Positions 1 through 64,000 of a stretch of 64,000 nt of DNA are shown one piece after another; positions within the stretch are counted from its first letter, which is position 1; each line of letters opens with the position of its first letter. The notes beneath the pieces were generated by a model that saw only the letters and a list, made by a program, of their open reading frames with translations, was not told the DNA's origin and did not search any database. The stretch comes from Lusitaniella coriacea LEGE 07157 (GTDB lineage: Bacteria > Cyanobacteriota > Cyanobacteriia > Cyanobacteriales > Spirulinaceae), in assembly GCF_015207425.1 (NCBI RefSeq), contig NZ_JADEWZ010000002.1:124001-188000 (forward strand). The letters run 5' to 3'. The position numbers and the translations under genes were made by a program.

Positions 1-314
1 ATATTGATGCTGCAATTCCTTGCGGTTTAATCGTAAATGAGCTTGTTTCAAATTCAATTAAGCACGCATTCTCTTCAGAAGAAAAAGGGAAAATATTTAT
101 CCAGACACACCTAGAAAAAGAAAGTGCTATGATCTTGAAAATTGGAGATAACGGTAAAGGTTTACCTTCGGAGTTTAACTTTGCAAAAGCAAAAACACTA
201 GGTTTAAAATTGGTAAAAAATCTCGCGCGACAGATACGAGGAGAACTTAATATTGAGTCGTCTCATGAAGGCACTCACTTAAAACTAACCTTAAATAAAA
301 AAAGTAAAGGCTAA
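1..314 (+). CDS. Sensor histidine kinase, C-terminal end (gene cut by left edge)
   Basis: The reading frame is open from base 3, so the start lies outside the window. The visible ~103 residues are the ATP-binding domain: an N-box reading NELVSNSIKHAF, then a G1 box (IGDNGKGLP), then a GLKLVKNLARQ segment and a short beta C-terminus. The N-box wording is typical of HisKA_2-type kinases rather than classical HisKA, which is a family-based inference. The stop codon is 5 nt before the receiver-GGDEF-EAL gene, whose ribosome site (AAGGA) overlaps the stop. The two are almost certainly one operon and a kinase/response-regulator pair. The sensory part cannot be seen. Confidence 0.85.
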   Translation, partial: IDAAIPCGLIVNELVSNSIKHAFSSEEKGKIFIQTHLEKESAMILKIGDNGKGLPSEFNFAKAKTLGLKLVKNLARQIRGELNIESSHEGTHLKLTLNKKSKG

Positions 315-319
315 GGATA

Positions 320-2398
320 ATGGCTAGTAAGATTCTGGTTGTTGAGGATGAAAGCATTGTTGCACAAGATATTCAAGAAACATTAGAAGGTTTGGGATAC
401 GACGTTCCAGAAATTGCCGATGCGGGGGATTTAGCAATTTCTCTTGCTGGTGAAATCAATCCAGACCTGGTTTTAATGGATGTCCGAATTATCGGCGAAA
501 TGGACGGAATCACGACCGCTCAAAAGATTGTTAATTTGTTTGACATTCCCATCATTTTCATGACCGCTCACGCGGATGAAGAAACCTTATCGAGAGCCAA
601 ACTTGCCAGTCCATTCGGATATATTATTAAGCCCTTTGAAGAGCGGGAATTGCGAACGACAATTGAAATTGCGCTCTACAAATATCAAATGGAAAAGAAA
701 TTGAAAGAAAATGCGCAATGGCTGGCAACAGTTCTTAAAAGTATTGGTGATGGTGTTATTTCAATCGATCGTGAGGGTTTTGTGACCTTTATCAATCCGA
801 TTGCGGAAAAATTGACGGGGTGGTCAATGGGAGAAGCAACTGGCTATCATTACACGCAAATTTTCGAGATTATCGACGAAACGACGCGCGCGCCCCAAGA
901 AAATCCTCTGATTCCTGCAATGGAGAAGAAAGACGTTTTTACTCTACCCGAACACACATTATTGATTCGCAAAGATCGTTCTGAAATTCCCATTGCCGAT
1001 AGCGCCGCACCGACCATTGATAGCAAGGGAAAAGTAACAGGTGGGGTGTTAGTTTTTCGCGATGAAACCGAACGCAAATTAGTCGAACAAAAATTACGCC
1101 GTCAAGCTTTTTATGACCCGCTCACCAATTTGCCCAATCGTGCGTGGTTTACCCAACGCCTCCTCGACGCGATCGCGCACATCAAGCGCAATCCGAATTA
1201 TTTATTTGCCGTTCTATTTCTAGATTTAGATCGCTTTAAAACGATCAATGATTCCCAAGGTCATACGGTAGGCGATCGGTTGCTGGTTGCGGTTGCCGAA
1301 CGACTGTCTCACTCCGTGCGATCGATCGATACTGTCGTGCGGTTGGGAGGAGATGAATTTGCAATCCTCCTCGAAGGGATTCAGGATCTTGACCATGCTT
1401 GCGAAATTTCGCGACGAATTCAACAATCCTTACAGAAACCGATTCGAGTGGATGGGGCTGAAATTTTCACCAGTGCCAGTATTGGGATTGTTTTGAGTTC
1501 CCTCGGTTACGAAGATGTTGAAGGCTTTCTGCGGGATGCAGATATTGCGATGTATAGCGCTAAAGCGCAAGGTAAAGGGCGCTATGAGGTGTTTGACGCA
1601 CAGATGCGCGATCGCGTGATCCGTTTGGTCAAAATGGAAAGCGAGTTGCGACACGCGATCGAACAACAAATGCTCTCCGTGCAATACCAACCGATTATTT
1701 CCCTCACAACCCAAGAAACGATGGGTTTTGAAGCCTTAGTACGCTGGCATCATCCCGAACGCGGTTGGATTTCGCCCGCAGAATTTATTCCCATTGCAGA
1801 GGAAACCGGATTAGTGATCCCCATTGATTGGTGGGTGCTGCAAGAAGCCTGTCGTCAGATGAAGGAATGGCAAGATCGGAAACTCACCTCATCTTTCGTG
1901 AGCGTCAATCTCTCCTGTCGTCAGTTTCTCCAACCAAATTTGGTCGAGCAGATCGAACAAACTTTAAAGAGCGTGGGGTTAGAAGCACGTTCCTTGAAGC
2001 TAGAGATTACAGAAAGCGCGATTATTGAAAACCCAGAATCCGCAGCAATTACCCTCTCGAAGCTCAAAAAAATGGGAATCGGCTTGTCTCTTGATGACTT
2101 TGGCACGGGATACTCTTCCTTGAGTTATCTGCATCGCTTCCCTGTCGATACGATTAAGATCGATCGTTCCTTTATCGATCGCATTGATAAAGAAGATGAT
2201 GGATTAGAGATCGTGCGTACTATTGTTTCGCTAACGCAGAATTTGGGGCTGGACGCGATCGCGGAAGGAGTAGAAACGAGCGAACAATTGAACCTGCTGC
2301 AACAACTGAAAAGTAATTACGGACAAGGGTACTTTTTCGCTAAACCCCTAACACCGATAGACGCGGAAAAGTGGTTGAGCTTGTCCGTCTTAAACTGA
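320..2398 (+). CDS. Response regulator with PAS, GGDEF and EAL domains (c-di-GMP turnover)
   Basis: This 692-residue cytoplasmic protein makes and/or degrades cyclic di-GMP under control of the adjacent kinase. Domains in order: receiver (about 1-125; phosphoacceptor D54, T82, K104), PAS (about 132-255), GGDEF (about 262-425) and EAL (about 440-690). The diguanylate cyclase motif is intact (GGDEF, 343-347). An RxxD product-inhibition site (RSID, 334-337) sits exactly five residues before it. The EAL domain has GFEALVRW (EAL 471-473) and DDFGTGYSSL from 592, so phosphodiesterase activity is also plausible. Which activity dominates cannot be told from sequence. ATG at 320 follows AAGGA at good spacing. 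No membrane segment is visible. Confidence 0.93.
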   Translation: MASKILVVEDESIVAQDIQETLEGLGYDVPEIADAGDLAISLAGEINPDLVLMDVRIIGEMDGITTAQKIVNLFDIPIIFMTAHADEETLSRAKLASPFGYIIKPFEERELRTTIEIALYKYQMEKKLKENAQWLATVLKSIGDGVISIDREGFVTFINPIAEKLTGWSMGEATGYHYTQIFEIIDETTRAPQENPLIPAMEKKDVFTLPEHTLLIRKDRSEIPIADSAAPTIDSKGKVTGGVLVFRDETERKLVEQKLRRQAFYDPLTNLPNRAWFTQRLLDAIAHIKRNPNYLFAVLFLDLDRFKTINDSQGHTVGDRLLVAVAERLSHSVRSIDTVVRLGGDEFAILLEGIQDLDHACEISRRIQQSLQKPIRVDGAEIFTSASIGIVLSSLGYEDVEGFLRDADIAMYSAKAQGKGRYEVFDAQMRDRVIRLVKMESELRHAIEQQMLSVQYQPIISLTTQETMGFEALVRWHHPERGWISPAEFIPIAEETGLVIPIDWWVLQEACRQMKEWQDRKLTSSFVSVNLSCRQFLQPNLVEQIEQTLKSVGLEARSLKLEITESAIIENPESAAITLSKLKKMGIGLSLDDFGTGYSSLSYLHRFPVDTIKIDRSFIDRIDKEDDGLEIVRTIVSLTQNLGLDAIAEGVETSEQLNLLQQLKSNYGQGYFFAKPLTPIDAEKWLSLSVLN

Positions 2399-2406
2399 AC
2401 CAGGAT

Positions 2407-2622
2407 TTAAGCATCGAGTTTCACCTCAAAATTAACGCCAGCACCCGACTCAGAAGCCGTCACTTGCAGATTCCCCTCATCATCCAAACTCAAATTAATC
2501 GAAACGGCAGCATCGGGTCGAGCTTCCGTTGTTGGAGTCCCAGAACTATCGGTAATTTGCGCGCCAGGAATTCCCACCTCAATCACAATCCCATCCTCTA
2601 ATTCAATGCGCTGCTTGGTCAT
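2407..2622 (-). CDS. Small conserved protein of unknown function (71 aa)
   Basis: I start the gene at the ATG at 2622 (MTKQRIELEDG), which is preceded by GGAG seven bases upstream. The frame stays open further upstream, but that stretch reads as low-complexity basic sequence overlapping the phosphatase tail. The peptide begins with an acidic-hydrophobic beta-strand pattern and ends with VNFEVKLDA. It has no cysteine, signal peptide or membrane segment. The opening resembles small cyanobacterial proteins found beside proteases or phosphatases, but I do not assign a function. It lies 67 nt downstream of the PP2C gene on the same strand and is probably co-transcribed with it. Confidence 0.7.
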   Translation of the reverse strand: MTKQRIELEDGIVIEVGIPGAQITDSSGTPTTEARPDAAVSINLSLDDEGNLQVTASESGAGVNFEVKLDA

Positions 2623-2689
2623 TTTTTTTCTCCGCGATGGATTCCACACCCATTGTGGCAAGGGGAAATGTCTGATGCAACCATCTTTT

Positions 2690-4681
2690 TTACTCAGAGT
2701 CTCCCGGCTCTGAAAAGGGCGATGATGAGGGAGTTTCCGGTTCAACCTGTTCTGGAGTGGGCGAAGAAGCGGGGGTTTCTGACTCTTGATCCGTTTGAAT
2801 TTGCCAGCGCAGAAGCAAAACCATGACACCCACAAGGGCGGTGAGTAACAATAATTTAATGACCCACCCAATGCCCTCTCCCGAATCTTCCTCTTCTAGG
2901 ATGCCAGTTTCAGTTTCTTCCACCGCTCTAGCTGGCATTGCTGAAGCCTCCACGGGTGCGACTTCTTCTTCAACGGGCAATTCTTCTTCTGCGGTTTCCA
3001 ACGGTTTTTCTATTTCGATTGCTTTTTGGGCGCTTCCCTTGGGCAGTTCTGCTAAATTAACCAGGACGGGATTTTGAGGCATGATGCCGTAGAGCGTCGC
3101 CACGCCTGAAATGTTATCTTGACCGTTTTTTTCGTTTGCGCGGCGAATTAACTCTTTAAGGGCAGCTTCCAAAGAGATTTTTCCCCGAATAGCATCGGGA
3201 ATCACCGCAGACCAAGACTCCTCAACAACATCACCATCGCTCAACCCGTCGGAACACAACAAAAGTACGCCATCCTCTTCAATAATCAATCGCTGCACGG
3301 TGGGACGCAATAGTTCTGCGTTGCGGGTTCCCAATGCCTGGGTAAGCGCTCGCGCGTCGGGGCGTTGTTGCGCCTTGTGTTCCAAACTGCGCGCTCGGCA
3401 CACTTCTCGCGTTACCACATCATCATCTACGGTGAGTTGCTGGCAGTAGTGGGTTGTAATCCAGTAGGCTCGACTGTCGCCAACGTGAGCGAGATAAAGT
3501 TCGTGGCTGTTGCGCGTTCCCCCGTTGGAAGTGGCAATTTGTTGGGGGAGTTGCAGGGTCATCACAAGGGTGGTTGCCATGCGTCGCTGGGACTCGCGTC
3601 CTTGTTGGTCATTGCGAGACGCGATCGCGTTATTGGCAATACGGATGGTTGCGGCGAGTTGTTCTTTGACCAAATCCGGGGTCATCACTTCCGGATCTTC
3701 GGCGATTTCTGCCAAAAGCGCCCGTGCTTGCAACTTAAGGGACTGTACCGCCATTTGACTCGCAACCTCTCCCCCTTCGTGTCCGCCAATCCCATCGCAG
3801 ACAATGGCGAAATGGGAACTGAGTCGATCCTGCCATTGGGTTCCGTTGGCGATTAAATCTGCGGCAATGGGATAGCAACTATCTTCATTATGGGTGGGAA
3901 TGCGACCTTGCTCCGTCGCTCCGGTAACGGTAACGCGCAGGGGATATTGCGATGCTTGGTTGAGTAAGTCTGCATTGAGGGCATTAGCAATCGTGGTGAG
4001 GGCAAGGCCTTCCGTTTTTAAAAAGATGATTATTTCTTCTAGGAAGGAGGCAATTGCCACATTTGCGTCAGGGAGAAGGGGTTCCCAGCTTTGTGCCAAT
4101 TGCAGCAGGGTTGCGGGAGATGCATCGCTGACAACGGCAACGGCTGCGGCGGAGAGTTGGCGGGCAATTGAACTCGGTTCTTCCTCAGCGCGGTCTGTTG
4201 CGGGCAAATCGCGATGAAACTCCAGAACCCGAACCCGCCATCCTTCAACTCGCACATTTTCGGGGACGAGCAATGTTGAAGCCACTCCCGATTCTTTTAA
4301 GGGAGTCCACAGGTTGAGAATTTGCCACAGCCAATACATTTGGCGCGTGGGGGATGCCTCAGACCAAACCTCTTGTAAGGTGGGGTAGAGGTTGCCCTGG
4401 CGGTCGATGGGAGCGTTTTTGAGGAGCGGAACCAAACTTCCTTCGAGTTCGATCGTTCCGTAGAGGTTGGGGAGGTGAAGTTGGTGGGAAAAAAGCCGCA
4501 GGTAGGGGAAAAGGAAGGAGGGAATGGGTTCGGCGAAGGGGGGAGGTTCTTCAGGACGAGTATCTTGCCAAATATGTGTCGCGCGCACCAGAAAGCGATC
4601 CGCCACGCGATCGGGAAAGGAAAACTGGGCGGCAAGGGGATGGGCGACCCAAAGATAGGGATGCGGCTGGGAACTGTTCAT
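2690..4681 (-). CDS. Membrane-anchored PP2C-type serine/threonine phosphatase
   Basis: This 663-residue protein carries a metal-dependent PPM/PP2C domain at about 245-530. The metal and catalytic motifs are present: NED (265-267), DGIGGHEGGE (from 296), GDSR (401-404), SDGLSD (477-482) and GQDN (520-523). An acidic Pro/Glu-rich linker leads to one membrane helix at about 606-626 and a short Pro/Ser/Glu-rich tail. The first ~240 residues are a separate region with a Trp-rich patch (YWLWQILNLW). I see no kinase catalytic motifs in it, though it could be a kinase-like remnant. The expected role is dephosphorylation of Ser/Thr-kinase targets or anti-sigma-type switches at the inner face of the membrane. 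No kinase gene is adjacent. Confidence 0.88.
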   Translation of the reverse strand: MNSSQPHPYLWVAHPLAAQFSFPDRVADRFLVRATHIWQDTRPEEPPPFAEPIPSFLFPYLRLFSHQLHLPNLYGTIELEGSLVPLLKNAPIDRQGNLYPTLQEVWSEASPTRQMYWLWQILNLWTPLKESGVASTLLVPENVRVEGWRVRVLEFHRDLPATDRAEEEPSSIARQLSAAAVAVVSDASPATLLQLAQSWEPLLPDANVAIASFLEEIIIFLKTEGLALTTIANALNADLLNQASQYPLRVTVTGATEQGRIPTHNEDSCYPIAADLIANGTQWQDRLSSHFAIVCDGIGGHEGGEVASQMAVQSLKLQARALLAEIAEDPEVMTPDLVKEQLAATIRIANNAIASRNDQQGRESQRRMATTLVMTLQLPQQIATSNGGTRNSHELYLAHVGDSRAYWITTHYCQQLTVDDDVVTREVCRARSLEHKAQQRPDARALTQALGTRNAELLRPTVQRLIIEEDGVLLLCSDGLSDGDVVEESWSAVIPDAIRGKISLEAALKELIRRANEKNGQDNISGVATLYGIMPQNPVLVNLAELPKGSAQKAIEIEKPLETAEEELPVEEEVAPVEASAMPARAVEETETGILEEEDSGEGIGWVIKLLLLTALVGVMVLLLRWQIQTDQESETPASSPTPEQVEPETPSSSPFSEPGDSE

Positions 4682-4905
4682 TTTTCTGCGATACCGCGAC
4701 TTTCATTAGACTCACATCTTGCAACAATCGCGGGGGATTTGCAAGGGAAGGGAGACGAACAATCTGAATTTTTTTAGGTATTTTTAGGAAAGCGCTCGAT
4801 TGTTCGTGTAGCTTTAGAAAATGGGAGAATTGTATAAGTCGCGTGCCGCCCTTTGGGTCGATCCCTTCGCACATTTGTTCTCTCAAAACCCTATTTTCAA
4901 TTGTG

Positions 4906-5361
4906 ATGGCGATGCCTACTGCCGTTTATCTCCTCAGTCCAACCATTTTGTGGATTGTTGTGGGTGCAATTCTTTGTTTGATGGAATTTTTCTTTCCCTC
5001 TGCTTTTATCGAGTTCATGATGGGCATCGGCGCGTTGCTGGTGGCAGGGGTTTCGTTATTCGTGCCGTCTTTTCCCCTTCAAGTTACCCTGTGGTTGTTA
5101 TTTTCCACGATCCTCATCATCCTATCTCGGCGCGTTTTTACCCCAAAACGCAGAACCTCGAACCTCGGCGAGGATCGCGAAGGAGAAACCCTGACGGAAA
5201 TTCAACCCGGACAAGCGGGACGAGTTTTGTATGAGGGAAGTTCCTGGCGAGCAAAATGTGGGGACGAAGAGCAGTTCCTGGTTTCTGGGGAACCTGTTTA
5301 TATTATTGGGCGCGAAGGGAATACTTTGATTGTGATGCCCAAAAATCTGTTGCAGTCTTAA
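4906..5361 (+). CDS. NfeD family membrane protein
   Basis: The product has hydrophobic helices at the N-terminus (YLLSPTILWIVVGAILCLM and following) and a C-terminal soluble OB-fold-like part with the NfeD pattern of glycine-rich strands (GQAGRVLYEGSSW, VSGEPVYIIGREGNTLIV). I prefer the ATG at 4906; an upstream in-frame ATG at 4843 adds 21 residues that interrupt the membrane topology. The gene lies 74 nt upstream of an SPFH protein. NfeD-SPFH pairs are a well-known operon type in which NfeD partners a stomatin/flotillin-like scaffold in membrane microdomains. The short length (151 aa) fits the protease-less NfeD1b class. Confidence 0.85.
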   Translation: MAMPTAVYLLSPTILWIVVGAILCLMEFFFPSAFIEFMMGIGALLVAGVSLFVPSFPLQVTLWLLFSTILIILSRRVFTPKRRTSNLGEDREGETLTEIQPGQAGRVLYEGSSWRAKCGDEEQFLVSGEPVYIIGREGNTLIVMPKNLLQS

Positions 5362-5435
5362 TGGGTATCAAGGATCGGTTTTCCTCGCTTTTTAAGGTCA
5401 TTTGTTGAAAACAATTTTTGTGGAGATGTTTGAGA

Positions 5436-6410
5436 ATGGGAGAATTTGTCTTACTGGTATTTTTAGCCCTTGGCGGCTCTGCGTTGGCGGGTTCGGTGAA
5501 AATCGTCAATGAAAAAAATGAGTATTTGGTGGAAAGTTTGGGGAGTTATAAAAAGAAGCTAGAATCGGGGTTAAATTTGGTTACGCCGTTCATTGACAAG
5601 GTGGTTTATAAAGAAACCATACGCGAAAAAGTTCTCGACGTTCCGCCTCAATCTTGCATCACGAAAGACAATGTGGGGATTAGCGTTGATGCGGTTGTGT
5701 ATTGGCGCATTATGGATATGTACAAAGCGTACTATAAGGTCGAGAATTTGCGCGATGCGATCGTTAATTTGGTATTGACCCAAATTCGCTCGGAAATGGG
5801 CAAACTCGAATTGGATCAAACCTTTACCGCGCGATCGGAAATTAATGAAATTCTCCTGCGGGAACTCGATTTGGCAACAGATCCTTGGGGAGTTAAAGTG
5901 ACGCGGGTTGAATTGCGCGATATCGTCCCTTCCAGAGCCGTGCAGGACTCGATGGAGTTGCAAATGGCAGCCGAACGGAAAAAGCGCGCCGCTATTCTAA
6001 CCTCGGAAGGGGAACGGGACTCGGCGGTTAATTCCGCACAAGGGAAGGCAGAGGCACAGGTTTTAGATGCGGAAGCGCAGAAAAAAGCCGCGATCCTGCG
6101 CGCTGAAGCTCAAGCACAGCAGGAGGTTCTCAAGGCTCAAGCGACAGCGAGAGCGCTGGATATTGTCACTGACAAACTTAAATCCGATCCTCGCGCTCGC
6201 GAAGCGCTTCAGTTTCTTTTGGCGCAGAATTATTTGGAAATGGGCAAAACGATTGGGAGTAGCGAGAGTAGTAAGGTCATGTTTATGGATCCGCGTAATA
6301 TGATTTCTACTTTGGAAGGAATGCGTTCGATGGTTGGCGACAGTAAAAATGGCGAGACTTCTTCTTTGAACTGGGAGTTGGATAAAATCGATCGTCATTC
6401 TGCTGGTTAG
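5436..6410 (+). CDS. SPFH domain (stomatin/paraslipin-like) membrane scaffold protein
   Basis: This 324-residue protein has one N-terminal hydrophobic anchor ([16 protein letters not shown]), then a prohibitin/SPFH domain (about 25-185) with the typical [20 protein letters not shown] strand. An Ala/Glu/Lys-rich coiled coil follows (about 190-265), as in stomatins and QmcA. The start is the ATG at 5436 with GGAG ten bases upstream; an in-frame TTG at 5418 is less likely. Family members oligomerise at membranes and control local proteolysis or lipid domains. The NfeD gene upstream is the expected partner, and the two are transcribed together. Confidence 0.9.
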
Positions 6411-6438
6411 TTCATCTCTTATCAACCCTCCCTGCCAT

Positions 6439-6490
6439 AAAAAATGTCCCCAGTTCCCTCAAATCAGAGATTGAGAACTGAACTGGGGAC
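6439..6490 (-). terminator. Rho-independent terminator of the PEP-CTERM gene
   Basis: A perfect 11-bp stem (arms 6446-6456 and 6480-6490) encloses a second 5-bp stem (6458-6462 with 6471-6475). On the minus strand the stem is followed by a run of six T (complement of 6439-6444). It lies 24 nt past the stop of the minus-strand gene. The same hairpin could also slow transcription from the SPFH gene on the other side, but that direction has only a weak T tract. Confidence 0.85.
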
Positions 6491-6513
6491 TTTGCTAATT
6501 CGATCCGCTAGTC

Positions 6514-7365
6514 TTACTTACTTGCTTTGCGACGGCGGGAAGCAGCAAACATTCCGCAAACGACGGCTAAACCAGCAAGGGTTCCAGGCTCAGGAACCGA
6601 AGCAGGAGGATTGTTGCGTTCGGCAGAAGCACCAACAAACTTCCAGTCAGGTCCATTGAATCCTCTTTCGCTAATGAAGCGCACGCCGCTAACAGGAGCA
6701 TCGATTCCGAAATCAGCCATACTGATACCGAGGGAGGCAACTTTCTGGGCCCGACCAATTTCTAAGGTGTCAATGCTGAAGCCTGCATCCGTCCATCCGT
6801 TAATTCCTTGACCGCCATTTTGCCTTGCATCTCTGGAATTAATCGTTAAAGCGTTACCAATAAGACTACCTGTTGCATCAAGGGCTTGAACTTTCAGCTT
6901 ACTGTTTTGTCCCCGCTCCCAAACAAACAAGTTATCTAGAGCTTTGTCGAAGAATAGGTCAATAGCAAAGCTACCTCTATCTTCTGTGTCAATAATGCTG
7001 TTGAGGTTCAAGTTACCTAAAGCAGCGACGACACCCGCTTCGTTTACTCTTTCTTGGCTTAATCCAACAGTGGCGAGATCGCCCATATCAGCGCTTGCGG
7101 CTCCGGTGTTGCCTCCGGTATAGAGATCGTTGCTAACAATTTTGGCAGACTGAACGACAGAGAACTGGTCGATTGTTTCGCCATTTTCCAGGACAACAGA
7201 ATCTAACCAAATATTTCCTTTGACTAGATTGCTACCACTGAGATCGGCTGTGTAGTTTGTTCTAAAAGGATTAGCTTGGGCGGGATTTGCCGCGATCGCG
7301 CCTCCAGCGATAAGGCTCGCGCAGACAACAGCAGTTTTAAGGGAAAGAGATTTAGAGTTTCTCAT
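6514..7365 (-). CDS. PEP-CTERM exosortase-dependent surface protein
   Basis: The 283-residue protein has an N-terminal signal peptide (hydrophobic core about 11-26, cleavage probably near AQA-NP at 31) and a C-terminal sorting signal. That signal consists of VPEP at 257-260, a hydrophobic segment (LAGLAVVCGMFA) and a basic end (SRRRKASK). Proteins of this type are exported, then cut and processed by an exosortase. The middle is Gly/Asn/Asp-rich with no enzyme motif. Passages such as FDKALDNLFVWERG recall the cyanobacterial XDP2 surface-protein group, from memory only. No exosortase gene is in the window. AGGAG precedes the ATG, and a strong terminator follows. Confidence 0.9.
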   Translation of the reverse strand: MRNSKSLSLKTAVVCASLIAGGAIAANPAQANPFRTNYTADLSGSNLVKGNIWLDSVVLENGETIDQFSVVQSAKIVSNDLYTGGNTGAASADMGDLATVGLSQERVNEAGVVAALGNLNLNSIIDTEDRGSFAIDLFFDKALDNLFVWERGQNSKLKVQALDATGSLIGNALTINSRDARQNGGQGINGWTDAGFSIDTLEIGRAQKVASLGISMADFGIDAPVSGVRFISERGFNGPDWKFVGASAERNNPPASVPEPGTLAGLAVVCGMFAASRRRKASK

Positions 7366-7859
7366 TATTGTTAATACTCCTTGTTGGGTTAATGAAATAG
7401 TGATGGTCTATTGAATAAGAGCAGCAGTTTGAGGTGATTTTGAATTGAACTCGTACTAACTCTTCTCTGTAGATAAGCACCCAACTTTGTGTAACTTTTT
7501 TTACCTGATGCTATTAATATATCTTAAACTTTTCGAGAGCGCAAGGGAGAAGCTCGATCTTCTTGAAATCTTTAAAGTCCAGTGAGGGCAAGTACAATCG
7601 CGGAAAAATCTTCATGACTCTGAATGAGTTTATCTATAAAAAGAGATTTGTTTATTCAGTCATAAAAATAACATTGTTACTAGTGAGTGAGAGTAATTAC
7701 TGAGGTGGTGACCTGCAAGTAAAATGCTCCCTTTTTATTCAAAGCGAGCAAAGAGGGATTTTTCTCGCGCGATCGCGCGAGAAACAATCTAGCTAACTAA
7801 AATTTTAATTAATAACGAAAATCGAAAAGGTCTTGCTTCTAGATGGATATACTTGCGAC
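7366..7859. other. 494-nt intergenic region
   Basis: This is an AT-rich spacer between two minus-strand genes. The right part of the PEP-CTERM leader probably contains that gene's promoter, but I find no convincing -35/-10 pair. A weak stem (TCCCT at 7728, AGGGA at 7753, then TTTTT) could stop plus-strand transcripts. The HIP1 palindrome listed separately lies just beyond. No open frame here looks coding. Confidence 0.5.
7761..7784. terminator. Perfect 24-bp palindrome built on a HIP1 core
   Basis: The sequence reads identically on both strands: TTTCTCGCGCGA followed by its reverse complement, with GCGATCGC at the centre. It sits 75 nt downstream of the metallo-hydrolase gene on the minus strand. 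As RNA it can form a GC-rich hairpin flanked by U on the 3' side, so it may act as a terminator in either direction. The terminator role is inference. Confidence 0.45.
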
Positions 7860-8771
7860 TTATCGCGCTAAATCGGCGTAAACGATTTGCAAAAACTGTT
7901 CGGTACTGAGAAATCCCTGACCCCAGGTTGAGGGAAAATCTGCCATTGGTTCGGAGGCGATGAAGTCTTCCGAGGACATTCCTTTGTCAATTGCTACCTT
8001 AACGCGATCGCGCACGGTCTTTAACATCTCCAGGTAAACCATGAGTTCCGCCTGATTAGAAAGGGGACCATGACCGGGAATAATGTGCGTTTCATCATCA
8101 ATCAGAAGCGACAGTCCTTCTATGGCTGCAATCATTCCCTCAATCGATCCGCCGCTTTCCACATCAATAAAGGGATAAAACCCATTAAAATAGGTGTCGC
8201 CAGTGTGGATAATGTTGGCTTCCTTAAAGTGAACGATCGCGTCCCCATCCGTATGGGCTGAATCGACGTGAAAAGCGTGAATCGTTTCGCCATTGAGGTG
8301 AAACGTCATGGTGTCGTTGAAAGTAATAATCGGAAGTGCAGCGGTGGGAGAAGGGGGAAATGTGCGCCCAATTACCTCGATAATTTGTTCGGTACTCATG
8401 CGATCTCGCACGTTATCATGAGCGACGATGACAACTCCCGCTTTCCCAAAATTCTCGTTCCCCCCTGTGTGGTCGAAGTGCCAGTGGGTATTAATTAAAA
8501 AGCGCACGGGTTCGCTACTGATAGTGCGAATTGCCGCAACAATTTTCTCGGTGAGGGGAGCAAATTGATCGTCGATAAGAAAAACACCGTCCTCGCCCGC
8601 AGAAACGCCAATATTTCCCCCTTCCCCAACGAGCATATAAATTCCATCTCGCAGGGGGATGGTTTCAATTTGAACGCTTTCAAAGTCTGGAGTTTGGGCA
8701 AAAAGGGGCGTTGCACCTAACGCGAAACTCGCACTGACAAGAAGGGTACCGATCGGATTGAGCAGACGCAT
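7860..8771 (-). CDS. Secreted metallo-beta-lactamase-fold hydrolase
   Basis: I start at the ATG at 8771 (MRLLNPIGTLL) because it gives a clean signal peptide ending TPLFAQ (about residue 27). Upstream in-frame codons translate a dispersed repeat instead. The mature enzyme (303 aa with signal) carries the zinc motif HWHFDH at about residues 96-101, then a later His (VDSAHTDGD), the bridging Asp in HTGDTYFNG and a final His in IIPGHGPL. This set defines an active MBL-fold hydrolase. It resembles the SoxH/quinoprotein-associated periplasmic group more than true beta-lactamases. The substrate is unknown. Confidence 0.88.
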   Translation of the reverse strand: MRLLNPIGTLLVSASFALGATPLFAQTPDFESVQIETIPLRDGIYMLVGEGGNIGVSAGEDGVFLIDDQFAPLTEKIVAAIRTISSEPVRFLINTHWHFDHTGGNENFGKAGVVIVAHDNVRDRMSTEQIIEVIGRTFPPSPTAALPIITFNDTMTFHLNGETIHAFHVDSAHTDGDAIVHFKEANIIHTGDTYFNGFYPFIDVESGGSIEGMIAAIEGLSLLIDDETHIIPGHGPLSNQAELMVYLEMLKTVRDRVKVAIDKGMSSEDFIASEPMADFPSTWGQGFLSTEQFLQIVYADLAR

Positions 8772-8810
8772 AATATCAAATAGTTTTGAGTTTGCTGAAC
8801 GGGGTGGACG

Positions 8811-8855
8811 CGGCACTTCGACACGCTCAGTGACCGGGAGACACGGAGACACGGC
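8811..8855 (+). repeat. Dispersed repeat with cacttcgacacgctcagtg core
   Basis: This short copy has the core (ggcacttcgacacgctcag, tgaccggg) followed by gacacggagacacgg-type low-complexity sequence. The same core recurs near 26753, 36258 (reversed) and 52430. It lies just upstream of the metallo-hydrolase start and extends that gene's frame artificially. Confidence 0.8.
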
Positions 8856-8968
8856 GAGAAAGAACATTGTGAAGGAGAGTCTATGGATTGGGATACTCTA
8901 AGCTCGATCTGGGCGAGATTCAAGAGCAATTGCTTCAATATAGCGTTTTCTCATCGGGCGATCGCGTT

Positions 8969-9202
8969 TTAATTTGATGGCGACACAACCTGTTCGAGAT
9001 ACTGACTTTCAATTAAAAACGCCCCTCGCGCAAACCGAACGCCCCAATATCCTCCCGGACGGCGGTCGAGAACGATGCCTTCTTCGCCCACGTCAATGAC
9101 ATCGGGGGGACGCAGCATGGGCATGGGTTCTGCGGTTTTGAGGTAAGGGGGGCGCGCGATCGCGCGAACTTTTGCACCGATGGGAAATTCTTTCTCCGTC
9201 AC
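8969..9202 (-). CDS. sipA: SipA, NblS-interacting regulatory protein (DUF3148)
   Basis: The 77-residue protein contains the family signature almost complete: IGAKVRAIARPPYLKTAEP, then LRPPDVIDVGEEGIVLDRR, then PGGYWGVRFARGAFLIESQY. In Synechococcus SipA is an SH3-like protein that binds the NblS sensor kinase and influences phosphotransfer to RpaB under high light and nutrient stress. The gene follows cbiX by 12 nt on the same strand. An NblR-like regulator of the same stress pathway lies about 13 kb away. Neither nblS nor rpaB is in the window. Confidence 0.93.
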   Translation of the reverse strand: MTEKEFPIGAKVRAIARPPYLKTAEPMPMLRPPDVIDVGEEGIVLDRRPGGYWGVRFARGAFLIESQYLEQVVSPSN

Positions 9203-9214
9203 GATTTCACTCCG

Positions 9215-10198
9215 TTAGGGAACTTGCCAAATTCTCCCATGATATTGTTCTTCCGTGGCGTAGGGATCGGGGGCAGAATGGTTATGGTCGTGATGGTCAT
9301 GGTGATGATGGTGATGGTGTCCCTCGCCTTTCGCCGCCAAACGAAACTTACACATCTCGCAGTTCATTTTGACTTCTCCCAATTGGGTTTCGATTTCTCG
9401 TTCGCGTAACACTTGTAATAGTTGAGGAACGATCCCAATCTCCGGCAAACAGTCGATTTCAATGTTAGGAAACAGCGCTTGTTGTTGGGACGCGATCGCG
9501 AAAATCTTCTCCACCAACACCCCAGTAAAGAGGAAATAGGGCAAAACAATAATCCGTTTGGGTTGATACAACCGCGCGCGGCGAAACCCTTCCTCTAAGC
9601 GGGGATGGGTAATCCCAATAAAACAAGTTTCTAGGGTTTGATACCCGCTTCCCTCCCACAGCATTCTCGCCATTTTAAATACGTCCCCATTGGCATCGGG
9701 ATCGCTCGAACCCCGTCCCACAAACAACAGAACTGTTTCTGCACGGGAAATATTATTGGGATTGTAAGGCGATTGATCGTGCGCTTCCAAGCGCTCTCTC
9801 CACAACTCCAGCAACCCCGGTGCAATCCCGAAATGTCGCCCGTAATGGAAGGTAAGTTGGGGATGGCGTTCTTTCGCGCGATCCAATTCGTTCGTCACGT
9901 CAAACTTATTGTGACGCGCGGCAAATAGGAGAATGGGCAACGCAGAGATGTCAGAATACCCCTGTTCCACGCAAAAATCCACACCCTCTTGAATGGTCGG
10001 TTCGGTCAGTTCCAGGAAGCAAGGAATCACCGGACGAGAGCGGTCTAGCTGCTCGTATGCGCCCACAAAATCGAGAAAAGTCTGCCGTCCCCGTTCGTTC
10101 TTTGTCCCGTGACCAATCGCCAGCACGGGGCGCTGGAGGGGAAGCGGCGGTAATTGCAAGGGCGTATCTGAAGTCGGTTCGGAATTAAGGATTTGCAT
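9215..10198 (-). CDS. cbiX: Sirohydrochlorin chelatase, CbiX long type with His-rich tail
   Basis: The 327-residue protein has two tandem CbiX domains. The first begins [12 protein letters not shown] (about 25) and contains [15 protein letters not shown]. The second begins [13 protein letters not shown] and contains [16 protein letters not shown]. The conserved metal-binding histidines are visible in both GHG and AARH contexts. Near the C-terminus is MNCEMCKFR, matching the MxCxxC motif that carries an Fe-S cluster in CbiX, followed by a tail of seven consecutive His and further HD/HN repeats. The enzyme inserts Co2+ (or another divalent metal) into sirohydrochlorin for cobalamin or sirohaem synthesis. 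It precedes sipA in a likely operon. Confidence 0.92.
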
Positions 10199-10602
10199 TC
10201 ACTCTCGCTATTTCTCGGTTGAACTCGCTATCTTACCGAATTTTCCTCCTTTGTGAAATCCAGGGGAGGGGGTTATAGGAAATGGTTTTAAGCTTGCTAC
10301 CCAAGGCTGACACGGTGACACGGAGAGCGGTCGGAACGCCTCTGAGGAGACGCGGAGAAATGACTTACACACAAAAAGAAAACTGACAGACCACTAGAGG
10401 AGACACGGAGACACGGAGATGACTATCGCCACTTGCCTATTGCCTGGTAACTGATAACTGAGATAGCGGCTGTCCTGATTGTTATGGCGACTGCTGTAAA
10501 AACTGCTGTACGCTAGAGCTGACCTGACAAATCGAGAAATATGTAGTATTGTTAAGTTTAATGAGATGCTGGATTGGGATATTTTTAAAACGTATTTTTT
10601 CG
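10199..10602. repeat. Repeat-rich intergenic region upstream of a membrane protein
   Basis: This region contains ggctgacacggtgacacgg-type sequence and a truncated left end of the MITE-like element (cggtcggaacgcctctgagg at 10328-10347). It also has a second acacggagacacggagatgac stretch and a tgacagaccactag motif that recurs near 50122. The left ~60 nt should hold the cbiX promoter. I see no gene. Confidence 0.6.
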
Positions 10603-11310
10603 ATGGCTTTTTTTAATTCAACGGTTCCTATATTCCGACGCAAACCCCCAGTACTAGACGTTCAAGACGCGAAAGGTATAGTCCGAATTAGATTGCGAAT
10701 CAAACAAAAAACCCTTTTTCATCGCTTTTATACACGAATCGATCGCGTGCTAATGCTTTGGGGTTTAATTTCGGCAATTATCTTTTTCACCGCACAATTT
10801 TCCCCCATTAGTTGGATTGCTCAAGCGATCGCGTGGTCTATCCTTTCTCTTGTCGGTTCGATTGCAACCATTGTTCTAACCTATGTCTGGGTGAAAGCAG
10901 AGCGATTGCGCTGGTTGCTCTACTGCTGGGTGGGTTTAATGATGGGGGGTGTTGTCCTGACGAATTTAGGCATCTTTCTGGGATGGGGACAAATCCTGCT
11001 CAACCTGTGTAATTTATGGTTGATTTTAATGGCAGTGGGCTATTTCTTCACCAGTTGGGGATTGAGATCGCGCGCCTTTGCCATTGCCGGATTCTTTCAC
11101 CTTATAGGAATTATTTTGCTTCCCGCGATCGGCGGAAGTCAATTCCTCATCACCGGAATTTTAATCGTCGCAACCCTCTTCTTTTTCGCAGAAGTTCAGT
11201 GGGATATGTCCTTACCCCTCAAACAGAATCTCCGATTCTCTCGCCATTCCCAATCCTTCAAACAACAATCCTACACCTTACGCCAATTGCGCCAAGCCTC
11301 AACTTATTGA
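10603..11310 (+). CDS. Integral membrane protein of unknown function
   Basis: The product (235 aa from the ATG at 10603; an in-frame ATG at 10561 would add 14) has a basic N-terminal ~50 residues and then about six hydrophobic helices. These include LMLWGLISAIIFFTAQF, AIAWSILSLVGSIATIVLTY and LLYCWVGLMMGGVVLTNLGI, and the C-terminus is basic. No transporter or enzyme motif is recognised. Neither start has a good ribosome site. The pattern resembles membrane proteins conserved only in cyanobacteria. It stands alone, with repeats upstream and a long spacer downstream. Confidence 0.75.
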   Translation: MAFFNSTVPIFRRKPPVLDVQDAKGIVRIRLRIKQKTLFHRFYTRIDRVLMLWGLISAIIFFTAQFSPISWIAQAIAWSILSLVGSIATIVLTYVWVKAERLRWLLYCWVGLMMGGVVLTNLGIFLGWGQILLNLCNLWLILMAVGYFFTSWGLRSRAFAIAGFFHLIGIILLPAIGGSQFLITGILIVATLFFFAEVQWDMSLPLKQNLRFSRHSQSFKQQSYTLRQLRQASTY

Positions 11311-11930
11311 CCAAAAAGAGTTTATTTTATCGCGCGATCGGGATAAGTTAAACCTGTACAATCGCCTTGCGGCAGTTGAGAGCGTCCCCCAGAAACGCTA
11401 TATCCGTTAAAAGCTAGAAAAGGGACGCGCTAGGGGCAGGTTTAGCCAACTTCTCATGAATCTTAACCAATAACTGTAGTTCAAAACCCGCCCAGCCCCA
11501 GCAAAAAATCGTGTTTCTTGAAACAGGGAGCATCTACTAGGGTGTTTGAGTATTATGATTTCTGCGTCGGACAATGCCCCCAAACCCAGCGAAAATGCCA
11601 CATTTTTTTCTGTAAACATACTTTATTCGGCGACACGCGCTTTTATTTAGTTCTGTGGCAACAAGATCGGAAAATTGCCAGGAAGTTGGCAAGCTGCTGT
11701 CTTGAAGTACTATCTTTCCTGTGTGTCGATCGCGCCAATCCCATCCCCAACCCAGCATTGTACTCCCCCTCTCGCTTCGAGCCTATAATCGAGCAGTGGG
11801 GTTACGAAAACGCCATGAATGCTTTAATGATTTTGAATGCCAATCGGTTGATCGACATCGAACCGCGTCGTTCGCAAAGTAATAAGCAATCGTGAAAGAC
11901 TCAGAACAAACTCAAAGCGGGTACGGCAAA
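11311..11930. other. Long intergenic region upstream of a methyltransferase
   Basis: This 620-nt stretch includes an imperfect inverted repeat at 11432-11495 (GGGCAGGTTT with AAACCCGCCC, one mismatch), which resembles the widespread cyanobacterial 'gggcgggtttt' palindromic repeats. A TATAAT hexamer at 11784-11789 could be a -10 box for the downstream gene, but its best -35 (TTGTAC at 11758) gives a long 20-nt spacer. A 26-codon frame (ATG at 11814) ends in a GTGA overlap with a possible GTG start at 11892. I do not call it a gene. Confidence 0.45.
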
Positions 11931-12728
11931 ATGGCAGAGATTTATCGGTCGGCACCCAGAAAAACTTGGTATAGTTCCGTTGCCGATGCCTACAACCGAG
12001 CCAGACCGCGCTATCCCGAAGAGTTTGTCCGTCGCGCGACCTCACAACTCCCCTCCGATGCAATCCTATTAGAAATAGGCTGCGGTCCCGGAACCGCAAC
12101 AACCGCCTTTGCAAACTTCGGTTTTGAGATGGTTTGTCTCGAACCCAGTCCGGAAGCCTGCCAACTCGCGCGAGAAAATTGCCAACCTTATCCCAACGTC
12201 GAGATCCAGAATACAACCTTTGAAGACTGGGAATTAGAACCCCAAAAATTTCATGGGATTCTCGCCGCCACTTCGTTCCATTGGGTTTCCCCAGAAATTC
12301 GGCATATCAAAGCAGCCAATGCCCTCAAAAACAGAGGCTCTCTCATTTTGCTATGGAATACACCCCCTCAACCCAACGCAGAAATACGCCAATTCTTGCA
12401 AGAAATCTATCAACATCAAGTTCCTTCCCTGGTTTGGTGGGAAGAAAAAGCAACCCACGAAAAAAACATCGAACAGTTAGGACAAATGGTTATTGATTCG
12501 GGGTTGTTTGAGGATTTAGCAACTGAGCAACAGATTTGTGAAGCGACCTATTCCATTGATGACTATTTGGCACTTCTGAGTACTTTGTCGCAATATATCG
12601 CCTTAGAACCCCAAAAACGAGAGAATTTGTTTAACAGTCTGCGGAAAGCGTTCGTGCAAAATGGCATTAAGACTTTCCCAACTTCCAATCTTTCCGTTTT
12701 GCAGATTGCTAAAAAAAGAGATGAGTGA
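11931..12728 (+). CDS. Class I SAM-dependent methyltransferase
   Basis: After WYSSVADAYNRARPRYPEE, a typical N-terminus of the UbiE/trans-aconitate-type branch, comes motif I (LLEIGCGPGTAT). The acidic end of beta-2 (VCLEPSPEA) and a later FHWVSPEI segment follow. These are the SAM-binding landmarks. The substrate cannot be deduced. I start at ATG 11931 (MAEIYRS); a GTG at 11892 would add 13 residues, and neither has a clear ribosome site. It converges with the dienelactone hydrolase, the stops being only 9 nt apart. Confidence 0.85.
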   Translation: MAEIYRSAPRKTWYSSVADAYNRARPRYPEEFVRRATSQLPSDAILLEIGCGPGTATTAFANFGFEMVCLEPSPEACQLARENCQPYPNVEIQNTTFEDWELEPQKFHGILAATSFHWVSPEIRHIKAANALKNRGSLILLWNTPPQPNAEIRQFLQEIYQHQVPSLVWWEEKATHEKNIEQLGQMVIDSGLFEDLATEQQICEATYSIDDYLALLSTLSQYIALEPQKRENLFNSLRKAFVQNGIKTFPTSNLSVLQIAKKRDE

Positions 12729-12737
12729 CTTCTCCCT

Positions 12738-13481
12738 CTATTTGACTCGATTATTCTCCGGTACTTTTACTTGTAAATGTTGCCGGAAAAATTCAACGAG
12801 TTCGTGCCAAGAATCGGCTGCTGCTGAGGCATTATAAGAAGAACGTTCGTGACAGAAAAAACCATGTTCCGCATTAGGATAAACTTTTAACTTATAGTTC
12901 TTGCCGAGTTCTTTGAATCGCGATTCAATTTGCTTGACGCGATCGCTTTTAATAAACGGATCTATCTCACCGAAGAATAAATATACAGGAATTGTTATGT
13001 TAGTTACTGCTTCGATCCACTCATCAAAAACCATACCGTAGAAAGGTGCAGCCAACGCAATTTTAGATGAAAACTTAGTAGCAGTAAAAAAAGTAAGACC
13101 GCCACCCAGACAAAACCCAGTCACTCCTACTCTATCTGGGTAAACATCTTTTCTGGATTTAATGTAAGTTAAAGTTGCCTCAATATCATCTTCCATAGGC
13201 TTGCCAAAATCGAGCTGCCACATCATTGCTGTTGCTTCTTCTACCTCATCATATCCAAACTTATTATTTGGCAATTCACGATAATACAAATCGGGAGTAA
13301 TAACAACATAACCTTCTTTAGCAATTCGCACAGCGACATTTTTAATATGTTGTGTTAATCCAAAAGCTTCCATGAGTAGCATTACTGCTGGTTTGCGGCT
13401 ATTCTGAACTGGCGAACACACGAAGACAGGCATTTCTCCATTAGGAGTGGAAATTATGATTTCTTGATGTTCAACTTGCAT
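12738..13481 (-). CDS. Dienelactone hydrolase family protein
   Basis: This 247-residue alpha/beta-hydrolase has the cysteine nucleophile elbow GFCLGGG, an acid in FFGEIDPF and a catalytic His in NAEHGFFCHE, the Cys-Asp-His triad of the family. The N-terminal VEHQEIIISTPNGEMPVFV strand and LLMEAFGLTQHIK oxyanion region fit. It has no signal peptide, so it acts in the cytoplasm, probably on lactones or esters. An AraC-type regulator lies 94 nt upstream on the same strand and may control it or be co-transcribed with it. Confidence 0.9.
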   Translation of the reverse strand: MQVEHQEIIISTPNGEMPVFVCSPVQNSRKPAVMLLMEAFGLTQHIKNVAVRIAKEGYVVITPDLYYRELPNNKFGYDEVEEATAMMWQLDFGKPMEDDIEATLTYIKSRKDVYPDRVGVTGFCLGGGLTFFTATKFSSKIALAAPFYGMVFDEWIEAVTNITIPVYLFFGEIDPFIKSDRVKQIESRFKELGKNYKLKVYPNAEHGFFCHERSSYNASAAADSWHELVEFFRQHLQVKVPENNRVK

Positions 13482-13575
13482 TCTCTTACCCCTGTAAATC
13501 TTCGATTGAATTTACAGATAGCTTAAACAAGATGTCATTCAAGATTATAGAAAAAAGCTGCTGAACTTTAGTAAA

Positions 13576-14469
13576 TTATTGCGATTTAGCAAGAAATTGT
13601 TTTGGCGTAACTCCAGTAATCAGCTTAAAATATCTACCAAAGTGGCTTTGGTCGCAAAAGCCTAAATTAGCTGCAATCTCCGCAATAGTAAGTTTTTTCT
13701 GCTGTATTAAATACTTTGCTTTTTCAATTCGACACTGCAAAATGTACTGATGAGGTGTATTACCCACACTATTTCTAAACAATCGTATGAAGTGATAAGG
13801 ACTCATTTTCGCAATTGCAGCCAGCTCAACAATTTTTAAATTGCGATTGAGATTTTCGTGTATGTATTCAGTAACTTGTTTTAAATTTGATTTGGAGAAG
13901 TTATCTTGATAACTAGAAAGTTTGGGCTTTGTAGCGCAGTATTTCCGTAACAGGTGAATTGCCAAGGTCGTCTTAAGACTATCAATTAATCGATCGTCAC
14001 CAATTTGGCTAGACTTTATTTCGTCTCTTAACGCAAAAAGAATTCCTTGGATTAGAGCATCCTGCTGATTCATGAATTGAGGAATAAGTTCAATGCGATC
14101 GCAGTCTACTAGGTCTTGACCGACTTGTTGAAGAAGGTTTGGCTCAATTGCCAAAATCGTAAACTCGCCCAAGTTATTCCAATTACAGCGATGAGCAATA
14201 CCAGCAGGAATAATAGCAATATCTCCGCGATCGCGTCTTTCTCTATTCACTTTTCCATCAAGCCATCTTTCCCCTGGAGAGTTGGAGACACCATAGGCAA
14301 TTATATGCATAGTGTGTTGATGTTCGATGGTTTCAAACTTGGGCTGTCGGTGTTGTTCGAGATGAATACCATCCCATCCTGAGCTTGAGAATAGAGCAGG
14401 TTTTGGCACAAAAGGAGCAGATGCTCCTTCTTGTCTGAAATCTAGGAGTTTAATTACTTTTCCTTGCAT
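13576..14469 (-). CDS. AraC family transcriptional regulator
   Basis: The 297-residue protein has an N-terminal cupin-like sensor part (IEHQHTMHIIAYG, RGDIAIIPAGIAHRCNW) and a C-terminal AraC/XylS DNA-binding domain from about residue 195. Both helix-turn-helices are complete: LKIVELAAIAKMSPYHFIRL and LTIAEIAANLGFCDQSHFGR, ending with the conserved GVTPKQF. The conserved histidines in the cupin suggest a small ligand rather than AraC-type arabinose sensing. The downstream hydrolase gene is the obvious candidate target. Confidence 0.92.
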   Translation of the reverse strand: MQGKVIKLLDFRQEGASAPFVPKPALFSSSGWDGIHLEQHRQPKFETIEHQHTMHIIAYGVSNSPGERWLDGKVNRERRDRGDIAIIPAGIAHRCNWNNLGEFTILAIEPNLLQQVGQDLVDCDRIELIPQFMNQQDALIQGILFALRDEIKSSQIGDDRLIDSLKTTLAIHLLRKYCATKPKLSSYQDNFSKSNLKQVTEYIHENLNRNLKIVELAAIAKMSPYHFIRLFRNSVGNTPHQYILQCRIEKAKYLIQQKKLTIAEIAANLGFCDQSHFGRYFKLITGVTPKQFLAKSQ

Positions 14470-14576
14470 GAATCTTTTACTCTTCTAGATCGATATTTCT
14501 AACAGCATTTTTCTCAAGCTAGCGCTTATGTTCAACTCATGAAAAAGGATAATATTCGCCCTTGAACGGCTACGAT

Positions 14577-15542
14577 TCATTCAGTAGTTTGAGCCGCACG
14601 AATCACGGAACGAGACAGATTAAACGCCTTGGGATTCTCGCCATTATTTTTAGCAGGCCAACCTTCACGCTGACGAGATCGGTCGCCGTCAGTCTCCTCT
14701 GTTTGGTCGTGGAATAGAATCTGCTGAGTGGGGAAGGGTAAGTCGATTCCAGCAGCGACTAGATCGATACAAATCTTCTCAAGTACCCAGTCCATAGAGG
14801 CGACAACATCGGCACGACGGGGTGGATGAATCCACCAACGCGCTCGTATATTAATCGTACTTCCAGCTAAATCAACCACCAAGGCTTCAGGGCTAGGTTC
14901 TGATAGAACGTCGTCATTATTACTCAATACATTTAAGATAATTTCTTTTGCCTGAGCAATGTCGTCACCATAGCCAATGCCAAAGTCATATTCAAGGCGG
15001 CGTTTGTCGTAACCTGTGTTAACCATCACAGAGTTTGTGAATAACTCTCCATTGGGAAGAACAACCTTTCGACCATCATAAGTACGGATAATTGTCGCCC
15101 TAGTTTGAATATGTTCGACAGTTCCTTCTATATCGTTATAAACAATTTGGTCGTCTAGTTTGAAGGGTTCGGTTAGCAAGATCAAAATCCCGGCTAGAAA
15201 GTTTTGCAAGATATCTTTAAAAGCGAAACCAATCGCGACCCCTCCAATACCGAGGCTAGCCAGGACATCAGCCGGATTGAAGTTGGGGAAAACAATCACT
15301 GCTGCCAGCAAAAAGCCCAGTACGATCAGGATCCCCTGTGCGAGCCTTCCTAGTACTGAACCGACATTACTCGCATCGCTGCGTCGCGTCGCTCGCTTGA
15401 TAAACTTGCGCACTAGACGAGCGATCAACCAGAATATGGCGAGTACAATGACACCGATAAGAAGATTGGGAATTAGCGCGATCGCGCCTTGAATCATACC
15501 TTCTAATTTATCTGTTGCTGTTGACACGGAAATGTTGTCCAT
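14577..15542 (-). CDS. Small-conductance mechanosensitive channel (MscS family)
   Basis: The 321-residue protein has three N-terminal membrane helices (about 20-45, 66-88, and the pore helix beginning VLASLGIGGVAIGFAFKD). The MscS signature NFLAGILILLTEPFKLDD follows, then the beta domain (VEHIQTRATIIRTYDGRKVV and LPNGELFTNS) and the alpha/beta cage. The C-terminal ~60 residues are a polar extension without known motif. It releases solutes on osmotic downshock. Length and topology are normal for MscS. The gene is monocistronic as far as can be seen. Confidence 0.93.
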   Translation of the reverse strand: MDNISVSTATDKLEGMIQGAIALIPNLLIGVIVLAIFWLIARLVRKFIKRATRRSDASNVGSVLGRLAQGILIVLGFLLAAVIVFPNFNPADVLASLGIGGVAIGFAFKDILQNFLAGILILLTEPFKLDDQIVYNDIEGTVEHIQTRATIIRTYDGRKVVLPNGELFTNSVMVNTGYDKRRLEYDFGIGYGDDIAQAKEIILNVLSNNDDVLSEPSPEALVVDLAGSTINIRARWWIHPPRRADVVASMDWVLEKICIDLVAAGIDLPFPTQQILFHDQTEETDGDRSRQREGWPAKNNGENPKAFNLSRSVIRAAQTTE

Positions 15543-15722
15543 TCGTTAACGCCTCCAAAAAGAACGATTGATTTGATTTGATTCGAGCAAAACGCCATAG
15601 GCTTATTCTGTGGTTGATTACACTTCAATAATTGTGTCAGAAGCAGCACAATTTTCGATCGCGGAAGATCCATTAATCAAGCATTTCCCTCTTAGCACTG
15701 CTAGATGTTGGATAATACTCGC

Positions 15723-17051
15723 CTACCAAGGATATCCCCATCCGAGCGCCGAACGACCCCAAACAAATAGTGCTAAAAATCCAACAAAAAGTACTGTTGT
15801 GATTAAGTCTTGTTTCAAACAGGCTAGACGATGCCGCCAAAGACCAAAAGTAATTGCAATGTAGGGGGGTAAATTACTCAAGGCAACGGCGATCACAGCA
15901 CCGATGGGACCCCAAAAGCGAGTGCCGAGGGGAATGCCGATCGCGAGAACTAAAAAGCTGAGAAAGGTTCCTACGACAACAGAACGAATTTTACCAATAA
16001 CAAATAAACAAGAGTCTAAACTTTGGGTGAGAACGATGGGCCAAATTCCCAAGGCTAAGATCGGTAGCATCCATCCTGCTTCGTCGTAGCGTGCGTCGTA
16101 GAGAAATCGAATGAGCAGATCGCCAAAAACGGTCAAGATGGCTAAACCAAAGGCAAGGGCGATGAGGACGGGAAAGCGAGGTTTTTCTAGTTTTGCGAGC
16201 ATGGCTTCCCTTGGCAAGTCGCCGAGTTTGGAGATTGCGGGAAAAATCACGCGATCGCTGACGGCTAAGACGACTTGGCGGGGGACTTCTGAGAGGGTGA
16301 AGGCAATACTGTAAATTCCCAGCATTTCGATGGAGAGGACTTTCCCCAAAATTAAGCGATCCGATTGACTGGCAAGGAAGGTCATTGCGGTTGAGATAAA
16401 GACCCAGGTGCCGAAGGAGAGTAGTTCTTTGACTGCCGCTCGATCCCAAGCGAAGGTATTTTTGGTTCCTGGAATCAAGCGGTGGCTAACGAAGAGTTCG
16501 AGAAGACTGGAGACGGTATTGCCGACGATTAATGCCCAGATTGTGGGATGGAAGCTCGCCCAGGCGACCATGACGGCGATGGATATTATTTGTAGGGTTA
16601 AGTTGACGAGGGTGAGTTTCGCGATCGCGAGATGGCGATTGAGAGTAATGACAGCAGTGGATTTAAAACCAGCAAGAATGACGTTGAAGCCGACGATGGG
16701 AATCAACCATAGCAGTCGCGGTTCGTTGTAAATTTGGGCGGCGGGAAACGCGATCGCGAGACAACAAAGCCAAATTACAATACTGCGCAACACTTGAAGC
16801 GTCCAGGCGGTATTGAGAAATTCGGGATCGTCGCCGCGATCGCTGCGAATAATGCCGGGATTGATGCCAATATCGGAGAAGAGGGACAACCCAACAATAA
16901 AGGTGTAAACCAGCGTCATTAACCCAAAAATTTCGGGGAAGAGCAAGCGCGTGAGGATTAAGTTGCTGCCAAAGCGCAGGATTTGACTCGCGCCGTATCC
17001 GATAATTGTCCAGAGCGTTCCTTTGAGGGCGAGGCTTTTGAGAGAGGGCAT
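15723..17051 (-). CDS. Lipid-linked oligosaccharide flippase (MOP superfamily, Wzx-like)
   Basis: The 442-residue protein has 12 or more hydrophobic segments and begins with the polysaccharide-synthesis signature SLALKGTLWTIIGYGASQ. It continues with FGSNLILTRLLFPEIFGLMT, SDIGINPGIIRS, and later FLASQSDRLILGKVL, typical of the flippase family that moves lipid-linked repeat units across the inner membrane. It lies 14 nt downstream of a GT4 glycosyltransferase on the same strand. The BY-kinase gene on the other side of the shared upstream region completes a small exopolysaccharide locus. Confidence 0.9.
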   Translation of the reverse strand: MPSLKSLALKGTLWTIIGYGASQILRFGSNLILTRLLFPEIFGLMTLVYTFIVGLSLFSDIGINPGIIRSDRGDDPEFLNTAWTLQVLRSIVIWLCCLAIAFPAAQIYNEPRLLWLIPIVGFNVILAGFKSTAVITLNRHLAIAKLTLVNLTLQIISIAVMVAWASFHPTIWALIVGNTVSSLLELFVSHRLIPGTKNTFAWDRAAVKELLSFGTWVFISTAMTFLASQSDRLILGKVLSIEMLGIYSIAFTLSEVPRQVVLAVSDRVIFPAISKLGDLPREAMLAKLEKPRFPVLIALAFGLAILTVFGDLLIRFLYDARYDEAGWMLPILALGIWPIVLTQSLDSCLFVIGKIRSVVVGTFLSFLVLAIGIPLGTRFWGPIGAVIAVALSNLPPYIAITFGLWRHRLACLKQDLITTVLFVGFLALFVWGRSALGWGYPW

Positions 17052-17065
17052 AGATGGTTCAGAAT

Positions 17066-18277
17066 TCAGAGTTCAGAATTCAGGGTTTGGAATAGTTGCG
17101 CGAGTTTTTTTGCTTCGGTGAGGGCGTTGTGGGAGCGCGCTACGCGAGTTGCTCCGGTTTTGCCCATTTTTTCTAATTCGCTGCTGGGGGCGCGTAGGGC
17201 AGTTTTGAGAGTGGCGGTGAGGGATTCGACACAACCGGGGGGAACGAGCCACCCCGATACGCCCGGTTCGACGAGTTCGGGAATACCTGCGACGTAGGTG
17301 CTGAGGACGGGACGATTGAGGGCGAGGGCTTCCATAATCACAACGGGCAATCCTTCGGCAAAACTGGGTAAGACCATTGTTCGTGCGGCGAGGATTTGGC
17401 GCTGTACTTCTTTTGCACTCGCCCAACCCGTAATTTTGACGCGATCGCGCAATCCCCATTGAGCAATTGCTTCTTCAATCGGCTGGCGTAACTCTCCATC
17501 CCCCACGAATGTGAGGTGAAATTCAACATTTTCGGCAGCGAGTTGGCGCGCGGCTTTAAGGAGGAGGAGTTGACCTTTTTGCTCGCACAAACGCCCCACG
17601 CAGACGAGGTTGGGTTCGTTGGGAATGGGGAGGGGAGAACGATCGAGGAATGCCGAATCTACTCCACAATGGACAACGTGGATCTTTTCCCACTGTTCGC
17701 GATCGCACCAGCGATAGAGCTGACTGCGCCCAAAAGAGCTAATGGCAACGATAAATGCCGCGCGATCGATTTTTTCTGGCAGCGCGATCGCGCGAACTTT
17801 ATCAAATTCCTCCGGACCGTGTACCGTAAAGCTGTAGGGGGGACCGCCTAATTCTCGGCAGAGCATGGCGACGGTGGTTGAATTGGTACCAAAATGGGCA
17901 TGGACGCGATCGACGCGCGATCGCGCAAACCAATGTAACAGAACGCAAGCTTCCGCTAAATAAGCGAAATGATTGAGTAAACCTCGCTCCGAACCCCATC
18001 CCACTGCCACCGCCAACCACAATCCGCGAAAAAAGGGCAACGGACGGGAAAACAGCACCCAAACCAAGTGAACGAGCAAGCCAAAAATCCCCACATCCAA
18101 GACCACGCGGGTTTTTTCCAACTCCGCGCGATCGGCTTCGTCCGCCAACTCGCCGCGACACGCCCGAATTGCGAATCGAGCCACGGGAATCCCACAAGCT
18201 TCAACCCCGGCAATTTCAGTGCGGATAAAGCTGTGACTGACTTTAGGATACTGATTAATAAGGTACGCGATCGTCAT
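17066..18277 (-). CDS. GT4-family glycosyltransferase for exopolysaccharide
   Basis: The 403-residue GT-B enzyme has an acceptor-binding N-terminal half (AYLINQYPKVSHSFIRTEI, VHAHFGTNS, FTVHGPEEFD) and a nucleotide-sugar-binding C-terminal half (VCVGRLCEQKGQ, VGDGELR). The EX7E motif is intact in FAEGLPVVIMEALA. Its N-terminus resembles WcaL/EpsD-like transferases of colanic-acid type loci. The C-terminal codons overlap a short ttcagaattcagagttcag micro-repeat. Translation starts at the ATG at 18277 with no clear ribosome site. It forms an operon with the flippase. Confidence 0.9.
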   Translation of the reverse strand: MTIAYLINQYPKVSHSFIRTEIAGVEACGIPVARFAIRACRGELADEADRAELEKTRVVLDVGIFGLLVHLVWVLFSRPLPFFRGLWLAVAVGWGSERGLLNHFAYLAEACVLLHWFARSRVDRVHAHFGTNSTTVAMLCRELGGPPYSFTVHGPEEFDKVRAIALPEKIDRAAFIVAISSFGRSQLYRWCDREQWEKIHVVHCGVDSAFLDRSPLPIPNEPNLVCVGRLCEQKGQLLLLKAARQLAAENVEFHLTFVGDGELRQPIEEAIAQWGLRDRVKITGWASAKEVQRQILAARTMVLPSFAEGLPVVIMEALALNRPVLSTYVAGIPELVEPGVSGWLVPPGCVESLTATLKTALRAPSSELEKMGKTGATRVARSHNALTEAKKLAQLFQTLNSEL

Positions 18278-18688
18278 TTTTAAACTTTATCCAACCCCTC
18301 ACAATTCACAGCAACGCAGGATTGAAACCGAATTGCAAAATGATTTTTTGAAAAGACTTTCATTATAAAATTAATAGCAAAAACCACTCGATTTTTTGTC
18401 CGTAAAATTGACTACGCTCGTGTTCTCTCAAGACCGATTGAAAGTCATTCCAAGCATAACCTTCCGAAAATCGCTTCCCTTAGTATTTAACGGTAAAATA
18501 GACTCTATAACGGCTTCACTCAGTTATCAACTATCAAGGAGCAAAAAAATTCACAACAAATTCATAATTGAATGACACTGACTTAAGGCGGGTGGGCGAT
18601 GTCTACCCTAAGTCATAGCAAAGCTTTAAACGGATTTCTTAACTCTTAATTTCCGTGTCATTCATTCATCGTTCAGTAGGACAGAGCA
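18278..18688. promoter_or_regulatory. Divergent exopolysaccharide control region with nested inverted repeats
   Basis: This 411-nt spacer separates the minus-strand GT4/flippase pair from the plus-strand BY-kinase gene. Its right third forms a nested structure. A perfect 10-bp inverted repeat (TGAATGACAC at 18569-18578, GTGTCATTCA at 18655-18664) encloses a second one (TGACTTAAGG at 18579-18588, CCCTAAGTCA at 18606-18615, one mismatch). It ends 24 nt before the kinase start codon and so would lie in the mRNA leader. No named riboswitch class is recognised. I cannot place a promoter with confidence. Confidence 0.55.
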
Positions 18689-21160
18689 TTGCAAGAACTC
18701 CCTCCCTCAAACACCAATGAATTAAGCACGCCGCCGAAAGGGGGGGTCAACTTAAGTGTTTACGTACGGATCGTCAAGCGCTATGCCCTATTAATTGCAG
18801 GCATAACCGGAGGGGTTTTGGGTGCAATGCTCTATTTGCTCCCCCAAGATCCGCCCCGCTACACGGGCAGTTTCCAAGTCCTGGTCGAACCCGTCACCTC
18901 CGCCGCAAAAGCAGCCGATCCCACCGCGATCGCGCGAACCGAAAAAGGAGCGCCCAACGACAGTCTTTTTAACCTAGACTATCCCACGCAAATTGCCATT
19001 CTCACTGGGCCCAGCATTTTAGAAGCGATCGCGCAGCAACTGCAAAACATCACCCCAGAAGACGTTCAAGGGATCTTAAAATCCCAAAATCTCCAACCCC
19101 AAGAACTCGAAGCCATTACGCAGCAAGTGCAACAGCTTGGCCCCGGAGAAATTGGCAGTGGATTGAGCGTCGTGCGCATCGGTGCGGAAGGCGAAACATT
19201 CGATCGCGAAAAAGCCACCAAAATCCTGCAAATCAGCTACGAAGGTCTAAATACCAAAGTCGTGACCATCGTCCTAGAAAAAACCGCCGAGAAATACCTC
19301 AAATACTCCCTCGAAGAACAAAAAACGCGCATTCGCCAAGGCGTTCGATTCATTGAAGAGCAACTCCCCGAACTCCAAAAGCGCGTCGATCTCCTGCAAA
19401 AAAAACAACAGCAACTCCAAGAACAATACGAACTCATTAGCCCCGACACCAAAGGCGAAGAACTCTTCACCCAAGTGCGCGAACTCACCAGCCAACAACT
19501 GGAGATCCAAGGGGAATATTTGGAACTGCAAACCTTGTATGCGAACCTGCAAAAACAACTCGCGCTCACGCCTCAAGAAGCGATCGCGGCATCCGCATTA
19601 AGCGAAGACCCCAACCGCACCCAACTCCTGGGGGAAATCAAAGACATTGAAGCAAAAATCGCGATCGAATCCACCCGCTTTACCCCCAATAGCCCTAATA
19701 TCATCGCCCTAGAGCGCAAACGCGCCAATTTGCTCGCCCTCCTCAACCGCGAAACCCAACGCATTTTAGGGGAAAACTTCACCGGAACCGCAGAAAACTC
19801 CCAAGTCCTCAGCTATCAAAACAGCCTGCGTCTCGACTTAATCTCGCAACTCATCGACACCGCCAACAAAATTCAAATTCTGCAAGTCCGCAACCAATCT
19901 ATTGACTCCGCCAAAACTTACCTCGAAAAGGAAGCCAAACAAATTCCCAAAATTGCCCGCCAATACAACGAAGTCGAACGGCAACTACAACTAACCAAAG
20001 GCATTCTCAATCAACTCCTGACCCAACGGGAAACCCTGCGCGTCGAAGCCGCCCAAAATGAAATTCCTTGGGAATTGGTATCCAAACCCTTCGTCCCGGA
20101 ATGGCCCAGCAGCAGCGCCTCAAAGAAAAAGAAACTCATTGTTGGACTCGGTGGCGGTTTAATGTTAGGCATCGCCACAGCACTCGCGATCGATCGACTG
20201 CGCAATCGCTTCGCCACCACCGCAGACATCGAAGACATTACGCAAATGCCCCTTTTAGGGGAAATTCCGGCAGCGAAAAACCCTCCGGAAGCCCTTCCCC
20301 TCTCCAATGGGATTGAGGCAATCGCCGCCTTCGAGCAGGCGCACCCCCACAACGCCCGCTTCCTCGAATCCTTTGAAGCCCTGTACGCAAGTTTGCATTT
20401 TCTCTATGCCAGTCCTCCCCTGCGTTCGGTAGTGGTAACCTCAGCCGAGTCGGGAGATGGGAAATCGACGATCGCGCGCTACCTCGCTCAAGCCGTTGCA
20501 GCAACGGGACAGCGCGTCCTACTCGTAGATGCCAACCTGCGCCAACCTCAATTGCACCACGAATTTGACCTCCCCAATGACAAAGGACTCAGCGATCTGC
20601 TGTTGCATCCCAAATCTCCAGGATCGTGCATTCAACCCGTCCCCCAAATAGAGACTCTCTTTCTGCTCTCGGCGGGCAATGCCCATCCCGAAGCCGCCAA
20701 ACGATTGGGGGGACAACAAATGGAAGATTTGCTCCGAGACTTGCAGCAAGCCTTCGATCTGGTGATTTTCGACACGCCCAACCTGACGAACTATAAAGAT
20801 GGCAGTTTCTTAACCGCTCATACCGACGGGATGTTATTGGTGGTGGGATTGCGCAAAACCCGCGTCACCAGGGTCAAAAAACTCGTCACTCAACTCAATG
20901 TCTTTCGCATTCCTTATTTGGGAGTTGTGGTCAATCGCGCTCGCCGCAGTTTTTCTCTGCCGTTCTCCAATGTACCCACCTTGGTGGCAAAACCCGACGG
21001 AGAAACGATCCTCTTTGAACCTCCCGCACAATCTCGAAGAGATCCGCTTCGCGGCGCGCGAAAGGATCTGCCGAAGGGCAGCACGCACAGCAACCGTCGC
21101 ACTCCAATAAGCTCAGAAGAAAAACACCCTTCGCCCCTTCTCGAAGACTCCCAGGAGTGA
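18689..21160 (+). CDS. BY-kinase / polysaccharide co-polymerase (Wzc-like)
   Basis: The 823-residue protein combines a Wzz domain and an ATPase of the CpsD/CapB type. TM1 is at about 33-52; a long periplasmic coiled coil (about 200-470) follows, then TM2 at about 480-500 (LIVGLGGGLMLGIATALAI). The cytoplasmic part has Walker A (ESGDGKST, about 587), Walker A' (LLVDANLRQP, about 611) and Walker B (LVIFDTP, about 690). It should set chain length and gate export of the polysaccharide made by the adjacent genes. Unusually, the C-terminal tail (last ~45 residues) is Ser/Arg/Pro-rich and has no tyrosine cluster. The start is a TTG with AGGA nine bases upstream; no in-frame ATG fits. Confidence 0.9.
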   Translation: MQELPPSNTNELSTPPKGGVNLSVYVRIVKRYALLIAGITGGVLGAMLYLLPQDPPRYTGSFQVLVEPVTSAAKAADPTAIARTEKGAPNDSLFNLDYPTQIAILTGPSILEAIAQQLQNITPEDVQGILKSQNLQPQELEAITQQVQQLGPGEIGSGLSVVRIGAEGETFDREKATKILQISYEGLNTKVVTIVLEKTAEKYLKYSLEEQKTRIRQGVRFIEEQLPELQKRVDLLQKKQQQLQEQYELISPDTKGEELFTQVRELTSQQLEIQGEYLELQTLYANLQKQLALTPQEAIAASALSEDPNRTQLLGEIKDIEAKIAIESTRFTPNSPNIIALERKRANLLALLNRETQRILGENFTGTAENSQVLSYQNSLRLDLISQLIDTANKIQILQVRNQSIDSAKTYLEKEAKQIPKIARQYNEVERQLQLTKGILNQLLTQRETLRVEAAQNEIPWELVSKPFVPEWPSSSASKKKKLIVGLGGGLMLGIATALAIDRLRNRFATTADIEDITQMPLLGEIPAAKNPPEALPLSNGIEAIAAFEQAHPHNARFLESFEALYASLHFLYASPPLRSVVVTSAESGDGKSTIARYLAQAVAATGQRVLLVDANLRQPQLHHEFDLPNDKGLSDLLLHPKSPGSCIQPVPQIETLFLLSAGNAHPEAAKRLGGQQMEDLLRDLQQAFDLVIFDTPNLTNYKDGSFLTAHTDGMLLVVGLRKTRVTRVKKLVTQLNVFRIPYLGVVVNRARRSFSLPFSNVPTLVAKPDGETILFEPPAQSRRDPLRGARKDLPKGSTHSNRRTPISSEEKHPSPLLEDSQE

Positions 21161-21184
21161 ATGGGTACGGGGAAAGAGCAAATG

Positions 21185-22225
21185 CTAGACTTCTAACTCA
21201 CCCTGACTTTCACCCAAACTCTGCTCCCCATTTTCAAACATCACTTCAGCAACAGATTGATTCGCAACCAACTCAAATGCCTCCAAAGATTGGGCTGTGA
21301 CTGACTGAACCAGCAGAGTCCCAAGCACCTCAATATCTTCTATCTTCCCGACTAGCTCTCTTGTTTCCCCAGAAATCTCTTCAAAACGAACCTCAAGAAT
21401 GCGAAGAATATCTTCTTGTCTTTGTGTTATCTGACCTTCCTGTAATCCCTCCTGCAATCCCTCCTGTCGTCCTTGTTCGCGCCCTTTCTCTTGCCAATCT
21501 GTTACAAATTGCATCATGCGCTCCTTTGTCGTTAAATCCATCCGTTCGATTGCTTGTTGAAACTGCTTTTCCTCTTTCTCCGTTAAACGTAAATACGTCC
21601 CGATAAACCCAGAAATAAACTCCATCTTCTGCGGGTTCAACTCAAGGGTAGCAAGTAACCGCAAACACTCAGCTTTGACCTGAGCGCGATCGGAAGGAGC
21701 TATTCTCATTTTAGCCATGAGTGCAGAAGCCACTGGGTTTTCCCGCTCAAGAAAATCTCGCCAGTTGAGCCGATTGAGTTGAATGCTCACAAAATTAAAT
21801 GATAAAACCTCTCGATCTGGAAAGCTCACCACATAACTATTTTCCTGCTCTTGAAAAGGCTCGTCAAAGGTAAACAGGGCAATGGGATAGACGGGAAGGC
21901 GGTATTTCTCGTGTAATCGCGAAAAGTAATGAAACATCCGCCAGCGAAAATCTTCTTCGCTATAGGCACTTGACTGGCTCTCAACATGAACTAAAAAACA
22001 CGCTTCTTGGTCGCGAAATGAGAGACGAGCAACAACATCGGCAACTTTCTTCTTTCCTTGTCCTATGGGACTGAACACCTCGCGAACCGTTTCTGTTGGT
22101 TCTAAGCTCAGCTCGCTTGGTTCGGCATATTCAAGAACTCGAGGGACAAACAGTTCGAGAAAATCCAGAAAAAATGTAGAGAGTAGCTCTTTGAAAATCG
22201 CGTCATGGTCGATGGGAGATGTCAC
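21185..22225 (-). CDS. Rpn/PD-(D/E)XK family putative nuclease
   Basis: The 346-residue protein matches the cyanobacterial Rpn-like/DUF4351-type family. It begins DHDAIFKELLSTFFLDFLELF, followed by ADVVARLSFRDQEACFLVHV and ESQSS, which supply the D...E-x-Q nuclease core. RWRMFHYFSRLHEKY comes next. A Gln/Gly/Glu-rich repeat (QGRQEGLQEGLQEGQ) links to a C-terminal helical part. Related proteins are recombination-promoting nucleases or transposon-associated. The gene is alone and has no terminal repeats. Function in this genome is unknown. Confidence 0.82.
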   Translation of the reverse strand: MTSPIDHDAIFKELLSTFFLDFLELFVPRVLEYAEPSELSLEPTETVREVFSPIGQGKKKVADVVARLSFRDQEACFLVHVESQSSAYSEEDFRWRMFHYFSRLHEKYRLPVYPIALFTFDEPFQEQENSYVVSFPDREVLSFNFVSIQLNRLNWRDFLERENPVASALMAKMRIAPSDRAQVKAECLRLLATLELNPQKMEFISGFIGTYLRLTEKEEKQFQQAIERMDLTTKERMMQFVTDWQEKGREQGRQEGLQEGLQEGQITQRQEDILRILEVRFEEISGETRELVGKIEDIEVLGTLLVQSVTAQSLEAFELVANQSVAEVMFENGEQSLGESQGELEV

Positions 22226-22400
22226 CGCAAGTTCCCCGATGCATAGTGCTATACCTCACGTAGTCTCTCATCTTGGATCAGTCAACTCAAGCGATTTCGT
22301 CACTAACAGTGGCAGTTTTTTATAAGCTCCCATTCACCAAGCTATAATCGGCACTAGGTATAAATAACTTTTTAAACTTAGCGCTTATCTTTAGAAATTT

Positions 22401-23096
22401 ATGGCATCTGCAACCTTAGATCCCACTCCTTGTGTCTTGTTTGTCAAAACTGATGAAACTTTCACGCAGCGAGCAAGCTTAGATTTACAAGAAGCAGGTT
22501 ATACAACAATTGCGCTTCTAGAAGTTCAAAAAAGTTTGCCTCGGTTTATCGAACTTCAACCTGCAATGGTGGTTGTAGATCAAACCCTGGCGGGGGAATC
22601 GGGATTTAACCTCTGTCGCCAAATTCGCAAAATCGGCAATCGGGTTCCGGTGTTGATCTTGATGGCAAATGAATCTGTTGAAGATCGCGCGGCTTGTTTG
22701 GAAGCGGGTGCGGATGATTATCTGCTCAAGCCCTATCGCACCGAGACGTTTTTACAGTTGGTGCGCCTGTATTTGCAACCGAACGATCCCCCCAGCGAAC
22801 AGTTGCGTTTTGGGGAGTTGGCTTTGGATTTGACAACGCGCAGTGCTTTTCGGAACGGGCGTTCCATCGATTTAACGATGAAGGAGTTTGAGTTGCTGAA
22901 GTATTTGATGTCCCATCCTCGCGAGGTGCTGGCGAGAGAGCAGATTTTGGAGAATGTTTGGGGCTACGATTTTATGGGCGAGTCGAATGTGATTGAGGTG
23001 TATATTCGCTATTTGCGCCTCAAAATTGAGGAGGAAGGGGAAAAGCGGTTGATTCAAACGGTTCGTGGCGTGGGCTATGTGTTGCGGGAGTCTTGA
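22401..23096 (+). CDS. nblR: NblR-like OmpR-family response regulator with degenerate receiver
   Basis: This is a 231-residue receiver plus winged-helix regulator. The output domain is typical (LTMKEFELLKYLMSHPREVL, NVWGYDFMGESNVIEVYIRY, TVRGVGYVLRES). The receiver keeps D60 and K110. The acidic pair is replaced by K16-T17, and the switch Thr by M88, so ordinary Mg2+-dependent phosphorylation is unlikely. NblR, which drives phycobilisome degradation under starvation and high light, is known to act without phosphorylation and has this kind of receiver; I name it on that resemblance from memory. A TATAAT hexamer lies at 22343-22348. No partner kinase is adjacent. Confidence 0.72.
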   Translation: MASATLDPTPCVLFVKTDETFTQRASLDLQEAGYTTIALLEVQKSLPRFIELQPAMVVVDQTLAGESGFNLCRQIRKIGNRVPVLILMANESVEDRAACLEAGADDYLLKPYRTETFLQLVRLYLQPNDPPSEQLRFGELALDLTTRSAFRNGRSIDLTMKEFELLKYLMSHPREVLAREQILENVWGYDFMGESNVIEVYIRYLRLKIEEEGEKRLIQTVRGVGYVLRES

Positions 23097-23101
23097 GACA
23101 A

Positions 23102-23170
23102 TCAGAGTCCCCCAAGAAAAAAGTTGTTCAATCTGCCAGGTAGAAACGGTGACGGGGGGACGGGGAGAGG
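23102..23170 (+). repeat. Dispersed repeat, first copy
   Basis: About 66 nt (tcagagt...aaaaaagttgtt...atctgccaggtagaaacggtga...cggggag) recur nearly unchanged at 59104-59170. Both copies start within about 30 nt of a stop codon. There is no coding content. Confidence 0.85.
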
Positions 23171-23209
23171 AAGAATAGGGCGTGGGATAATTTATTGGTT
23201 AGAGTACTC

Positions 23210-23902
23210 TTAACGAGCTTGGCGACGATACCAGCGTCGGAGGGTTGTGGGGGGAACGCCAAGGAAATAGCCGAGAATAATGGTTTGATTGATTAGGGTT
23301 GTTTTGAATACGCCAAGTTTTTGCCAGCGACGACCGGAGGTGAGGACTTTTGCGGGGAGAATGGTAATGCGTCCTTGACCTTTGAGCTGTCGGATGAATT
23401 CAAAGTCTTCCATGATGGGTAGGTTGGGAAATCCGCCTAATTCTAGAAAGACTGAGGTTTTGAGGAAGAGTGCTTGATCGCCATAGGGAAATTGTAGGAT
23501 GCGCGATCGCGCGTTGACCATTTTTTCCACCCAACGCAGGGGCAAACCTTTCCCGTCAATGGCGAGTTCAAACGCCCCAGCAATGGTTTTGGGGTGGGAC
23601 AGCGCTTCTCGAATCATCTCATCGTAACCGAGAGGAAGGTGGGTATCGGCGTGCAGAAAGAGGAGAATGTCTCCGGTTGCAATGGCTGCGCCAGCGTTCA
23701 TCTGTTGCGCGCGTCCTGTCTTTGGGGAGGAAATGACTTTAACTCCAGCATTTTGAGCGAGTTCGATGGTGTTATCCTCGCTTCCCCCATCAACCACAAT
23801 AATTTCGAGATCGGCACCGATTTGAGTATAATGTAACGTCTTTAGAAGGGTTGCGGCTTCGTTTAAGGCGGGGATGATGACGGAAAGGGTAGCTTTGACC
23901 AT
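23210..23902 (-). CDS. GT2-family glycosyltransferase (TIGR04283 type)
   Basis: The 230-residue GT-A enzyme has LSVIIPALNEAATLLKTL at the N-terminus, the DGGSEDNT nucleotide-binding loop, GRAQQMNAG, and the metal motif in LFLHADTHLP. The later FPYGDQALFLKTSVFLELGG and MEDFEF motifs define the small family found beside TIGR04282-type transferases and radical-SAM genes. A C-terminal hydrophobic stretch (TLINQTIILGYFLGVPP) may touch the membrane. The substrate is unknown. It is transcribed away from eda. Confidence 0.88.
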   Translation of the reverse strand: MVKATLSVIIPALNEAATLLKTLHYTQIGADLEIIVVDGGSEDNTIELAQNAGVKVISSPKTGRAQQMNAGAAIATGDILLFLHADTHLPLGYDEMIREALSHPKTIAGAFELAIDGKGLPLRWVEKMVNARSRILQFPYGDQALFLKTSVFLELGGFPNLPIMEDFEFIRQLKGQGRITILPAKVLTSGRRWQKLGVFKTTLINQTIILGYFLGVPPTTLRRWYRRQAR

Positions 23903-24019
23903 TTAACCAATAACTTTCTCCTGTATTTTGATAGCTGATAACTGATGTGAATTAGAACAGGGAATAGTGAGAAAAAACAACGGTACGATAGGGATTTAGG
24001 ACTGTGAACCATATTAAGC

Positions 24020-24676
24020 GTGACTGAAAACTGTAATTGCCCCATGTCCAGTTGGTTAGACCATTTACAACACTATCGCGCGATCGCGGTTATTCGTTCT
24101 GCAAACATCGAACAAGGCGTGCAAATGGCACAAGCGGTTGCGACGGGGGGAATGAAATTTATTGAAATTACTTGGAACAGCGAGCAACCCGAAGTATTAA
24201 TCGAGCGGTTACGCCAAAGCTTACCCCACTGCTACATTGGTACCGGAACGATTTTAAACCCAGAACAGATGCAACGCGCGATCGCGGCAGGCGCTCAATT
24301 TATCTTCTCACCCCACGTCGATTCTGCCCTCATTACGATCGCGAACGAAGCTGGCATTCCCATGATACCGGGGGCGCTCACCCCGACAGAAATGGTTCGA
24401 GCTTGGCAAGCGGGGGCAACCTGCGTCAAAGTGTTTCCCATCCAAGCCGTTGGCGGCGCGAGCTATATTAAAGCTTTACAGGGTCCCCTAGGGCAAATTC
24501 CGCTCATTCCCACCGGAGGCGTTACCCTAGAAAATGCAAAGGATTTTATTGAAGCCGGGGCGATTGCGGTTGGGTTATCCAGTCAGCTTTTTCCCCCAGA
24601 TTTACTCAGGGTAGGAGATTGGCGCGCGATCGCGCAACGCGCCCAACACTTTCAAACTCAACTCAATGACTCATGA
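24020..24676 (+). CDS. eda: 2-dehydro-3-deoxy-phosphogluconate (KDPG) aldolase
   Basis: The 218-residue class I aldolase has the Schiff-base lysine in ATCVKVFPIQ (K137), the catalytic Glu in FIEITWNS (E49), and the phosphate-binding GTGTIL, PGALTPTE and PTGGVTLENA loops. It cleaves KDPG to pyruvate and glyceraldehyde-3-phosphate in the Entner-Doudoroff route, or related ketoacid phosphates. No dehydratase (edd) is in the window. The annotated start is a GTG at 24020; an ATG at 24044 would drop eight residues and leave the fold intact. Confidence 0.92.
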   Translation: MTENCNCPMSSWLDHLQHYRAIAVIRSANIEQGVQMAQAVATGGMKFIEITWNSEQPEVLIERLRQSLPHCYIGTGTILNPEQMQRAIAAGAQFIFSPHVDSALITIANEAGIPMIPGALTPTEMVRAWQAGATCVKVFPIQAVGGASYIKALQGPLGQIPLIPTGGVTLENAKDFIEAGAIAVGLSSQLFPPDLLRVGDWRAIAQRAQHFQTQLNDS

Positions 24677-24738
24677 ATTCCAACCCCGTCTCCCCACTTA
24701 TCATCTCTGAGCGATTTCATATTTAGGAGGCTTTAAGT

Positions 24739-25257
24739 ATGCAGCACCATCATTTGCACAAACGCCTGCGTTGGTTGGGGACTGTTTTAATCAGCACAAC
24801 CCTCACCCTAACCGCCCTCAACATCGGGTCAATCCCCGAACCCCTTTTCGCCCAACCTTCCCAAGAGCAAATATCCCAAAGAATCGCCGTCCTGAAAAAC
24901 TCCAGTCAACGCTGGATTGAAATTAACCTCTCCACTCAGCGACTCATTGCTTGGGAAGGCGGACAATCCGTTTATGCTGTGATCATCTCCACCGGAAAAC
25001 CCGCAACGCCAACCCGTCCCGGCATCTTTGCCATTCAGGACAAACAACCCTCTGCCCGTTTGCGCGGTTCCAACTTTGACGTACCCGATGTCCCCTTTAT
25101 CCTCTACTACGACGGCGGTTCCGCCATTCACGGTGCCTACTGGGTCAATCGCTTCGGTCAACCCGTCAGCCACGGAAGCATCTACATGGCGGTCAATCAC
25201 GCTCGATGGCTCTACAATTGGGCATATGTGGGCGTACCCGCGATCGTTCATCATTAA
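24739..25257 (+). CDS. L,D-transpeptidase-like (YkuD) protein with Ser in place of catalytic Cys
   Basis: The 172-residue protein has a His-rich N-terminus, a hydrophobic signal segment (about 13-38, ending LFAQP) and a YkuD domain from about 57 (QRWIEINLSTQRLIAWEGG). The catalytic block is otherwise typical: IHGAYW (H131), then SHG at 144-146. The next residue, normally the nucleophilic Cys of SHGC, is Ser147 (codon AGC at 25177-25179). Peptidoglycan 3-3 cross-linking as usually catalysed would need that Cys, so the protein is probably inactive, altered or purely structural. A strong AGGAGG lies 8 nt before the ATG. Its stop overlaps the stop of the converging regulator gene by four bases. 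Confidence 0.9.
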   Translation: MQHHHLHKRLRWLGTVLISTTLTLTALNIGSIPEPLFAQPSQEQISQRIAVLKNSSQRWIEINLSTQRLIAWEGGQSVYAVIISTGKPATPTRPGIFAIQDKQPSARLRGSNFDVPDVPFILYYDGGSAIHGAYWVNRFGQPVSHGSIYMAVNHARWLYNWAYVGVPAIVHH

Positions 25258-25892
25258 ACAGGATAATCTCTGGCTAATAGCGCTGCTTGAGTGCGATCGC
25301 GCACCTGCAATCGATGCAAAATATTAGTAATGTGATTTTTCACGGTCTTCTCTGCAATAAACAGCGTTTGAGCGATTTCCCTATTGCTCGCACCCGTTGC
25401 AATTAAACCTAAAATTTCCTTCTCCCTAGGGGTTAATTCATCCCAACCCGGTGGCGGACTCGGTGCGGTGAGGGAAGGGATTTGCCCTTGTATCATTTTC
25501 TGCACCAAACCCGGTGCGAGTTGCGTGTATCCCTTATCCACCGCATGAATTGCCTGCACGAGATCGTCTGGGGGCGTATCTTTGAGTAAATACCCCGCTG
25601 CGCCCCACTGTATCGCCCGCGATACGTATTCATCGTCATCAAAGGTGGTCAAAACTAAAACTTTGGTTTGGGGGAATTGCTGACAGATTTCCCGCGTCGC
25701 CGCTACACCGTCCATCACGGGCATTCGCACGTCCATTAAGACCACATCGGGATGCAGTTGGGCGACTTTTTCAATCGCCACTTTTCCATTCTCTGCTTCT
25801 CCCACAATAGCTAGGGTGGTTTCGGGTTTGAGCAGGGCTTTTAAGCCCCGTAAAATGAGACTTTGATCGTCAACTAATAGAATGCGAATCAT
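25254..25892 (-). CDS. NarL/FixJ-family response regulator
   Basis: The 212-residue regulator has a complete receiver: D9/D10 acidic pair, phosphoacceptor D54 in VVLMDVRMPVMDG, Thr in LVLTTFDDD, Lys in LLKDTPPD. A LuxR-type helix-turn-helix follows (ELTPREKEILGLIATGASNR then EIAQTLFIAEKTVKNHI). Orthologous pairs usually include a HATPase kinase, but none is nearby, so this is an orphan. The end of the gene overlaps the transpeptidase stop tail-to-tail. Targets are unknown. Confidence 0.93.
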   Translation of the reverse strand: MIRILLVDDQSLILRGLKALLKPETTLAIVGEAENGKVAIEKVAQLHPDVVLMDVRMPVMDGVAATREICQQFPQTKVLVLTTFDDDEYVSRAIQWGAAGYLLKDTPPDDLVQAIHAVDKGYTQLAPGLVQKMIQGQIPSLTAPSPPPGWDELTPREKEILGLIATGASNREIAQTLFIAEKTVKNHITNILHRLQVRDRTQAALLARDYPV

Positions 25893-25991
25893 AAAACTGG
25901 CATTTTCCTTAAGGATGTGGAACTGAGAATCGATCCAATATAATTTCTACTGAAGCGAAGATAGCGTATCCCTAATTCTGGAGTCTTTCTG

Positions 25992-26654
25992 ATGTTGACT
26001 TTTTACCACTACCCGATGTCTCCCAACTCTCGCCGCGTCTGGATTGCGCTACTCGAAAAAGAGTTACCTTTTGAGGAAGTGGTTCTCCAGTTAAACGGCG
26101 ACCAATTGCAACCGGAATTTCTCGAAATTAGCCCCTTTCATCATATTCCCGCTTTGGTGGACGATGGTTTTTCTCTGGTGGAATCTCAGGCAATTTTGGA
26201 CTATCTCGAAGCGAAGTATCCGACACCTTCTCTCCGTCCCACCGAACCCAAAGCCTTGGGAATTGTACAAATGGTTCGGATGGCGACGATTAATGAATTA
26301 GCCCCTGCGATGAGTCCAATGGTGAGTCAAATGATGGGGATGCGAACGCCTGAACCGGAAAAATTGGAGGAATCGAAGCAAAAGTTGGCGGTTGTGTTGA
26401 AATTCTTTGAGGGTTTGCTGGAGGGAAAATCTTACTTTGGTGGAGATAGCCTTTCTCTTGCCGATATTACTGCGGGGGTTTCTATTCCTTGGCTGCCACA
26501 ATTAGGGATGCCCCTTGATGATTATCCCCAGGTTATCGCTTGGCGCGATCGCGTGCAAAGTCGTCCCAGTTGGGAAACAACAAAACCCACGCCGGAAATG
26601 ATCGCGCAATTGAAAGCGTTGATGCAGGCGCGAATGGCGAAGGCAAAGAATTGA
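25992..26654 (+). CDS. Glutathione S-transferase family protein
   Basis: The 220-residue protein has a thioredoxin-like N-terminal domain (FYHYPMSPNSRRVWIALLEK, HHIPALVDDGFSLVESQAIL, which includes the cis-Pro and the glutathione-gamma-Glu-binding ES pair). An all-helical C-terminal domain follows, with SLADITAGVSIPWLP carrying the N-capping/hydrophobic staple. The active-site residue is probably Ser10 in SPNSRR. It conjugates or reduces substrates with glutathione. The ending is rich in Ala/Lys/Met. The following 580 nt are repeats. Confidence 0.9.
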   Translation: MLTFYHYPMSPNSRRVWIALLEKELPFEEVVLQLNGDQLQPEFLEISPFHHIPALVDDGFSLVESQAILDYLEAKYPTPSLRPTEPKALGIVQMVRMATINELAPAMSPMVSQMMGMRTPEPEKLEESKQKLAVVLKFFEGLLEGKSYFGGDSLSLADITAGVSIPWLPQLGMPLDDYPQVIAWRDRVQSRPSWETTKPTPEMIAQLKALMQARMAKAKN

Positions 26655-26793
26655 GGTGGATAGCTGATAGCTATAGCCAGGAGTATTAGGACATCGGTGA
26701 AGGTGAGCTGGGGGAGCTGGGGAAGCTGGGGGAGCTTTTGGATGACACGGCACTTCGACACGCTCAGTGACCGGGAGACACGGTGACGGGGAG

Positions 26794-26976
26794 AGGTCGG
26801 AACGTCTCTGAGGTTTCACGGCGGTCACAAGCATCTGAGGTTTCCTCAGATGTCGCCACCTCCTCTTGCAGCGCGATTGCACAATCTGGAGGACGCGATG
26901 CCGGAAAAGGTTCCGGCATTTCAGCCGTCCGATAGGAGACCTCAGAGTGCCTCGCGCTGAGGACGCAAGCCGACCT
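26794..26976 (+). repeat. MITE-like palindromic element, long copy
   Basis: The terminal inverted repeats are AGGTCGG and CCGACCT. Inside is a hairpin CATCTGAGG-TTT-CCTCAGATG (26832-26852). Compared with the 54504 copy, it carries about 92 extra bases (roughly 26866-26957), including another hairpin (ATGCCGGAA, 4-nt loop, TTCCGGCAT at 26898-26919). It sits inside composite repeat A, at a point where copy B has no such element. It has no coding capacity, so any movement would need a transposase acting in trans. Confidence 0.75.
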
Positions 26977-27035
26977 AGGGGAGACGGGGAGACGGGGTGA
27001 CGGTGATGACTGAATGATTGATAACTGAAAAAACC

Positions 27036-27098
27036 TGTTCCCTATTCCCTATTCCCTATTCCCTATTCCCTATTCCCTATTCCCTGTTCCCTGTTCCC
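27036..27098 (+). repeat. Heptamer tandem repeat (TATTCCC/TGTTCCC), 9 units
   Basis: Nine perfect 7-nt units: TGTTCCC, six TATTCCC, then two TGTTCCC. This is the short tandemly repeated repetitive (STRR) class known from filamentous cyanobacteria. Related arrays lie at 36096, 49990 and 52524. Confidence 0.95.
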
Positions 27099-27233
27099 TC
27101 TGATAACTGTTATGGCTACAGCTATAGCGATAAAAGCTGTCGTGACACTTGACAAACAGTACCACGCGGATCGATTGCTTCCCGAAGGCGGCGCGATAAT
27201 GAAAGGGTAGATTCGGAGAAGGAGAAAATTGTG

Positions 27234-27653
27234 ATGAAGCTGAATGCTCGAAATGCTCTAACTTCTGCCGCTTCGATTGCCCTGGTTTTGGGAATGGGCG
27301 CGATCGCGAGTTATGCTGATACGATCGCGCTTAGAACGCTTCCCAACCAACAAGTGACGCTCTCAGGGCGCTCTGGCGGGTCGCAGAAGACTCCGGACTG
27401 TGGTTTTGTCTCGGCGGCTCCCAGTCACCTCGTTAACGTCACCGAACGCATTAATTCCATGACCCTGCGGGTTGAGGCAACAGGCGGACAACCCACCCTC
27501 TTAATCGATGGACCCGACGGACGATTCTGCGCGACGACAACGGGGGGCAATTCGCCGGAAATTCCTGGGTTGTGGATGCCGGGACTCTATAAAATTTCTG
27601 TGGGCGATCTCAGTGGGGAGCAACACGCTTACTCGCTCCAGATTTCCCAGTAA
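27234..27653 (+). CDS. Secreted protein of unknown function with PPC-like fold
   Basis: The start is the ATG at 27234; GTG at 27231 is adjacent and AAGGAG lies upstream. A signal peptide (MKLNARNALTSAASIALVLG, cleavage near ASYA-DT) leads to a ~110-residue beta-rich domain with two cysteines far apart (PDCGFVS and GRFCATT). The ending LYKISVGDLSGEQHAYSLQI resembles bacterial pre-peptidase C-terminal (PPC) domains. It is exported to the periplasm or surface. No enzyme motif is visible. Its stop is 3 nt from the stop of the converging zinc-ribbon gene. Confidence 0.82.
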   Translation: MKLNARNALTSAASIALVLGMGAIASYADTIALRTLPNQQVTLSGRSGGSQKTPDCGFVSAAPSHLVNVTERINSMTLRVEATGGQPTLLIDGPDGRFCATTTGGNSPEIPGLWMPGLYKISVGDLSGEQHAYSLQISQ

Positions 27654-27655
27654 AG

Positions 27656-28036
27656 CTAATCCTCTATTTGCTGGACGGGAACTTCTACCACCTCAACATC
27701 AATGGTTCCGGGGGGAGTCAATCGATTGAACTTTCCCCCTTCAACCTTGAGGGATTCTCCACAACTGGGGCATTGACATTCTGTGCCAGAAAAGCCCGTA
27801 AACTCGTAACTGCAAACCGGGCATTGGTCTTCAACCAAATTCTTTTGCAACCACCACCGAAACCCAATCCAGGCGATAATGGGTGCGACCAGCAGCAAGC
27901 AGAAGAGAATTGCCACGCTTTTAACCAGCCACCCCAATCCCACCGAACCCAGTAACCAGCAGGTTAATAAAAGGGTGAGCCAGCATCCCAAACCGGAAAA
28001 GTTTAATTGGGGTAAGTTACGAAAATCTTGATTCAT
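27656..28036 (-). CDS. Membrane protein with C-terminal zinc ribbon
   Basis: The 126-residue protein has two N-terminal membrane helices (CWLTLLLTCWLLGSVGLGWL and VAILFCLLLVAPIIAWIGF). A four-cysteine zinc ribbon follows (QCPVCSYEF then CQCPSCGESL), and the tail is acidic. It has no catalytic motif. The layout suggests a membrane-tethered metal-binding or protein-interaction module, a pattern I recall among conserved cyanobacterial hypothetical proteins. It is not in an operon with a recognised gene. Confidence 0.8.
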   Translation of the reverse strand: MNQDFRNLPQLNFSGLGCWLTLLLTCWLLGSVGLGWLVKSVAILFCLLLVAPIIAWIGFRWWLQKNLVEDQCPVCSYEFTGFSGTECQCPSCGESLKVEGGKFNRLTPPGTIDVEVVEVPVQQIED

Positions 28037-28106
28037 GGCTGTTGCTTTGTTGACTAAGCGGGAGAAGAGATACTTCCATCCTAGTTTAAATAGGGGAGAC
28101 TTAGGG

Positions 28107-28124
28107 GGCGCGCGATCGCGCGCC
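28107..28124. repeat. 18-bp HIP1-centred palindrome
   Basis: A perfect palindrome GGCGCGCGA plus its complement, preceded by GGGGG-type sequence and followed by CTTTGTCT on the plus strand. It lies between the zinc-ribbon gene and por, where it could weakly terminate por transcripts. Function is inference. Confidence 0.5.
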
Positions 28125-28169
28125 TTTGTCTGATTGGGAATAAACCCACGCGCGATCTCCTAAAGAAAT

Positions 28170-29132
<963 letters not shown>

Positions 29133-29300
29133 TTATTGCATTATTGTTGTTTACCGTAATCAGAATCTTACCAAATACCTTGGGTCTAAACGCCTTTCCG
29201 CGATCGCGGTCATAATCGGGAGCTGCGAGGGCAGCTCGCACGCCACCCGGTTCGAGTAGCATAGAGACAGTCCAGCCCAATTTATAATTGTTGGATTGTC

Positions 29301-30083
29301 ATGTCCCAAACCGCTCTCAACAAACCCGACATTCTGCTTCCGCCCACCCAAGACGAATTGCCTTACGACGACGGCATTCCAATGGAAACTCAACGCCACA
29401 AAGACCAGATGGAAGTTCTCATCAATGCCCTCGTCCCCTGGCTAGAGCAGAGGGAAGACGGTTACATTGGTGGCAATATGTTCGTCTATTTCAGCATCGA
29501 GCAAGTGCGCAACCAGGACTATCGCGGCCCTGACTTCTTTGCCGTGCTGGGAGTCCCCAAGGGAGAGCGAAAAAGTTGGGTGGTCTGGCAAGAAGGCAAA
29601 GCGCCCGATGTCATCATAGAACTGTTGTCCCCCAGCACCGCAGACCGAGACAAAAACGAGAAAAAATCGATCTATCAGAATCAAATGCGCGCCTCGGAGT
29701 ATTTTTGGTTCGACCCATTTAACCCAGAGGATTGGGAAGGGTTTTTACTTGAAGGAGGCGTATACCAACCGATTGCTATCAACGCAGGAGGGCAGAGAAT
29801 CAGTCGTGCATTGGAATTGGCACTGGTGCGCTGGCAAGGGAGTTTTAGAGGAGTCGAGGCAACTTGGCTGCGTTGGGCGACCTTAGAGGGAGAATTGCTA
29901 TTGCTGCCAGAGGAGAGGGCAGAAGCTGCCGAACTGCGCGCAGAAAATGCCGATCGCGCTCGACAAGAAGCTATTCCCCGGCTTTTGGGCATGGGACTGA
30001 CCTTAGAGCAAGTCGCTGAAGCCTTGGGATTGACTGTTGAGGAAGTGCGTTCTTCTTCAAAGAGCGACAACAACCGAGCGTAA
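29301..30083 (+). CDS. Uma2 family putative endonuclease
   Basis: The 260-residue protein belongs to the Uma2/DUF820 PD-(D/E)XK family, which is greatly expanded in cyanobacteria. The core reads YRGPDFFAVLGVPKGERKSW, then PDVIIELLSPSTADRDKNEK, then EYFWFDP. The C-terminal ~60 residues form an Ala/Glu-rich helix ending in a helix-turn-helix-like GMGLTLEQVAEALGLTVEEV, a common Uma2 add-on. A hairpin (GAGCTGC, 4-nt loop, GCAGCTC) precedes the gene. The biological role of the family is not settled. Confidence 0.9.
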   Translation: MSQTALNKPDILLPPTQDELPYDDGIPMETQRHKDQMEVLINALVPWLEQREDGYIGGNMFVYFSIEQVRNQDYRGPDFFAVLGVPKGERKSWVVWQEGKAPDVIIELLSPSTADRDKNEKKSIYQNQMRASEYFWFDPFNPEDWEGFLLEGGVYQPIAINAGGQRISRALELALVRWQGSFRGVEATWLRWATLEGELLLLPEERAEAAELRAENADRARQEAIPRLLGMGLTLEQVAEALGLTVEEVRSSSKSDNNRA

Positions 30084-30462
30084 ATTGGGGACTGTTTGAA
30101 GGCAGTGCGCGATCGCGTCATATAAAACTGGTTGAATGCCCTCAGTTTTCCTCAAATGCTTGTGCCGGACGTTTGCACCTTGTCGGCGGTGCGGGGTCTG
30201 ATCGTTCCCCGTGTCTCCGCGTCTCCGTGTCACCGCTAGCTTCTCAAGACACGATTTAAAAACTCGCAATCTTTTAGATAGCAGGTAATGCCTGCCAGCC
30301 AACAATAAAATAAATTAGGACATTACACAAAGCTATAAGCCAGAAAAAGCAAGGTTTCAACGAATAGCTGAATGCTGAAAGCTATATCTTTTGACAGATG
30401 ATAAAAAGCCATTATAAATGAGAAGATTAAAATCGAAAGTTAAGCTTAAAGCGTAATAAATA
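30084..30462. other. 379-nt intergenic region with repeat remnants
   Basis: The left part contains a gcgatcgcgtcat HIP1 site and cccgtgtctccgcgtctccg-type low-complexity sequence related to the composite repeats (minus orientation). The right part is AT-rich, presumably the promoter region of the HAD gene. No coding frame is credible. Confidence 0.5.
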
Positions 30463-31335
30463 ATGAACCGAGCGACTCATCCTGCTTGTAATCGCATTGC
30501 CGTTGTTTTTGATTTTGATGAAACGTTAATTCCCGATGATAGCTTTAAAGTTCTTCTATCTCGCTTTGGGTTCGACCCAGACACATTCAAAAAAGAAAGA
30601 ATTCAACCTTTACGAGGTGATAACTGGGATAAGTATTTAGCGAGAGCCTATTGCTTGGTTCAAGCATCAAAACAACTAGAAAAAGCAGAGAAAATCACGA
30701 AAGAAAAGCTCGCGAATCTAGGGAAAGAACTTCGGCTCATTGAAGGCGTACCGGAAATGTTCGACCAATTGCGCGACTGCGCGGCTCAAGTTAATTCGGA
30801 TGTTGAGCTTGAATTTTATTTGCTCACCGGTGGTTTCGCTGAAATAGCTCGCAATACATCGATTGCAAAACATTTCAGAGGAATTTGGGGTTGCGAGTTT
30901 TCTTTTGATGCGGAGGGAGAGATCGAATTCATTAAGAGTCAGATGACTCACACTGAAAAAACGCGCTATCTCTTTTATATTTCCAAAGGAATCGATAGTG
31001 AAAATGAAAAAGATCTGATTTATAACTATCGCGACTTACCCATAGAGGAATTGCATATTCCGCTCAATCAAATGATTTATGTGGGAGATGGTACATCAGA
31101 TATTCCTTGCTTTACCGTTGTGAATGAATATCACGGAATTGGGATTGGCATTCATAAAGAAGACAACCATCCAACAGAGTGGGAAGCCCGCGCGGAAATA
31201 GCAGCTAGCCAGCGAGTGGCGAATATTGCACCAGCAAACTATAGCGAGAATTCCGAATTAACGCGCTCCTTATTACTGTCGGTAGAAAGTATTTGCAAAC
31301 AAATTTCTTTGAGGCAGCTTAGTGCTGGAGAATAA
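30463..31335 (+). CDS. HAD superfamily hydrolase
   Basis: The 290-residue protein has all four HAD motifs: nucleophile VVFDFDETLIP (D17/D19), motif II in YLLTGGF, a Lys, and motif III/IV in YVGDGTSDIPCF. A helical cap lies between about 30 and 110. The first Asp forms the phospho-intermediate, so it is probably a phosphatase on a small phosphorylated substrate. It is followed after 2 nt by a metallophosphoesterase gene, so the two are co-transcribed. Confidence 0.9.
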   Translation: MNRATHPACNRIAVVFDFDETLIPDDSFKVLLSRFGFDPDTFKKERIQPLRGDNWDKYLARAYCLVQASKQLEKAEKITKEKLANLGKELRLIEGVPEMFDQLRDCAAQVNSDVELEFYLLTGGFAEIARNTSIAKHFRGIWGCEFSFDAEGEIEFIKSQMTHTEKTRYLFYISKGIDSENEKDLIYNYRDLPIEELHIPLNQMIYVGDGTSDIPCFTVVNEYHGIGIGIHKEDNHPTEWEARAEIAASQRVANIAPANYSENSELTRSLLLSVESICKQISLRQLSAGE

Positions 31336-31337
31336 AG

Positions 31338-32255
31338 ATGAAACCGAAAAAACGTTTGTTTTGGGGAATTGTTAGTATCCCCCTTTTTCTATTATTTCTT
31401 GTGGGGTGGGGGTTAATCGAACCCTACATTCTTGACGAAGAAGAAGAAGAGGCAATTATTCCCAATCTCCCTGCCACTTGGGAGGGGAAAAAGATCGCCC
31501 AGGTCTCGGATTTCCAAGTGGGAATGTGGTGGGATAATGTCAAAACAGTTAAAAATAGCGTCGAAAAGATTATTGAAGAACGACCCGCCGCCGTTTTAAT
31601 TAGTGGAGATTTTATTTATCATGCTCTGCCCGATAGCGATCCTGAAATTAAGGAAGTTGTCGAATCGATTCGCCCTCTCACTGAGGCAAATATTCCAACG
31701 TATGCGGTGTTAGGAAACCACGATTACGGGATGAACAGTAAAAAGACTCAACCCAAACTAGAGCTAGTGGATAAGTTGGAAAAGGCATTAGAAAATGCTG
31801 GCATCCTTGTATTAAAAAATGAAGTCATTGAATTACCGTTGCCCGATACGAATAACCAAGATGAAAACTCCAAACTCTATTTGGTAGGAATTGGTTCTCA
31901 TTGGGCAAAAAACGATCGCGTGGATGAAACGTTGGCACAAATTCCAGAGACGAGTCCCAGGGTAGTATTGATGCACAACCCCGATTCTTTTGAAGCTTTT
32001 CCTCCCAATGCAGCACCCTTTGCAGTTGCGGGACATACCCACGGGGGACAAATCCGCCTACCTTATTCGCCCCAATGGTCTTGGTTGGCTTTGGCAAAAG
32101 AAGATAAGGTTTTTGCGGATAAGTGGGCAAAGGGCTATGGAGCAGCAGGAAATCATCTCTACGTCAATCGAGGGATTGGTTTCAGCGATATTCCAATCCG
32201 AATTAACTGCGCTCCTGAACTCACTTTTTTCACCCTCCGTTCTCAGGAGGAATGA
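31338..32255 (+). CDS. Membrane-anchored metallophosphoesterase (YkuE-like) with altered first motif
   Basis: The 305-residue protein has an N-terminal anchor (LFWGIVSIPLFLLFLVGWGL), an acidic stretch and a calcineurin-like domain. Metal motifs II-IV are present: GDF (90-92), GNHD (126-129), LMHNPD and GHTHGGQ. Motif I, normally D-x-H, reads D58-F-Q60, so one metal ligand is replaced by Gln. Family relatives with GHTHGGQ are membrane-associated phosphodiesterases (YkuE/YpbG type). The 3' end overlaps the end of the converging pseudo-caspase gene by 13 bases. Confidence 0.87.
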   Translation: MKPKKRLFWGIVSIPLFLLFLVGWGLIEPYILDEEEEEAIIPNLPATWEGKKIAQVSDFQVGMWWDNVKTVKNSVEKIIEERPAAVLISGDFIYHALPDSDPEIKEVVESIRPLTEANIPTYAVLGNHDYGMNSKKTQPKLELVDKLEKALENAGILVLKNEVIELPLPDTNNQDENSKLYLVGIGSHWAKNDRVDETLAQIPETSPRVVLMHNPDSFEAFPPNAAPFAVAGHTHGGQIRLPYSPQWSWLALAKEDKVFADKWAKGYGAAGNHLYVNRGIGFSDIPIRINCAPELTFFTLRSQEE

Positions 32256-34579
32256 TAGACAAAGCGAAAGGTTGCCCAAGCATTAACATCCAACCCATAG
32301 ACATCCATCGCGCCATTGAGAAAGGTTGGGGGGACGGCACTGGCGGCGTGAAGGTCTTGGAGGAGGGCTTTTGCCACTTCTAGGGGGTTGTGGAGTTCGA
32401 GCAGCCGTTCGCCATCAAATTGGGGGTAGGAAGTGGAAGCAAGGACTTCGAGGGTTTTGGAGAAGGGAGCTGGAGCGCACACCAGGAACGTTTCTACAAT
32501 CCCCATTGCGCCGGAAAGGGTTGCATTGAAGGAGGAAGATGTGGGCAGGGTTAGGGTTTTGCCACCTTCTATGCGGGGGGATTGGAGTTTGGAGGCATCG
32601 GTTGATTCCTGGGGTGTGGAGGCGTAGAGCGCGATCGCGCTGCCACTGGCATCTATCCCAAACATCATCACATAAATCGCGCGATCGCTTTTGTTCTCAA
32701 TGCGGTACTGAATCGGGCTGCGCGTATCCACTGTCAGTAAGGGAGAGCGATTGACAAAGCGGTTGGGAACCTCTTGGGTAGAATCAGACGGAACGGATAT
32801 TGTTGGAGATTGTTCCTGAACAATTTTTGCCGAACGCGAAGTTTCTCGCTGCATCAACGTTTCTACTTCGGGTTTGAGTAAGTTTAAGGTTGCCCGAATA
32901 CCAAGGCGAGACGAGAATTCGTTCGTGGTTAGGCGCAATAATTTAGCTGCGAGTAATATTTTCAATTTCGGAGTTAAGCGTTCTACCCCCAACTTGATTG
33001 CTTCTCCAGCATCTCCCCTGGTACTGGGAATTTTATCCCGCCCGACGGTAAAGAGGGCATAACTCGATGCGGAAGCCTTCTGAGAGGAAGTTTCGGGAGA
33101 TTCTTCTTCAGACGGGTTTGGCGTTGAATTGGGTTCTGGGGCAAGTTTACCGAACAAACAATCCGCGCCTTGTTCCCCTGCGGTAACCACGGAGGATACG
33201 GCAACGACGTTGGAGAAAGCGCTGGTCGCATCCACGCGCTCGATGCGTTCTAATTCTGTTGAAAGGGCAACGGTTAAACCCAAATTGCGCGGAAGTACCC
33301 GAATCCATTCTCGTACCTGTTGTCCCACAGAGACAGGTGGTATTTCTTCTCCATCGCTTGGAGTGAGGATTTTTGCCTTGGCGGTCAAACCCGCGCGCGA
33401 TTGTAATTGTAGTTGAACCCGCATCTCCTGGGACTCGGAAACCACCCAGAAGCGAGAATTAGGCAAATAATTGGAGAGTATCCACGCTGGCAATCCAGCG
33501 AGGTGAAGCTGTGCTGTTGCCCCATTCTCTTCAATACCGATAACAACCCCTTCTGACCCCTCAAAATCTCTGGGAAGGAGCGAATAGGTCAGGAAAGGTG
33601 GTTTTAGGGTGCTACCGCGCAGCAAGCGAGGGTTTTGGGAGTTGTTATAGGGTTGCATCGACTCTGCGGTGCGGTTGAGAGCAATGTAGAGGGTGCTAGC
33701 CGGCACAATCTGCCATAGATGCCGCGTGAAGGCATAGGTGAACAAACCCGAACTCCATTCGCCCCATTGCCCTTCTGTGGCAACTTCATCTTCCCTCGCT
33801 GCGAGGAATACGGTTCCCGGCAAGGACAAAGACTTTCTTCCCTGGGATAAAGTATCCGCAGCAAGATTGAAGCGACTTTTCAGTTGTTCTTGGAACGCCA
33901 GGTCTTGGGGATTGGGACGCGGGGCGGGTTGCATTAGAGGGGAGCGCGATCGTAAGTTTCCCGATAGTAATTTTCCTTCTCCAGCAAAACTGGTATCAAG
34001 AATCATTGTCAATTGTTGAGTAGGCAGCGATCGCGCCAATAAAGCCAACGTCCCCCAAAGCAAGTCATTCGCAGCAGGCGCGCCCTTCGTTGGAATCGTT
34101 CCATCCGCCGGCAACAAGCTATTTTCCAATCGACGCTCAACATCCCCCGATTCCCCCGTCTGCGACCACTGAACGCGGTTGCCGTAGCCGCTGAAGTGAA
34201 AGACAACCACATCTCCGGGCTTCGCTTGTTCCGTTAAATGCTCGATAAACGCCGTCTCAATGTCTTCTCGCGCCGCCTGTTGGTTGGTTAGCGTCAAAAT
34301 ATCGCGGGGATTAAAACCAAACCGATGAATCAGTAACTCCCGTTGCAATTCGACATCCGTCGCGCAACCGTTTAAATGCTGACCCGACCCGTAGCGGTCG
34401 ATTCCCACCAACAAAGCCAACTTCCGAGCATTCGGTTGTGCCAGCGTTTGAAGATAGCTTTTCGTGAGGGGGGCTGCCCAACTTTTCGACCCGCGCAACA
34501 CTTGTGCCAACTCAGTAGCGCTCAAGGTTAGGAGTAAGTTCCTCGCCTGCTGCAAAAAAATCCGCCGATTTAGTCCCAT
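32243..34579 (-). CDS. Caspase-fold (orthocaspase) protein lacking both catalytic residues
   Basis: The 778-residue protein starts with a possible Tat signal (NRRIFLQQARNLLLTLSA). A p20-like caspase domain follows from about 52 (RKLALLVGIDRYGSGQHLNG). The catalytic dyad is lost: the HxSGHG motif reads H128-F-S-G-Y132-G, and the DxC motif reads D195-T-S197-F. This Tyr/Ser type is a recognised non-peptidase variant of cyanobacterial caspase homologues. A long C-terminal region follows, including a Ser/Pro/Glu-rich linker and a beta-rich end (RIENKSDRAIYVMMFGI, the usual DUF4384-like spot). It is likely a binding or regulatory protein, exported or membrane-bound. Confidence 0.9.
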   Translation of the reverse strand: MGLNRRIFLQQARNLLLTLSATELAQVLRGSKSWAAPLTKSYLQTLAQPNARKLALLVGIDRYGSGQHLNGCATDVELQRELLIHRFGFNPRDILTLTNQQAAREDIETAFIEHLTEQAKPGDVVVFHFSGYGNRVQWSQTGESGDVERRLENSLLPADGTIPTKGAPAANDLLWGTLALLARSLPTQQLTMILDTSFAGEGKLLSGNLRSRSPLMQPAPRPNPQDLAFQEQLKSRFNLAADTLSQGRKSLSLPGTVFLAAREDEVATEGQWGEWSSGLFTYAFTRHLWQIVPASTLYIALNRTAESMQPYNNSQNPRLLRGSTLKPPFLTYSLLPRDFEGSEGVVIGIEENGATAQLHLAGLPAWILSNYLPNSRFWVVSESQEMRVQLQLQSRAGLTAKAKILTPSDGEEIPPVSVGQQVREWIRVLPRNLGLTVALSTELERIERVDATSAFSNVVAVSSVVTAGEQGADCLFGKLAPEPNSTPNPSEEESPETSSQKASASSYALFTVGRDKIPSTRGDAGEAIKLGVERLTPKLKILLAAKLLRLTTNEFSSRLGIRATLNLLKPEVETLMQRETSRSAKIVQEQSPTISVPSDSTQEVPNRFVNRSPLLTVDTRSPIQYRIENKSDRAIYVMMFGIDASGSAIALYASTPQESTDASKLQSPRIEGGKTLTLPTSSSFNATLSGAMGIVETFLVCAPAPFSKTLEVLASTSYPQFDGERLLELHNPLEVAKALLQDLHAASAVPPTFLNGAMDVYGLDVNAWATFRFVYHSS

Positions 34580-34817
34580 ATTTCAGCTATCAGCCTTCAT
34601 CTATTCGCTATCAGCCTACCAGGAATGGCGAACGCTCCCTACTCAATCGCCTATACGGAAAAGTAATGGAGAGACATTCTGGATTTAAGGCTGGAGCTAT
34701 TTTATCAAGAACAATCGAGTCGCCGATGTCCAATGGCACACCAGAATAAATTGTTTCTGGTTCGCTCAACCCTTGCTAGGATCGATAATAACGATTTTTC
34801 ATCCTTAAAATTCGCCC

Positions 34818-35267
34818 ATGTCATCTGCTGCAACGCCACTCCCAGACAAACTTCAACGTATTGTCGAGCGCTTCAAGCGACGTTCTAATCCCAAGCAACG
34901 TTACGAACAACTTCTTTGGTACGCCAAGCGCCTGAAGGAAATGCCCGAACAGAGCAAAACAGAAGAGAACAAAGTTAAAGGCTGCGTTTCTCAAGTTTAT
35001 ATCACCGCCGATTTGGAAGAGGGCAAGGTTTGGTATCAGGGCGATTCCGATGCCCAACTCGTTAAGGGATTGGTGGGCTTTCTCCTGGAAGGACTCAATG
35101 GATTAACCCCGGAAGAAATCATTAGCGTTTCTCCAGATTTTATTGAAGAAACGGGCTTAAAGGTGAGTCTCACCCCTTCCCGCGCGAATGGTTTTTATAA
35201 TATTTTTCAAACGATGAAGAAAAAAGCTCTGGGTTTTCAACTCGCAACTTCAAGCCAAGAAGATTAA
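34818..35267 (+). CDS. sufE: SufE family sulfur acceptor protein
   Basis: The 149-residue protein has the SufE core: KRRSNPKQRYEQLLWYAKRL, then the active-site Cys in NKVKGCVSQVY (C56) and DLEEGKVWYQGDSDAQLVKG. It takes persulfide sulfur from the SufS cysteine desulfurase for Fe-S cluster assembly. The length is normal. sufS and the sufBCD genes are not in the window. It faces the fur gene tail-to-tail. Confidence 0.94.
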   Translation: MSSAATPLPDKLQRIVERFKRRSNPKQRYEQLLWYAKRLKEMPEQSKTEENKVKGCVSQVYITADLEEGKVWYQGDSDAQLVKGLVGFLLEGLNGLTPEEIISVSPDFIEETGLKVSLTPSRANGFYNIFQTMKKKALGFQLATSSQED

Positions 35268-35333
35268 ATACCGCATTCTTCCTCGAATGCGGAAAGAGAA
35301 TTTCACTATTACCAGAAAATCCGGAAAAATGAA

Positions 35334-35870
35334 TTAATTCGCCTCCTCGTTGTCTAGATGTTCTTGTTGCATTCGTTCCGATAAGACGCGGGTACAAGAC
35401 CAATTACTCGGTAGCGCAGAGGGCCATCCCATGCGCAAGGCTTCGGGGCAAATCGCCATGACGGTGAGTTGACAGTCAATGAGTTGGAAGCCTTCCTTTT
35501 CAGTTTGTTTGAGACTTTGTTTTAAGATTGAGTCGTTTTTGAATTCGATCGTTTTATTGCACTGAATGCACACCATGTGATGGTGGTGGTGGGGATAGGG
35601 CTGGTTGAGTTCGTAGTGCTTGTGTCCTTCTGCAAGTTCGAGTTCGCGCAGAATTCCCATCCGCGCCATGAGTTTGACGCTACGATAAATCGTCGATAGA
35701 CTAATCGCCTCGTCTCGTCCGTCGAGTAGATTGTAGAGTTCTTCTGCACTGAGATGATTGCCCCTCGGAAGATTTTGGAAAACGTGCAATATTTTCTCCC
35801 TTTGAGGAGTCAAACGCCAGCCCCGTGAATTGAGTTCTGCTTTTAAGGAAGCGGCTGTATAGGGGGACAT
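35334..35870 (-). CDS. fur: Fur family transcriptional regulator
   Basis: The 178-residue protein has the winged-helix domain (LTPQREKILHVFQNLPRGNH, LSTIYRSVKLMARMGIL) and the metal region (EGHKHYEL, PHHHHHMVCIQCNKTIEF). The first CxxC pair is complete. The second site near the C-terminus reads AICPEALRMGW rather than CxxC. The N-terminal wording is close to cyanobacterial FurA, the iron regulator, but I leave the subtype open. A His-rich run may bind Fe or Zn. Its location next to sufE fits a link to iron-sulfur metabolism. Confidence 0.9.
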   Translation of the reverse strand: MSPYTAASLKAELNSRGWRLTPQREKILHVFQNLPRGNHLSAEELYNLLDGRDEAISLSTIYRSVKLMARMGILRELELAEGHKHYELNQPYPHHHHHMVCIQCNKTIEFKNDSILKQSLKQTEKEGFQLIDCQLTVMAICPEALRMGWPSALPSNWSCTRVLSERMQQEHLDNEEAN

Positions 35871-36062
35871 GATCTGTAGTTTTTCAAGAAACTTTATTTA
35901 TTGACAATAATAGTTCTTGTGGGTCTTGAGTTGCAACAAATTTGGGTAATTGAGAATCTATATCAATTTTCTATTGGTGTTTTTCGTAAGCATTCAGCTC
36001 TCAGCAAAAGATTTGCTATTTCTGGCTTGTCGCTTTGTTGAGATGTTTTACCGTCTGGACGT

Positions 36063-36316
36063 AGTGCTATAGCTGTAGCCATAACAGTTATCAGAGGGAA
36101 GAGGGAACAGGGAATAGGGAACAGGGAACAGGGAACAGGGAATAGGGAATAGGTTTTTTCAGTTATCAATCATTCAGTCATCACCGTGTCACCCACTCTC
36201 CGCGTCACCGTGTCACCCCGTCACCCCGTCCCCGCGTCCCTGCGTCACCCGGTCACTGAGCGTGTCGAAGTGCCGTGTCATCCAAAAGCTCCCCCAGCTT
36301 CCCTTCACCCGATGTA
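36063..36316 (-). repeat. Composite repeat B, inverted relative to A
   Basis: Read on the minus strand this spacer repeats composite A: ggaagctgggggagcttttg, the cacttcgacacgctcagtg core, gtgacggggtgac sequence, gtgatgactgaatgattg, eight heptamers (36096-36151) and ctgataactgttatggctac. The MITE-like element seen in A is absent. The surrounding spacer 35871-36519 otherwise holds the AT-rich fur leader and an AT-rich leader for the following kinase, with no gene. Confidence 0.85.
36096..36151 (-). repeat. Heptamer tandem repeat, 8 units
   Basis: Eight 7-nt units written GGGAACA/GGGAATA on the plus strand (first unit GGGAAGA). These are the reverse complement of the arrays at 27036 and 52524. 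Confidence 0.95.
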
Positions 36317-36519
36317 TAGCTATATATCCAAAGGCTGAATGCTCGCAGAGGTATTTCACAAGCCTTTCACAAGGATTGAATAGAGTATTAGTGTTTTCAC
36401 GGTTATTTCTTCCGTGGAATTCACCTAAATTGAATTGGGTGAGAAAAAAAAGCTCGATTGCAGTGAGATGTTTAAGGCATCTAATTAACTGGGCGGTTTT
36501 CAGCGCTTTCAAATAAATT

Positions 36520-38640
36520 ATGAATAAACCCGCAATTATTCTTATCGATCGCGAAATAACCCTCTCAGACCATTTAAAAAGGGAATTATCGCGTGCTTTG
36601 GAAAATGAATTTGAAATTAAAACTGCTGTTGGTGGAATGAATGCTGTAGACCTCGCTAAGGATTTGCGGATGGGCGATCGCGAAGTGGCTGCAATTATCT
36701 CTAATCCCAAAGCCCTAGAAGGATTGACGAGAATCGTGAATTACGCGATCGCGACCTTTCAAGATATTACCCCCCGCAAGCAAGGAGAAAAACTGCTTGC
36801 CCGTTACAATCGCACCTTAGCCAAGGAAGTCAGCGAACAAACAGAAGCACTTCAGGACAGCGAACAGCGCTTTAAAAACGCCTTTGAAACCGCTCCTATT
36901 GGAATGTATTTGGTGTCTTTGAAAGGGCAATTGATGCAGGTGAATCCCTCGGTGTGTCGAATTTTAGGCTATAGTGAGTCCGAATTGCTCGCGCGCACCT
37001 TTCAGGAAATTACCCACCCCGAAGATGTCGAGATCGATCTGCGCTATGTTCGGCAACTGTTAAGGGGAAAGCGTCCCCGCTATCACGTTGAAAAGCGCTA
37101 CGTTCATAAAAACGGTCAAATTGTGTGGGCATTGCTCAGTGTGTCTTTAGTGCGCGACGTGCAACAGCAACCGAGCTATTTTATTTGTCAAATTCAAGAT
37201 ATTACCGCGCGTAAAGAAACAGAAGAGGCGCTGCGGGCGAGCGAACGGCGCTATGCAACCCTAACTAAAATGTCTCCTGCGGGCATATTCCGCACCGATC
37301 CTCAAGGGAATTATTCCTTTGTGAACGATCGGTGGTGTCAAATGACCGGATTGACTCCCCAATTAGCAATGGGAATGGGTTGGGCGAGTGCGTTGCATCC
37401 GGAGGATCGCGATCGCGTGGCGACAGATTGGTGTCGTGCTGCGCAACTCAATCTTCCCTTTTCCTGCGAGTATCGCTTTATGTCTCCCGATGGGGTAGTG
37501 GTTTGGGTGGTGGGACAAGCAGTAGCAGAAAAAGACTCGAAGGGGAACATTATCAGCTATATCGGCACGGTCACCGATGTTAGCGCCCTCAAACAGGTCG
37601 AAACCGCTCTCCAGGAAAAAAACGAAGCCTTAAACCAGACGCTGCAAGAACTCAAGCGCACTCAAAACGAGCTGATTCAATCGGAAAAAATGGTTGCTCT
37701 CGGTCAATTGATTGCGGGGGTGGCACACGAAATTAATACGCCTCTTGCCGCAATTCGCTCTTCTATCGAACATATTTCAGACTTTTTTGACCAAAAACTC
37801 GATAAAACTTCTTCTTTCTATCGACATCTTTCTAGTCCGCGCCAACAGGACTTTTTAAACCTGCTCGATCGTTCCGCCCAAGGTTCTGCGACAATATCCC
37901 ATCGGGAAAAACGCCAGTATAAGCGCCGATTGATTCGCAAACTCGAAGGGGACGCGATCGCGAATGCCGACATTCTGGCGGATTATCTCATTGATATGGG
38001 CATTTACGAACCCTCAGACGCTCTCGCGCCCTTATTCCAAGATCCCAACGGCTTAAGCATCGTCAAAACCGCCTACCAACTCACCAGCGTGAAAAGCAGC
38101 GCGCAAACCATTACCACCGCCACCGATAGGGCGGCAAAAGTTGTCTTTGCCCTCAAAACCTACGCCCATTACGACCATTCCGAACGAAAAATTCCCACAG
38201 ACATCCTAAAGGGGATTGAAACAGTTTTAACCCTCTATCAAAATCAATTCAAAGGTGGCGTTAAGATCCTCCGTCGCTACGCGCCAAACTTGCCAATGAT
38301 TTGGGGGTATCCCGACGAACTCAATCAAGTTTGGACGAATTTAATTCACAATGCCCTGCAAGCGATGAATAATCAAGGCAGATTGATCTTTGAAGTTGTC
38401 CTTCGCAATTGTGGAATTTGTGTCAGCGTTATCGATAGCGGTGGCGGTATTCCCCAAGAAATTCAACCGAGGATTTTCCAACCCTTCTTTACCACCAAAC
38501 CACCGGGAGAAGGAAGCGGTTTGGGACTCGATATTGCCAAGAAGATTATTGAAAAGCATCAGGGAACCATCGGGTTCGAGAGCGAACCGGGAAAAACCGC
38601 GTTTCGCGTATGTTTGCCCTTAAACCGTCCAGAGGAATAG
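36520..38640 (+). CDS. PAS-PAS histidine kinase with truncated receiver at N-terminus
   Basis: The 706-residue cytoplasmic kinase begins with a remnant receiver (1-62) paralogous to the N-termini of the two regulators downstream. Here the acidic pair is D10-R11 and the phosphoacceptor is N62. It then jumps directly to the last strand of a PAS domain (YAIATFQDITPRKQ, 75-88). Two full PAS/PAC domains follow (about 115-235 and 240-365), then a short coiled coil. The phosphorylated His is H403 (GVAHEINTPLAAIRSS). A helical insert of about 100 residues and the ATPase domain end the protein (WTNLIHNALQAM, IDSGGGIP, GEGSGLGL). The kinase core appears functional. Confidence 0.9.
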   Translation: MNKPAIILIDREITLSDHLKRELSRALENEFEIKTAVGGMNAVDLAKDLRMGDREVAAIISNPKALEGLTRIVNYAIATFQDITPRKQGEKLLARYNRTLAKEVSEQTEALQDSEQRFKNAFETAPIGMYLVSLKGQLMQVNPSVCRILGYSESELLARTFQEITHPEDVEIDLRYVRQLLRGKRPRYHVEKRYVHKNGQIVWALLSVSLVRDVQQQPSYFICQIQDITARKETEEALRASERRYATLTKMSPAGIFRTDPQGNYSFVNDRWCQMTGLTPQLAMGMGWASALHPEDRDRVATDWCRAAQLNLPFSCEYRFMSPDGVVVWVVGQAVAEKDSKGNIISYIGTVTDVSALKQVETALQEKNEALNQTLQELKRTQNELIQSEKMVALGQLIAGVAHEINTPLAAIRSSIEHISDFFDQKLDKTSSFYRHLSSPRQQDFLNLLDRSAQGSATISHREKRQYKRRLIRKLEGDAIANADILADYLIDMGIYEPSDALAPLFQDPNGLSIVKTAYQLTSVKSSAQTITTATDRAAKVVFALKTYAHYDHSERKIPTDILKGIETVLTLYQNQFKGGVKILRRYAPNLPMIWGYPDELNQVWTNLIHNALQAMNNQGRLIFEVVLRNCGICVSVIDSGGGIPQEIQPRIFQPFFTTKPPGEGSGLGLDIAKKIIEKHQGTIGFESEPGKTAFRVCLPLNRPEE

Positions 38641-38696
38641 AACCTAAAAATCACCGAGTATCCTGAATGACCGATCTTTGTGCCGTTTAAAATTGT

Positions 38697-40694
38697 ATGT
38701 CCCTTACTCAACCCTTTTCCTTAATCGAACAAGCCCTCGATCCCCGACCTTTAAGGATCGCGCCCGATACGCCCGTTCTAGACGCGATCGCGCTCATGAG
38801 TCAAAATCACACCACCTACGTTCTGATCGACGATGCAGAGCGACTGGCGGGCATTTTCACCGAACGGGATGTCGTGAGAATCGCGGCTGAGAGTATGGTG
38901 CTTGAAGGAATCGCGATCGCGCAGCTCATGACCCAGCAACCTATCACCCTCTCTATCGCAGAGAATCAAGATATTTTTTCCGTCATCTCCATCCTGCGTT
39001 CCTCCGGCATTCGCCACCTCCCCGTCCTCAACGAAAGTGGCAGGGTGTTAGGGGTCATTACCCCTCAAAGTTTGCGCCAAGCCCTCAATCCGGCGGATAT
39101 GCTGCAAATGCGCCATGTCAGAGACATTATGATTGCCGATGTCCTAACTGCAACCGCCACCACCCCCGTCCTCGAAATTGCCCAACTGATGGCAACGCGC
39201 CGGAAAAGCTGCGTGGTCATTTGCCAAACCGATGGGAACCCCACCCCTCCAAAGCTCAAACCCATTGGCATTATTACCGAACGGGACATCGTTCAATTCA
39301 AAATTTTAGGGCTAGACCTCGCCCAAATCCCCGCCGCAACGGTGATGAGCAGCCCCCTACTACCCATCGATTGCAATGTTTCAATTTGGGAAGCCCATCA
39401 GCGCATGAAGCAGCACCGCATTCGTCGATTGGTCGTGGTTGACGAAACCGGAACCTTAACGGGATTGGTGACCCAAAGTAATCTCCTTGAAGCCCTCAAT
39501 CCCGTTGATATTAATAACACCATCGACTTATTGCAACAAACAATTACCGAACGAACCCAGGCATTGAAGACAGCAAATTTGCAAATGCAGCAAGAAGTTC
39601 AGCAGCGCATCGAAGCAGAATCAGAAGTGCGCCGCCTTAATGGGGAACTCGAACAGAGGGTTAAGGAACGCACCGCCCAACTCGCCGCCAGTAATGAAGA
39701 ACTCAAACAAACCCTTGTGCAATTGCAAGCAACGCAAACCGAATTGATCCATTGCGAAAAAATGGCGGCTTTGGGACAATTGGTCGCGGGAATTGCCCAT
39801 GAAGTGAATACGCCCTTGGGAGCGATTCGGTCTTCCATCGACTACATCACCGACTTCCTCGCCCAAAACCTCAAACACCTTCCCCAGTTTTTTCAAACCC
39901 TTCCCCCCGAACGCCACGCCGATTTTCTCGCCCTCCTCCACACCGGAACCGCTCAATCCCTACTCAACAGTCGGGAAAAACGCAAACTCAAACGCCAAAT
40001 TGTGGGTCAACTGAAAACTGCCGCGATCGCGAACGCCGACACCATTGCCGATACCTTAGTCGATATGGGGGTTTACGAGCAACTCGATAGCTTCCTTCCC
40101 CTTTTGAGAGATAAGCGTAGCGAAGCAATTTTGGACGCGGCTTATCAACTCGCCAGCTTACACAAAAGTGCCAACATCATTACGATGGCAACAAATCAAG
40201 CCGCTAAAGTAGTTTATGCGCTCAAAAGCTATTCCCATCAAAATGCAACTCCAACCAAAGTTCGAGCCAATATTGTCGATAGCATTGAAACGGTTTTGAC
40301 TCTCTATCACAATCACCTCAAACACGGCGTTGAAATCATCCGCAATTATGAAAATAATTTACCCGAAATTTTTTGTTATCCCGACGAACTACACCAAGTT
40401 TGGACGAATTTAATTCACAACGCCCTCCAAGCAATGAATAGTCAAGGAACGATCCAAATCGACGCGCGCCACCAAGAAGGATGTTTGAAAATCAAAATAA
40501 CCGATAGCGGTTCTGGGATTTCTCCTGAAATTCAGGACAAGATTTTTCAGCCTTTCTTTACAACGAAGGCATTAGGAGAAGGGAGTGGTTTGGGATTGGA
40601 TATCGTGACCAGGATTCTCAATAAGCATGGCGGTAAAATTGATTTAGAAAGCATTCCAGGGCAAACCACTTTTATCGTTGATTTACCAATTTAA
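38697..40694 (+). CDS. Histidine kinase with four CBS motifs
   Basis: The 665-residue protein has two CBS pairs (about 10-145 and 140-285; IFTERDVVRIA, HLPVLNESGRVLGVITP, IGIITERDIVQFK, RLVVVDETGTLTGLVTQ). A coiled coil (about 290-350) leads to the kinase core with H368 in GIAHEVNTPLGAIRSS. CBS pairs bind adenosine nucleotides or similar ligands, so this kinase may sense energy state. The core, including the ~100-residue insert (SREKRKLKRQIVGQL and NADTIADTLVDMGVYE), is paralogous to the kinase just upstream. The ATP-binding motifs are complete. A 41-nt gap separates it from the single-domain regulator, its likely partner. Confidence 0.92.
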   Translation: MSLTQPFSLIEQALDPRPLRIAPDTPVLDAIALMSQNHTTYVLIDDAERLAGIFTERDVVRIAAESMVLEGIAIAQLMTQQPITLSIAENQDIFSVISILRSSGIRHLPVLNESGRVLGVITPQSLRQALNPADMLQMRHVRDIMIADVLTATATTPVLEIAQLMATRRKSCVVICQTDGNPTPPKLKPIGIITERDIVQFKILGLDLAQIPAATVMSSPLLPIDCNVSIWEAHQRMKQHRIRRLVVVDETGTLTGLVTQSNLLEALNPVDINNTIDLLQQTITERTQALKTANLQMQQEVQQRIEAESEVRRLNGELEQRVKERTAQLAASNEELKQTLVQLQATQTELIHCEKMAALGQLVAGIAHEVNTPLGAIRSSIDYITDFLAQNLKHLPQFFQTLPPERHADFLALLHTGTAQSLLNSREKRKLKRQIVGQLKTAAIANADTIADTLVDMGVYEQLDSFLPLLRDKRSEAILDAAYQLASLHKSANIITMATNQAAKVVYALKSYSHQNATPTKVRANIVDSIETVLTLYHNHLKHGVEIIRNYENNLPEIFCYPDELHQVWTNLIHNALQAMNSQGTIQIDARHQEGCLKIKITDSGSGISPEIQDKIFQPFFTTKALGEGSGLGLDIVTRILNKHGGKIDLESIPGQTTFIVDLPI

Positions 40695-40734
40695 TAAAAC
40701 CAAATTTCAATATTTTTAAGCAGGAAGAGTAGAG

Positions 40735-41130
40735 ATGTCAAAGCCCGTGATTTTATGTGTTGATGATGAAATTGTTGTTTTAGATAGTTTAAAAACACAA
40801 CTCAAGAAAAGTTTTGGCGATTGCTATCTTTATGAAATTGCAGAAAGTGCAGATGAGGCGATTGAAATCATTGATGAATTAGAAGAAGAGGGGACTCCAA
40901 TTTTGATGATTGTTTCGGATTGGTTGATGCCCGGTATTAAAGGCGATGAGTTCTTGATTCAGGTTCATCAAAAATTCCCTAAAATTGTTAAAGTGATGCT
41001 AACCGGGCAGGCAGATGGAGATGCAATCGAGCGAGCGCGAAAGCAAGCAAATTTACATTGCTGTTTATTGAAACCTTGGAACAGTAAAGAATTGATAGAA
41101 ACGATAAAATCTGGCTTAATAAGATCATGA
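40735..41130 (+). CDS. Single-domain response regulator
   Basis: The 131-residue protein is one receiver domain: acidic pair D10-D11, phosphoacceptor D62 (VSDWLMPG), Thr in KVMLTGQ, Lys in LLKPW. It has no output domain, so it would act as a phosphate relay or by protein contact. AGGAAGAG lies before the ATG. The last four bases (ATGA) overlap the start of the cyclase gene, so translation is coupled. Its sequence is close to the receiver of that cyclase. Confidence 0.93.
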   Translation: MSKPVILCVDDEIVVLDSLKTQLKKSFGDCYLYEIAESADEAIEIIDELEEEGTPILMIVSDWLMPGIKGDEFLIQVHQKFPKIVKVMLTGQADGDAIERARKQANLHCCLLKPWNSKELIETIKSGLIRS

Positions 41131-42884
41131 GCAAACCTGTCATTATCTGTATTGATGATGAAATTACAATTCTCGACAGCTTAAAGATTCAGCTCAAAAA
41201 AGCGCTGGGTTCGGACTATTTGATTGAAACGGCATTGGGGGGAGAAGATGCTTTAGAATTAATCGATGAATTATTAGAGGATGGCTATGAAATTGCCTTG
41301 GCGATCTCCGACTATATCATGCCGGATATTAAGGGAGATGAACTATTAAAACAAATCCACGAACTTTCGCCCAAAACTTTAAAAATAATGCTCACCGGGC
41401 AAGCAGATTTAGAAGCGGTGGCAAATGCGATTAACTACGCAAAACTCTATCGATATATTGCAAAGCCTTGGCAATCAGAAGACCTAAGCTTGACGGTTTC
41501 TGAAGCATTGTATAGTTATTTCCAAGACAAAAAACTCGCCGCTCAAAATCTCGAACTCCATCACATGAATCAAGCGTTGGAGCAAGCCAACCGAGAACAG
41601 GCAAAACTAATCGCGCAGCTTCAAGAAAATGAAAATCGCTTGCAGCAATTTCTAGAAGGCGTTCCGGTGGGAATGGTGGTGTTTGAGGCGACAGGAAAGC
41701 TTTACTATCTCAATTCTAGGGCAGAGCAGTTACTCAATAAAGGGCTGGTTTCCGACGCTACGCCGGAGCAATTTCCGGAAATTTATCGATTTTATCAAGT
41801 GGGGAAAGATCGCTTGTATCCCTGGCAGGATATTCCTGGAATCCGCGCCTTGGGGGGGGAAAGTACGCGAGTTGACAATATTGAAATTCGTCAGGCGGAT
41901 CGCTGTATTCCCCTTGAGGTGTGGGGAACGCCGATTTATAATGCAGAGGGAGAAATTATTTACGCGATCGCGGCGTTTCAAGATATTACCGAACGCAAAC
42001 AAGCAGAAGCCGAACGCGCGCAATTTACCCAAGAACTCCTGCAACTCAACCAAGCCAACGAACGATTCGTTCCCAACCAATTTCTGCAACTCCTTGATAA
42101 GCAGAGTATTGTTGAGGTGAAAGTGGGCGAGTCTGTCGAACAGGAAATGTCCATTTTATTTAGCGATATTCGCGCCTTCACCACCCTCTCCGAACAAATG
42201 AGTTTGGAAGACAATTTTCAATTCATCAATGGCTTCCTCTCCCGGATGGAACCCGCTATCCTTGAGAATTCCGGATTCATTGATAAATACATCGGCGATG
42301 CAATTATGGCGCTGTTTGGCAACAGTCCAGACGATGCCCTCAAAGCTGGAATTGCCATGCTGCAACGCCTCGAAATCTATAATCGGGAACGGGAACGTCT
42401 CGAACGTCCCACCTTAAAAATTGGTGTTGGCATTAATACCGGAACCCTAATGTTGGGAACAGTCGGGGGACAGTCTCGCATGGATAGTACGGTGATTAGC
42501 GATGCGGTTAACCTTTCCTCTCGCCTCGAAGGACTCACCAAAATTTATGGCGCGTCGCTGCTCATTTCCCACTGTACCCTTGCCAAACTCAACAAACCGA
42601 TGGATTTTTCCCTGCGCTTAATCGATCGCGTACAGGTGAAGGGGAAATCCCAAAAAGTCTCTGTTTTTGAGGTATTTGATGCGGATCCTCCCCCGTTGCG
42701 TGCGTATAAATTAGAGACGAAATCCATTTTTGAGAGTGCCTTATTGCAGTACTATTGTGGAGCCTTGGATAACGCGATCGCGCTATTGCAAGACTGCTTG
42801 CAAATCAATCCAGAGGATACGGTTGCAACGATCTATCTCAAACGCTGTCAGCAGTTGCGCGCGGAAGGCGTGACCGTTCCATAA
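41127..42884 (+). CDS. Receiver-PAS-class III nucleotide cyclase
   Basis: The 585-residue cytoplasmic protein has a receiver (1-125, D62 intact), a coiled coil, PAS/PAC (about 165-300) and a class III cyclase domain (about 325-520). The metal-binding aspartates are in LFSDIRAFT and YIGDAIMALF. Adenine-type specificity residues are visible (Lys in DKYIGD, Asp in ISDAVNLSSR), so cAMP is the expected product. A TPR-like tail follows (GALDNAIALLQDCLQINPED). Phosphorylation by one of the two upstream kinases would be expected to control it. The cyclase half is paralogous to that of the next gene. Confidence 0.92.
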   Translation: MSKPVIICIDDEITILDSLKIQLKKALGSDYLIETALGGEDALELIDELLEDGYEIALAISDYIMPDIKGDELLKQIHELSPKTLKIMLTGQADLEAVANAINYAKLYRYIAKPWQSEDLSLTVSEALYSYFQDKKLAAQNLELHHMNQALEQANREQAKLIAQLQENENRLQQFLEGVPVGMVVFEATGKLYYLNSRAEQLLNKGLVSDATPEQFPEIYRFYQVGKDRLYPWQDIPGIRALGGESTRVDNIEIRQADRCIPLEVWGTPIYNAEGEIIYAIAAFQDITERKQAEAERAQFTQELLQLNQANERFVPNQFLQLLDKQSIVEVKVGESVEQEMSILFSDIRAFTTLSEQMSLEDNFQFINGFLSRMEPAILENSGFIDKYIGDAIMALFGNSPDDALKAGIAMLQRLEIYNRERERLERPTLKIGVGINTGTLMLGTVGGQSRMDSTVISDAVNLSSRLEGLTKIYGASLLISHCTLAKLNKPMDFSLRLIDRVQVKGKSQKVSVFEVFDADPPPLRAYKLETKSIFESALLQYYCGALDNAIALLQDCLQINPEDTVATIYLKRCQQLRAEGVTVP

Positions 42885-42919
42885 GCTGCTACACATTTGA
42901 ATTGGAAATGAGGCTGACA
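42882..42919 (+). repeat. Dispersed repeat (taagctgct...aggctgac), copy 1
   Basis: This 37-38-nt sequence between the two cyclase genes recurs with changes at 62380-62416, there followed by an octamer tandem array. Confidence 0.6.
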
Positions 42920-42936
42920 TTGGGGATACCAACGCT

Positions 42937-45558
42937 ATGCTAGCTAATCTATTCAATCGCTCGATCGCGCGCATCTCCCGCAAAGTTCCCTTACGCCCGA
43001 TTTTAGTCATTCCCTTTGTCGTGCAAATCTTTGGCGCGGTGGGACTGGTGGGCTATCTCTCCTTCCGCAACGGACAGCAAGCGGTGCATCAAGTGGTCGA
43101 TCGTTTGAGTCACGCGATCGCGAATCGCATCGACCAACACATCCAAGACTACCTCGATCTTCCCCACCTCTTCCAGCAAATCGAAGCCGCAGACATTCGC
43201 AACGATAACTTTAACCTCGATGATTTCGAGCGACTGCAACTCAAATTTGGCTCCCTGATTCAACTCAACGATGTCGTCGATTACATCTACATCGGCACCG
43301 AAGACGGCTATTTTTTAGGGGTGCAACAACTCCCCAACGGCGAAACCGTCGTTAAAATTCGCAATGCCAGTACCGAACCCGAACGGGTCATTTATCAACT
43401 CAATGAGGAGGGAGAACGCCTCGAACCCACTCAGGCAAAAGCCTACGACCCCCGCACCCGCCCGTGGTACAAAGCCGCCCGTCAAGCAAAAACTTCAACC
43501 TGGAGTCCCATTTATCTCTCCGCCCACTTAGGGGTGCTGCAAATTACCCCCGCAATGCCCCTTTACGACAATGAGGGAGAACTGCAAGGGGTATTGGGAA
43601 CCAATCTCATTCTCTCTGAGATCGGTAAATTCCTCCAAACCCTTGAAATTAGCCAATCGGGGCAAGCGTTCATCATCGAGCGATCGGGAGAATTAGTAGC
43701 AAGTTCTACCACAGAACCCACTATTATCGAAACCCAAGGTCAAAAAAAACGCTTAAAGGCGGTAAATAGCGAAAATCTCCTGCTCAAATTCACCGCAGAG
43801 CATTTATCCGAACGGTTTGCAACGCTGAATACGATCCAGCAAACCCAACAATTTTCCTTTCGCCGCAATCGCCAGCGCTATATCGTCCAAGTGTCCCCCT
43901 TTCGAGACGGGCGAGGGTTGGATTGGTTGATTGTGGTGACGATTCCCGAAGACGACTTTATGGCGCAAATTAATCGAAATACGCGCACGACGATTCTGCT
44001 TTGCATTGCAGCTTTGGGGATTGCAACCTTAGTAGGAATTCAAACCGCGCGTTGGGTTGCCAAACCCTTACAGCAATTGAATGCTGCCGCCAAACAACTT
44101 GCCAAGGGGCAATGGGATGCCACGGCAATTGCCCTAGATCGCGATCGCGTCGATGAGGTCGGTCAACTCTCCCGTTCCTTCACTTGGATGGCAGAACAAC
44201 TGCGAGACTCCTTTGCCTCCTTAGAAACTAAAAATTCGGAAATGCAAGCCTTAAACGCGGCGCTATCGGCGAGTGAAGCGCAATTGAGACAGTTCCTCAA
44301 TGCCATTCCCACCGGCGTTGCAATTATCGATCGCGACGGCAAACCTTACTACATCAATCAAACAGGACAAGAACTATTGGGGCAAGGAATTGTTGAGGTG
44401 AATCCTCCCAAATCCTGGCGAGCCATTTATCACGCGCACCTGGCAGAAAGCGAAGACCTTTATCCGTACGATCGCGATCCCGTTGCCAAAGCCCTCGCTG
44501 GAGTGAGCGCCCGTATCGACGACATGGAAATTCGCCGAGATAACCAAATTCTTCCCCTGGAAGTGTTGGGAACGCCCATTTACGATGAAGAAGGGAATAT
44601 TGCTTACGCGATCGCGGTTTTTCAAGATATTACCGAACGCAAACACGCCGAAGCCGAACGACAGCAACTCATCGAAGACCTCTTTGAAGCCAACTGCAAC
44701 CTCGAACTTGCCCTCGACGAACAAGTACAACTCACCGAAGCCACCCGACGCTTCGTTCCCAACCAATTTTTGCAACTCCTCAACAAGCAAAGTATCGTTG
44801 AAGTCGAACTTGGCGAATCCGTCGAGCGCTTCATGTCCGTTCTCTTCACCGATATTCGAGGCTTCACCACCCTCTCCGAACAAATGAACCTAGAGGACAA
44901 CTTTCAATTCATCAACGGCTTCCTCTCCCGCATGGAACCGGCAATCCTCGAAAACAATGGCTTTATCGACAAATACATCGGCGACGCGATTATGGCACTC
45001 TTTAGCCACAGTCCAGACGATGCCCTCAAAGCTGGAATTGCCATGCTGAAAAAACTCGAAACCTATAACCACACGCGAGTAGAAGCCAAACGTCCCCTGA
45101 TTAAAATCGGCATTGGCATCAACACCGGAAACCTGCGATTGGGCATTGTTGGGGGACAATTTCGCATGGATAGCACCGCCATTAGCGACTCGGTGAACCT
45201 CTCCTCCCGCCTCGAAGGACTCACCAAAACCTACGGAATCCCCCTACTCATCTCCCACTACACCTTCGCGCAACTCAATAATCCAATGGATTTTGCCCTG
45301 CGGCTGATCGATCGCGTCCAGGTTAAAGGAAAAGTGCGAAAAGTTGCCGTTTTTGAAGTATTTGATGCGGATCCACCTGAGCTGCATGATGCAAAATTAA
45401 AAACCAAAACGATCTTTGAAGATGGTTTGCTGTCCTATTATCGAGGCGCGATCGAAATCGCCCGCCAACGCTTCAACGAATGCCTACAAATTTTTCCCGA
45501 CGATACCGTTGCACAGATTTACCTCAAACGCTGCGATGAGTTTCACACCAAAGTGTAA
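42937..45558 (+). CDS. Membrane sensor adenylate cyclase (dCache-HAMP-PAS-cyclase)
   Basis: The 873-residue protein has TM1 at about 22-45 and a periplasmic dCache-like sensor (about 50-335; YDPRTRPWYKAARQ, WSPIYLSAHLGVLQITPAMP). TM2 lies at about 347-367, then HAMP (about 368-425), PAS (about 455-580) and a class III cyclase (about 610-810). Catalytic motifs are LFTDIRGFT, DKYIGDAIMALF and ISDSVNLSSR. The last has Asp at the adenine-specificity position, so cAMP is expected. Its PAS-cyclase half closely matches the preceding gene. It would sense small molecules outside the inner membrane and signal by cAMP. Confidence 0.93.
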   Translation: MLANLFNRSIARISRKVPLRPILVIPFVVQIFGAVGLVGYLSFRNGQQAVHQVVDRLSHAIANRIDQHIQDYLDLPHLFQQIEAADIRNDNFNLDDFERLQLKFGSLIQLNDVVDYIYIGTEDGYFLGVQQLPNGETVVKIRNASTEPERVIYQLNEEGERLEPTQAKAYDPRTRPWYKAARQAKTSTWSPIYLSAHLGVLQITPAMPLYDNEGELQGVLGTNLILSEIGKFLQTLEISQSGQAFIIERSGELVASSTTEPTIIETQGQKKRLKAVNSENLLLKFTAEHLSERFATLNTIQQTQQFSFRRNRQRYIVQVSPFRDGRGLDWLIVVTIPEDDFMAQINRNTRTTILLCIAALGIATLVGIQTARWVAKPLQQLNAAAKQLAKGQWDATAIALDRDRVDEVGQLSRSFTWMAEQLRDSFASLETKNSEMQALNAALSASEAQLRQFLNAIPTGVAIIDRDGKPYYINQTGQELLGQGIVEVNPPKSWRAIYHAHLAESEDLYPYDRDPVAKALAGVSARIDDMEIRRDNQILPLEVLGTPIYDEEGNIAYAIAVFQDITERKHAEAERQQLIEDLFEANCNLELALDEQVQLTEATRRFVPNQFLQLLNKQSIVEVELGESVERFMSVLFTDIRGFTTLSEQMNLEDNFQFINGFLSRMEPAILENNGFIDKYIGDAIMALFSHSPDDALKAGIAMLKKLETYNHTRVEAKRPLIKIGIGINTGNLRLGIVGGQFRMDSTAISDSVNLSSRLEGLTKTYGIPLLISHYTFAQLNNPMDFALRLIDRVQVKGKVRKVAVFEVFDADPPELHDAKLKTKTIFEDGLLSYYRGAIEIARQRFNECLQIFPDDTVAQIYLKRCDEFHTKV

Positions 45559-45637
45559 GGATTTAGAGGGGAGATCGATTTGCTAGCTTAGAGGAGAATC
45601 AGGATTGTTGGAGGGAATATGCGCGATCGCGCGTGGT

Positions 45638-46723
45638 ATGAATGGAATAAATCTACCTTCGCAGGCAATGAACGAAGAACCGCTTCGTAGCGTTCACACG
45701 CTCAATTTCCCCCAAATTCTCCAACAACTTAATATTTCCCTCGTTATTTCAACCTATCAAGCGGGAAAAGTCATTCTACTTCGTGCAGACGGCGACACAA
45801 TAAACACCCACTTCCGCACCTTCAACAAACCGATGGGAATGGCGGTCAACCGCACTCGAATGGCGATTGGAACGGCATATGAAGTCATCGAACTCTACAA
45901 TCTCCCCGCAGTTGCCCAAAAACTCGACCCTCCCGGCAAACACGATGCTTGTTATATTCCTCGCAATCTCCACGTCACGGGGGATATTGACATTCACGAA
46001 ATGGCATGGGTGAAAGAGGAGTTGTGGGTGGTGAATACGCGATTTTCCTGTTTGTGTACCCTCAATCCTGCCTATAGTTTCGTTCCTCGCTGGCGACCGC
46101 CTTTTATCTCTGCGTTGGGAATGGGAGATCGCTGCCATCTTAACGGTTTAGGGGTCACGCGCGATCGCGCCCGGTATGCAACGGCGTTGGGAGAAAGCGA
46201 TACGCCTCAAGGATGGCGAGACAATAAGGGAAACGGCGGCGTTCTCATCGATATCGAACAAAATGAAGTCATTCTTCGGGGTCTTTCGATGCCTCATTCG
46301 CCTCGATGGTATGACGAAAAGTTGTGGGTATTGGAATCGGGAAAGGGGAGTTTGGCAACCGTCGTTCCCCATCGGGGTCAAGTTGAAACCGTCGCTCAAT
46401 TTCCCGGTTTTACGCGGGGTTTAGCGTTTTATGATTCTTTAGCCTTTATCGGTCTATCCCAAGTGCGAGAAACGGCGGTTTTTAGCGGAATTCCCCTCAC
46501 AGAACATCTCAATGAGCGAATTTGTGGCGTTTGGGTTTTTAATATCCAAACCGGAGAAACGATCGCGTTCCTACGCTTTGAAGATGCCGTTCAGGAGATT
46601 TTTGCAGTTGGGGTTATCCCCAATACGAAATTCCCCGAAATTCTTCAAGATGATGAGGAACGATTAGCCCATTCCTATGCGCTTCCTGATGAGGCGCTGA
46701 AGGATTTGAGTTCGGGGTTATGA
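45638..46723 (+). CDS. TIGR03032 family protein
   Basis: The ~361-residue protein matches the TIGR03032 family: ISTYQAGKVILLRADGD, FNKPMGMAVNRTRMAIGT, DIDIHEMAWVKEELWVVNTR, FSCLCTL and RCHLNGLGV. These repeated short strands suggest a beta-propeller. Function is unknown; relatives occur with glycan or tetratricopeptide proteins. The start is uncertain between ATG 45638 and ATG 45668 (MNEEPLR); an upstream TTG at 45605 reads through a HIP1 palindrome. It follows the cyclase gene by about 80 nt and may share its transcript. Confidence 0.85.
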   Translation: MNGINLPSQAMNEEPLRSVHTLNFPQILQQLNISLVISTYQAGKVILLRADGDTINTHFRTFNKPMGMAVNRTRMAIGTAYEVIELYNLPAVAQKLDPPGKHDACYIPRNLHVTGDIDIHEMAWVKEELWVVNTRFSCLCTLNPAYSFVPRWRPPFISALGMGDRCHLNGLGVTRDRARYATALGESDTPQGWRDNKGNGGVLIDIEQNEVILRGLSMPHSPRWYDEKLWVLESGKGSLATVVPHRGQVETVAQFPGFTRGLAFYDSLAFIGLSQVRETAVFSGIPLTEHLNERICGVWVFNIQTGETIAFLRFEDAVQEIFAVGVIPNTKFPEILQDDEERLAHSYALPDEALKDLSSGL

Positions 46724-46816
46724 TACAAAATAGTGGGAACGCTTTAAATCTCAGGCAACACGCACATCTCTTCTGAGAATATCCTCGATCTGCCTTAACT
46801 CAATGATTTAGCAATA

Positions 46817-47821
46817 ATGAGCCGAAATATTCGCCTATTTCCTACCTACTCCCAGAAAGAAAATCAAACAACAAACCACTGCCTTTTAATCCTCAAAATG
46901 CTGTATGAGGAGAACCCCAAGTTTCTTTCAGAAGTATTAAGTGGGTTACTGGGTGAAAACTTTTCGGGTACAGTTGGCGTGCAATTTATACAACAAAGAA
47001 GGGGGAAAAAGAGCGTTCCCGATGGGGAAATCACTCAAGAACCCTTTGCGATCTTTCTTGAGACAAAACTGGGTAGCAATTTTGATAAATTTCAACTTCT
47101 GGGACATCTAGAAACGCTCAAACAGAAGCAGGGTCAAAAGGTTCTACTAGCACTCGGTAACTTCGAGCAGGATAACGCCTATCATCCTGATTTTCCAGAA
47201 ATCGAAAGTGCTGCAATGCGTCACGGTATTTCTTTTGCTGCGGTTAGTTTTGAGCAGTTTCTTCAAGCCATTCAACTACCTTATTTACCCAAAAACCTCG
47301 TCGATGCAGTGTCAGATTTGAGCGAGTACTTCGACGAAAATGCGTTATTACCGTCCTGGAAATATCGCTTAGATGTGGTCAATTGTGCGACGACCTTTGA
47401 TAGCGTGCTGCATCACAAAGTTTACACCTGTCCGGCGAAAAGCGGCTCGTACAGCCATAGGCGTAGTTTGTACTTCGGCACGTATCGCAATAAGTGCGTC
47501 GAGCGAGTCGCTCAGATTGAAGCTGTTGTGGATATAGAATCCGAAGATGAAGCCAGTTTAGTGTGGAAGAACGATAGCCGACCGAAAAATGAGTTAGAGA
47601 AGATTGCGCTAGAACGCTTCCAAAGAACCGGAGTTTCCGAATATCCAATGCGAGTCTTTATTTTAGGCGATCTATTTCCGACTCATTTTATCAAGGTAAG
47701 TTCGGGAGGGATGCAGGGTAGCAAGCAGTATTTTGATATTGGGAAATTAGACGTTATTGATGCGGAGGATCTTGCTAAGAAATTAGAGGGAAAAACCTGG
47801 GAAAACTATGAATCTTTTTGA
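46817..47821 (+). CDS. Hypothetical protein with PD-(D/E)XK nuclease-like core
   Basis: I do not recognise this 334-residue protein as a named family. Residues about 70-95 read VPDGEI, then FAIFLETKLGS, matching the D-xn-E-x-K core of restriction-type nucleases. LLGHLETLK and LLALGNF (a later strand) follow. The C-terminal half has FGTYRNKCVERVAQIEAVVD and an acidic end. There is no signal peptide or membrane segment. It stands alone between the TIGR03032 gene and ribBA, with no methylase or other defence partner nearby, so it could be a lone defence nuclease or DNA-repair protein. Confidence 0.75.
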   Translation: MSRNIRLFPTYSQKENQTTNHCLLILKMLYEENPKFLSEVLSGLLGENFSGTVGVQFIQQRRGKKSVPDGEITQEPFAIFLETKLGSNFDKFQLLGHLETLKQKQGQKVLLALGNFEQDNAYHPDFPEIESAAMRHGISFAAVSFEQFLQAIQLPYLPKNLVDAVSDLSEYFDENALLPSWKYRLDVVNCATTFDSVLHHKVYTCPAKSGSYSHRRSLYFGTYRNKCVERVAQIEAVVDIESEDEASLVWKNDSRPKNELEKIALERFQRTGVSEYPMRVFILGDLFPTHFIKVSSGGMQGSKQYFDIGKLDVIDAEDLAKKLEGKTWENYESF

Positions 47822-47951
47822 GACTATCCCAATATAAAGATGCGATGAGGTTAGTTGAATGAAAGACGATAGAAGTTTCGCGATCGCGCGCGGCTCCTCC
47901 CAAACGGGCTAAAATTTAGCTAATGACTGTCGCGCTCAATCTTTAAATACC

Positions 47952-49622
47952 GTGCAATCGCTTCCCTCCGAATCCTTTCAATTTGACTCCATTGACGATG
48001 CTTTAGGCGATTTTAAAGCCGGACGCGCGATCGTGGTCGTGGATGACGAAAACCGAGAAAATGAAGGGGACTTAATCTGTGCGGCGCAATTTGCCACTCC
48101 AGATATCATCAACTTTATGGCGGTGGAAGCCAGGGGATTGATTTGTTTGGCAATGACGGGGGAACGCCTCGATCGCCTCGATTTGCCCCTCATGGTCACC
48201 AATAACACCGATCCCAACCAAACAGCATTCACCGTCAGTATCGATGCAAGTCCCCACCTGGGGGTCACAACGGGAATTTCCGCCGAAGATCGCGCTCGTA
48301 CCATTCAAGTTGCGATTAATCCTGCCACGAGATCGGAAGATTTGCGCCGTCCCGGTCATATTTTCCCCCTACGTGCGAAGAAGGGGGGCGTTCTCAAACG
48401 GGCAGGTCACACAGAAGCGGCTGTTGATTTATCCAGACTGTCGGGATTATACCCATCGGGGGTGATCTGCGAAATTCAAAACCCCAACGGTTCGATGGCG
48501 CGTTTGCCGGAGTTGGTGGAATACGCGAAAAAATACAATTTAAAACTGATTAGTATTGCAGATTTAATTAGCTATCGCCTCAAACACGACCGCTTTATTT
48601 ACCGAGAGTCGGTGTGCGAATTTCCGTCTCAATTCGGTCATTTCCAAGTTTACGCCTATCACAATGCCCTCGACGGTTCGGAACATATTGCCATTGTCAA
48701 AGGCGACCCGGCGGAGTTTTCCCAGAAACCGGTGATGGTGCGAATGCACTCTGAATGTTTGACGGGAGATGCGCTGGGGTCTTTGCGTTGCGACTGTCGG
48801 ATGCAGTTGCAAACGGCGCTTAAAACGATCGAATCGGCGGGTTTAGGGGTTGTGGTCTATTTACGTCAAGAAGGGCGAGGAATTGGCTTGGTGAATAAGC
48901 TGAAGGCTTATTCGTTGCAAGATATGGGATTGGATACGGTTGAGGCGAACGAACGCTTGGGATTTCCTGCCGATTTACGCGATTATGGCATGGGCGCACA
49001 AATTTTGAACGATTTGGGGATCGAGCAAATTTGTTTGATTACGAATAATCCACGCAAAATTGCCGGGTTGAAGGGGTATGGATTGGAAATTGTCGATCGC
49101 GTGCCACTTTTAATTGAAGCCACGGATTACAATTCAGTTTATCTGGCAACAAAAGCTCAAAAACTCGGTCACTTGCTCTTGCAAACCTATCTCGCAACGG
49201 TCGCGATTGATTGGACGGATGCGGTACAAAGCGTTACCGAACGCTACGAATTATTGGAGAAGTTGCGCTATTTGGTACAGTCATCTAATTTATTACTCCA
49301 AGAAGAAGCTCGACCTGTCGCGATCGCGCTTTTTGGTCAACCCTCCCTTACGATTCATTTGGGTTTCGATCGACCCCATTTAGCAGACTCTGATTGGTAC
49401 AAAAATCCCCATCATCCCTATGTGGACGCGATCGCGGAAATTCTCGATCGTCTCGCAACCTGGGATCGGATCCGGCGTTTGGAATTTTTGATTGCAACGG
49501 GGGACGACCCGATGATGGGACTCCAAGTGAAACTCGATCGTCAAGTCGTCCCGTCCCAGGAAAAACTGTCTGCGGTTTGCGCGCGCCTCGAAACCCAAAC
49601 GATTTATAGTTTGACCCGTTAA
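47952..49622 (+). CDS. ribBA: Bifunctional riboflavin enzyme RibBA with C-terminal extension
   Basis: The 556-residue protein has 3,4-dihydroxy-2-butanone-4-phosphate synthase (about 10-205; DDENRENEGDLICAAQFAT, GHTEAAVDL) and GTP cyclohydrolase II (about 215-400). The latter has zinc cysteines in SECLTGDALGSLRCDCR and YLRQEGRGIGL. These start both branches of riboflavin synthesis. About 150 residues follow GCHII (from VYLATKAQKLGHLLLQTYL), an extension I believe is conserved in cyanobacterial RibBA but of unknown role. The start is GTG at 47952. The stop overlaps the stop of the converging glutaredoxin gene by four bases. Confidence 0.95.
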   Translation: MQSLPSESFQFDSIDDALGDFKAGRAIVVVDDENRENEGDLICAAQFATPDIINFMAVEARGLICLAMTGERLDRLDLPLMVTNNTDPNQTAFTVSIDASPHLGVTTGISAEDRARTIQVAINPATRSEDLRRPGHIFPLRAKKGGVLKRAGHTEAAVDLSRLSGLYPSGVICEIQNPNGSMARLPELVEYAKKYNLKLISIADLISYRLKHDRFIYRESVCEFPSQFGHFQVYAYHNALDGSEHIAIVKGDPAEFSQKPVMVRMHSECLTGDALGSLRCDCRMQLQTALKTIESAGLGVVVYLRQEGRGIGLVNKLKAYSLQDMGLDTVEANERLGFPADLRDYGMGAQILNDLGIEQICLITNNPRKIAGLKGYGLEIVDRVPLLIEATDYNSVYLATKAQKLGHLLLQTYLATVAIDWTDAVQSVTERYELLEKLRYLVQSSNLLLQEEARPVAIALFGQPSLTIHLGFDRPHLADSDWYKNPHHPYVDAIAEILDRLATWDRIRRLEFLIATGDDPMMGLQVKLDRQVVPSQEKLSAVCARLETQTIYSLTR

Positions 49623-49882
49623 GCAGCGCTATTAACCAACAGTTCGTCCAACTGACCGCCTGCTTCGAGGTCGTGGAGATCGTCGCATCCGCCAATCGGT
49701 TGCCCGTCGATGAAAATTTGCGGTAGAGAACTTCTTCCTGCACGTTTTGTCATCTCAGCGCGCGCCTCTTCGTCCCCATCAATGGAGTATTCGGTATAGT
49801 CAACCCCTTTGCGATCTAATAAGGCTTTGGCGCGGAGACAAAAAGGACACCAACTCCAGGTGTAAATTTCAACGTTGGGCAT
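49619..49882 (-). CDS. grxC: Glutaredoxin (GrxC type)
   Basis: The 87-residue dithiol glutaredoxin has the active site C12-P-F-C15 in YTWSWCPFCLRAKALL, the cis-Pro in SLPQIFIDG and the glutathione-binding GGCDDLHDL. It reduces disulfides and glutathionylated proteins with GSH. Length is normal. It converges on ribBA with a 4-nt overlap at the stops. The spacer on its 5' side is composite repeat C. Confidence 0.95.
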   Translation of the reverse strand: MPNVEIYTWSWCPFCLRAKALLDRKGVDYTEYSIDGDEEARAEMTKRAGRSSLPQIFIDGQPIGGCDDLHDLEAGGQLDELLVNSAA

Positions 49883-49959
49883 TTTTCCATCCTCAAGATC
49901 ATTAAGTTATGTTTCGATTTTAACAAACAGCCTGCCCAATCGTTAGTTGACTTGTACCG

Positions 49960-50115
49960 CAGTCGCCATAACAGTTATCAGTCATCAGAGGGAACAGGGA
50001 ATAGGGAATAGGGAATAGGGAATAGGGAATAGGGAATAGGTTTCAATCATTCAGTCATCACCGTGTCTCCGTGTCTCCGTCCCCGCGTCACCGTGTCAGC
50101 CTCAACGCACAAGAT
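49960..50115 (-). repeat. Composite repeat C with 7-unit heptamer array (49990-50038)
   Basis: This copy reads gccataacagttatcag, heptamers GGGAACA then six GGGAATA, caatcattcagtcatcacc, then gtgtctccgtgtctccg and gcctcaacgcacaag. Its end (gcctcaacgcacaag) is the reverse complement of the start of composite D at about 52383. The pair flanks 50.1-52.4 kb in inverted orientation. Confidence 0.85.
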
Positions 50116-50141
50116 CGAGGTTGACAGACCACTAGGTATTG

Positions 50142-50516
50142 CTATACCGCAACGGCGCGCTGGAGATGGGTCGCTCGACACCAATCAATATCCTCTCCCA
50201 CGGAAAACGTCACATACTCCACGCCGTAAGCACTCCAGTAGTCGATCACCTTCCCGCTCATCCCCTCTTCCTCATCGAGGCGCTGTACGATGGAATAGGG
50301 AGGAAAGTTTTGGGCGAGAGGATAATCCTTCCACTTTTTCAAGAGTTTAACGCGATCGCGGTCAAAGGGTTGCAACAACTCCCACGCCTCTGCCTTCCAC
50401 TGAGGATATGCTCCAGAAAGCGCCTCAATTTCACCCCAGGTGAGTGCAGATTGCAGATATTCTGCCAATTCTTGGGCGCTATTGAGTTCAAATTCGGGAT
50501 TGAGAAGAGCATTCAT
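50142..50516 (-). CDS. Conserved-looking hypothetical protein (124 aa)
   Basis: I do not recognise this protein. It is soluble and acidic with an N-terminal helical half (NALLNPEFELNSAQELAEYL, EIEALSGAYPQWKAEAWELL). A C-terminal part follows with FPPYSIVQRLDEEEGMSGKV and VEYVTFSVGEDIDW, which looks like a beta-sheet. Codon use matches the neighbours, and no competing frame is convincing. It has no signal peptide or motif. It lies between composite repeat C and a PAS protein, and its function is unknown. Confidence 0.7.
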   Translation of the reverse strand: MNALLNPEFELNSAQELAEYLQSALTWGEIEALSGAYPQWKAEAWELLQPFDRDRVKLLKKWKDYPLAQNFPPYSIVQRLDEEEGMSGKVIDYWSAYGVEYVTFSVGEDIDWCRATHLQRAVAV

Positions 50517-50613
50517 TGATGGGAGATTACGCTATGGGTAGAGTGTTCCGGGGTAAAAATAAAGATTTACACTCTAAATATAGCGGAGTCAGGTCAAAAA
50601 ATCAGCTCGATTT

Positions 50614-51393
50614 TCAATCTGTTGGAGGTGAGATTTCGCGACCAATGTAGAGAAATTCTGGGACAGACGGGATGGAACTGTCAATAGCAGAACAAGAAAA
50701 CGCGATCGCGATTTGCTCCCCACTTTTCGTCAACCCCGTGACCTCAATCTCTTTTGAAGCTTCAAACTCATCCTTCAAAGACTGATGCAAATCCGAGACG
50801 GAAAACGCTTCGTTCACAATAATATCGCTCAGAGATCGCCCGATTAACTCATTCTCTCCATAACCCAATAACTCCCTCGCCGCACGGTTTGCTGTTTTAA
50901 TCTTGCCCAAAGCCGTACAAACCAACAGCGCATCGTTAATTGCAGTAATAATTTTCTTCAGAGAATCTTCAGAGGCTTCAAGAGACTCCAACAACAAACT
51001 CAAATCGTTAGAACCCTGTACCAGGGTTTGCTCCAACGCCATGCGATCTGTGACATCTTCCAGGAGTAAAATCAGTTGAGGGGGGTGTTCGGGTTGAGCG
51101 GGCGATCGCACGATCTGTAAATCCAAATAAATCAGTTCGCCTGCGGAGTTATGACGGTTAATCGCTTTGTATTCAAAACGCTTTCTCTCCCCTTGTAATA
51201 CTTCCTCAATATCTTCTTCTATGCCAAACAATTCCGGAAACCATGAGCGAATATCCTCTCCAGAACTTTCTCCAACGGGACAATCCAAAAATTGCTGCAT
51301 TTGAGTAGAGGCTTCTAGAATGCGGAAATCTCGATCGAGAAGACAATATTCTGTTTCTCTTGCTAGAAGCAGTTCCTTGAGAGCTGGGTGCAT
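50614..51393 (-). CDS. PAS-domain protein without output domain
   Basis: The 259-residue protein has a first PAS/PAC (about 12-118, ending LILLLEDVTDR) and a coiled coil (about 120-150, LVQGSNDLSLLLESLEASED). A second PAS follows (about 150-250; AINDALLVCTALGKIKTANR, LLGYGENELIGRSLSDI). No kinase, cyclase, GGDEF or DNA-binding domain follows, so it would act as a free sensor or adaptor. There is no membrane segment. No obvious partner is adjacent. Confidence 0.88.
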   Translation of the reverse strand: MHPALKELLLARETEYCLLDRDFRILEASTQMQQFLDCPVGESSGEDIRSWFPELFGIEEDIEEVLQGERKRFEYKAINRHNSAGELIYLDLQIVRSPAQPEHPPQLILLLEDVTDRMALEQTLVQGSNDLSLLLESLEASEDSLKKIITAINDALLVCTALGKIKTANRAARELLGYGENELIGRSLSDIIVNEAFSVSDLHQSLKDEFEASKEIEVTGLTKSGEQIAIAFSCSAIDSSIPSVPEFLYIGREISPPTD

Positions 51394-51774
51394 AGTGCGT
51401 TAAAGAGTCTTTTTGAATTGACTTCCACCAGTGATTGAAAGCTTAATGATCCGTCACAAATAACCGATGTGATGCTTGCGGGAGTCCGTACCCAATCTTT
51501 TTTGGAGACTTCTACTCCAGCTAAGACGTTTTTCTCTTACATTTCTATGAGAGTACCTTATCTTTTCCCTGAATCGTTACCCTTTTTACCTCGGCTGGGT
51601 TTCTGGGAAAGAAATCTCTATTATGGGAATTGTACCGATCGCGCGGCTAGCAATTCCTCGACTTGAGTCGGTCGTCGTGTTGACTGATGGAGAGTAATAG
51701 GGTCGAGACATACAAGAGTTAGCCTTATCCCTTTAAGGACGATTGCCGACTAAATCACTGATAACTGTTGACTG
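51394..51774. other. 381-nt intergenic region between divergent genes
   Basis: This spacer should contain the promoters of the PAS gene (left) and recR (right). A 65-codon plus-strand frame at 51469 has no ribosome site and no protein-like pattern. The segment just before recR reads aaatcactgataactgttga, related to the 'ctgataactg' part of the composite repeats. I see no tRNA or structured RNA. Confidence 0.5.
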
Positions 51775-52374
51775 ATGACTGTTTATACACCTCCTTTGGC
51801 TCGCTTGATCGAGCAGTTACAAAAACTTCCTGGAGTGGGTCCAAAAACCGCTCAACGATTGGCTTTACATATTCTCCAGCGTTCTGATGATGAGGTAAAA
51901 GCACTGGCTGAGGCGTTGATTGAAGCGAAACAGAAGGTTGGATTGTGCCAGACTTGTTTCAATCTTTCAGCAGAACCGATTTGTCCGATTTGTCGCAATC
52001 CAAATCGAGATGGCAGTACGATTTGCGTGGTGGCAGATTCTCGCGACGCGATCGCGCTGGAAAAAACAAGGGAATATCTCGGCAAGTATCATATCCTGGG
52101 GGGAACGATCTCGCCGATGGATGGGGTGGGCCCGGATAGCTTGTATATTCCCCAATTGGTACGGCGTGCGAGTCAGCCGGAGGTAACAGAGGTGATTCTG
52201 GCTATTAGTCCCAGCGTGGAAGGGGAAACGACGACGTTGTATGTGGGTCAGTTGTTAAAACCTTTTGTGAAAGTGACGCAAATTGCCTTTGGTTTGCCGA
52301 TGGGAGGCGATTTGGAGTATGCAGACGAAGTGACCCTTGCACGGGCTTTGGAGGGACGCAGGGAGCTAGTTTAG
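51775..52374 (+). CDS. recR: Recombination mediator RecR
   Basis: The 199-residue protein has a helix-hairpin-helix ([17 protein letters not shown]) and a four-cysteine zinc finger ([16 protein letters not shown]). A Toprim domain follows ([19 protein letters not shown]) and then the GTTLYVG-like C-terminus ([15 protein letters not shown]). It loads RecA at gaps together with RecF/RecO. Length and motifs are standard. The gene is monocistronic and flanked by the inverted repeat pair C/D. Confidence 0.97.
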
Positions 52375-52380
52375 CAGTCG

Positions 52381-52635
52381 ACTTGTGCGTTGAGGCTGAT
52401 ACGGTGACGGGGGGACACGGCACTTCGACACGCTCAGTGACCGGGGATGCGGGGACGCGGAGAGGGGGGAGACACGGAGATACGGAGATACGGAGACACG
52501 GTGATGACTGAATGATTGAAACCTATTCCCTATTCCCTGTTCCCTGTTCCCTATTCCCTGTTCCCTGTTCCCTGTTCCCTATTCCCTGTTCCCTGTTCCC
52601 TATTGCCTGTTCCCTGTTCCCTATTCCCTTTTCCC
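52381..52635 (+). repeat. Composite repeat D with 16-unit heptamer array (52524-52635)
   Basis: This copy contains cttgtgcgttgaggctgat, the cacttcgacacgctcagtg core, several acggagatacggagac units, and gtgatgactgaatgattg. Sixteen 7-nt units (TATTCCC/TGTTCCC, with TATTGCC and TTTTCCC variants) complete it. It ends 7 nt from the stop of the converging UbiB-like gene. It is the longest array in the window. Confidence 0.9.
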
Positions 52636-52642
52636 TTAAATA

Positions 52643-54319
52643 CTACCGAGAAGCGAGACGATCCATACGTTCCCGGAGGTAGAGAGAAATCACGTTGCGC
52701 AAGAAAATGAGGCAACTGACTCCCGCACAAACGAAGAGCGCGATCGCGCACCCCTGATGAATATTTAACAACAAAATCCCCGCAACTAAGCTCAACCCAC
52801 TTCCACACAGGTAAATTAAGCATTTAATCGCTAAATGAATCCGTTTGAGCAAACGTTCGCTCTCTAACGAGCGAATTCTTACTTTAAATTCACCCTGCTC
52901 GATTCGCGCCTCCAAACGACTTAAGTACAGTTCGACTTTACTGGGTTGGTTGAGACGATAAGTGAGGTACTGTTTGGCTTGTTGCGCTAGGGTTCCAAAA
53001 AGATTGCCTTGGTGCTTGGCGAAGGTGAGGCTTTTGACAAAGGGTTGAGACGCAGCGAGTAAATTGTATTGGGGATCGAGAGCGCGGGCAATGCCGTCTA
53101 GGGTGGTGAGTGCTTTGATGATAAATGTCATCTGTGCCGGGAGGCGAAAGGGTTGCTCCTCAAACATGACGTACAGCTCATCTCGGATGCGATCGAGTTC
53201 TTTGATATCAACGGGTCTTTCGCGAAATTGCTCAAGGAGGAACGCCACTAAACGCTTCACTGAGGTCATATCCGATTGGGGTTCGATTAACCCCATATAA
53301 GTCAGCGTATTGACCACTTCTTCGGCATCTTTGCGCAAAACGGCAAAAAAGGTTTTCACCATTTGATCTTTCGCGATCGCTTTGACCTCTGTCATCGTGC
53401 CGAAGTCGTAGAAAATCAGGCAACCATCTTGCCGGACTGCCATATTGCCGGGATGGGGATCGGACTGAAAGAAGCCGTCTTCGAGCAATTGTTTGAGGTA
53501 GGCGCAAATTCCCAATTGAATGATTTTATCGGGATTGATGCCGCAAGCTTCGATGGTTTGGCGGTCGTTGATTTTGATGCCGGGAACGTATTCTAGGGTG
53601 AGGATTTTTTTGGTGGTGTAGCGCCAATAAACGGTGGGGACGATAATTTGGGCGCGATCGGAAAAATTGTTGCGAAACCGATCGGCGTTTTTTCCTTCGT
53701 GAACGTAGTCGATTTCTTGGAAGAGCAGGCTGAAAAATTCTTGGTAAATCTCTTCTAGCTTATATTTTCGCGCCCAGGGCATAAAGCGATTGAGCCAGCG
53801 AACGGTGCGGTGCAGGACTTCAAAATCGAGGTTAAAGAGTTGTTCGATACCGGGACGCTGAACTTTAACAACAACTTCTTCTCCGGTGTGCAATTTGGCT
53901 TTGTGAACTTGTCCGAGACTGGCGGAGGCGAGAGGCGCGCGATCGAATTCTCGATAGAGGGTGTGAACGGAATTGGCGAGTTCGGTTTCAACAACCGCGA
54001 TCGCGTCCTGGGAACTAAACTCTGGAACTTTATCCTGTAATTGCCCCAAGGCGCTCACGTATTCCAAGGGAATTAAATCGGGACGAGTGGACAGCGCTTG
54101 ACCGATTTTAATGAAAGTGGGGCCCAACTCCAATAACTGATTGACCAACCACTGAGCGCGACGATTCCTCTGTTTGGGCGTATCGTTGCCCCACAGCTTA
54201 TCCCACCCTAGGGAGAGCATTAGTTGCACCGTGCAAAAGAAAATATCCCTCTGTCGCGCGAGGGGAGAATACTTTCTGCGCTGCCAGCGAGGTCGTTTCA
54301 ATCGAACGCGAATCGTCAT
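52643..54319 (-). CDS. ABC1/UbiB (AarF) family atypical kinase
   Basis: The 558-residue protein has the family signature: KxGQ-type FIKIGQALSTRPDLIP, the Ala-rich ASASLGQVHKA loop replacing the Gly-rich loop, VKVQRPGI (ATP Lys), EIDYVHEGKNA and DPHPGNMAV. DFGTM supplies the metal Asp. Two C-terminal membrane helices follow (LIYLCGSGLSLVAGILLLNI and CAIALFVCAGVSCLIFL). Such proteins support quinone synthesis or lipid handling in thylakoid/inner membranes. Cyanobacteria carry several paralogues, so I give no symbol. Its 3' end touches the heptamer array of composite D. Confidence 0.93.
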   Translation of the reverse strand: MTIRVRLKRPRWQRRKYSPLARQRDIFFCTVQLMLSLGWDKLWGNDTPKQRNRRAQWLVNQLLELGPTFIKIGQALSTRPDLIPLEYVSALGQLQDKVPEFSSQDAIAVVETELANSVHTLYREFDRAPLASASLGQVHKAKLHTGEEVVVKVQRPGIEQLFNLDFEVLHRTVRWLNRFMPWARKYKLEEIYQEFFSLLFQEIDYVHEGKNADRFRNNFSDRAQIIVPTVYWRYTTKKILTLEYVPGIKINDRQTIEACGINPDKIIQLGICAYLKQLLEDGFFQSDPHPGNMAVRQDGCLIFYDFGTMTEVKAIAKDQMVKTFFAVLRKDAEEVVNTLTYMGLIEPQSDMTSVKRLVAFLLEQFRERPVDIKELDRIRDELYVMFEEQPFRLPAQMTFIIKALTTLDGIARALDPQYNLLAASQPFVKSLTFAKHQGNLFGTLAQQAKQYLTYRLNQPSKVELYLSRLEARIEQGEFKVRIRSLESERLLKRIHLAIKCLIYLCGSGLSLVAGILLLNIHQGCAIALFVCAGVSCLIFLRNVISLYLRERMDRLASR

Positions 54320-54503
54320 AAAAGCAGAACCCTAACGACGGATTTAAGTGGACATTTCGATGGGACTTCTCCTTTAATGTGCCACGTTCTGCTATCAAAT
54401 CCGACAATTGCAATAGATCGATTTAGAATTTACGCCTAATGTGAACTAGAGTCACCGACCCTAAATTCTCCTATATCTATCTCCCCTCTCCCAGGGTTGG
54501 GAG

Positions 54504-54594
54504 AGGTCGGAACGCCTCTGAGGTTTCACGGCGGTCACAAGCATCTGAGGAAACCTCAGATGTCGCCACCTCCTCAGAGGACGCAAGCCGACCT
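54504..54594 (+). repeat. MITE-like palindromic element, short copy inside another repeat
   Basis: This 91-nt nested palindrome has terminal AGGTCGG/CCGACCT, inner CCTCTGAGG/CCTCAGAGG and a central hairpin CATCTGAGG-AAA-CCTCAGATG (54542-54562). It appears inserted in a common 'ctctcccagggttgggagag...gggctgtgggtgaggg' repeat (about 54486-54616), whose two halves flank it. The rest of the 334-nt spacer 54320-54653 shows no gene. Confidence 0.75.
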
Positions 54595-54653
54595 TAAGGG
54601 GCTGTGGGTGAGGGCTATAAGGGTTTCTGGGTAATACACGTCAGACGTGAAAT

Positions 54654-56159
54654 TTAGCCCGTTTCTCCCGCCAACAGTCGCTTCGACTCGGATTCTCCCG
54701 CTTGCTTCAGGGTGAGCTGCAATTGGCGCAGGAGCAATCCTAAAAAGCAAAATTGCCCTAAAAAACCCAGTAAAAGGATTGGGGTTGAAGCGTATAGAAC
54801 TCCAAAAATGGGAACCGGAGATAACAGCCACAATAGAGACAGTTTCGCGGGTTCGAGTCGAAATAGGATGGCGATAATTAAGGGTAAAAGCGTAGGAACT
54901 AACCATAATAGTGAGGTTTCTTGTTTGGCTGTTTTGGCATGAAAACTCACCAAGTGCGCGATCGCGCTGTAAATTAACAGGAGATTTGTGATGTGCAATG
55001 CGCTGAGGAGAATGAGTTGTCGCATTCCTCTCTCGGAAAACTCAATGTCATCGTAGTAGGATGTACTCAAAACCCACGGCAGCCAAAGGATTAAGATAAT
55101 TCCAATGTTGAGCGCGATCGCGCCAATTGTCGGACTTTTTTCTCTCAGCAGTAAATCCCTCACAATATTACGCTTGCTCTTCTTCTCTTGATGTCGATAG
55201 CGCGCCCAATCTAACAGCGATTGACGGTTGGGTAACAAACACAAACTCAGCAATGAAATTTCAATGGGCGCGAATACCAAAAGAAGAAAAACCCCTCCCT
55301 CCTGTAAATCATTTCCTCCGGAATTGATGAAGGCATGGACAAAAAATCCCAATAGCCACAATTGCGTCATTGCAACAACCCAATAACTTTGTCTCTTACT
55401 CAATAAAGCGAGACGGGTATTATGAAAGTGGCGATTGATGAGGTTCCAAATCCCAAAATTGACTGCCCACACTGTTCCAAGCAACCACAGATAAGTGAGT
55501 ATTCCTTCATTGCTAAGGGGAAGGAAAAACCACGTCCAGGATATCTGATGAATCCACGTGCTGACTGAAATGCACATCGGGGCGCAGATTAAGGCAAGAA
55601 GACTGCTAGCCCATTCCTGCGACCCACTCAACGTTTTACTTTTCTGGGCGTTTAGGATGAGCAACACGCTCATCAAGTAGAACAAAACACAGAACGTTCC
55701 CCAAAGGACATAAGTACTTAAAATGCTTGTCCAAGATATTTCAGCCTTCAATCCAGCATAGAAATGTAAGGGAATGGCGAGAGTAGCCCACAAATAAAGA
55801 AGAATTGGAACGCCGAGGAGTTTTCCCAGGACAAGGCTCTCGCTTGTTTGAGGACTCAAGCGAAGAAAACCAAGCGTCCCTCGCTTTTGCTCGCGGAAGA
55901 GATCCCTTGAAATCAGATAAGTGCCAAAAACCAGCAAAACTAATGGCACTAACCAATCGAGTGTTGAAAAGAGACTATTGAACTTGACACTCCATTCATT
56001 TAAATGGCTATTGCGGCTATTGAACAAAATGCACAAGGATTGCACGGAAAAAGAGACGATCGCGGTATAAATTAGATTGCGCGTTTTGAGCCTTCCCTTG
56101 ACCTCCCGGTAAAATTGAGGATTCCATTCCCCTATCCCGTCGATAACTGTTGCTAGCAT
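54654..56159 (-). CDS. Multi-spanning membrane protein, ABC-2-like permease without ATPase partner
   Basis: I start at ATG 56159 because GGAGG lies 7 nt upstream; a longer frame to 56264 lacks support. The 501-residue product begins MLATVIDGIGEWNPQFYREV and has about 12 hydrophobic helices in two sets. A cytoplasmic stretch (SRDLFREQKRGTLGFLRLSP) resembles the ABC-2 permease coupling region. The opening GEWNPQ/REVKGRLK is typical of a cyanobacterial permease group. No ATP-binding subunit is adjacent. The substrate is unknown. The C-terminus lies close to the repeat-rich spacer. Confidence 0.82.
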   Translation of the reverse strand: MLATVIDGIGEWNPQFYREVKGRLKTRNLIYTAIVSFSVQSLCILFNSRNSHLNEWSVKFNSLFSTLDWLVPLVLLVFGTYLISRDLFREQKRGTLGFLRLSPQTSESLVLGKLLGVPILLYLWATLAIPLHFYAGLKAEISWTSILSTYVLWGTFCVLFYLMSVLLILNAQKSKTLSGSQEWASSLLALICAPMCISVSTWIHQISWTWFFLPLSNEGILTYLWLLGTVWAVNFGIWNLINRHFHNTRLALLSKRQSYWVVAMTQLWLLGFFVHAFINSGGNDLQEGGVFLLLVFAPIEISLLSLCLLPNRQSLLDWARYRHQEKKSKRNIVRDLLLREKSPTIGAIALNIGIILILWLPWVLSTSYYDDIEFSERGMRQLILLSALHITNLLLIYSAIAHLVSFHAKTAKQETSLLWLVPTLLPLIIAILFRLEPAKLSLLWLLSPVPIFGVLYASTPILLLGFLGQFCFLGLLLRQLQLTLKQAGESESKRLLAGETG

Positions 56160-56450
56160 TGCGCTGTCCTCCTGTTTTTGTTTCATCTCGAAACCCAGAA
56201 GCCTTAAGGGTTTATCCCTGGACTTCAAGCTGTTGTGGGTTAATTCCCGAAAATACCACTGCAATTGAATGACTATTTCTATAAAGTTTTATTAAAAAAT
56301 CGATAATTCGAGCCAAAAACGTTGAAGCTCAATTTTACGCAGACCGCAACAAAATAGTCGGCTCGCCAGCAGTTATAATTATTAATCGGAAAAACCGCGA
56401 TCGCCTGCCTGAATTTACCGGAATCCGATTTTGAGAGGGGACTTTCTATC

Positions 56451-57398
56451 GTGAAATTTGGCATCGACATGGGACACAACGCTCCTCCCGACATCGGAGC
56501 ATCAGGGATTGCAAAAGAAGATAACTTAACCAAAGCCGTTGGCACCAGAGTGATTGCAAAATTAGAAGCCCTTGGGCATATCGCGGTCAATTGCAATCCC
56601 AGGTGGGCATCCAGCGTTCTTGACTCTGTGCGAAAAAGAGTGCAAACCGCTAACGCCAGTCGCGTTAACGTCTACGTTTCAATCCACTTCAACGCCTTCA
56701 ACGGGAGAGCCAATGGCACAGAAATTTATGCCGTCAGTTCTGCGGCACGAAGACTCGCCCAACCCGTCCTAGAAAATATTACTCGTCTTGGTTTTTTCAA
56801 TCGCGGCGTTAAAAATGGCTCCCATTTATACGTCCTCAAAAACACCTATATGCCGGCAATTCTCATTGAGTGTTGTTTCATCGATTCCCGTCGAGATATG
56901 GATCTTTACAACACAGAAAGAATGGCAAATGCAATTGTCAAAGGATTAACCGGACAAAACCCTCCCGGAGGCGATTCAGGACAAGACTCTGGTTCCTCAA
57001 AGCCAGAACCCAATCCCCAAGTTCTCAAACTACAGAAAGCGCTCAATCGCCTGCAAGTAACTGACAAGAATGGTCGGCGTTTAGTCGATGATGGTTTGTG
57101 GGGTTCTGCGACAGAATCCGCCACGCTCAAATTTCATTCAATTATGGGCATTAATGCTCCCGGACGAGCCAGCGCGCAAACCTGGAAAGCTATTGACGAC
57201 ATTTTTGAAAAACCTATTTTGCGCCCCAATCATGCCACAGGAAAAGCCGTTAGATATATTCAGTACAGAGTGGGAAGCGAAATTGATGGGGTTTATGGCC
57301 CCAATACAGCAAAAGCTGTGATGCAATTTCAAAACAAAAATCATGTAACCATTGATGGCATTATTGGCCCTCAAAGTTGGAGTAAATTAATCGGTTAA
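56451..57398 (+). CDS. N-acetylmuramoyl-L-alanine amidase with peptidoglycan-binding domains, no signal peptide
   Basis: The 315-residue protein has an Amidase_3 domain at the very N-terminus (about 1-167): zinc ligands H9 (DMGHNAPPD), E23 and H79 (SIHFNAFNG), and catalytic E140 (ILIECCFID). A Pro/Ser/Gly linker (about 168-185) leads to two peptidoglycan-binding repeats (about 190-315; VDDGLWGSATESATLKFH and IDGVYGPNTAKAVMQFQ). It cleaves the amide between MurNAc and L-Ala. The start is GTG at 56451 with GAGAGGGG upstream. No Sec signal is visible, as in phage endolysins. A paralogue follows after 29 nt. Confidence 0.92.
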   Translation: MKFGIDMGHNAPPDIGASGIAKEDNLTKAVGTRVIAKLEALGHIAVNCNPRWASSVLDSVRKRVQTANASRVNVYVSIHFNAFNGRANGTEIYAVSSAARRLAQPVLENITRLGFFNRGVKNGSHLYVLKNTYMPAILIECCFIDSRRDMDLYNTERMANAIVKGLTGQNPPGGDSGQDSGSSKPEPNPQVLKLQKALNRLQVTDKNGRRLVDDGLWGSATESATLKFHSIMGINAPGRASAQTWKAIDDIFEKPILRPNHATGKAVRYIQYRVGSEIDGVYGPNTAKAVMQFQNKNHVTIDGIIGPQSWSKLIG

Positions 57399-57427
57399 GC
57401 TGTAAACGAATCGTCAGGAGAATACTT

Positions 57428-59077
57428 ATGAAATTTGGCATTGACATGGGACACAACGCACCGCCCGATGTTGGCGCGGCTTCTCGATTCGGCAAAGAAG
57501 ATGTTCTCACCAAAGAAGTCGGTACAAAGGTTATTAGTAAAATAGAAGCAGTGGGCGATCGCGCGGTCAACTGTACGCCAAGTAATGCGAGTTCTGTAAT
57601 TAACTCCCTATATCAAAGAATTCAAAAAGCCAACGCAGAAAATGTCGATGTCTACGTTTCGATTCATTTTAATTCCTTTAACGGCAGCGCCAACGGAGTA
57701 GAAGTTTTTGCCGTTAGCGATGCAGGCAGAAGAATCGCTCAACCGGTTCTCGACAGTATTGTGAAATTGGGATTTACCAACAGAAGGGTTAAGGGAGGTT
57801 CCCATTTATACGTTCTCCGAAATACCCGTATGCCGGGAATTTTAATCGAGTGTTGCTTCCTCGACTCAGAGAAAGATATGTCTCTGTTTGATTCCGAAGT
57901 AATGGCGAATGCCATTGTTAAAGGGTTAACCGGGAAATCTCCCCAGATATCTCCCGAAACATCGAAGAAAGAAGAACCCAAAATTTTAGAACTGCAAAAA
58001 GTTCTAAACCGCTTCCAAATCCGGGATGCTAACGGGAAAGCCTTAGTTGAAGATGGGATTTCTGGCGCTGCAACGGAGTCCGCCACGCTCAAGTTCCACG
58101 AAATTATGGGCGTTGACGCAGGGAAAACCGCCGGTGCGCTTACCTGGAAACTGATTGAAGAAGTTCTCGCTCAACCAACCTTGCGACCCAATCATGCAGA
58201 GGGAAGTGCGGTCAAATACGTCCAATTCCGCTTGGGCGACACCATTGACGGCGTTTACGATGAACCAACTGTGGAGGCGGTGAAATCCTTTCAACGTCGG
58301 CAAAATTTAGTAGATGACGGGATTATTGGTCCCAAGTCCTGGGGAATCATTATGGGCAAACTTGCTCCCGAACTTTCCCTAAAAATTATTAAAGACACGA
58401 TATTAAAACAAGAACCCATAAACAGCAGCGAAATCGAGGACGAGATCCTCAAATATCCCATTGAAGAAGGAATCGAATTACCTCTGCACAGTTGGGAGGA
58501 AGAAGGCAATCACGTTAAATTAGCGCTGCTGGATCATACGTTTAACGGGTTTAATACTTGGTATGCCTTTATTGACCACATTGAAATTTGGAAAGAAGGC
58601 AAACCCTTAGAACTCAATCCAGATGACGAACAACCGATTGTCGTCCGAACGGATAGTTTTCATTTGCCCGGATTTACCAGCACATTTTATTTAAGTGACC
58701 CGATTGTTCCCAACGGTCATTTTTACTGGCGCGATGCGTTGCACAATGGCGAGCGCATTCCCAAGGAGCGATCCCACGTAGAGAATATCATTGCCTTAGC
58801 GAAGCGCATGGAAGACGTGCGGGAACGCTTGGGAGGGTTCCCGATTATCGTGACCAGTTGGTACCGTCCAGATCCTTGGAATAGCCGCGTGGGGGGCGCG
58901 AAATACTCTCGCCACAAAGTCGGTCAAGCAATCGATTTTATTCGACCGGGAATGACGGGTCGGCAAATGGCGAGTCGCTTGCGCAGTTGGCCCGGTGGGA
59001 TGGGGATTTATCGCAGCTATCCCAATTTGTTGCACTTGGACATTCGCCCTTACCGAGCGCGATGGGGCGGTGCGTAA
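57428..59077 (+). CDS. Amidase-peptidoglycan-binding-M15 peptidase fusion, no signal peptide
   Basis: The 549-residue protein repeats the upstream amidase (H9, E24, H80, E141) and its two peptidoglycan-binding units (about 190-320). A ~130-residue beta-rich domain follows (FNGFNTWYAFIDHIEIWKEG). A C-terminal peptidase of the M15/DUF882 type ends it: SWYRPDPWNSRVGG, SRHKVGQAID (H496, D503) and HLDIRP (H536). It could cut both the sugar-peptide bond and a peptide bond of the stem. AGGAG lies 8 nt before the ATG. No signal peptide, holin or phage gene is nearby. Confidence 0.92.
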   Translation: MKFGIDMGHNAPPDVGAASRFGKEDVLTKEVGTKVISKIEAVGDRAVNCTPSNASSVINSLYQRIQKANAENVDVYVSIHFNSFNGSANGVEVFAVSDAGRRIAQPVLDSIVKLGFTNRRVKGGSHLYVLRNTRMPGILIECCFLDSEKDMSLFDSEVMANAIVKGLTGKSPQISPETSKKEEPKILELQKVLNRFQIRDANGKALVEDGISGAATESATLKFHEIMGVDAGKTAGALTWKLIEEVLAQPTLRPNHAEGSAVKYVQFRLGDTIDGVYDEPTVEAVKSFQRRQNLVDDGIIGPKSWGIIMGKLAPELSLKIIKDTILKQEPINSSEIEDEILKYPIEEGIELPLHSWEEEGNHVKLALLDHTFNGFNTWYAFIDHIEIWKEGKPLELNPDDEQPIVVRTDSFHLPGFTSTFYLSDPIVPNGHFYWRDALHNGERIPKERSHVENIIALAKRMEDVRERLGGFPIIVTSWYRPDPWNSRVGGAKYSRHKVGQAIDFIRPGMTGRQMASRLRSWPGGMGIYRSYPNLLHLDIRPYRARWGGA

Positions 59078-59103
59078 AACGATCGCGCGATCGACCCTCC
59101 TCA

Positions 59104-59170
59104 TCAGAGTAGCCCCAGAAAAAAGTTGTTCGATCTGCCAGGTAGAAACGGTGACGGGGGGACGGGGAGA
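59104..59170 (+). repeat. Dispersed repeat, second copy
   Basis: Nearly the same 67 nt as 23102-23170 (tcagagt...aaaaaagttgtt...atctgccaggtagaaacggtga). It is followed by a caattaccaattcgcaatt micro-repeat. Confidence 0.85.
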
Positions 59171-59248
59171 CAATTACCAATTCGCAATTCGCAATTACCA
59201 ATTCTTCTGATGACTGATAACTGAATTGGCGGGGTGAGGGATTGATGG

Positions 59249-59291
59249 CTTTGATACAGAGCGCCCAATACCCAATTTAGATGTGTTTTAG
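59249..59291 (+). repeat. Dispersed 43-nt repeat, copy 1
   Basis: The sequence ctttgatacagagcgccc...atacccaatttagat...gttttag recurs at 62483-62525 with two differences. It ends about 50 nt before the hairpin of the mini-ORF operon and may mark an upstream boundary. Confidence 0.75.
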
Positions 59292-59342
59292 CTTATTAAC
59301 TCAAAAATAGTAAAAAAAGCGTCTAGCCATATCGCGAAAAAG

Positions 59343-59372
59343 CCCCCTAGGTTATATCAACTAGGGGGAGGA
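59343..59372 (+). promoter_or_regulatory. Hairpin overlapping the ribosome site of mini-ORF 1
   Basis: A perfect 8-bp stem (CCCCCTAG 59343-59350, CTAGGGGG 59361-59368) with a 10-nt AT-rich loop runs directly into GGGGGAGGA, the Shine-Dalgarno sequence of the ORF at 59380. The 3' arm therefore includes most of that site. It could control translation, for example as a thermometer or protein-binding site. That role is inference. Confidence 0.6.
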
Positions 59373-59379
59373 CATCAGA

Positions 59380-59460
59380 ATGCATCTACTAGCAGTTAAC
59401 TACTCTGTATCATTCCTGATTTCCGGAAAAAATCAAAAAGAAGGGGGAGATTTCTTATGA
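59380..59460 (+). CDS. Candidate mini-ORF 1 (26 aa)
   Basis: The peptide is MHLLAVNYSVSFLISG followed by KNQKEGGDFL. It has a strong ribosome site (GGAGG at 59367-59371, 8 nt before ATG), partly buried in the hairpin. The first 16 residues are hydrophobic and the rest is polar and charged, so it could insert in a membrane. Its stop overlaps the start of mini-ORF 2 (ATGA), so the two are translationally coupled. No known peptide family is recognised. The case rests on arrangement, not homology. Confidence 0.45.
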   Translation: MHLLAVNYSVSFLISGKNQKEGGDFL

Positions 59461-59540
59461 ATCAGTTACTTTTTGAGGGGTTGCGTACTTCAATTATTTC
59501 GTCCCAAAATCAAGCAAATTTCAGAAAAGCTTTGTTTTAA
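59457..59540 (+). CDS. Candidate mini-ORF 2 (27 aa)
   Basis: The peptide is MNQLLFEGLRTSIISSQ followed by NQANFRKALF. A second strong ribosome site (AGGGGGAGA at 59442-59450, inside ORF 1) lies 7 nt before its ATG. The peptide is amphipathic with a basic C-terminal half. A terminator-like hairpin begins 13 nt after its stop. Two consecutive short frames, each with a strong ribosome site and ended by a terminator, are unlikely by chance. Function is unknown. Confidence 0.45.
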   Translation: MNQLLFEGLRTSIISSQNQANFRKALF

Positions 59541-59552
59541 TCCCAATTGATG

Positions 59553-59590
59553 CAAACCCAAGAAGGGAGAGGGTTTGGGCTTTATCTCAA
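59553..59590 (+). terminator. Terminator-like hairpin after the mini-ORFs
   Basis: Stem CAAACCC (59553-59559) with GGGTTTG (59571-59577), loop 11 nt, followed by ggctttatctcaattatt. The T tract is modest, so termination may be partial. Confidence 0.55.
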
Positions 59591-59779
59591 TTATTAATCC
59601 ATTGACGCGCCCAAATTCTCTTGATTTTCACCCTGAGTCTCACGGAGCAATAAGGCTTTGAGTGCTATTTGATAAAAAGTATGCACAACTAACACCCAAT
59701 ACATTAAAGTACTCACATACTAAAATTGAATTTTTCCCTTGTCAAGCACCTGAATTTTGAATTTCAAAACAAATCAATC

Positions 59780-59975
59780 GGCGTTCCGCAGGGGTCGGAA
59801 AATCGCTGAAACCTGCATTCTTTCGTTGACCCCTACAAACCCCAGTCAGGACAAGGATTTGAGGACAGTGCAAGGAGAATTTATTGAAAATTATTATTGA
59901 TTATTTGCCACTGAGTTTGACCCCTACAATTTGGGAGGCTACAATTGGCTCAGAGACTGGGTTCAATCTCGACCC
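59780..59975 (+). promoter_or_regulatory. Putative CRISPR leader
   Basis: This AT-rich stretch lies immediately upstream of the first intact repeat. It contains GACCCCTACAA twice (near 59830 and 59929), a gtcaggacaaggatttgagg segment and caaggagaatttattg. An AT-rich leader on the side of the intact repeats, opposite the degenerate one, is the normal arrangement. A promoter is expected here but no clear -35/-10 is seen. Confidence 0.45.
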
Positions 59976-60153
59976 TCTTTAGACTTCGCCAGAAGTCGAA
60001 TTAATGGAAACTTCCCATCGCACGGGGTAATGAAGACACAGTCTCCGTTCTTTAGACTTCGCCAGAAGTCGAATTAATGGAAACTTGCACGGGGTAACGA
60101 ATTTGCAATCCCCATTTACTTTAGACTTCATCAGAGGTCGCAGGAATAAAAAT
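59976..60153 (+). CRISPR. Minimal orphan CRISPR array: two intact repeats, one degenerate repeat, two spacers
   Basis: Two identical 36-nt repeats lie at 59976-60011 and 60049-60084. Each has an internal hairpin GACTTC-GCCA-GAAGTC and ends in ATTAATGGAAAC, as many cyanobacterial repeats do. A third copy at 60118-60153 matches 26 of 36 positions and is degenerate mainly in its 3' half, as leader-distal repeats usually are. Spacers are 37 nt (60012-60048) and 33 nt (60085-60117). Oddly, both contain GCACGGGGTAAYGAA. No cas gene is in the window, so this is an isolated or relic array. Confidence 0.7.
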
Positions 60154-60157
60154 AGCG

Positions 60158-60192
60158 AAACCTCTCAGAAAGAACAGCTAGGAGGTTTTTTA
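60158..60192 (+). terminator. Rho-independent terminator after the CRISPR array
   Basis: Stem AAACCTC (60158-60164) with GAGGTTT (60182-60188) followed by TTTTTT overlapping the stem end. It begins 5 nt after the degenerate repeat, so it would end an array transcript. Confidence 0.75.
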
Positions 60193-60314
60193 ATTTATCT
60201 CTGAATATATAGCGCCACAAAGTTAAGAATACACAATCTCACAAGCCATAACCTATAGCTGGTGGACGTTGATCGCCCTACGCGATGTCCTAACGTTTGT
60301 GCGTAGATACCAGC

Positions 60315-60345
60315 GATGCGTTACGGCTGTCGCCTAACACATCCT
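60315..60345 (+). repeat. Common cyanobacterial inverted repeat (gatgcgtta...taacacatc)
   Basis: The sequence GATGCGTTA, a short loop with ggctgtcgcc, then TAACACATC is an imperfect inverted repeat of a type I recall in many cyanobacterial intergenic regions. It lies in the spacer between the CRISPR terminator and the end of the WD40 gene. Confidence 0.6.
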
Positions 60346-60421
60346 ACAATTGGGACTTTTCTCGTGAGAAAGTTGCCGCCTGAGCGACCCAATACTGACG
60401 GCTGAAAGCGGAGAGCAATCT

Positions 60422-62200
60422 TCAATAAATCGCGCCCCAATACTTAATTTCTCCCTCACTCGCACTCACGAGGGTTTGTCCGTCGGGACTCATCGCTACT
60501 GCGCGAACGGCTTTGAGATGGGCTTTAATGCTGCGTAGGGTATTGCCTGTAGACCAATCGGCAATTTGAATTGTCCCGTCTTGATGACCGCTAATAATCA
60601 ACCAACCGTCGGGGCTGATGGTTAGGGCAGTGACGTGGGAAGAATGGATGTTCAAAGGCCCGAATAATTCCCCCGAATCCACATCCCAGAGTTTAATATT
60701 GGTGTGTTCAAAACCGCTAACGAGGGTTCGACCATCGGGACTGAGCGCGATCGCGGTTGTTCCAAGAGAATGGTCGTTTAAGGGGGAAATTAGCTCTCCT
60801 GTGGCAATATTCCACAATTTAATGTTGGTTTTTAAAGCTCCGGTAATTAATGTTTGACCGTCCGGGGAAACCGCGATCGCGTTAACGTGAGAGGAGTAAT
60901 CATTCAAGGGTCGTAATAAATCCCCACTGGCAAAATCCCAGAACTTCACATTGGTCTTTTCCGAACCCGTAATAATGGTTTGTCCGTCGGGGGTGAGTGC
61001 CAAACAAATCGTCTCTTGGGAATAGAGATCGAACTGCACTTCAATTTCCCCTGTCGAGAAGTTCCAACGCCGGATAGGATCTTCTTCGCTTCCGGTAACG
61101 ATGGTTGCGCCGTCGGGACTAATGGTCAAGCAACACGCAGTCCGTGCGGGACGATCTGCTAGAACGTGAATGCAGTCTAAATATTCGTAAGGAGTAACGG
61201 AGTAATTCTCTACTTCGCGTTCTGCTTCTGCTGGAAATGATTCCTCAGCAACGGGTTCGGGGGGTTCTTCGACGACAGGAGGTTGTACGACGGGTTCTTC
61301 TGGGGGAGGTGGCGCAATAACTTCTTCAACTTCAGCAGTGGGAGAAGGAATCGGTGCAGCTTCGGGTTCGGGTGCTGATGTCGTTTCCTCTGCGGGTACA
61401 GCGAAAGGATCGGTTACGGCACTGGCAAAAGGGTCTGATGTTGCATCTGTAGAGGAAGCAGCAAAAGGGTCTGATGTTGATGGGGGTGTGGCAAAGGGAT
61501 CGGTTGTCGTGCCACCAAAAGGGTTGGCTGGTGATAGCGTTTCTTCTGCGGGTGCGACGGGTTCGGCTGCGGGTTCTTCAGGTGGGGGGGGAGTAAAAGA
61601 TTCTGCGACGGGTGCTGTCTCTTCTGGTGCAGGAGGAGGCGATACGAGGGGTTCTGCTTCTTCAACGGGTGCTGTCTCTTCTGGTGTAGGAGGAGGAGGT
61701 GAGACGAAGGGTTCTGCTTCCTCAACGGGTGCTGTCTCTGGTGCAGAAGGAGGAGGGGAAGGCTGAACGGTAGCTGAGGGATCGAGAGGTTCGAGGGGAA
61801 GGGGTTTGCGAGGCGTTTTCGCTTTAGTTACCGCAGCTTTGACCGCTTTTTGCAGATCTTTGCGTTCAAAAGGTTGCGCGATCGCGCTCATGTAATCAAA
61901 ATAGGGTTTGGGAACGCGATCGGTAATAATATCGAGCTGTTTGGCAAAAACGACAACGGGAATCTTTTGGAAGGCTTCGTCAGTTTGCAACTTCTTCAGG
62001 ACTTCCCAACCGCTCACCTCTGGCAGTTCAAAATTGAAGAGGATTAAGCGCAAGCTTTGTTGTTCTTGCTTCACAAATAACAATGCTTCTTCCCCATCAA
62101 TCGCCTCAACGATCTCAAACTTCCCGCCGGGGAGCATCGATCGAATTTTTGTCCTCATTCCGTTATGCCGATCTACAATTAGGACTTTGTTGCTTGCCAT
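60422..62200 (-). CDS. Pseudo-receiver fused to WD40 repeats
   Basis: The 592-residue protein has an N-terminal receiver fold (1-125) without phosphorylation chemistry. The phosphoacceptor position is N56 (LILFNFELP), the acidic pair is reduced to D10-R11, and the conserved Lys is replaced (AIAQPF). A ~210-residue Pro/Glu/Ala-rich linker with PPPEE and DPFA repeats follows. The C-terminus has at least six WD40 repeats (about 355-592; each with SPDGQTL-type and NIKLWD-type strands). It probably works as a scaffold that docks on a kinase or another receiver. The start is ATG at 62200. Confidence 0.9.
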   Translation of the reverse strand: MASNKVLIVDRHNGMRTKIRSMLPGGKFEIVEAIDGEEALLFVKQEQQSLRLILFNFELPEVSGWEVLKKLQTDEAFQKIPVVVFAKQLDIITDRVPKPYFDYMSAIAQPFERKDLQKAVKAAVTKAKTPRKPLPLEPLDPSATVQPSPPPSAPETAPVEEAEPFVSPPPPTPEETAPVEEAEPLVSPPPAPEETAPVAESFTPPPPEEPAAEPVAPAEETLSPANPFGGTTTDPFATPPSTSDPFAASSTDATSDPFASAVTDPFAVPAEETTSAPEPEAAPIPSPTAEVEEVIAPPPPEEPVVQPPVVEEPPEPVAEESFPAEAEREVENYSVTPYEYLDCIHVLADRPARTACCLTISPDGATIVTGSEEDPIRRWNFSTGEIEVQFDLYSQETICLALTPDGQTIITGSEKTNVKFWDFASGDLLRPLNDYSSHVNAIAVSPDGQTLITGALKTNIKLWNIATGELISPLNDHSLGTTAIALSPDGRTLVSGFEHTNIKLWDVDSGELFGPLNIHSSHVTALTISPDGWLIISGHQDGTIQIADWSTGNTLRSIKAHLKAVRAVAMSPDGQTLVSASEGEIKYWGAIY

Positions 62201-62551
62201 AACTGCTCCCTTTGATGCTTCTCTTTAACAATACTACGATCGGATTTTCGCTTGATGCGCATTAGCAGCGTAACCGTTATAGAGTCGATTTGACATCTTT
62301 TTTAATTCCCTTGGTGCCAGAGTGTTTCAGGCAATTTTAAGCAATTTAATCCAAACCCTCTAGTAGTAGGCGTTTCGTGTAAGCTGCTATGCATTTAAAT
62401 TGTGACTGAGGCTGACACGGCAACGGGGTGACGGGGTGACGGGGTGACGGGGTGACGGGGTGACGGGGAGAGAGATTAACGACTTTGATACAGAGCGCCC
62501 TATACCCAATTTAGATATGTTTTAGTGTAATACCAAAATTTATGTGAGAAT
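62201..62551. repeat. Spacer with octamer tandem repeat and two dispersed repeats
   Basis: This spacer contains the taagctgct...aggctgac repeat (62380-62416) and six octamers ACGGGGTG (62423-62470, last one ACGGGGAG). The 43-nt repeat follows (62483-62525), the latter two in the same order as elements near 59160-59291. The right ~150 nt upstream of the pseudo-receiver gene are ordinary AT-rich sequence. No gene is seen. Confidence 0.75.
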
Positions 62552-64000
62552 TCAAGAGTTGCACAGACCGCGATCGCTCTCAGTTAAGTTCGGATTGGTT
62601 TGCAAATAGTCTTCAATCCACTCACAGCCTTGTTCGAGAAGGATATTAGGGTTCAAATTCCAGAGGATAGCGGTTTGATCGTCGCTGGTGGAAGCGATCA
62701 GTTTGCCGTTGGGACTGAAGCGAACCGCCCAAACGCCGCCTCGATGTCCTTTGAGGGTTTTGAGAAGCGTTCCATTCAAACTCCACAATTTGATCGTTCC
62801 GTCAGCGCTGCCAGAAGCGAGGAGTTTACCTTTGGGACTGAAACTGACGCTGTTAACTCGATTGAGGTGTCCTTTGAGGGTTTTGTAGGGACGGGGGTTA
62901 AAACGGTTGCTTCGGTCGCGTCGCCAGAGTTTGATCGTACCGTCGATGCTAGCGGAGGCAAGGATTTGACTATCAGGCGACCAAGTGACATCCCAAACGC
63001 CGCTTGTATGTCCGGTGAGGGGAGGGAGGGGGTCAAATGTGCCGGCACGATTCCGCACCCAAATCCTAACAGTATCGTCATCGCTTCCCGCAGCGAGGAG
63101 TTGACCGTCGGGACTAAAGCTTACACCAATGGCAGAAAAACCCTGTTCTCGCAAGGTTTGGAGATGTTTGCCGTCGAGGTGCCACAGATCGAGGGTATTT
63201 TTATTGCTGGTGGTGGCGATGGTTTTGCCGCTAGGACTCACGCCCATTCCCCAAATAGCCATCCGATGGGTTAAGGTTTTTCTGGGTTTGAGGGTCTTGT
63301 TGTCTTCAATGTGCCACAGTTTAACGCCGCCTTCAATGCTGGCTGTGATGAGGGTTTTGTTGTCAGGACTAAAGTGTAGTTTTCCTACCGCATCTTCGGG
63401 TTTGAGGGTGAGAGTTGAGGTATTTTGCCAGGATTGAGAGTCGTTCTGTTCCCAGAGTTTGAGGGTTCCATTGACGCTGGTGGTGATAAGGCGTTTGCCG
63501 TCGGGACTGAATGCGACATCCCGAATTTCTGCACCGTGTCCGGCGAGGGTTGTGAGTTTATTGGATTGGGGATGCCAGAGTTTGATGGTGGTGTCTGCAC
63601 TGGCGGTGGCGAGGGTTTGACCGTCGGCACTCCAACTGACGCTGTAAACGGAGGAGTTGTGACCTTTGAGGGTGGCGCTGAGGGTTCCATCTTTATCCCA
63701 AATTTCAATGGTTTTGTCTTGACTTGCGGTGGCAAAACTTTGGCTGTCGGGACTCCAGGTAATTTCCCACACGCGATCGCGGTGTCCGTTTAGGGTATTG
63801 AGGAGGGTTCCGTCCAGTTGCCAGAGTTTGACCGTATTATCGTTCCCCGCCGACACCAGCAAGCGATTATCCGGACTGAATTTAACGCTGTTGACGCTGC
63901 CTTGATGGTCGCTGAGAATGTCTTGCAGTGGCGGTGTCGTTTCTTCGTTGGTAAATTGCCAGAGTTTGATGGTTTTATCGGTACTCCCAGAAGCGATCAA
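62552..64000 (-). CDS. WD40-repeat protein, C-terminal part (cut by right edge)
   Basis: The frame is open to the window end, so the N-terminus is missing. The visible 482 residues hold about eleven WD40 repeats (VNSVKFSPDNRLLVSAGNDN, IKLW and similar), enough for more than one propeller. The final segment LLEQGCEWIEDYLQTNPNLT followed by SDRGLC is the usual ending of large cyanobacterial WD40 proteins that start with NACHT/STAND ATPase or effector domains. Whether such a domain is present lies outside the window. Confidence 0.9.
   Translation of the reverse strand: MIASGSTDKTIKLWQFTNEETTPPLQDILSDHQGSVNSVKFSPDNRLLVSAGNDNTVKLWQLDGTLLNTLNGHRDRVWEITWSPDSQSFATASQDKTIEIWDKDGTLSATLKGHNSSVYSVSWSADGQTLATASADTTIKLWHPQSNKLTTLAGHGAEIRDVAFSPDGKRLITTSVNGTLKLWEQNDSQSWQNTSTLTLKPEDAVGKLHFSPDNKTLITASIEGGVKLWHIEDNKTLKPRKTLTHRMAIWGMGVSPSGKTIATTSNKNTLDLWHLDGKHLQTLREQGFSAIGVSFSPDGQLLAAGSDDDTVRIWVRNRAGTFDPLPPLTGHTSGVWDVTWSPDSQILASASIDGTIKLWRRDRSNRFNPRPYKTLKGHLNRVNSVSFSPKGKLLASGSADGTIKLWSLNGTLLKTLKGHRGGVWAVRFSPNGKLIASTSDDQTAILWNLNPNILLEQGCEWIEDYLQTNPNLTESDRGLCNS

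Follow-up and report, generated by a model that had tools for sequence, protein, structure and literature searches.

The palindrome at 54504–54594 of the window, by which we mean the whole 64,000-nucleotide stretch analysed (positions 124001–188000 of contig 2 in a draft genome of 5.86 Mb and 114 contigs), raises the question of whether it is one repeat or several, and of how it came to lie inside another. It was initially annotated as a MITE-like nested palindrome whose central hairpin is inverted relative to a longer copy at 26.8 kb. We asked what the palindrome is built from, where its parts occur elsewhere and what could have moved them.

Hairpin units in the window

The element is present as described and, as proposed, has the terminal AGGTCGG/CCGACCT and a long inner sequence in common with the 26.8-kb copy (77 nt at 95% identity; 122 bits, E 1.4e-28). 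The centre reads CATCTGAGG-AAA-CCTCAGATG at 54.5 kb and CATCTGAGG-TTT-CCTCAGATG at 26.8 kb, and the two segments are exact reverse complements, in agreement with the reported inversion. Both copies are intergenic and both fold into concentric stems, with −52.5 kcal/mol (RNA parameters) for a 96-nt piece of the 54.5-kb copy. Calling the element a nested palindrome was right as to the nesting and under-described it, for each copy is a stack of separately inserted hairpin units. Likewise, the approximately 92 extra bases with another hairpin in the 26.8-kb copy are there, and they consist of two further guests: unit C, which at 94 nt replaces two host bases (92 net), and unit D held within C. We distinguish eight unit types, termed O, A, B, C, D, E (with a variant F), P and T, and call the outer repeat at 54.5 kb Z. 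The features in the window are as follows.

54482..54616, plus strand: outer repeat Z, split by O (extent approximate); hairpin TCTCCC..GGGAGAG, then GGGCTGTGGGTGAGGGC
54506..54598, plus strand: unit O with guest A, 54.5-kb copy, tail TTAAG included; follows GAG of Z
54528..54572, minus strand: guest A, 45 nt, in the tip of O; its removal gives the empty O of another locus (L068)
54542..54562, no strand: inner hairpin of A; loop AAA at 54551–54553, which is TTT, the commoner state, on A's strand
26796..26978, plus strand: unit O, 26.8-kb copy, with guests A and C[D], tail TAG
26818..26862, minus strand: guest A in the 26.8-kb O; inner hairpin 26832–26852, loop TTT 26841–26843, flipped state
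26866..26959, minus strand: guest C holding D, 94 nt; replaces two host bases between CCTC and AGG
26892..26935, plus strand: guest D, 44 nt, in the tip of C after GAG; loop AAGG 26907–26910
10330..10347, plus strand: truncated left arm of O (GTCGGAACGCCTCTGAGG)
30140..30200, plus strand: remnant of unit P, comprising the end of a B guest, the right arm of P and then part of a T host

The truncated end noted near 10328 thus corresponds to a left arm of O. Because intact O siblings (L010 and L058) read CCGACCGAGGAGACGCGG where this remnant reads CTCTGAGGAGACGCGG, it likely arose by deletion between two GAGG words.

Two further features of the window lie apart from the units. An Rfam match to NsiR1 (RF02399) occupies 59335–59391 on the minus strand, with 40.5 bits against a gathering score of 39. 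Heptamer arrays of TTCCCTA/TTCCCTG and the reverse complement are found at 27031–27113, 36058–36156, 49959–50057 and 52505–52650, and adjoin TGACTGAATGATTGA or its reverse complement in both orientations.

Filled and empty sites

The initial annotation took the 54.5-kb copy to be an insertion that splits a common repeat, and comparison with unsplit sites in the same genome bears this out at two levels. With the 45 nt of A (54528–54572) cut from the window copy, what remains matches the empty O of L068 (0/48 mismatches), and with the 93 nt of O and A (54506–54598) cut out it matches the unsplit repeat of L216, near 18996 (6/48 mismatches); the latter partner was missed by a strict-seed search and was chosen from a position-fixed sample, then aligned. 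Similar pairs were obtained for A in B (0/40 mismatches), E in O (0/32) and P in T (2/44). Where the guest replaces host bases, the joined flanks match once these are restored: C in the 26.8-kb O with AG restored equals L014 (0/30), and B in A with three host bases restored gives 0/27 for three A copies of different inner stems. For B in the second of two P types the figure is 1/27. Two combinations failed the strict seed and were compared by looser alignment. For D in C (L002 tested) a single inserted base separates the joined flanks from the empty C of L013, a second alignment gap being an end effect, and A in F (L112, L060 and L059) shows, near the tip, one gap and at most one mismatch. No empty E came to light with the stem of L099, where B lies in E; the best candidate (4/27) is not a relative.

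Since B lies inside A and A lies inside B, neither can simply be part of the other. A is found in O, B, F and at L026 with the same two ends, and B in A, E and two P types, again with the same two ends. A given composite turns up next to many flanks that are unrelated, within tandem arrays and within other repeats. The units are separate, the same guest occupying different hosts with fixed ends and with both empty and filled sites. Among the filled/empty pairs there is no clear case of a target duplication; TGAG at both junctions of E could be read as a duplication of 4 nt. The term MITE in its strict sense, which implies such a duplication, accordingly does not fit, with E as the one possible case.

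Unit types, copy number and genomic context

The units are imperfect palindromes of about 40–50 nt with no ORF, in which pairing spans most of the length, and in O all of it. Most types are built from an outer stem, an asymmetric internal loop, an inner stem of about 8–9 bp and a loop of 3–4 nt, and the inner stems end in GAGG/CCTC in most types. A CGTC/TGTC tag with an 8–9 bp stem is seen in P, for which the search pattern demanded [CT]GTC with up to one mismatch, and in part of B, and is not seen in A, E or C; the stem is followed by G or C and then by CTTGTG, TTTATA or CCTGTA.

Genome-wide search confirmed a dispersed repeat, with at least 56 matched pieces for a 191-nt query and at least 52 for a 131-nt query. 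These are lower bounds from 40 scored of 127 and 40 scored of 146 candidates respectively, and one genomic place can yield two pieces; among the scored candidates the best other places reached E 8.8e-81 and 1.5e-53. Within the fetched loci, a script found A at 29 distinct places, B at 19, P at 23 (after a filter to flanks ending in AG), O at 37, E/F and C at 13 each and D at 7, counts which include an occasional chance match such as L210. Over the whole genome, compared with the same pattern read backwards, there were 36 P arms (control 0), 38 B arms (control 1), 17 copies of T (control 0) and 84 of the tip TGAGGNNNCCTCA (control 5). The genome is a draft, and unit counts are lower bounds. Flanks in the assembled contigs differ from copy to copy, which makes assembly error less likely. 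A scan for single arms yielded chance matches in the main and does not enter the counts.

Most units are intergenic: 38 of 42 unit centres lie outside ORFs of at least 150 aa and four inside (an ORF had to extend 130 nt past the centre, and L018 is counted twice among the 42), whereas 1271 of 2000 random positions in a 400-kb sample lie inside such ORFs. In 20 position-fixed stretches of 20 kb, units occur in at least L213, L219, L222 and L226, with a T-like piece in L215. Perfect hairpins (stem of at least 8, loop of 3 or 4) numbered 29 in this sample and 19 in one Markov control, so that hairpins in general are only mildly enriched. No Rfam match was obtained up to E 0.5 among 15 loci with units. 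The frequent sequence GCGATCGC and the NsiR1 match suggest that the genome is that of a cyanobacterium.

Landing sites

A, E and D land in GAG^G of the host tip GAGGNNNCC; at 54.5 kb the insertion point of A reads GAGGTTTC^CTC on the plus strand and GAG^G on the minus strand. B lands at the same tip and replaces three bases. For these several units, then, the typical landing place is the tip of another hairpin, GAG^GNNNCC, with loss of 3 nt in the case of B. C lands beside the tip of O, where it replaces two bases between CCTC and GAGG; P lands in CAA^GGG in an internal loop of T; and O lands after GAG in the outer repeat and also in 8-bp tandem arrays, both non-tip DNA.

Un-nested units, taken without filtering, are preceded by a 5′ word ending in AG in 21/21 cases for A, 15/15 for P, 12/13 for O and 6/7 for E/F, and over all places in 33/37 cases for O and 8/13 for E/F. 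Un-nested B has CTGA or CGGA before G in 16/16. Overall, the words are GGAG, GAAG, CAAG, AGAG, TGAG, CTGA, CGGA and a few others. These are not counts of independent events, as copies are related by descent; the independent part of the landing rule is that different guests obey it in different hosts.

Inner stems and loop flips

The inner stems vary in sequence and keep their pairing. In 28 distinct inner hairpins 98.8% of cells are paired, compared with 80.5% when partners are shuffled, and 43 cells are changed on both sides, compared with 11.8 (0/1000 shuffles in each case). Two-sided changes are seen at six of the nine inner-stem pairs, a number that 47/1000 shuffles reach. The hairpins were taken by script, and four of 72 un-nested places which had no hairpin with a 3-nt loop were dropped. 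B occurs in A tips whose halves differ together (atctg, attcg and atttg).

On the strand used here, the 3-nt loop is pyrimidine-rich in 56 and purine-rich in 12 of the 68 un-nested copies (A, B, P, O and E/F) that have such a loop, as if one strand were recognised. The A of the 54.5-kb copy belongs to the major kind and that of the 26.8-kb copy to the minor kind. The difference between AAA and TTT could in principle be a substitution or an inversion; inversion is favoured because asymmetric loops elsewhere flip, the loop of D being CCTT in four of seven copies and AAGG in three. Two unusual copies may be set beside these flips: L012 has two identical O arms in one copy, and C55:10276 (L025/L040) is an A–C hybrid joined at the tip.

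Occurrence in other genomes

The combination of O and A was found in this genome only, whereas hairpins of the B and T types also occur in a few other genomes of the same order. With O+A as query, short weak matches alone were returned, from 3 of 58 relatives, and the 12 relatives in the same family gave none. Compared with the pattern read backwards, B-arm counts are raised in four relatives (26 vs 0 in G024, 10 vs 0 in G007, 6 vs 0 in G051 and 4 vs 0 in G054), where not all copies examined have the whole hairpin. Of the 58 relatives, only G007 (35 vs 0) and G057 (18 vs 0) have T. Because T is patchy and G057 belongs to another family, this distribution suggests that T may have been transferred horizontally. 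The tip TGAGGNNNCCTCA is raised over its control in G006 (17 vs 2), G007 (18 vs 3), G031 (9 vs 1) and G057 (9 vs 2). A 301-nt piece carrying O+A had no plasmid match, and the strict B pattern was absent from viral contigs. Nineteen single matches to the A core in unrelated taxa, from a collection that may omit this genome itself, came without the palindrome and were set aside as chance.

In G057 the bases just outside T pair for at least three positions in 16 of 17 copies, through several different arms (mean 3.18 vs 1.41 when shuffled, 0/1000; one of 18 copies, with no right end, was dropped). In G007 the same holds for 11/12 (mean 2.83 vs 2.05, 7/1000; rows with identical flanks dropped). 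There T sits between IS605-like arms CCGTCCT and AGGACGG, and the repeated T arms suggest T inside T. Other unrelated inserts occur in B hairpins of G024, in the inner stem or in the gap between stem and right arm (L266, L271, L272, L273, L274 and L289). Nesting is therefore not confined to the genome of the window.

We also note that at L304, L327 and L333 of G007 rows of T arms flank a T unit on both sides, as if several T-into-T insertions had taken place. At about 1718–4166 of L278 (G024) a B-type hairpin lies between what we take to be a CRISPR-like array, judging by its periodic translation, and a large ORF that may be Cas10.

Candidate enzymes and neighbouring IS elements

The genome has eight Y1 matches. 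Two belong to remnants of the IS605 type, in which the open frames measure 55 and 95 aa, and we read the remaining six as candidate RAYT genes. Five of these six loci (L132, L134, L135, L136 and L137) carry GTAG hairpins of their own, of several different sequences; at the sixth, L130, no GTAG hairpin was seen. The sole unit beside a candidate RAYT is one small O copy just upstream of that in L135, and at none of the six loci is the gene flanked by units as by a cognate repeat. Y1 genes are found in 52/59 genomes, and because of this their presence does not discriminate. With own GTAG hairpins at 5/6 loci and Y1 genes so widespread, we did not accept RAYT as the proven engine. No enzyme is tied to the units, which counts against a Y1/HUH engine.

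A search for a transposase with matching ends had been suggested. In a limited look at the fetched loci, no arms of O lay 300–3500 nt apart, and no longer element with these ends was found there. No intact tnpA of the IS200 type was seen in the genome, which has fragments at C59 and C11. A zinc-finger motif for TnpB (our own motif) was present in 0/76 match-centred loci, overlapping loci included; the TnpB-bearing locus L131 came from a separate search outside these 76. There, at 1380–1500, a P unit lies in the loop of an IS605-type end hairpin, CCCCGTCCTTC..TAGGACGGC, and at 1360–1500 of L133 another lies beside one. L131 also has, at 2420–2470, a second P-type hairpin inside a reading frame, in the 3′ part of a tnpB-like gene.

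Proposed mechanism and alternatives

We think it probable that the units are discrete mobile units. That they are minimal mobile hairpins which land in hairpin tips, probably via single-stranded DNA, with a strand-switching process that inverts the tips, we regard as evenly poised between acceptance and doubt. By this mechanism the folded unit would be cut and joined 3′ of a word ending in AG in a folded single-stranded target, with single-strand chemistry such as that of the Y1/HUH enzymes of the IS200/IS605 and REP kind. Each guest would supply a tip of its own, so that nests could grow and the composites then be found in many places. A further process would act at the perfect inner stem, where switching of strand or template would flip the loop or give symmetrical or hybrid copies. 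IS200/IS605 insertion makes no target duplication; here an AG-ending 5′ word stands at most un-nested units and duplication is not seen, in copies that are not independent and with some hosts losing bases. A Y1/HUH enzyme as the engine is a tentative proposal, towards which we lean slightly sceptical. Against a single tip-insertion model count the differing landing places of B, C, P and O, and against mobile hairpins that no presence/absence at orthologous places between strains was seen.

The main rival dispenses with a transposase. Replication would stall at a hairpin tip, and the nascent strand would switch to another hairpin through GAGG/CCTC, copy inside it and return, with spread by template switching and gene conversion. 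Loop flips (56 vs 12, and 4 vs 3 for D), the A–C hybrid and the twin O arms of L012 are typical products of such switching, GAGG and CCTC are common to hosts and guests, and plastid DNA is known to show such flips of palindrome loops (PMC2903610). It is not expected, however, that guests should keep the same two ends across hosts as A and B do in the hosts listed above. Template switching accounts for flips and hybrids better than for constant guest ends, and we consider it rather unlikely. Nor do we find it easy to see the hairpins as end structures of IS200/IS605-type elements (TnpA/TnpB), that is, as non-autonomous relics spread by an IS transposase. In G007 a B-type hairpin does lie about 40 nt past a tnpB-like ORF (L275), long flanks are repeated (L276 and L277) and T has its IS605-like arms; in G051 both copies examined are near tnpB-like ORFs; and P units occur in and beside IS605-type hairpins (L131 and L133). 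Yet the P unit of L131 looks like a guest in the IS hairpin, and the 0/76 loci with the TnpB motif, together with a tnpA seen only as fragments, make relics of this kind improbable.

A reading as classical MITEs, mobilised by a DDE transposase through recognition of terminal inverted repeats, would agree with the terminal AGGTCGG/CCGACCT of O and with dispersed, mostly intergenic copies that have no ORF. This explanation is already weakened by filled/empty pairs without target duplication (save the possible reading for E), by units that pair along most of their length and by fetched loci in which no longer element has the ends of O, and we judge it very improbable. Least credible of all is that the units are conserved gene-linked structures, such as terminators or mRNA ends, grown by in-place duplication. 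Their intergenic position and strong folding would suit such a role, but the same composites recur in many unrelated surroundings, tandem arrays and other repeats among them. The initial annotation had set insertion against an element known only as part of a conserved gene-linked structure with no empty sites, and empty sites exist.

Returning to mobile hairpins, units that moved whole, at about 45 nt, would rank among the smallest mobile DNAs and would have a folded structure as target, and the exact filled/empty pairs are ready substrates for an enzyme search. This would shed light on how palindromic repeats have spread, so far without explanation, in plastids, mitochondria and bacteria.

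Comparison with known systems

The GTAG REPs and REPINs that accompany RAYT genes are likewise short extragenic hairpins, some of them bulged, with a conserved 5′ foot word and spread within genomes (PMC3733652, PMC6006769, PMC8266576, PMC3116915). Their foot word is GT[AG]G, whereas here it is AGAG, GGAG, CAAG and similar and the units have no GTAG foot; unlike GTAG REPs and REPINs, the units are nested and have no cognate flanked RAYT. Y1/HUH enzymes bind hairpins and use a short guide word at the foot of the hairpin to choose where to cut (PMC6006769, PMC8266576). In one REP system cleavage is strongly impaired when the loop is in its reverse complement (PMC8266576), and an effect of this kind would fit the unequal loop orientation of the units.

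Palindromic repeats inside other palindromes have been described for GTAG-15 of A. variabilis, GTAG-23 of T. roseum, the targets of which have a 3–4 nt centre, and CGTC-1 of H. neapolitanus (PMC3733652, section 7). As described in that section, these cases have one level and one guest family per host, whereas here several families nest in both orders. CGTC REPs resemble P and part of B in their inner stems of about 8 bp after CGTC/TGTC, often with an A/T foot, and differ in having a loop of 4–5 nt and a CCA tail where the units have a 3-nt loop and no CCA tail (PMC3733652); Cyanobacteria are not among the phyla that the consulted part of that account lists for CGTC repeats. One fixed position of a palindromic repeat is likewise used by IS elements that target REPs, but those guests are whole IS with transposase genes and not hairpins of about 45 nt (PMC1525189).

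Although no description of this nested-hairpin system was found in the mainly open-access literature covered, the small dispersed repeats of Nostoc reported by Elhai et al. in 2008 fall outside that scope. These very small cyanobacterial repeats are reportedly thought to be mobile, and that work may already describe related units.

The closest published counterpart that we have seen is in the mitochondrial and plastid DNA of Volvox carteri, where short palindromic repeats are “inserted into one another” (PMC2670323). The Volvox repeats belong to green-algal organelles, have a far higher density and are of other sequences (TCCCCTTTAGGGA) (PMC2670323). Exact guest ends, empty sites and reciprocal nesting are present here and absent from the portion of the Volvox account consulted. 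It is possible, although we are inclined to doubt it, that mobile hairpins of about 45 nt integrate at folded hairpin tips with any of several stems as host, parasitise one another recursively, use IS end hairpins as platforms, move between distant genera and are the bacterial counterpart of the algal organelle palindromes. From the parts of the published accounts cited here, nested small palindromes were already known from Volvox organelles, REPs in palindromes from a few bacteria and loop flips from plastids; what seems new is reciprocal nesting at several levels, with exact empty sites, in a bacterial chromosome.
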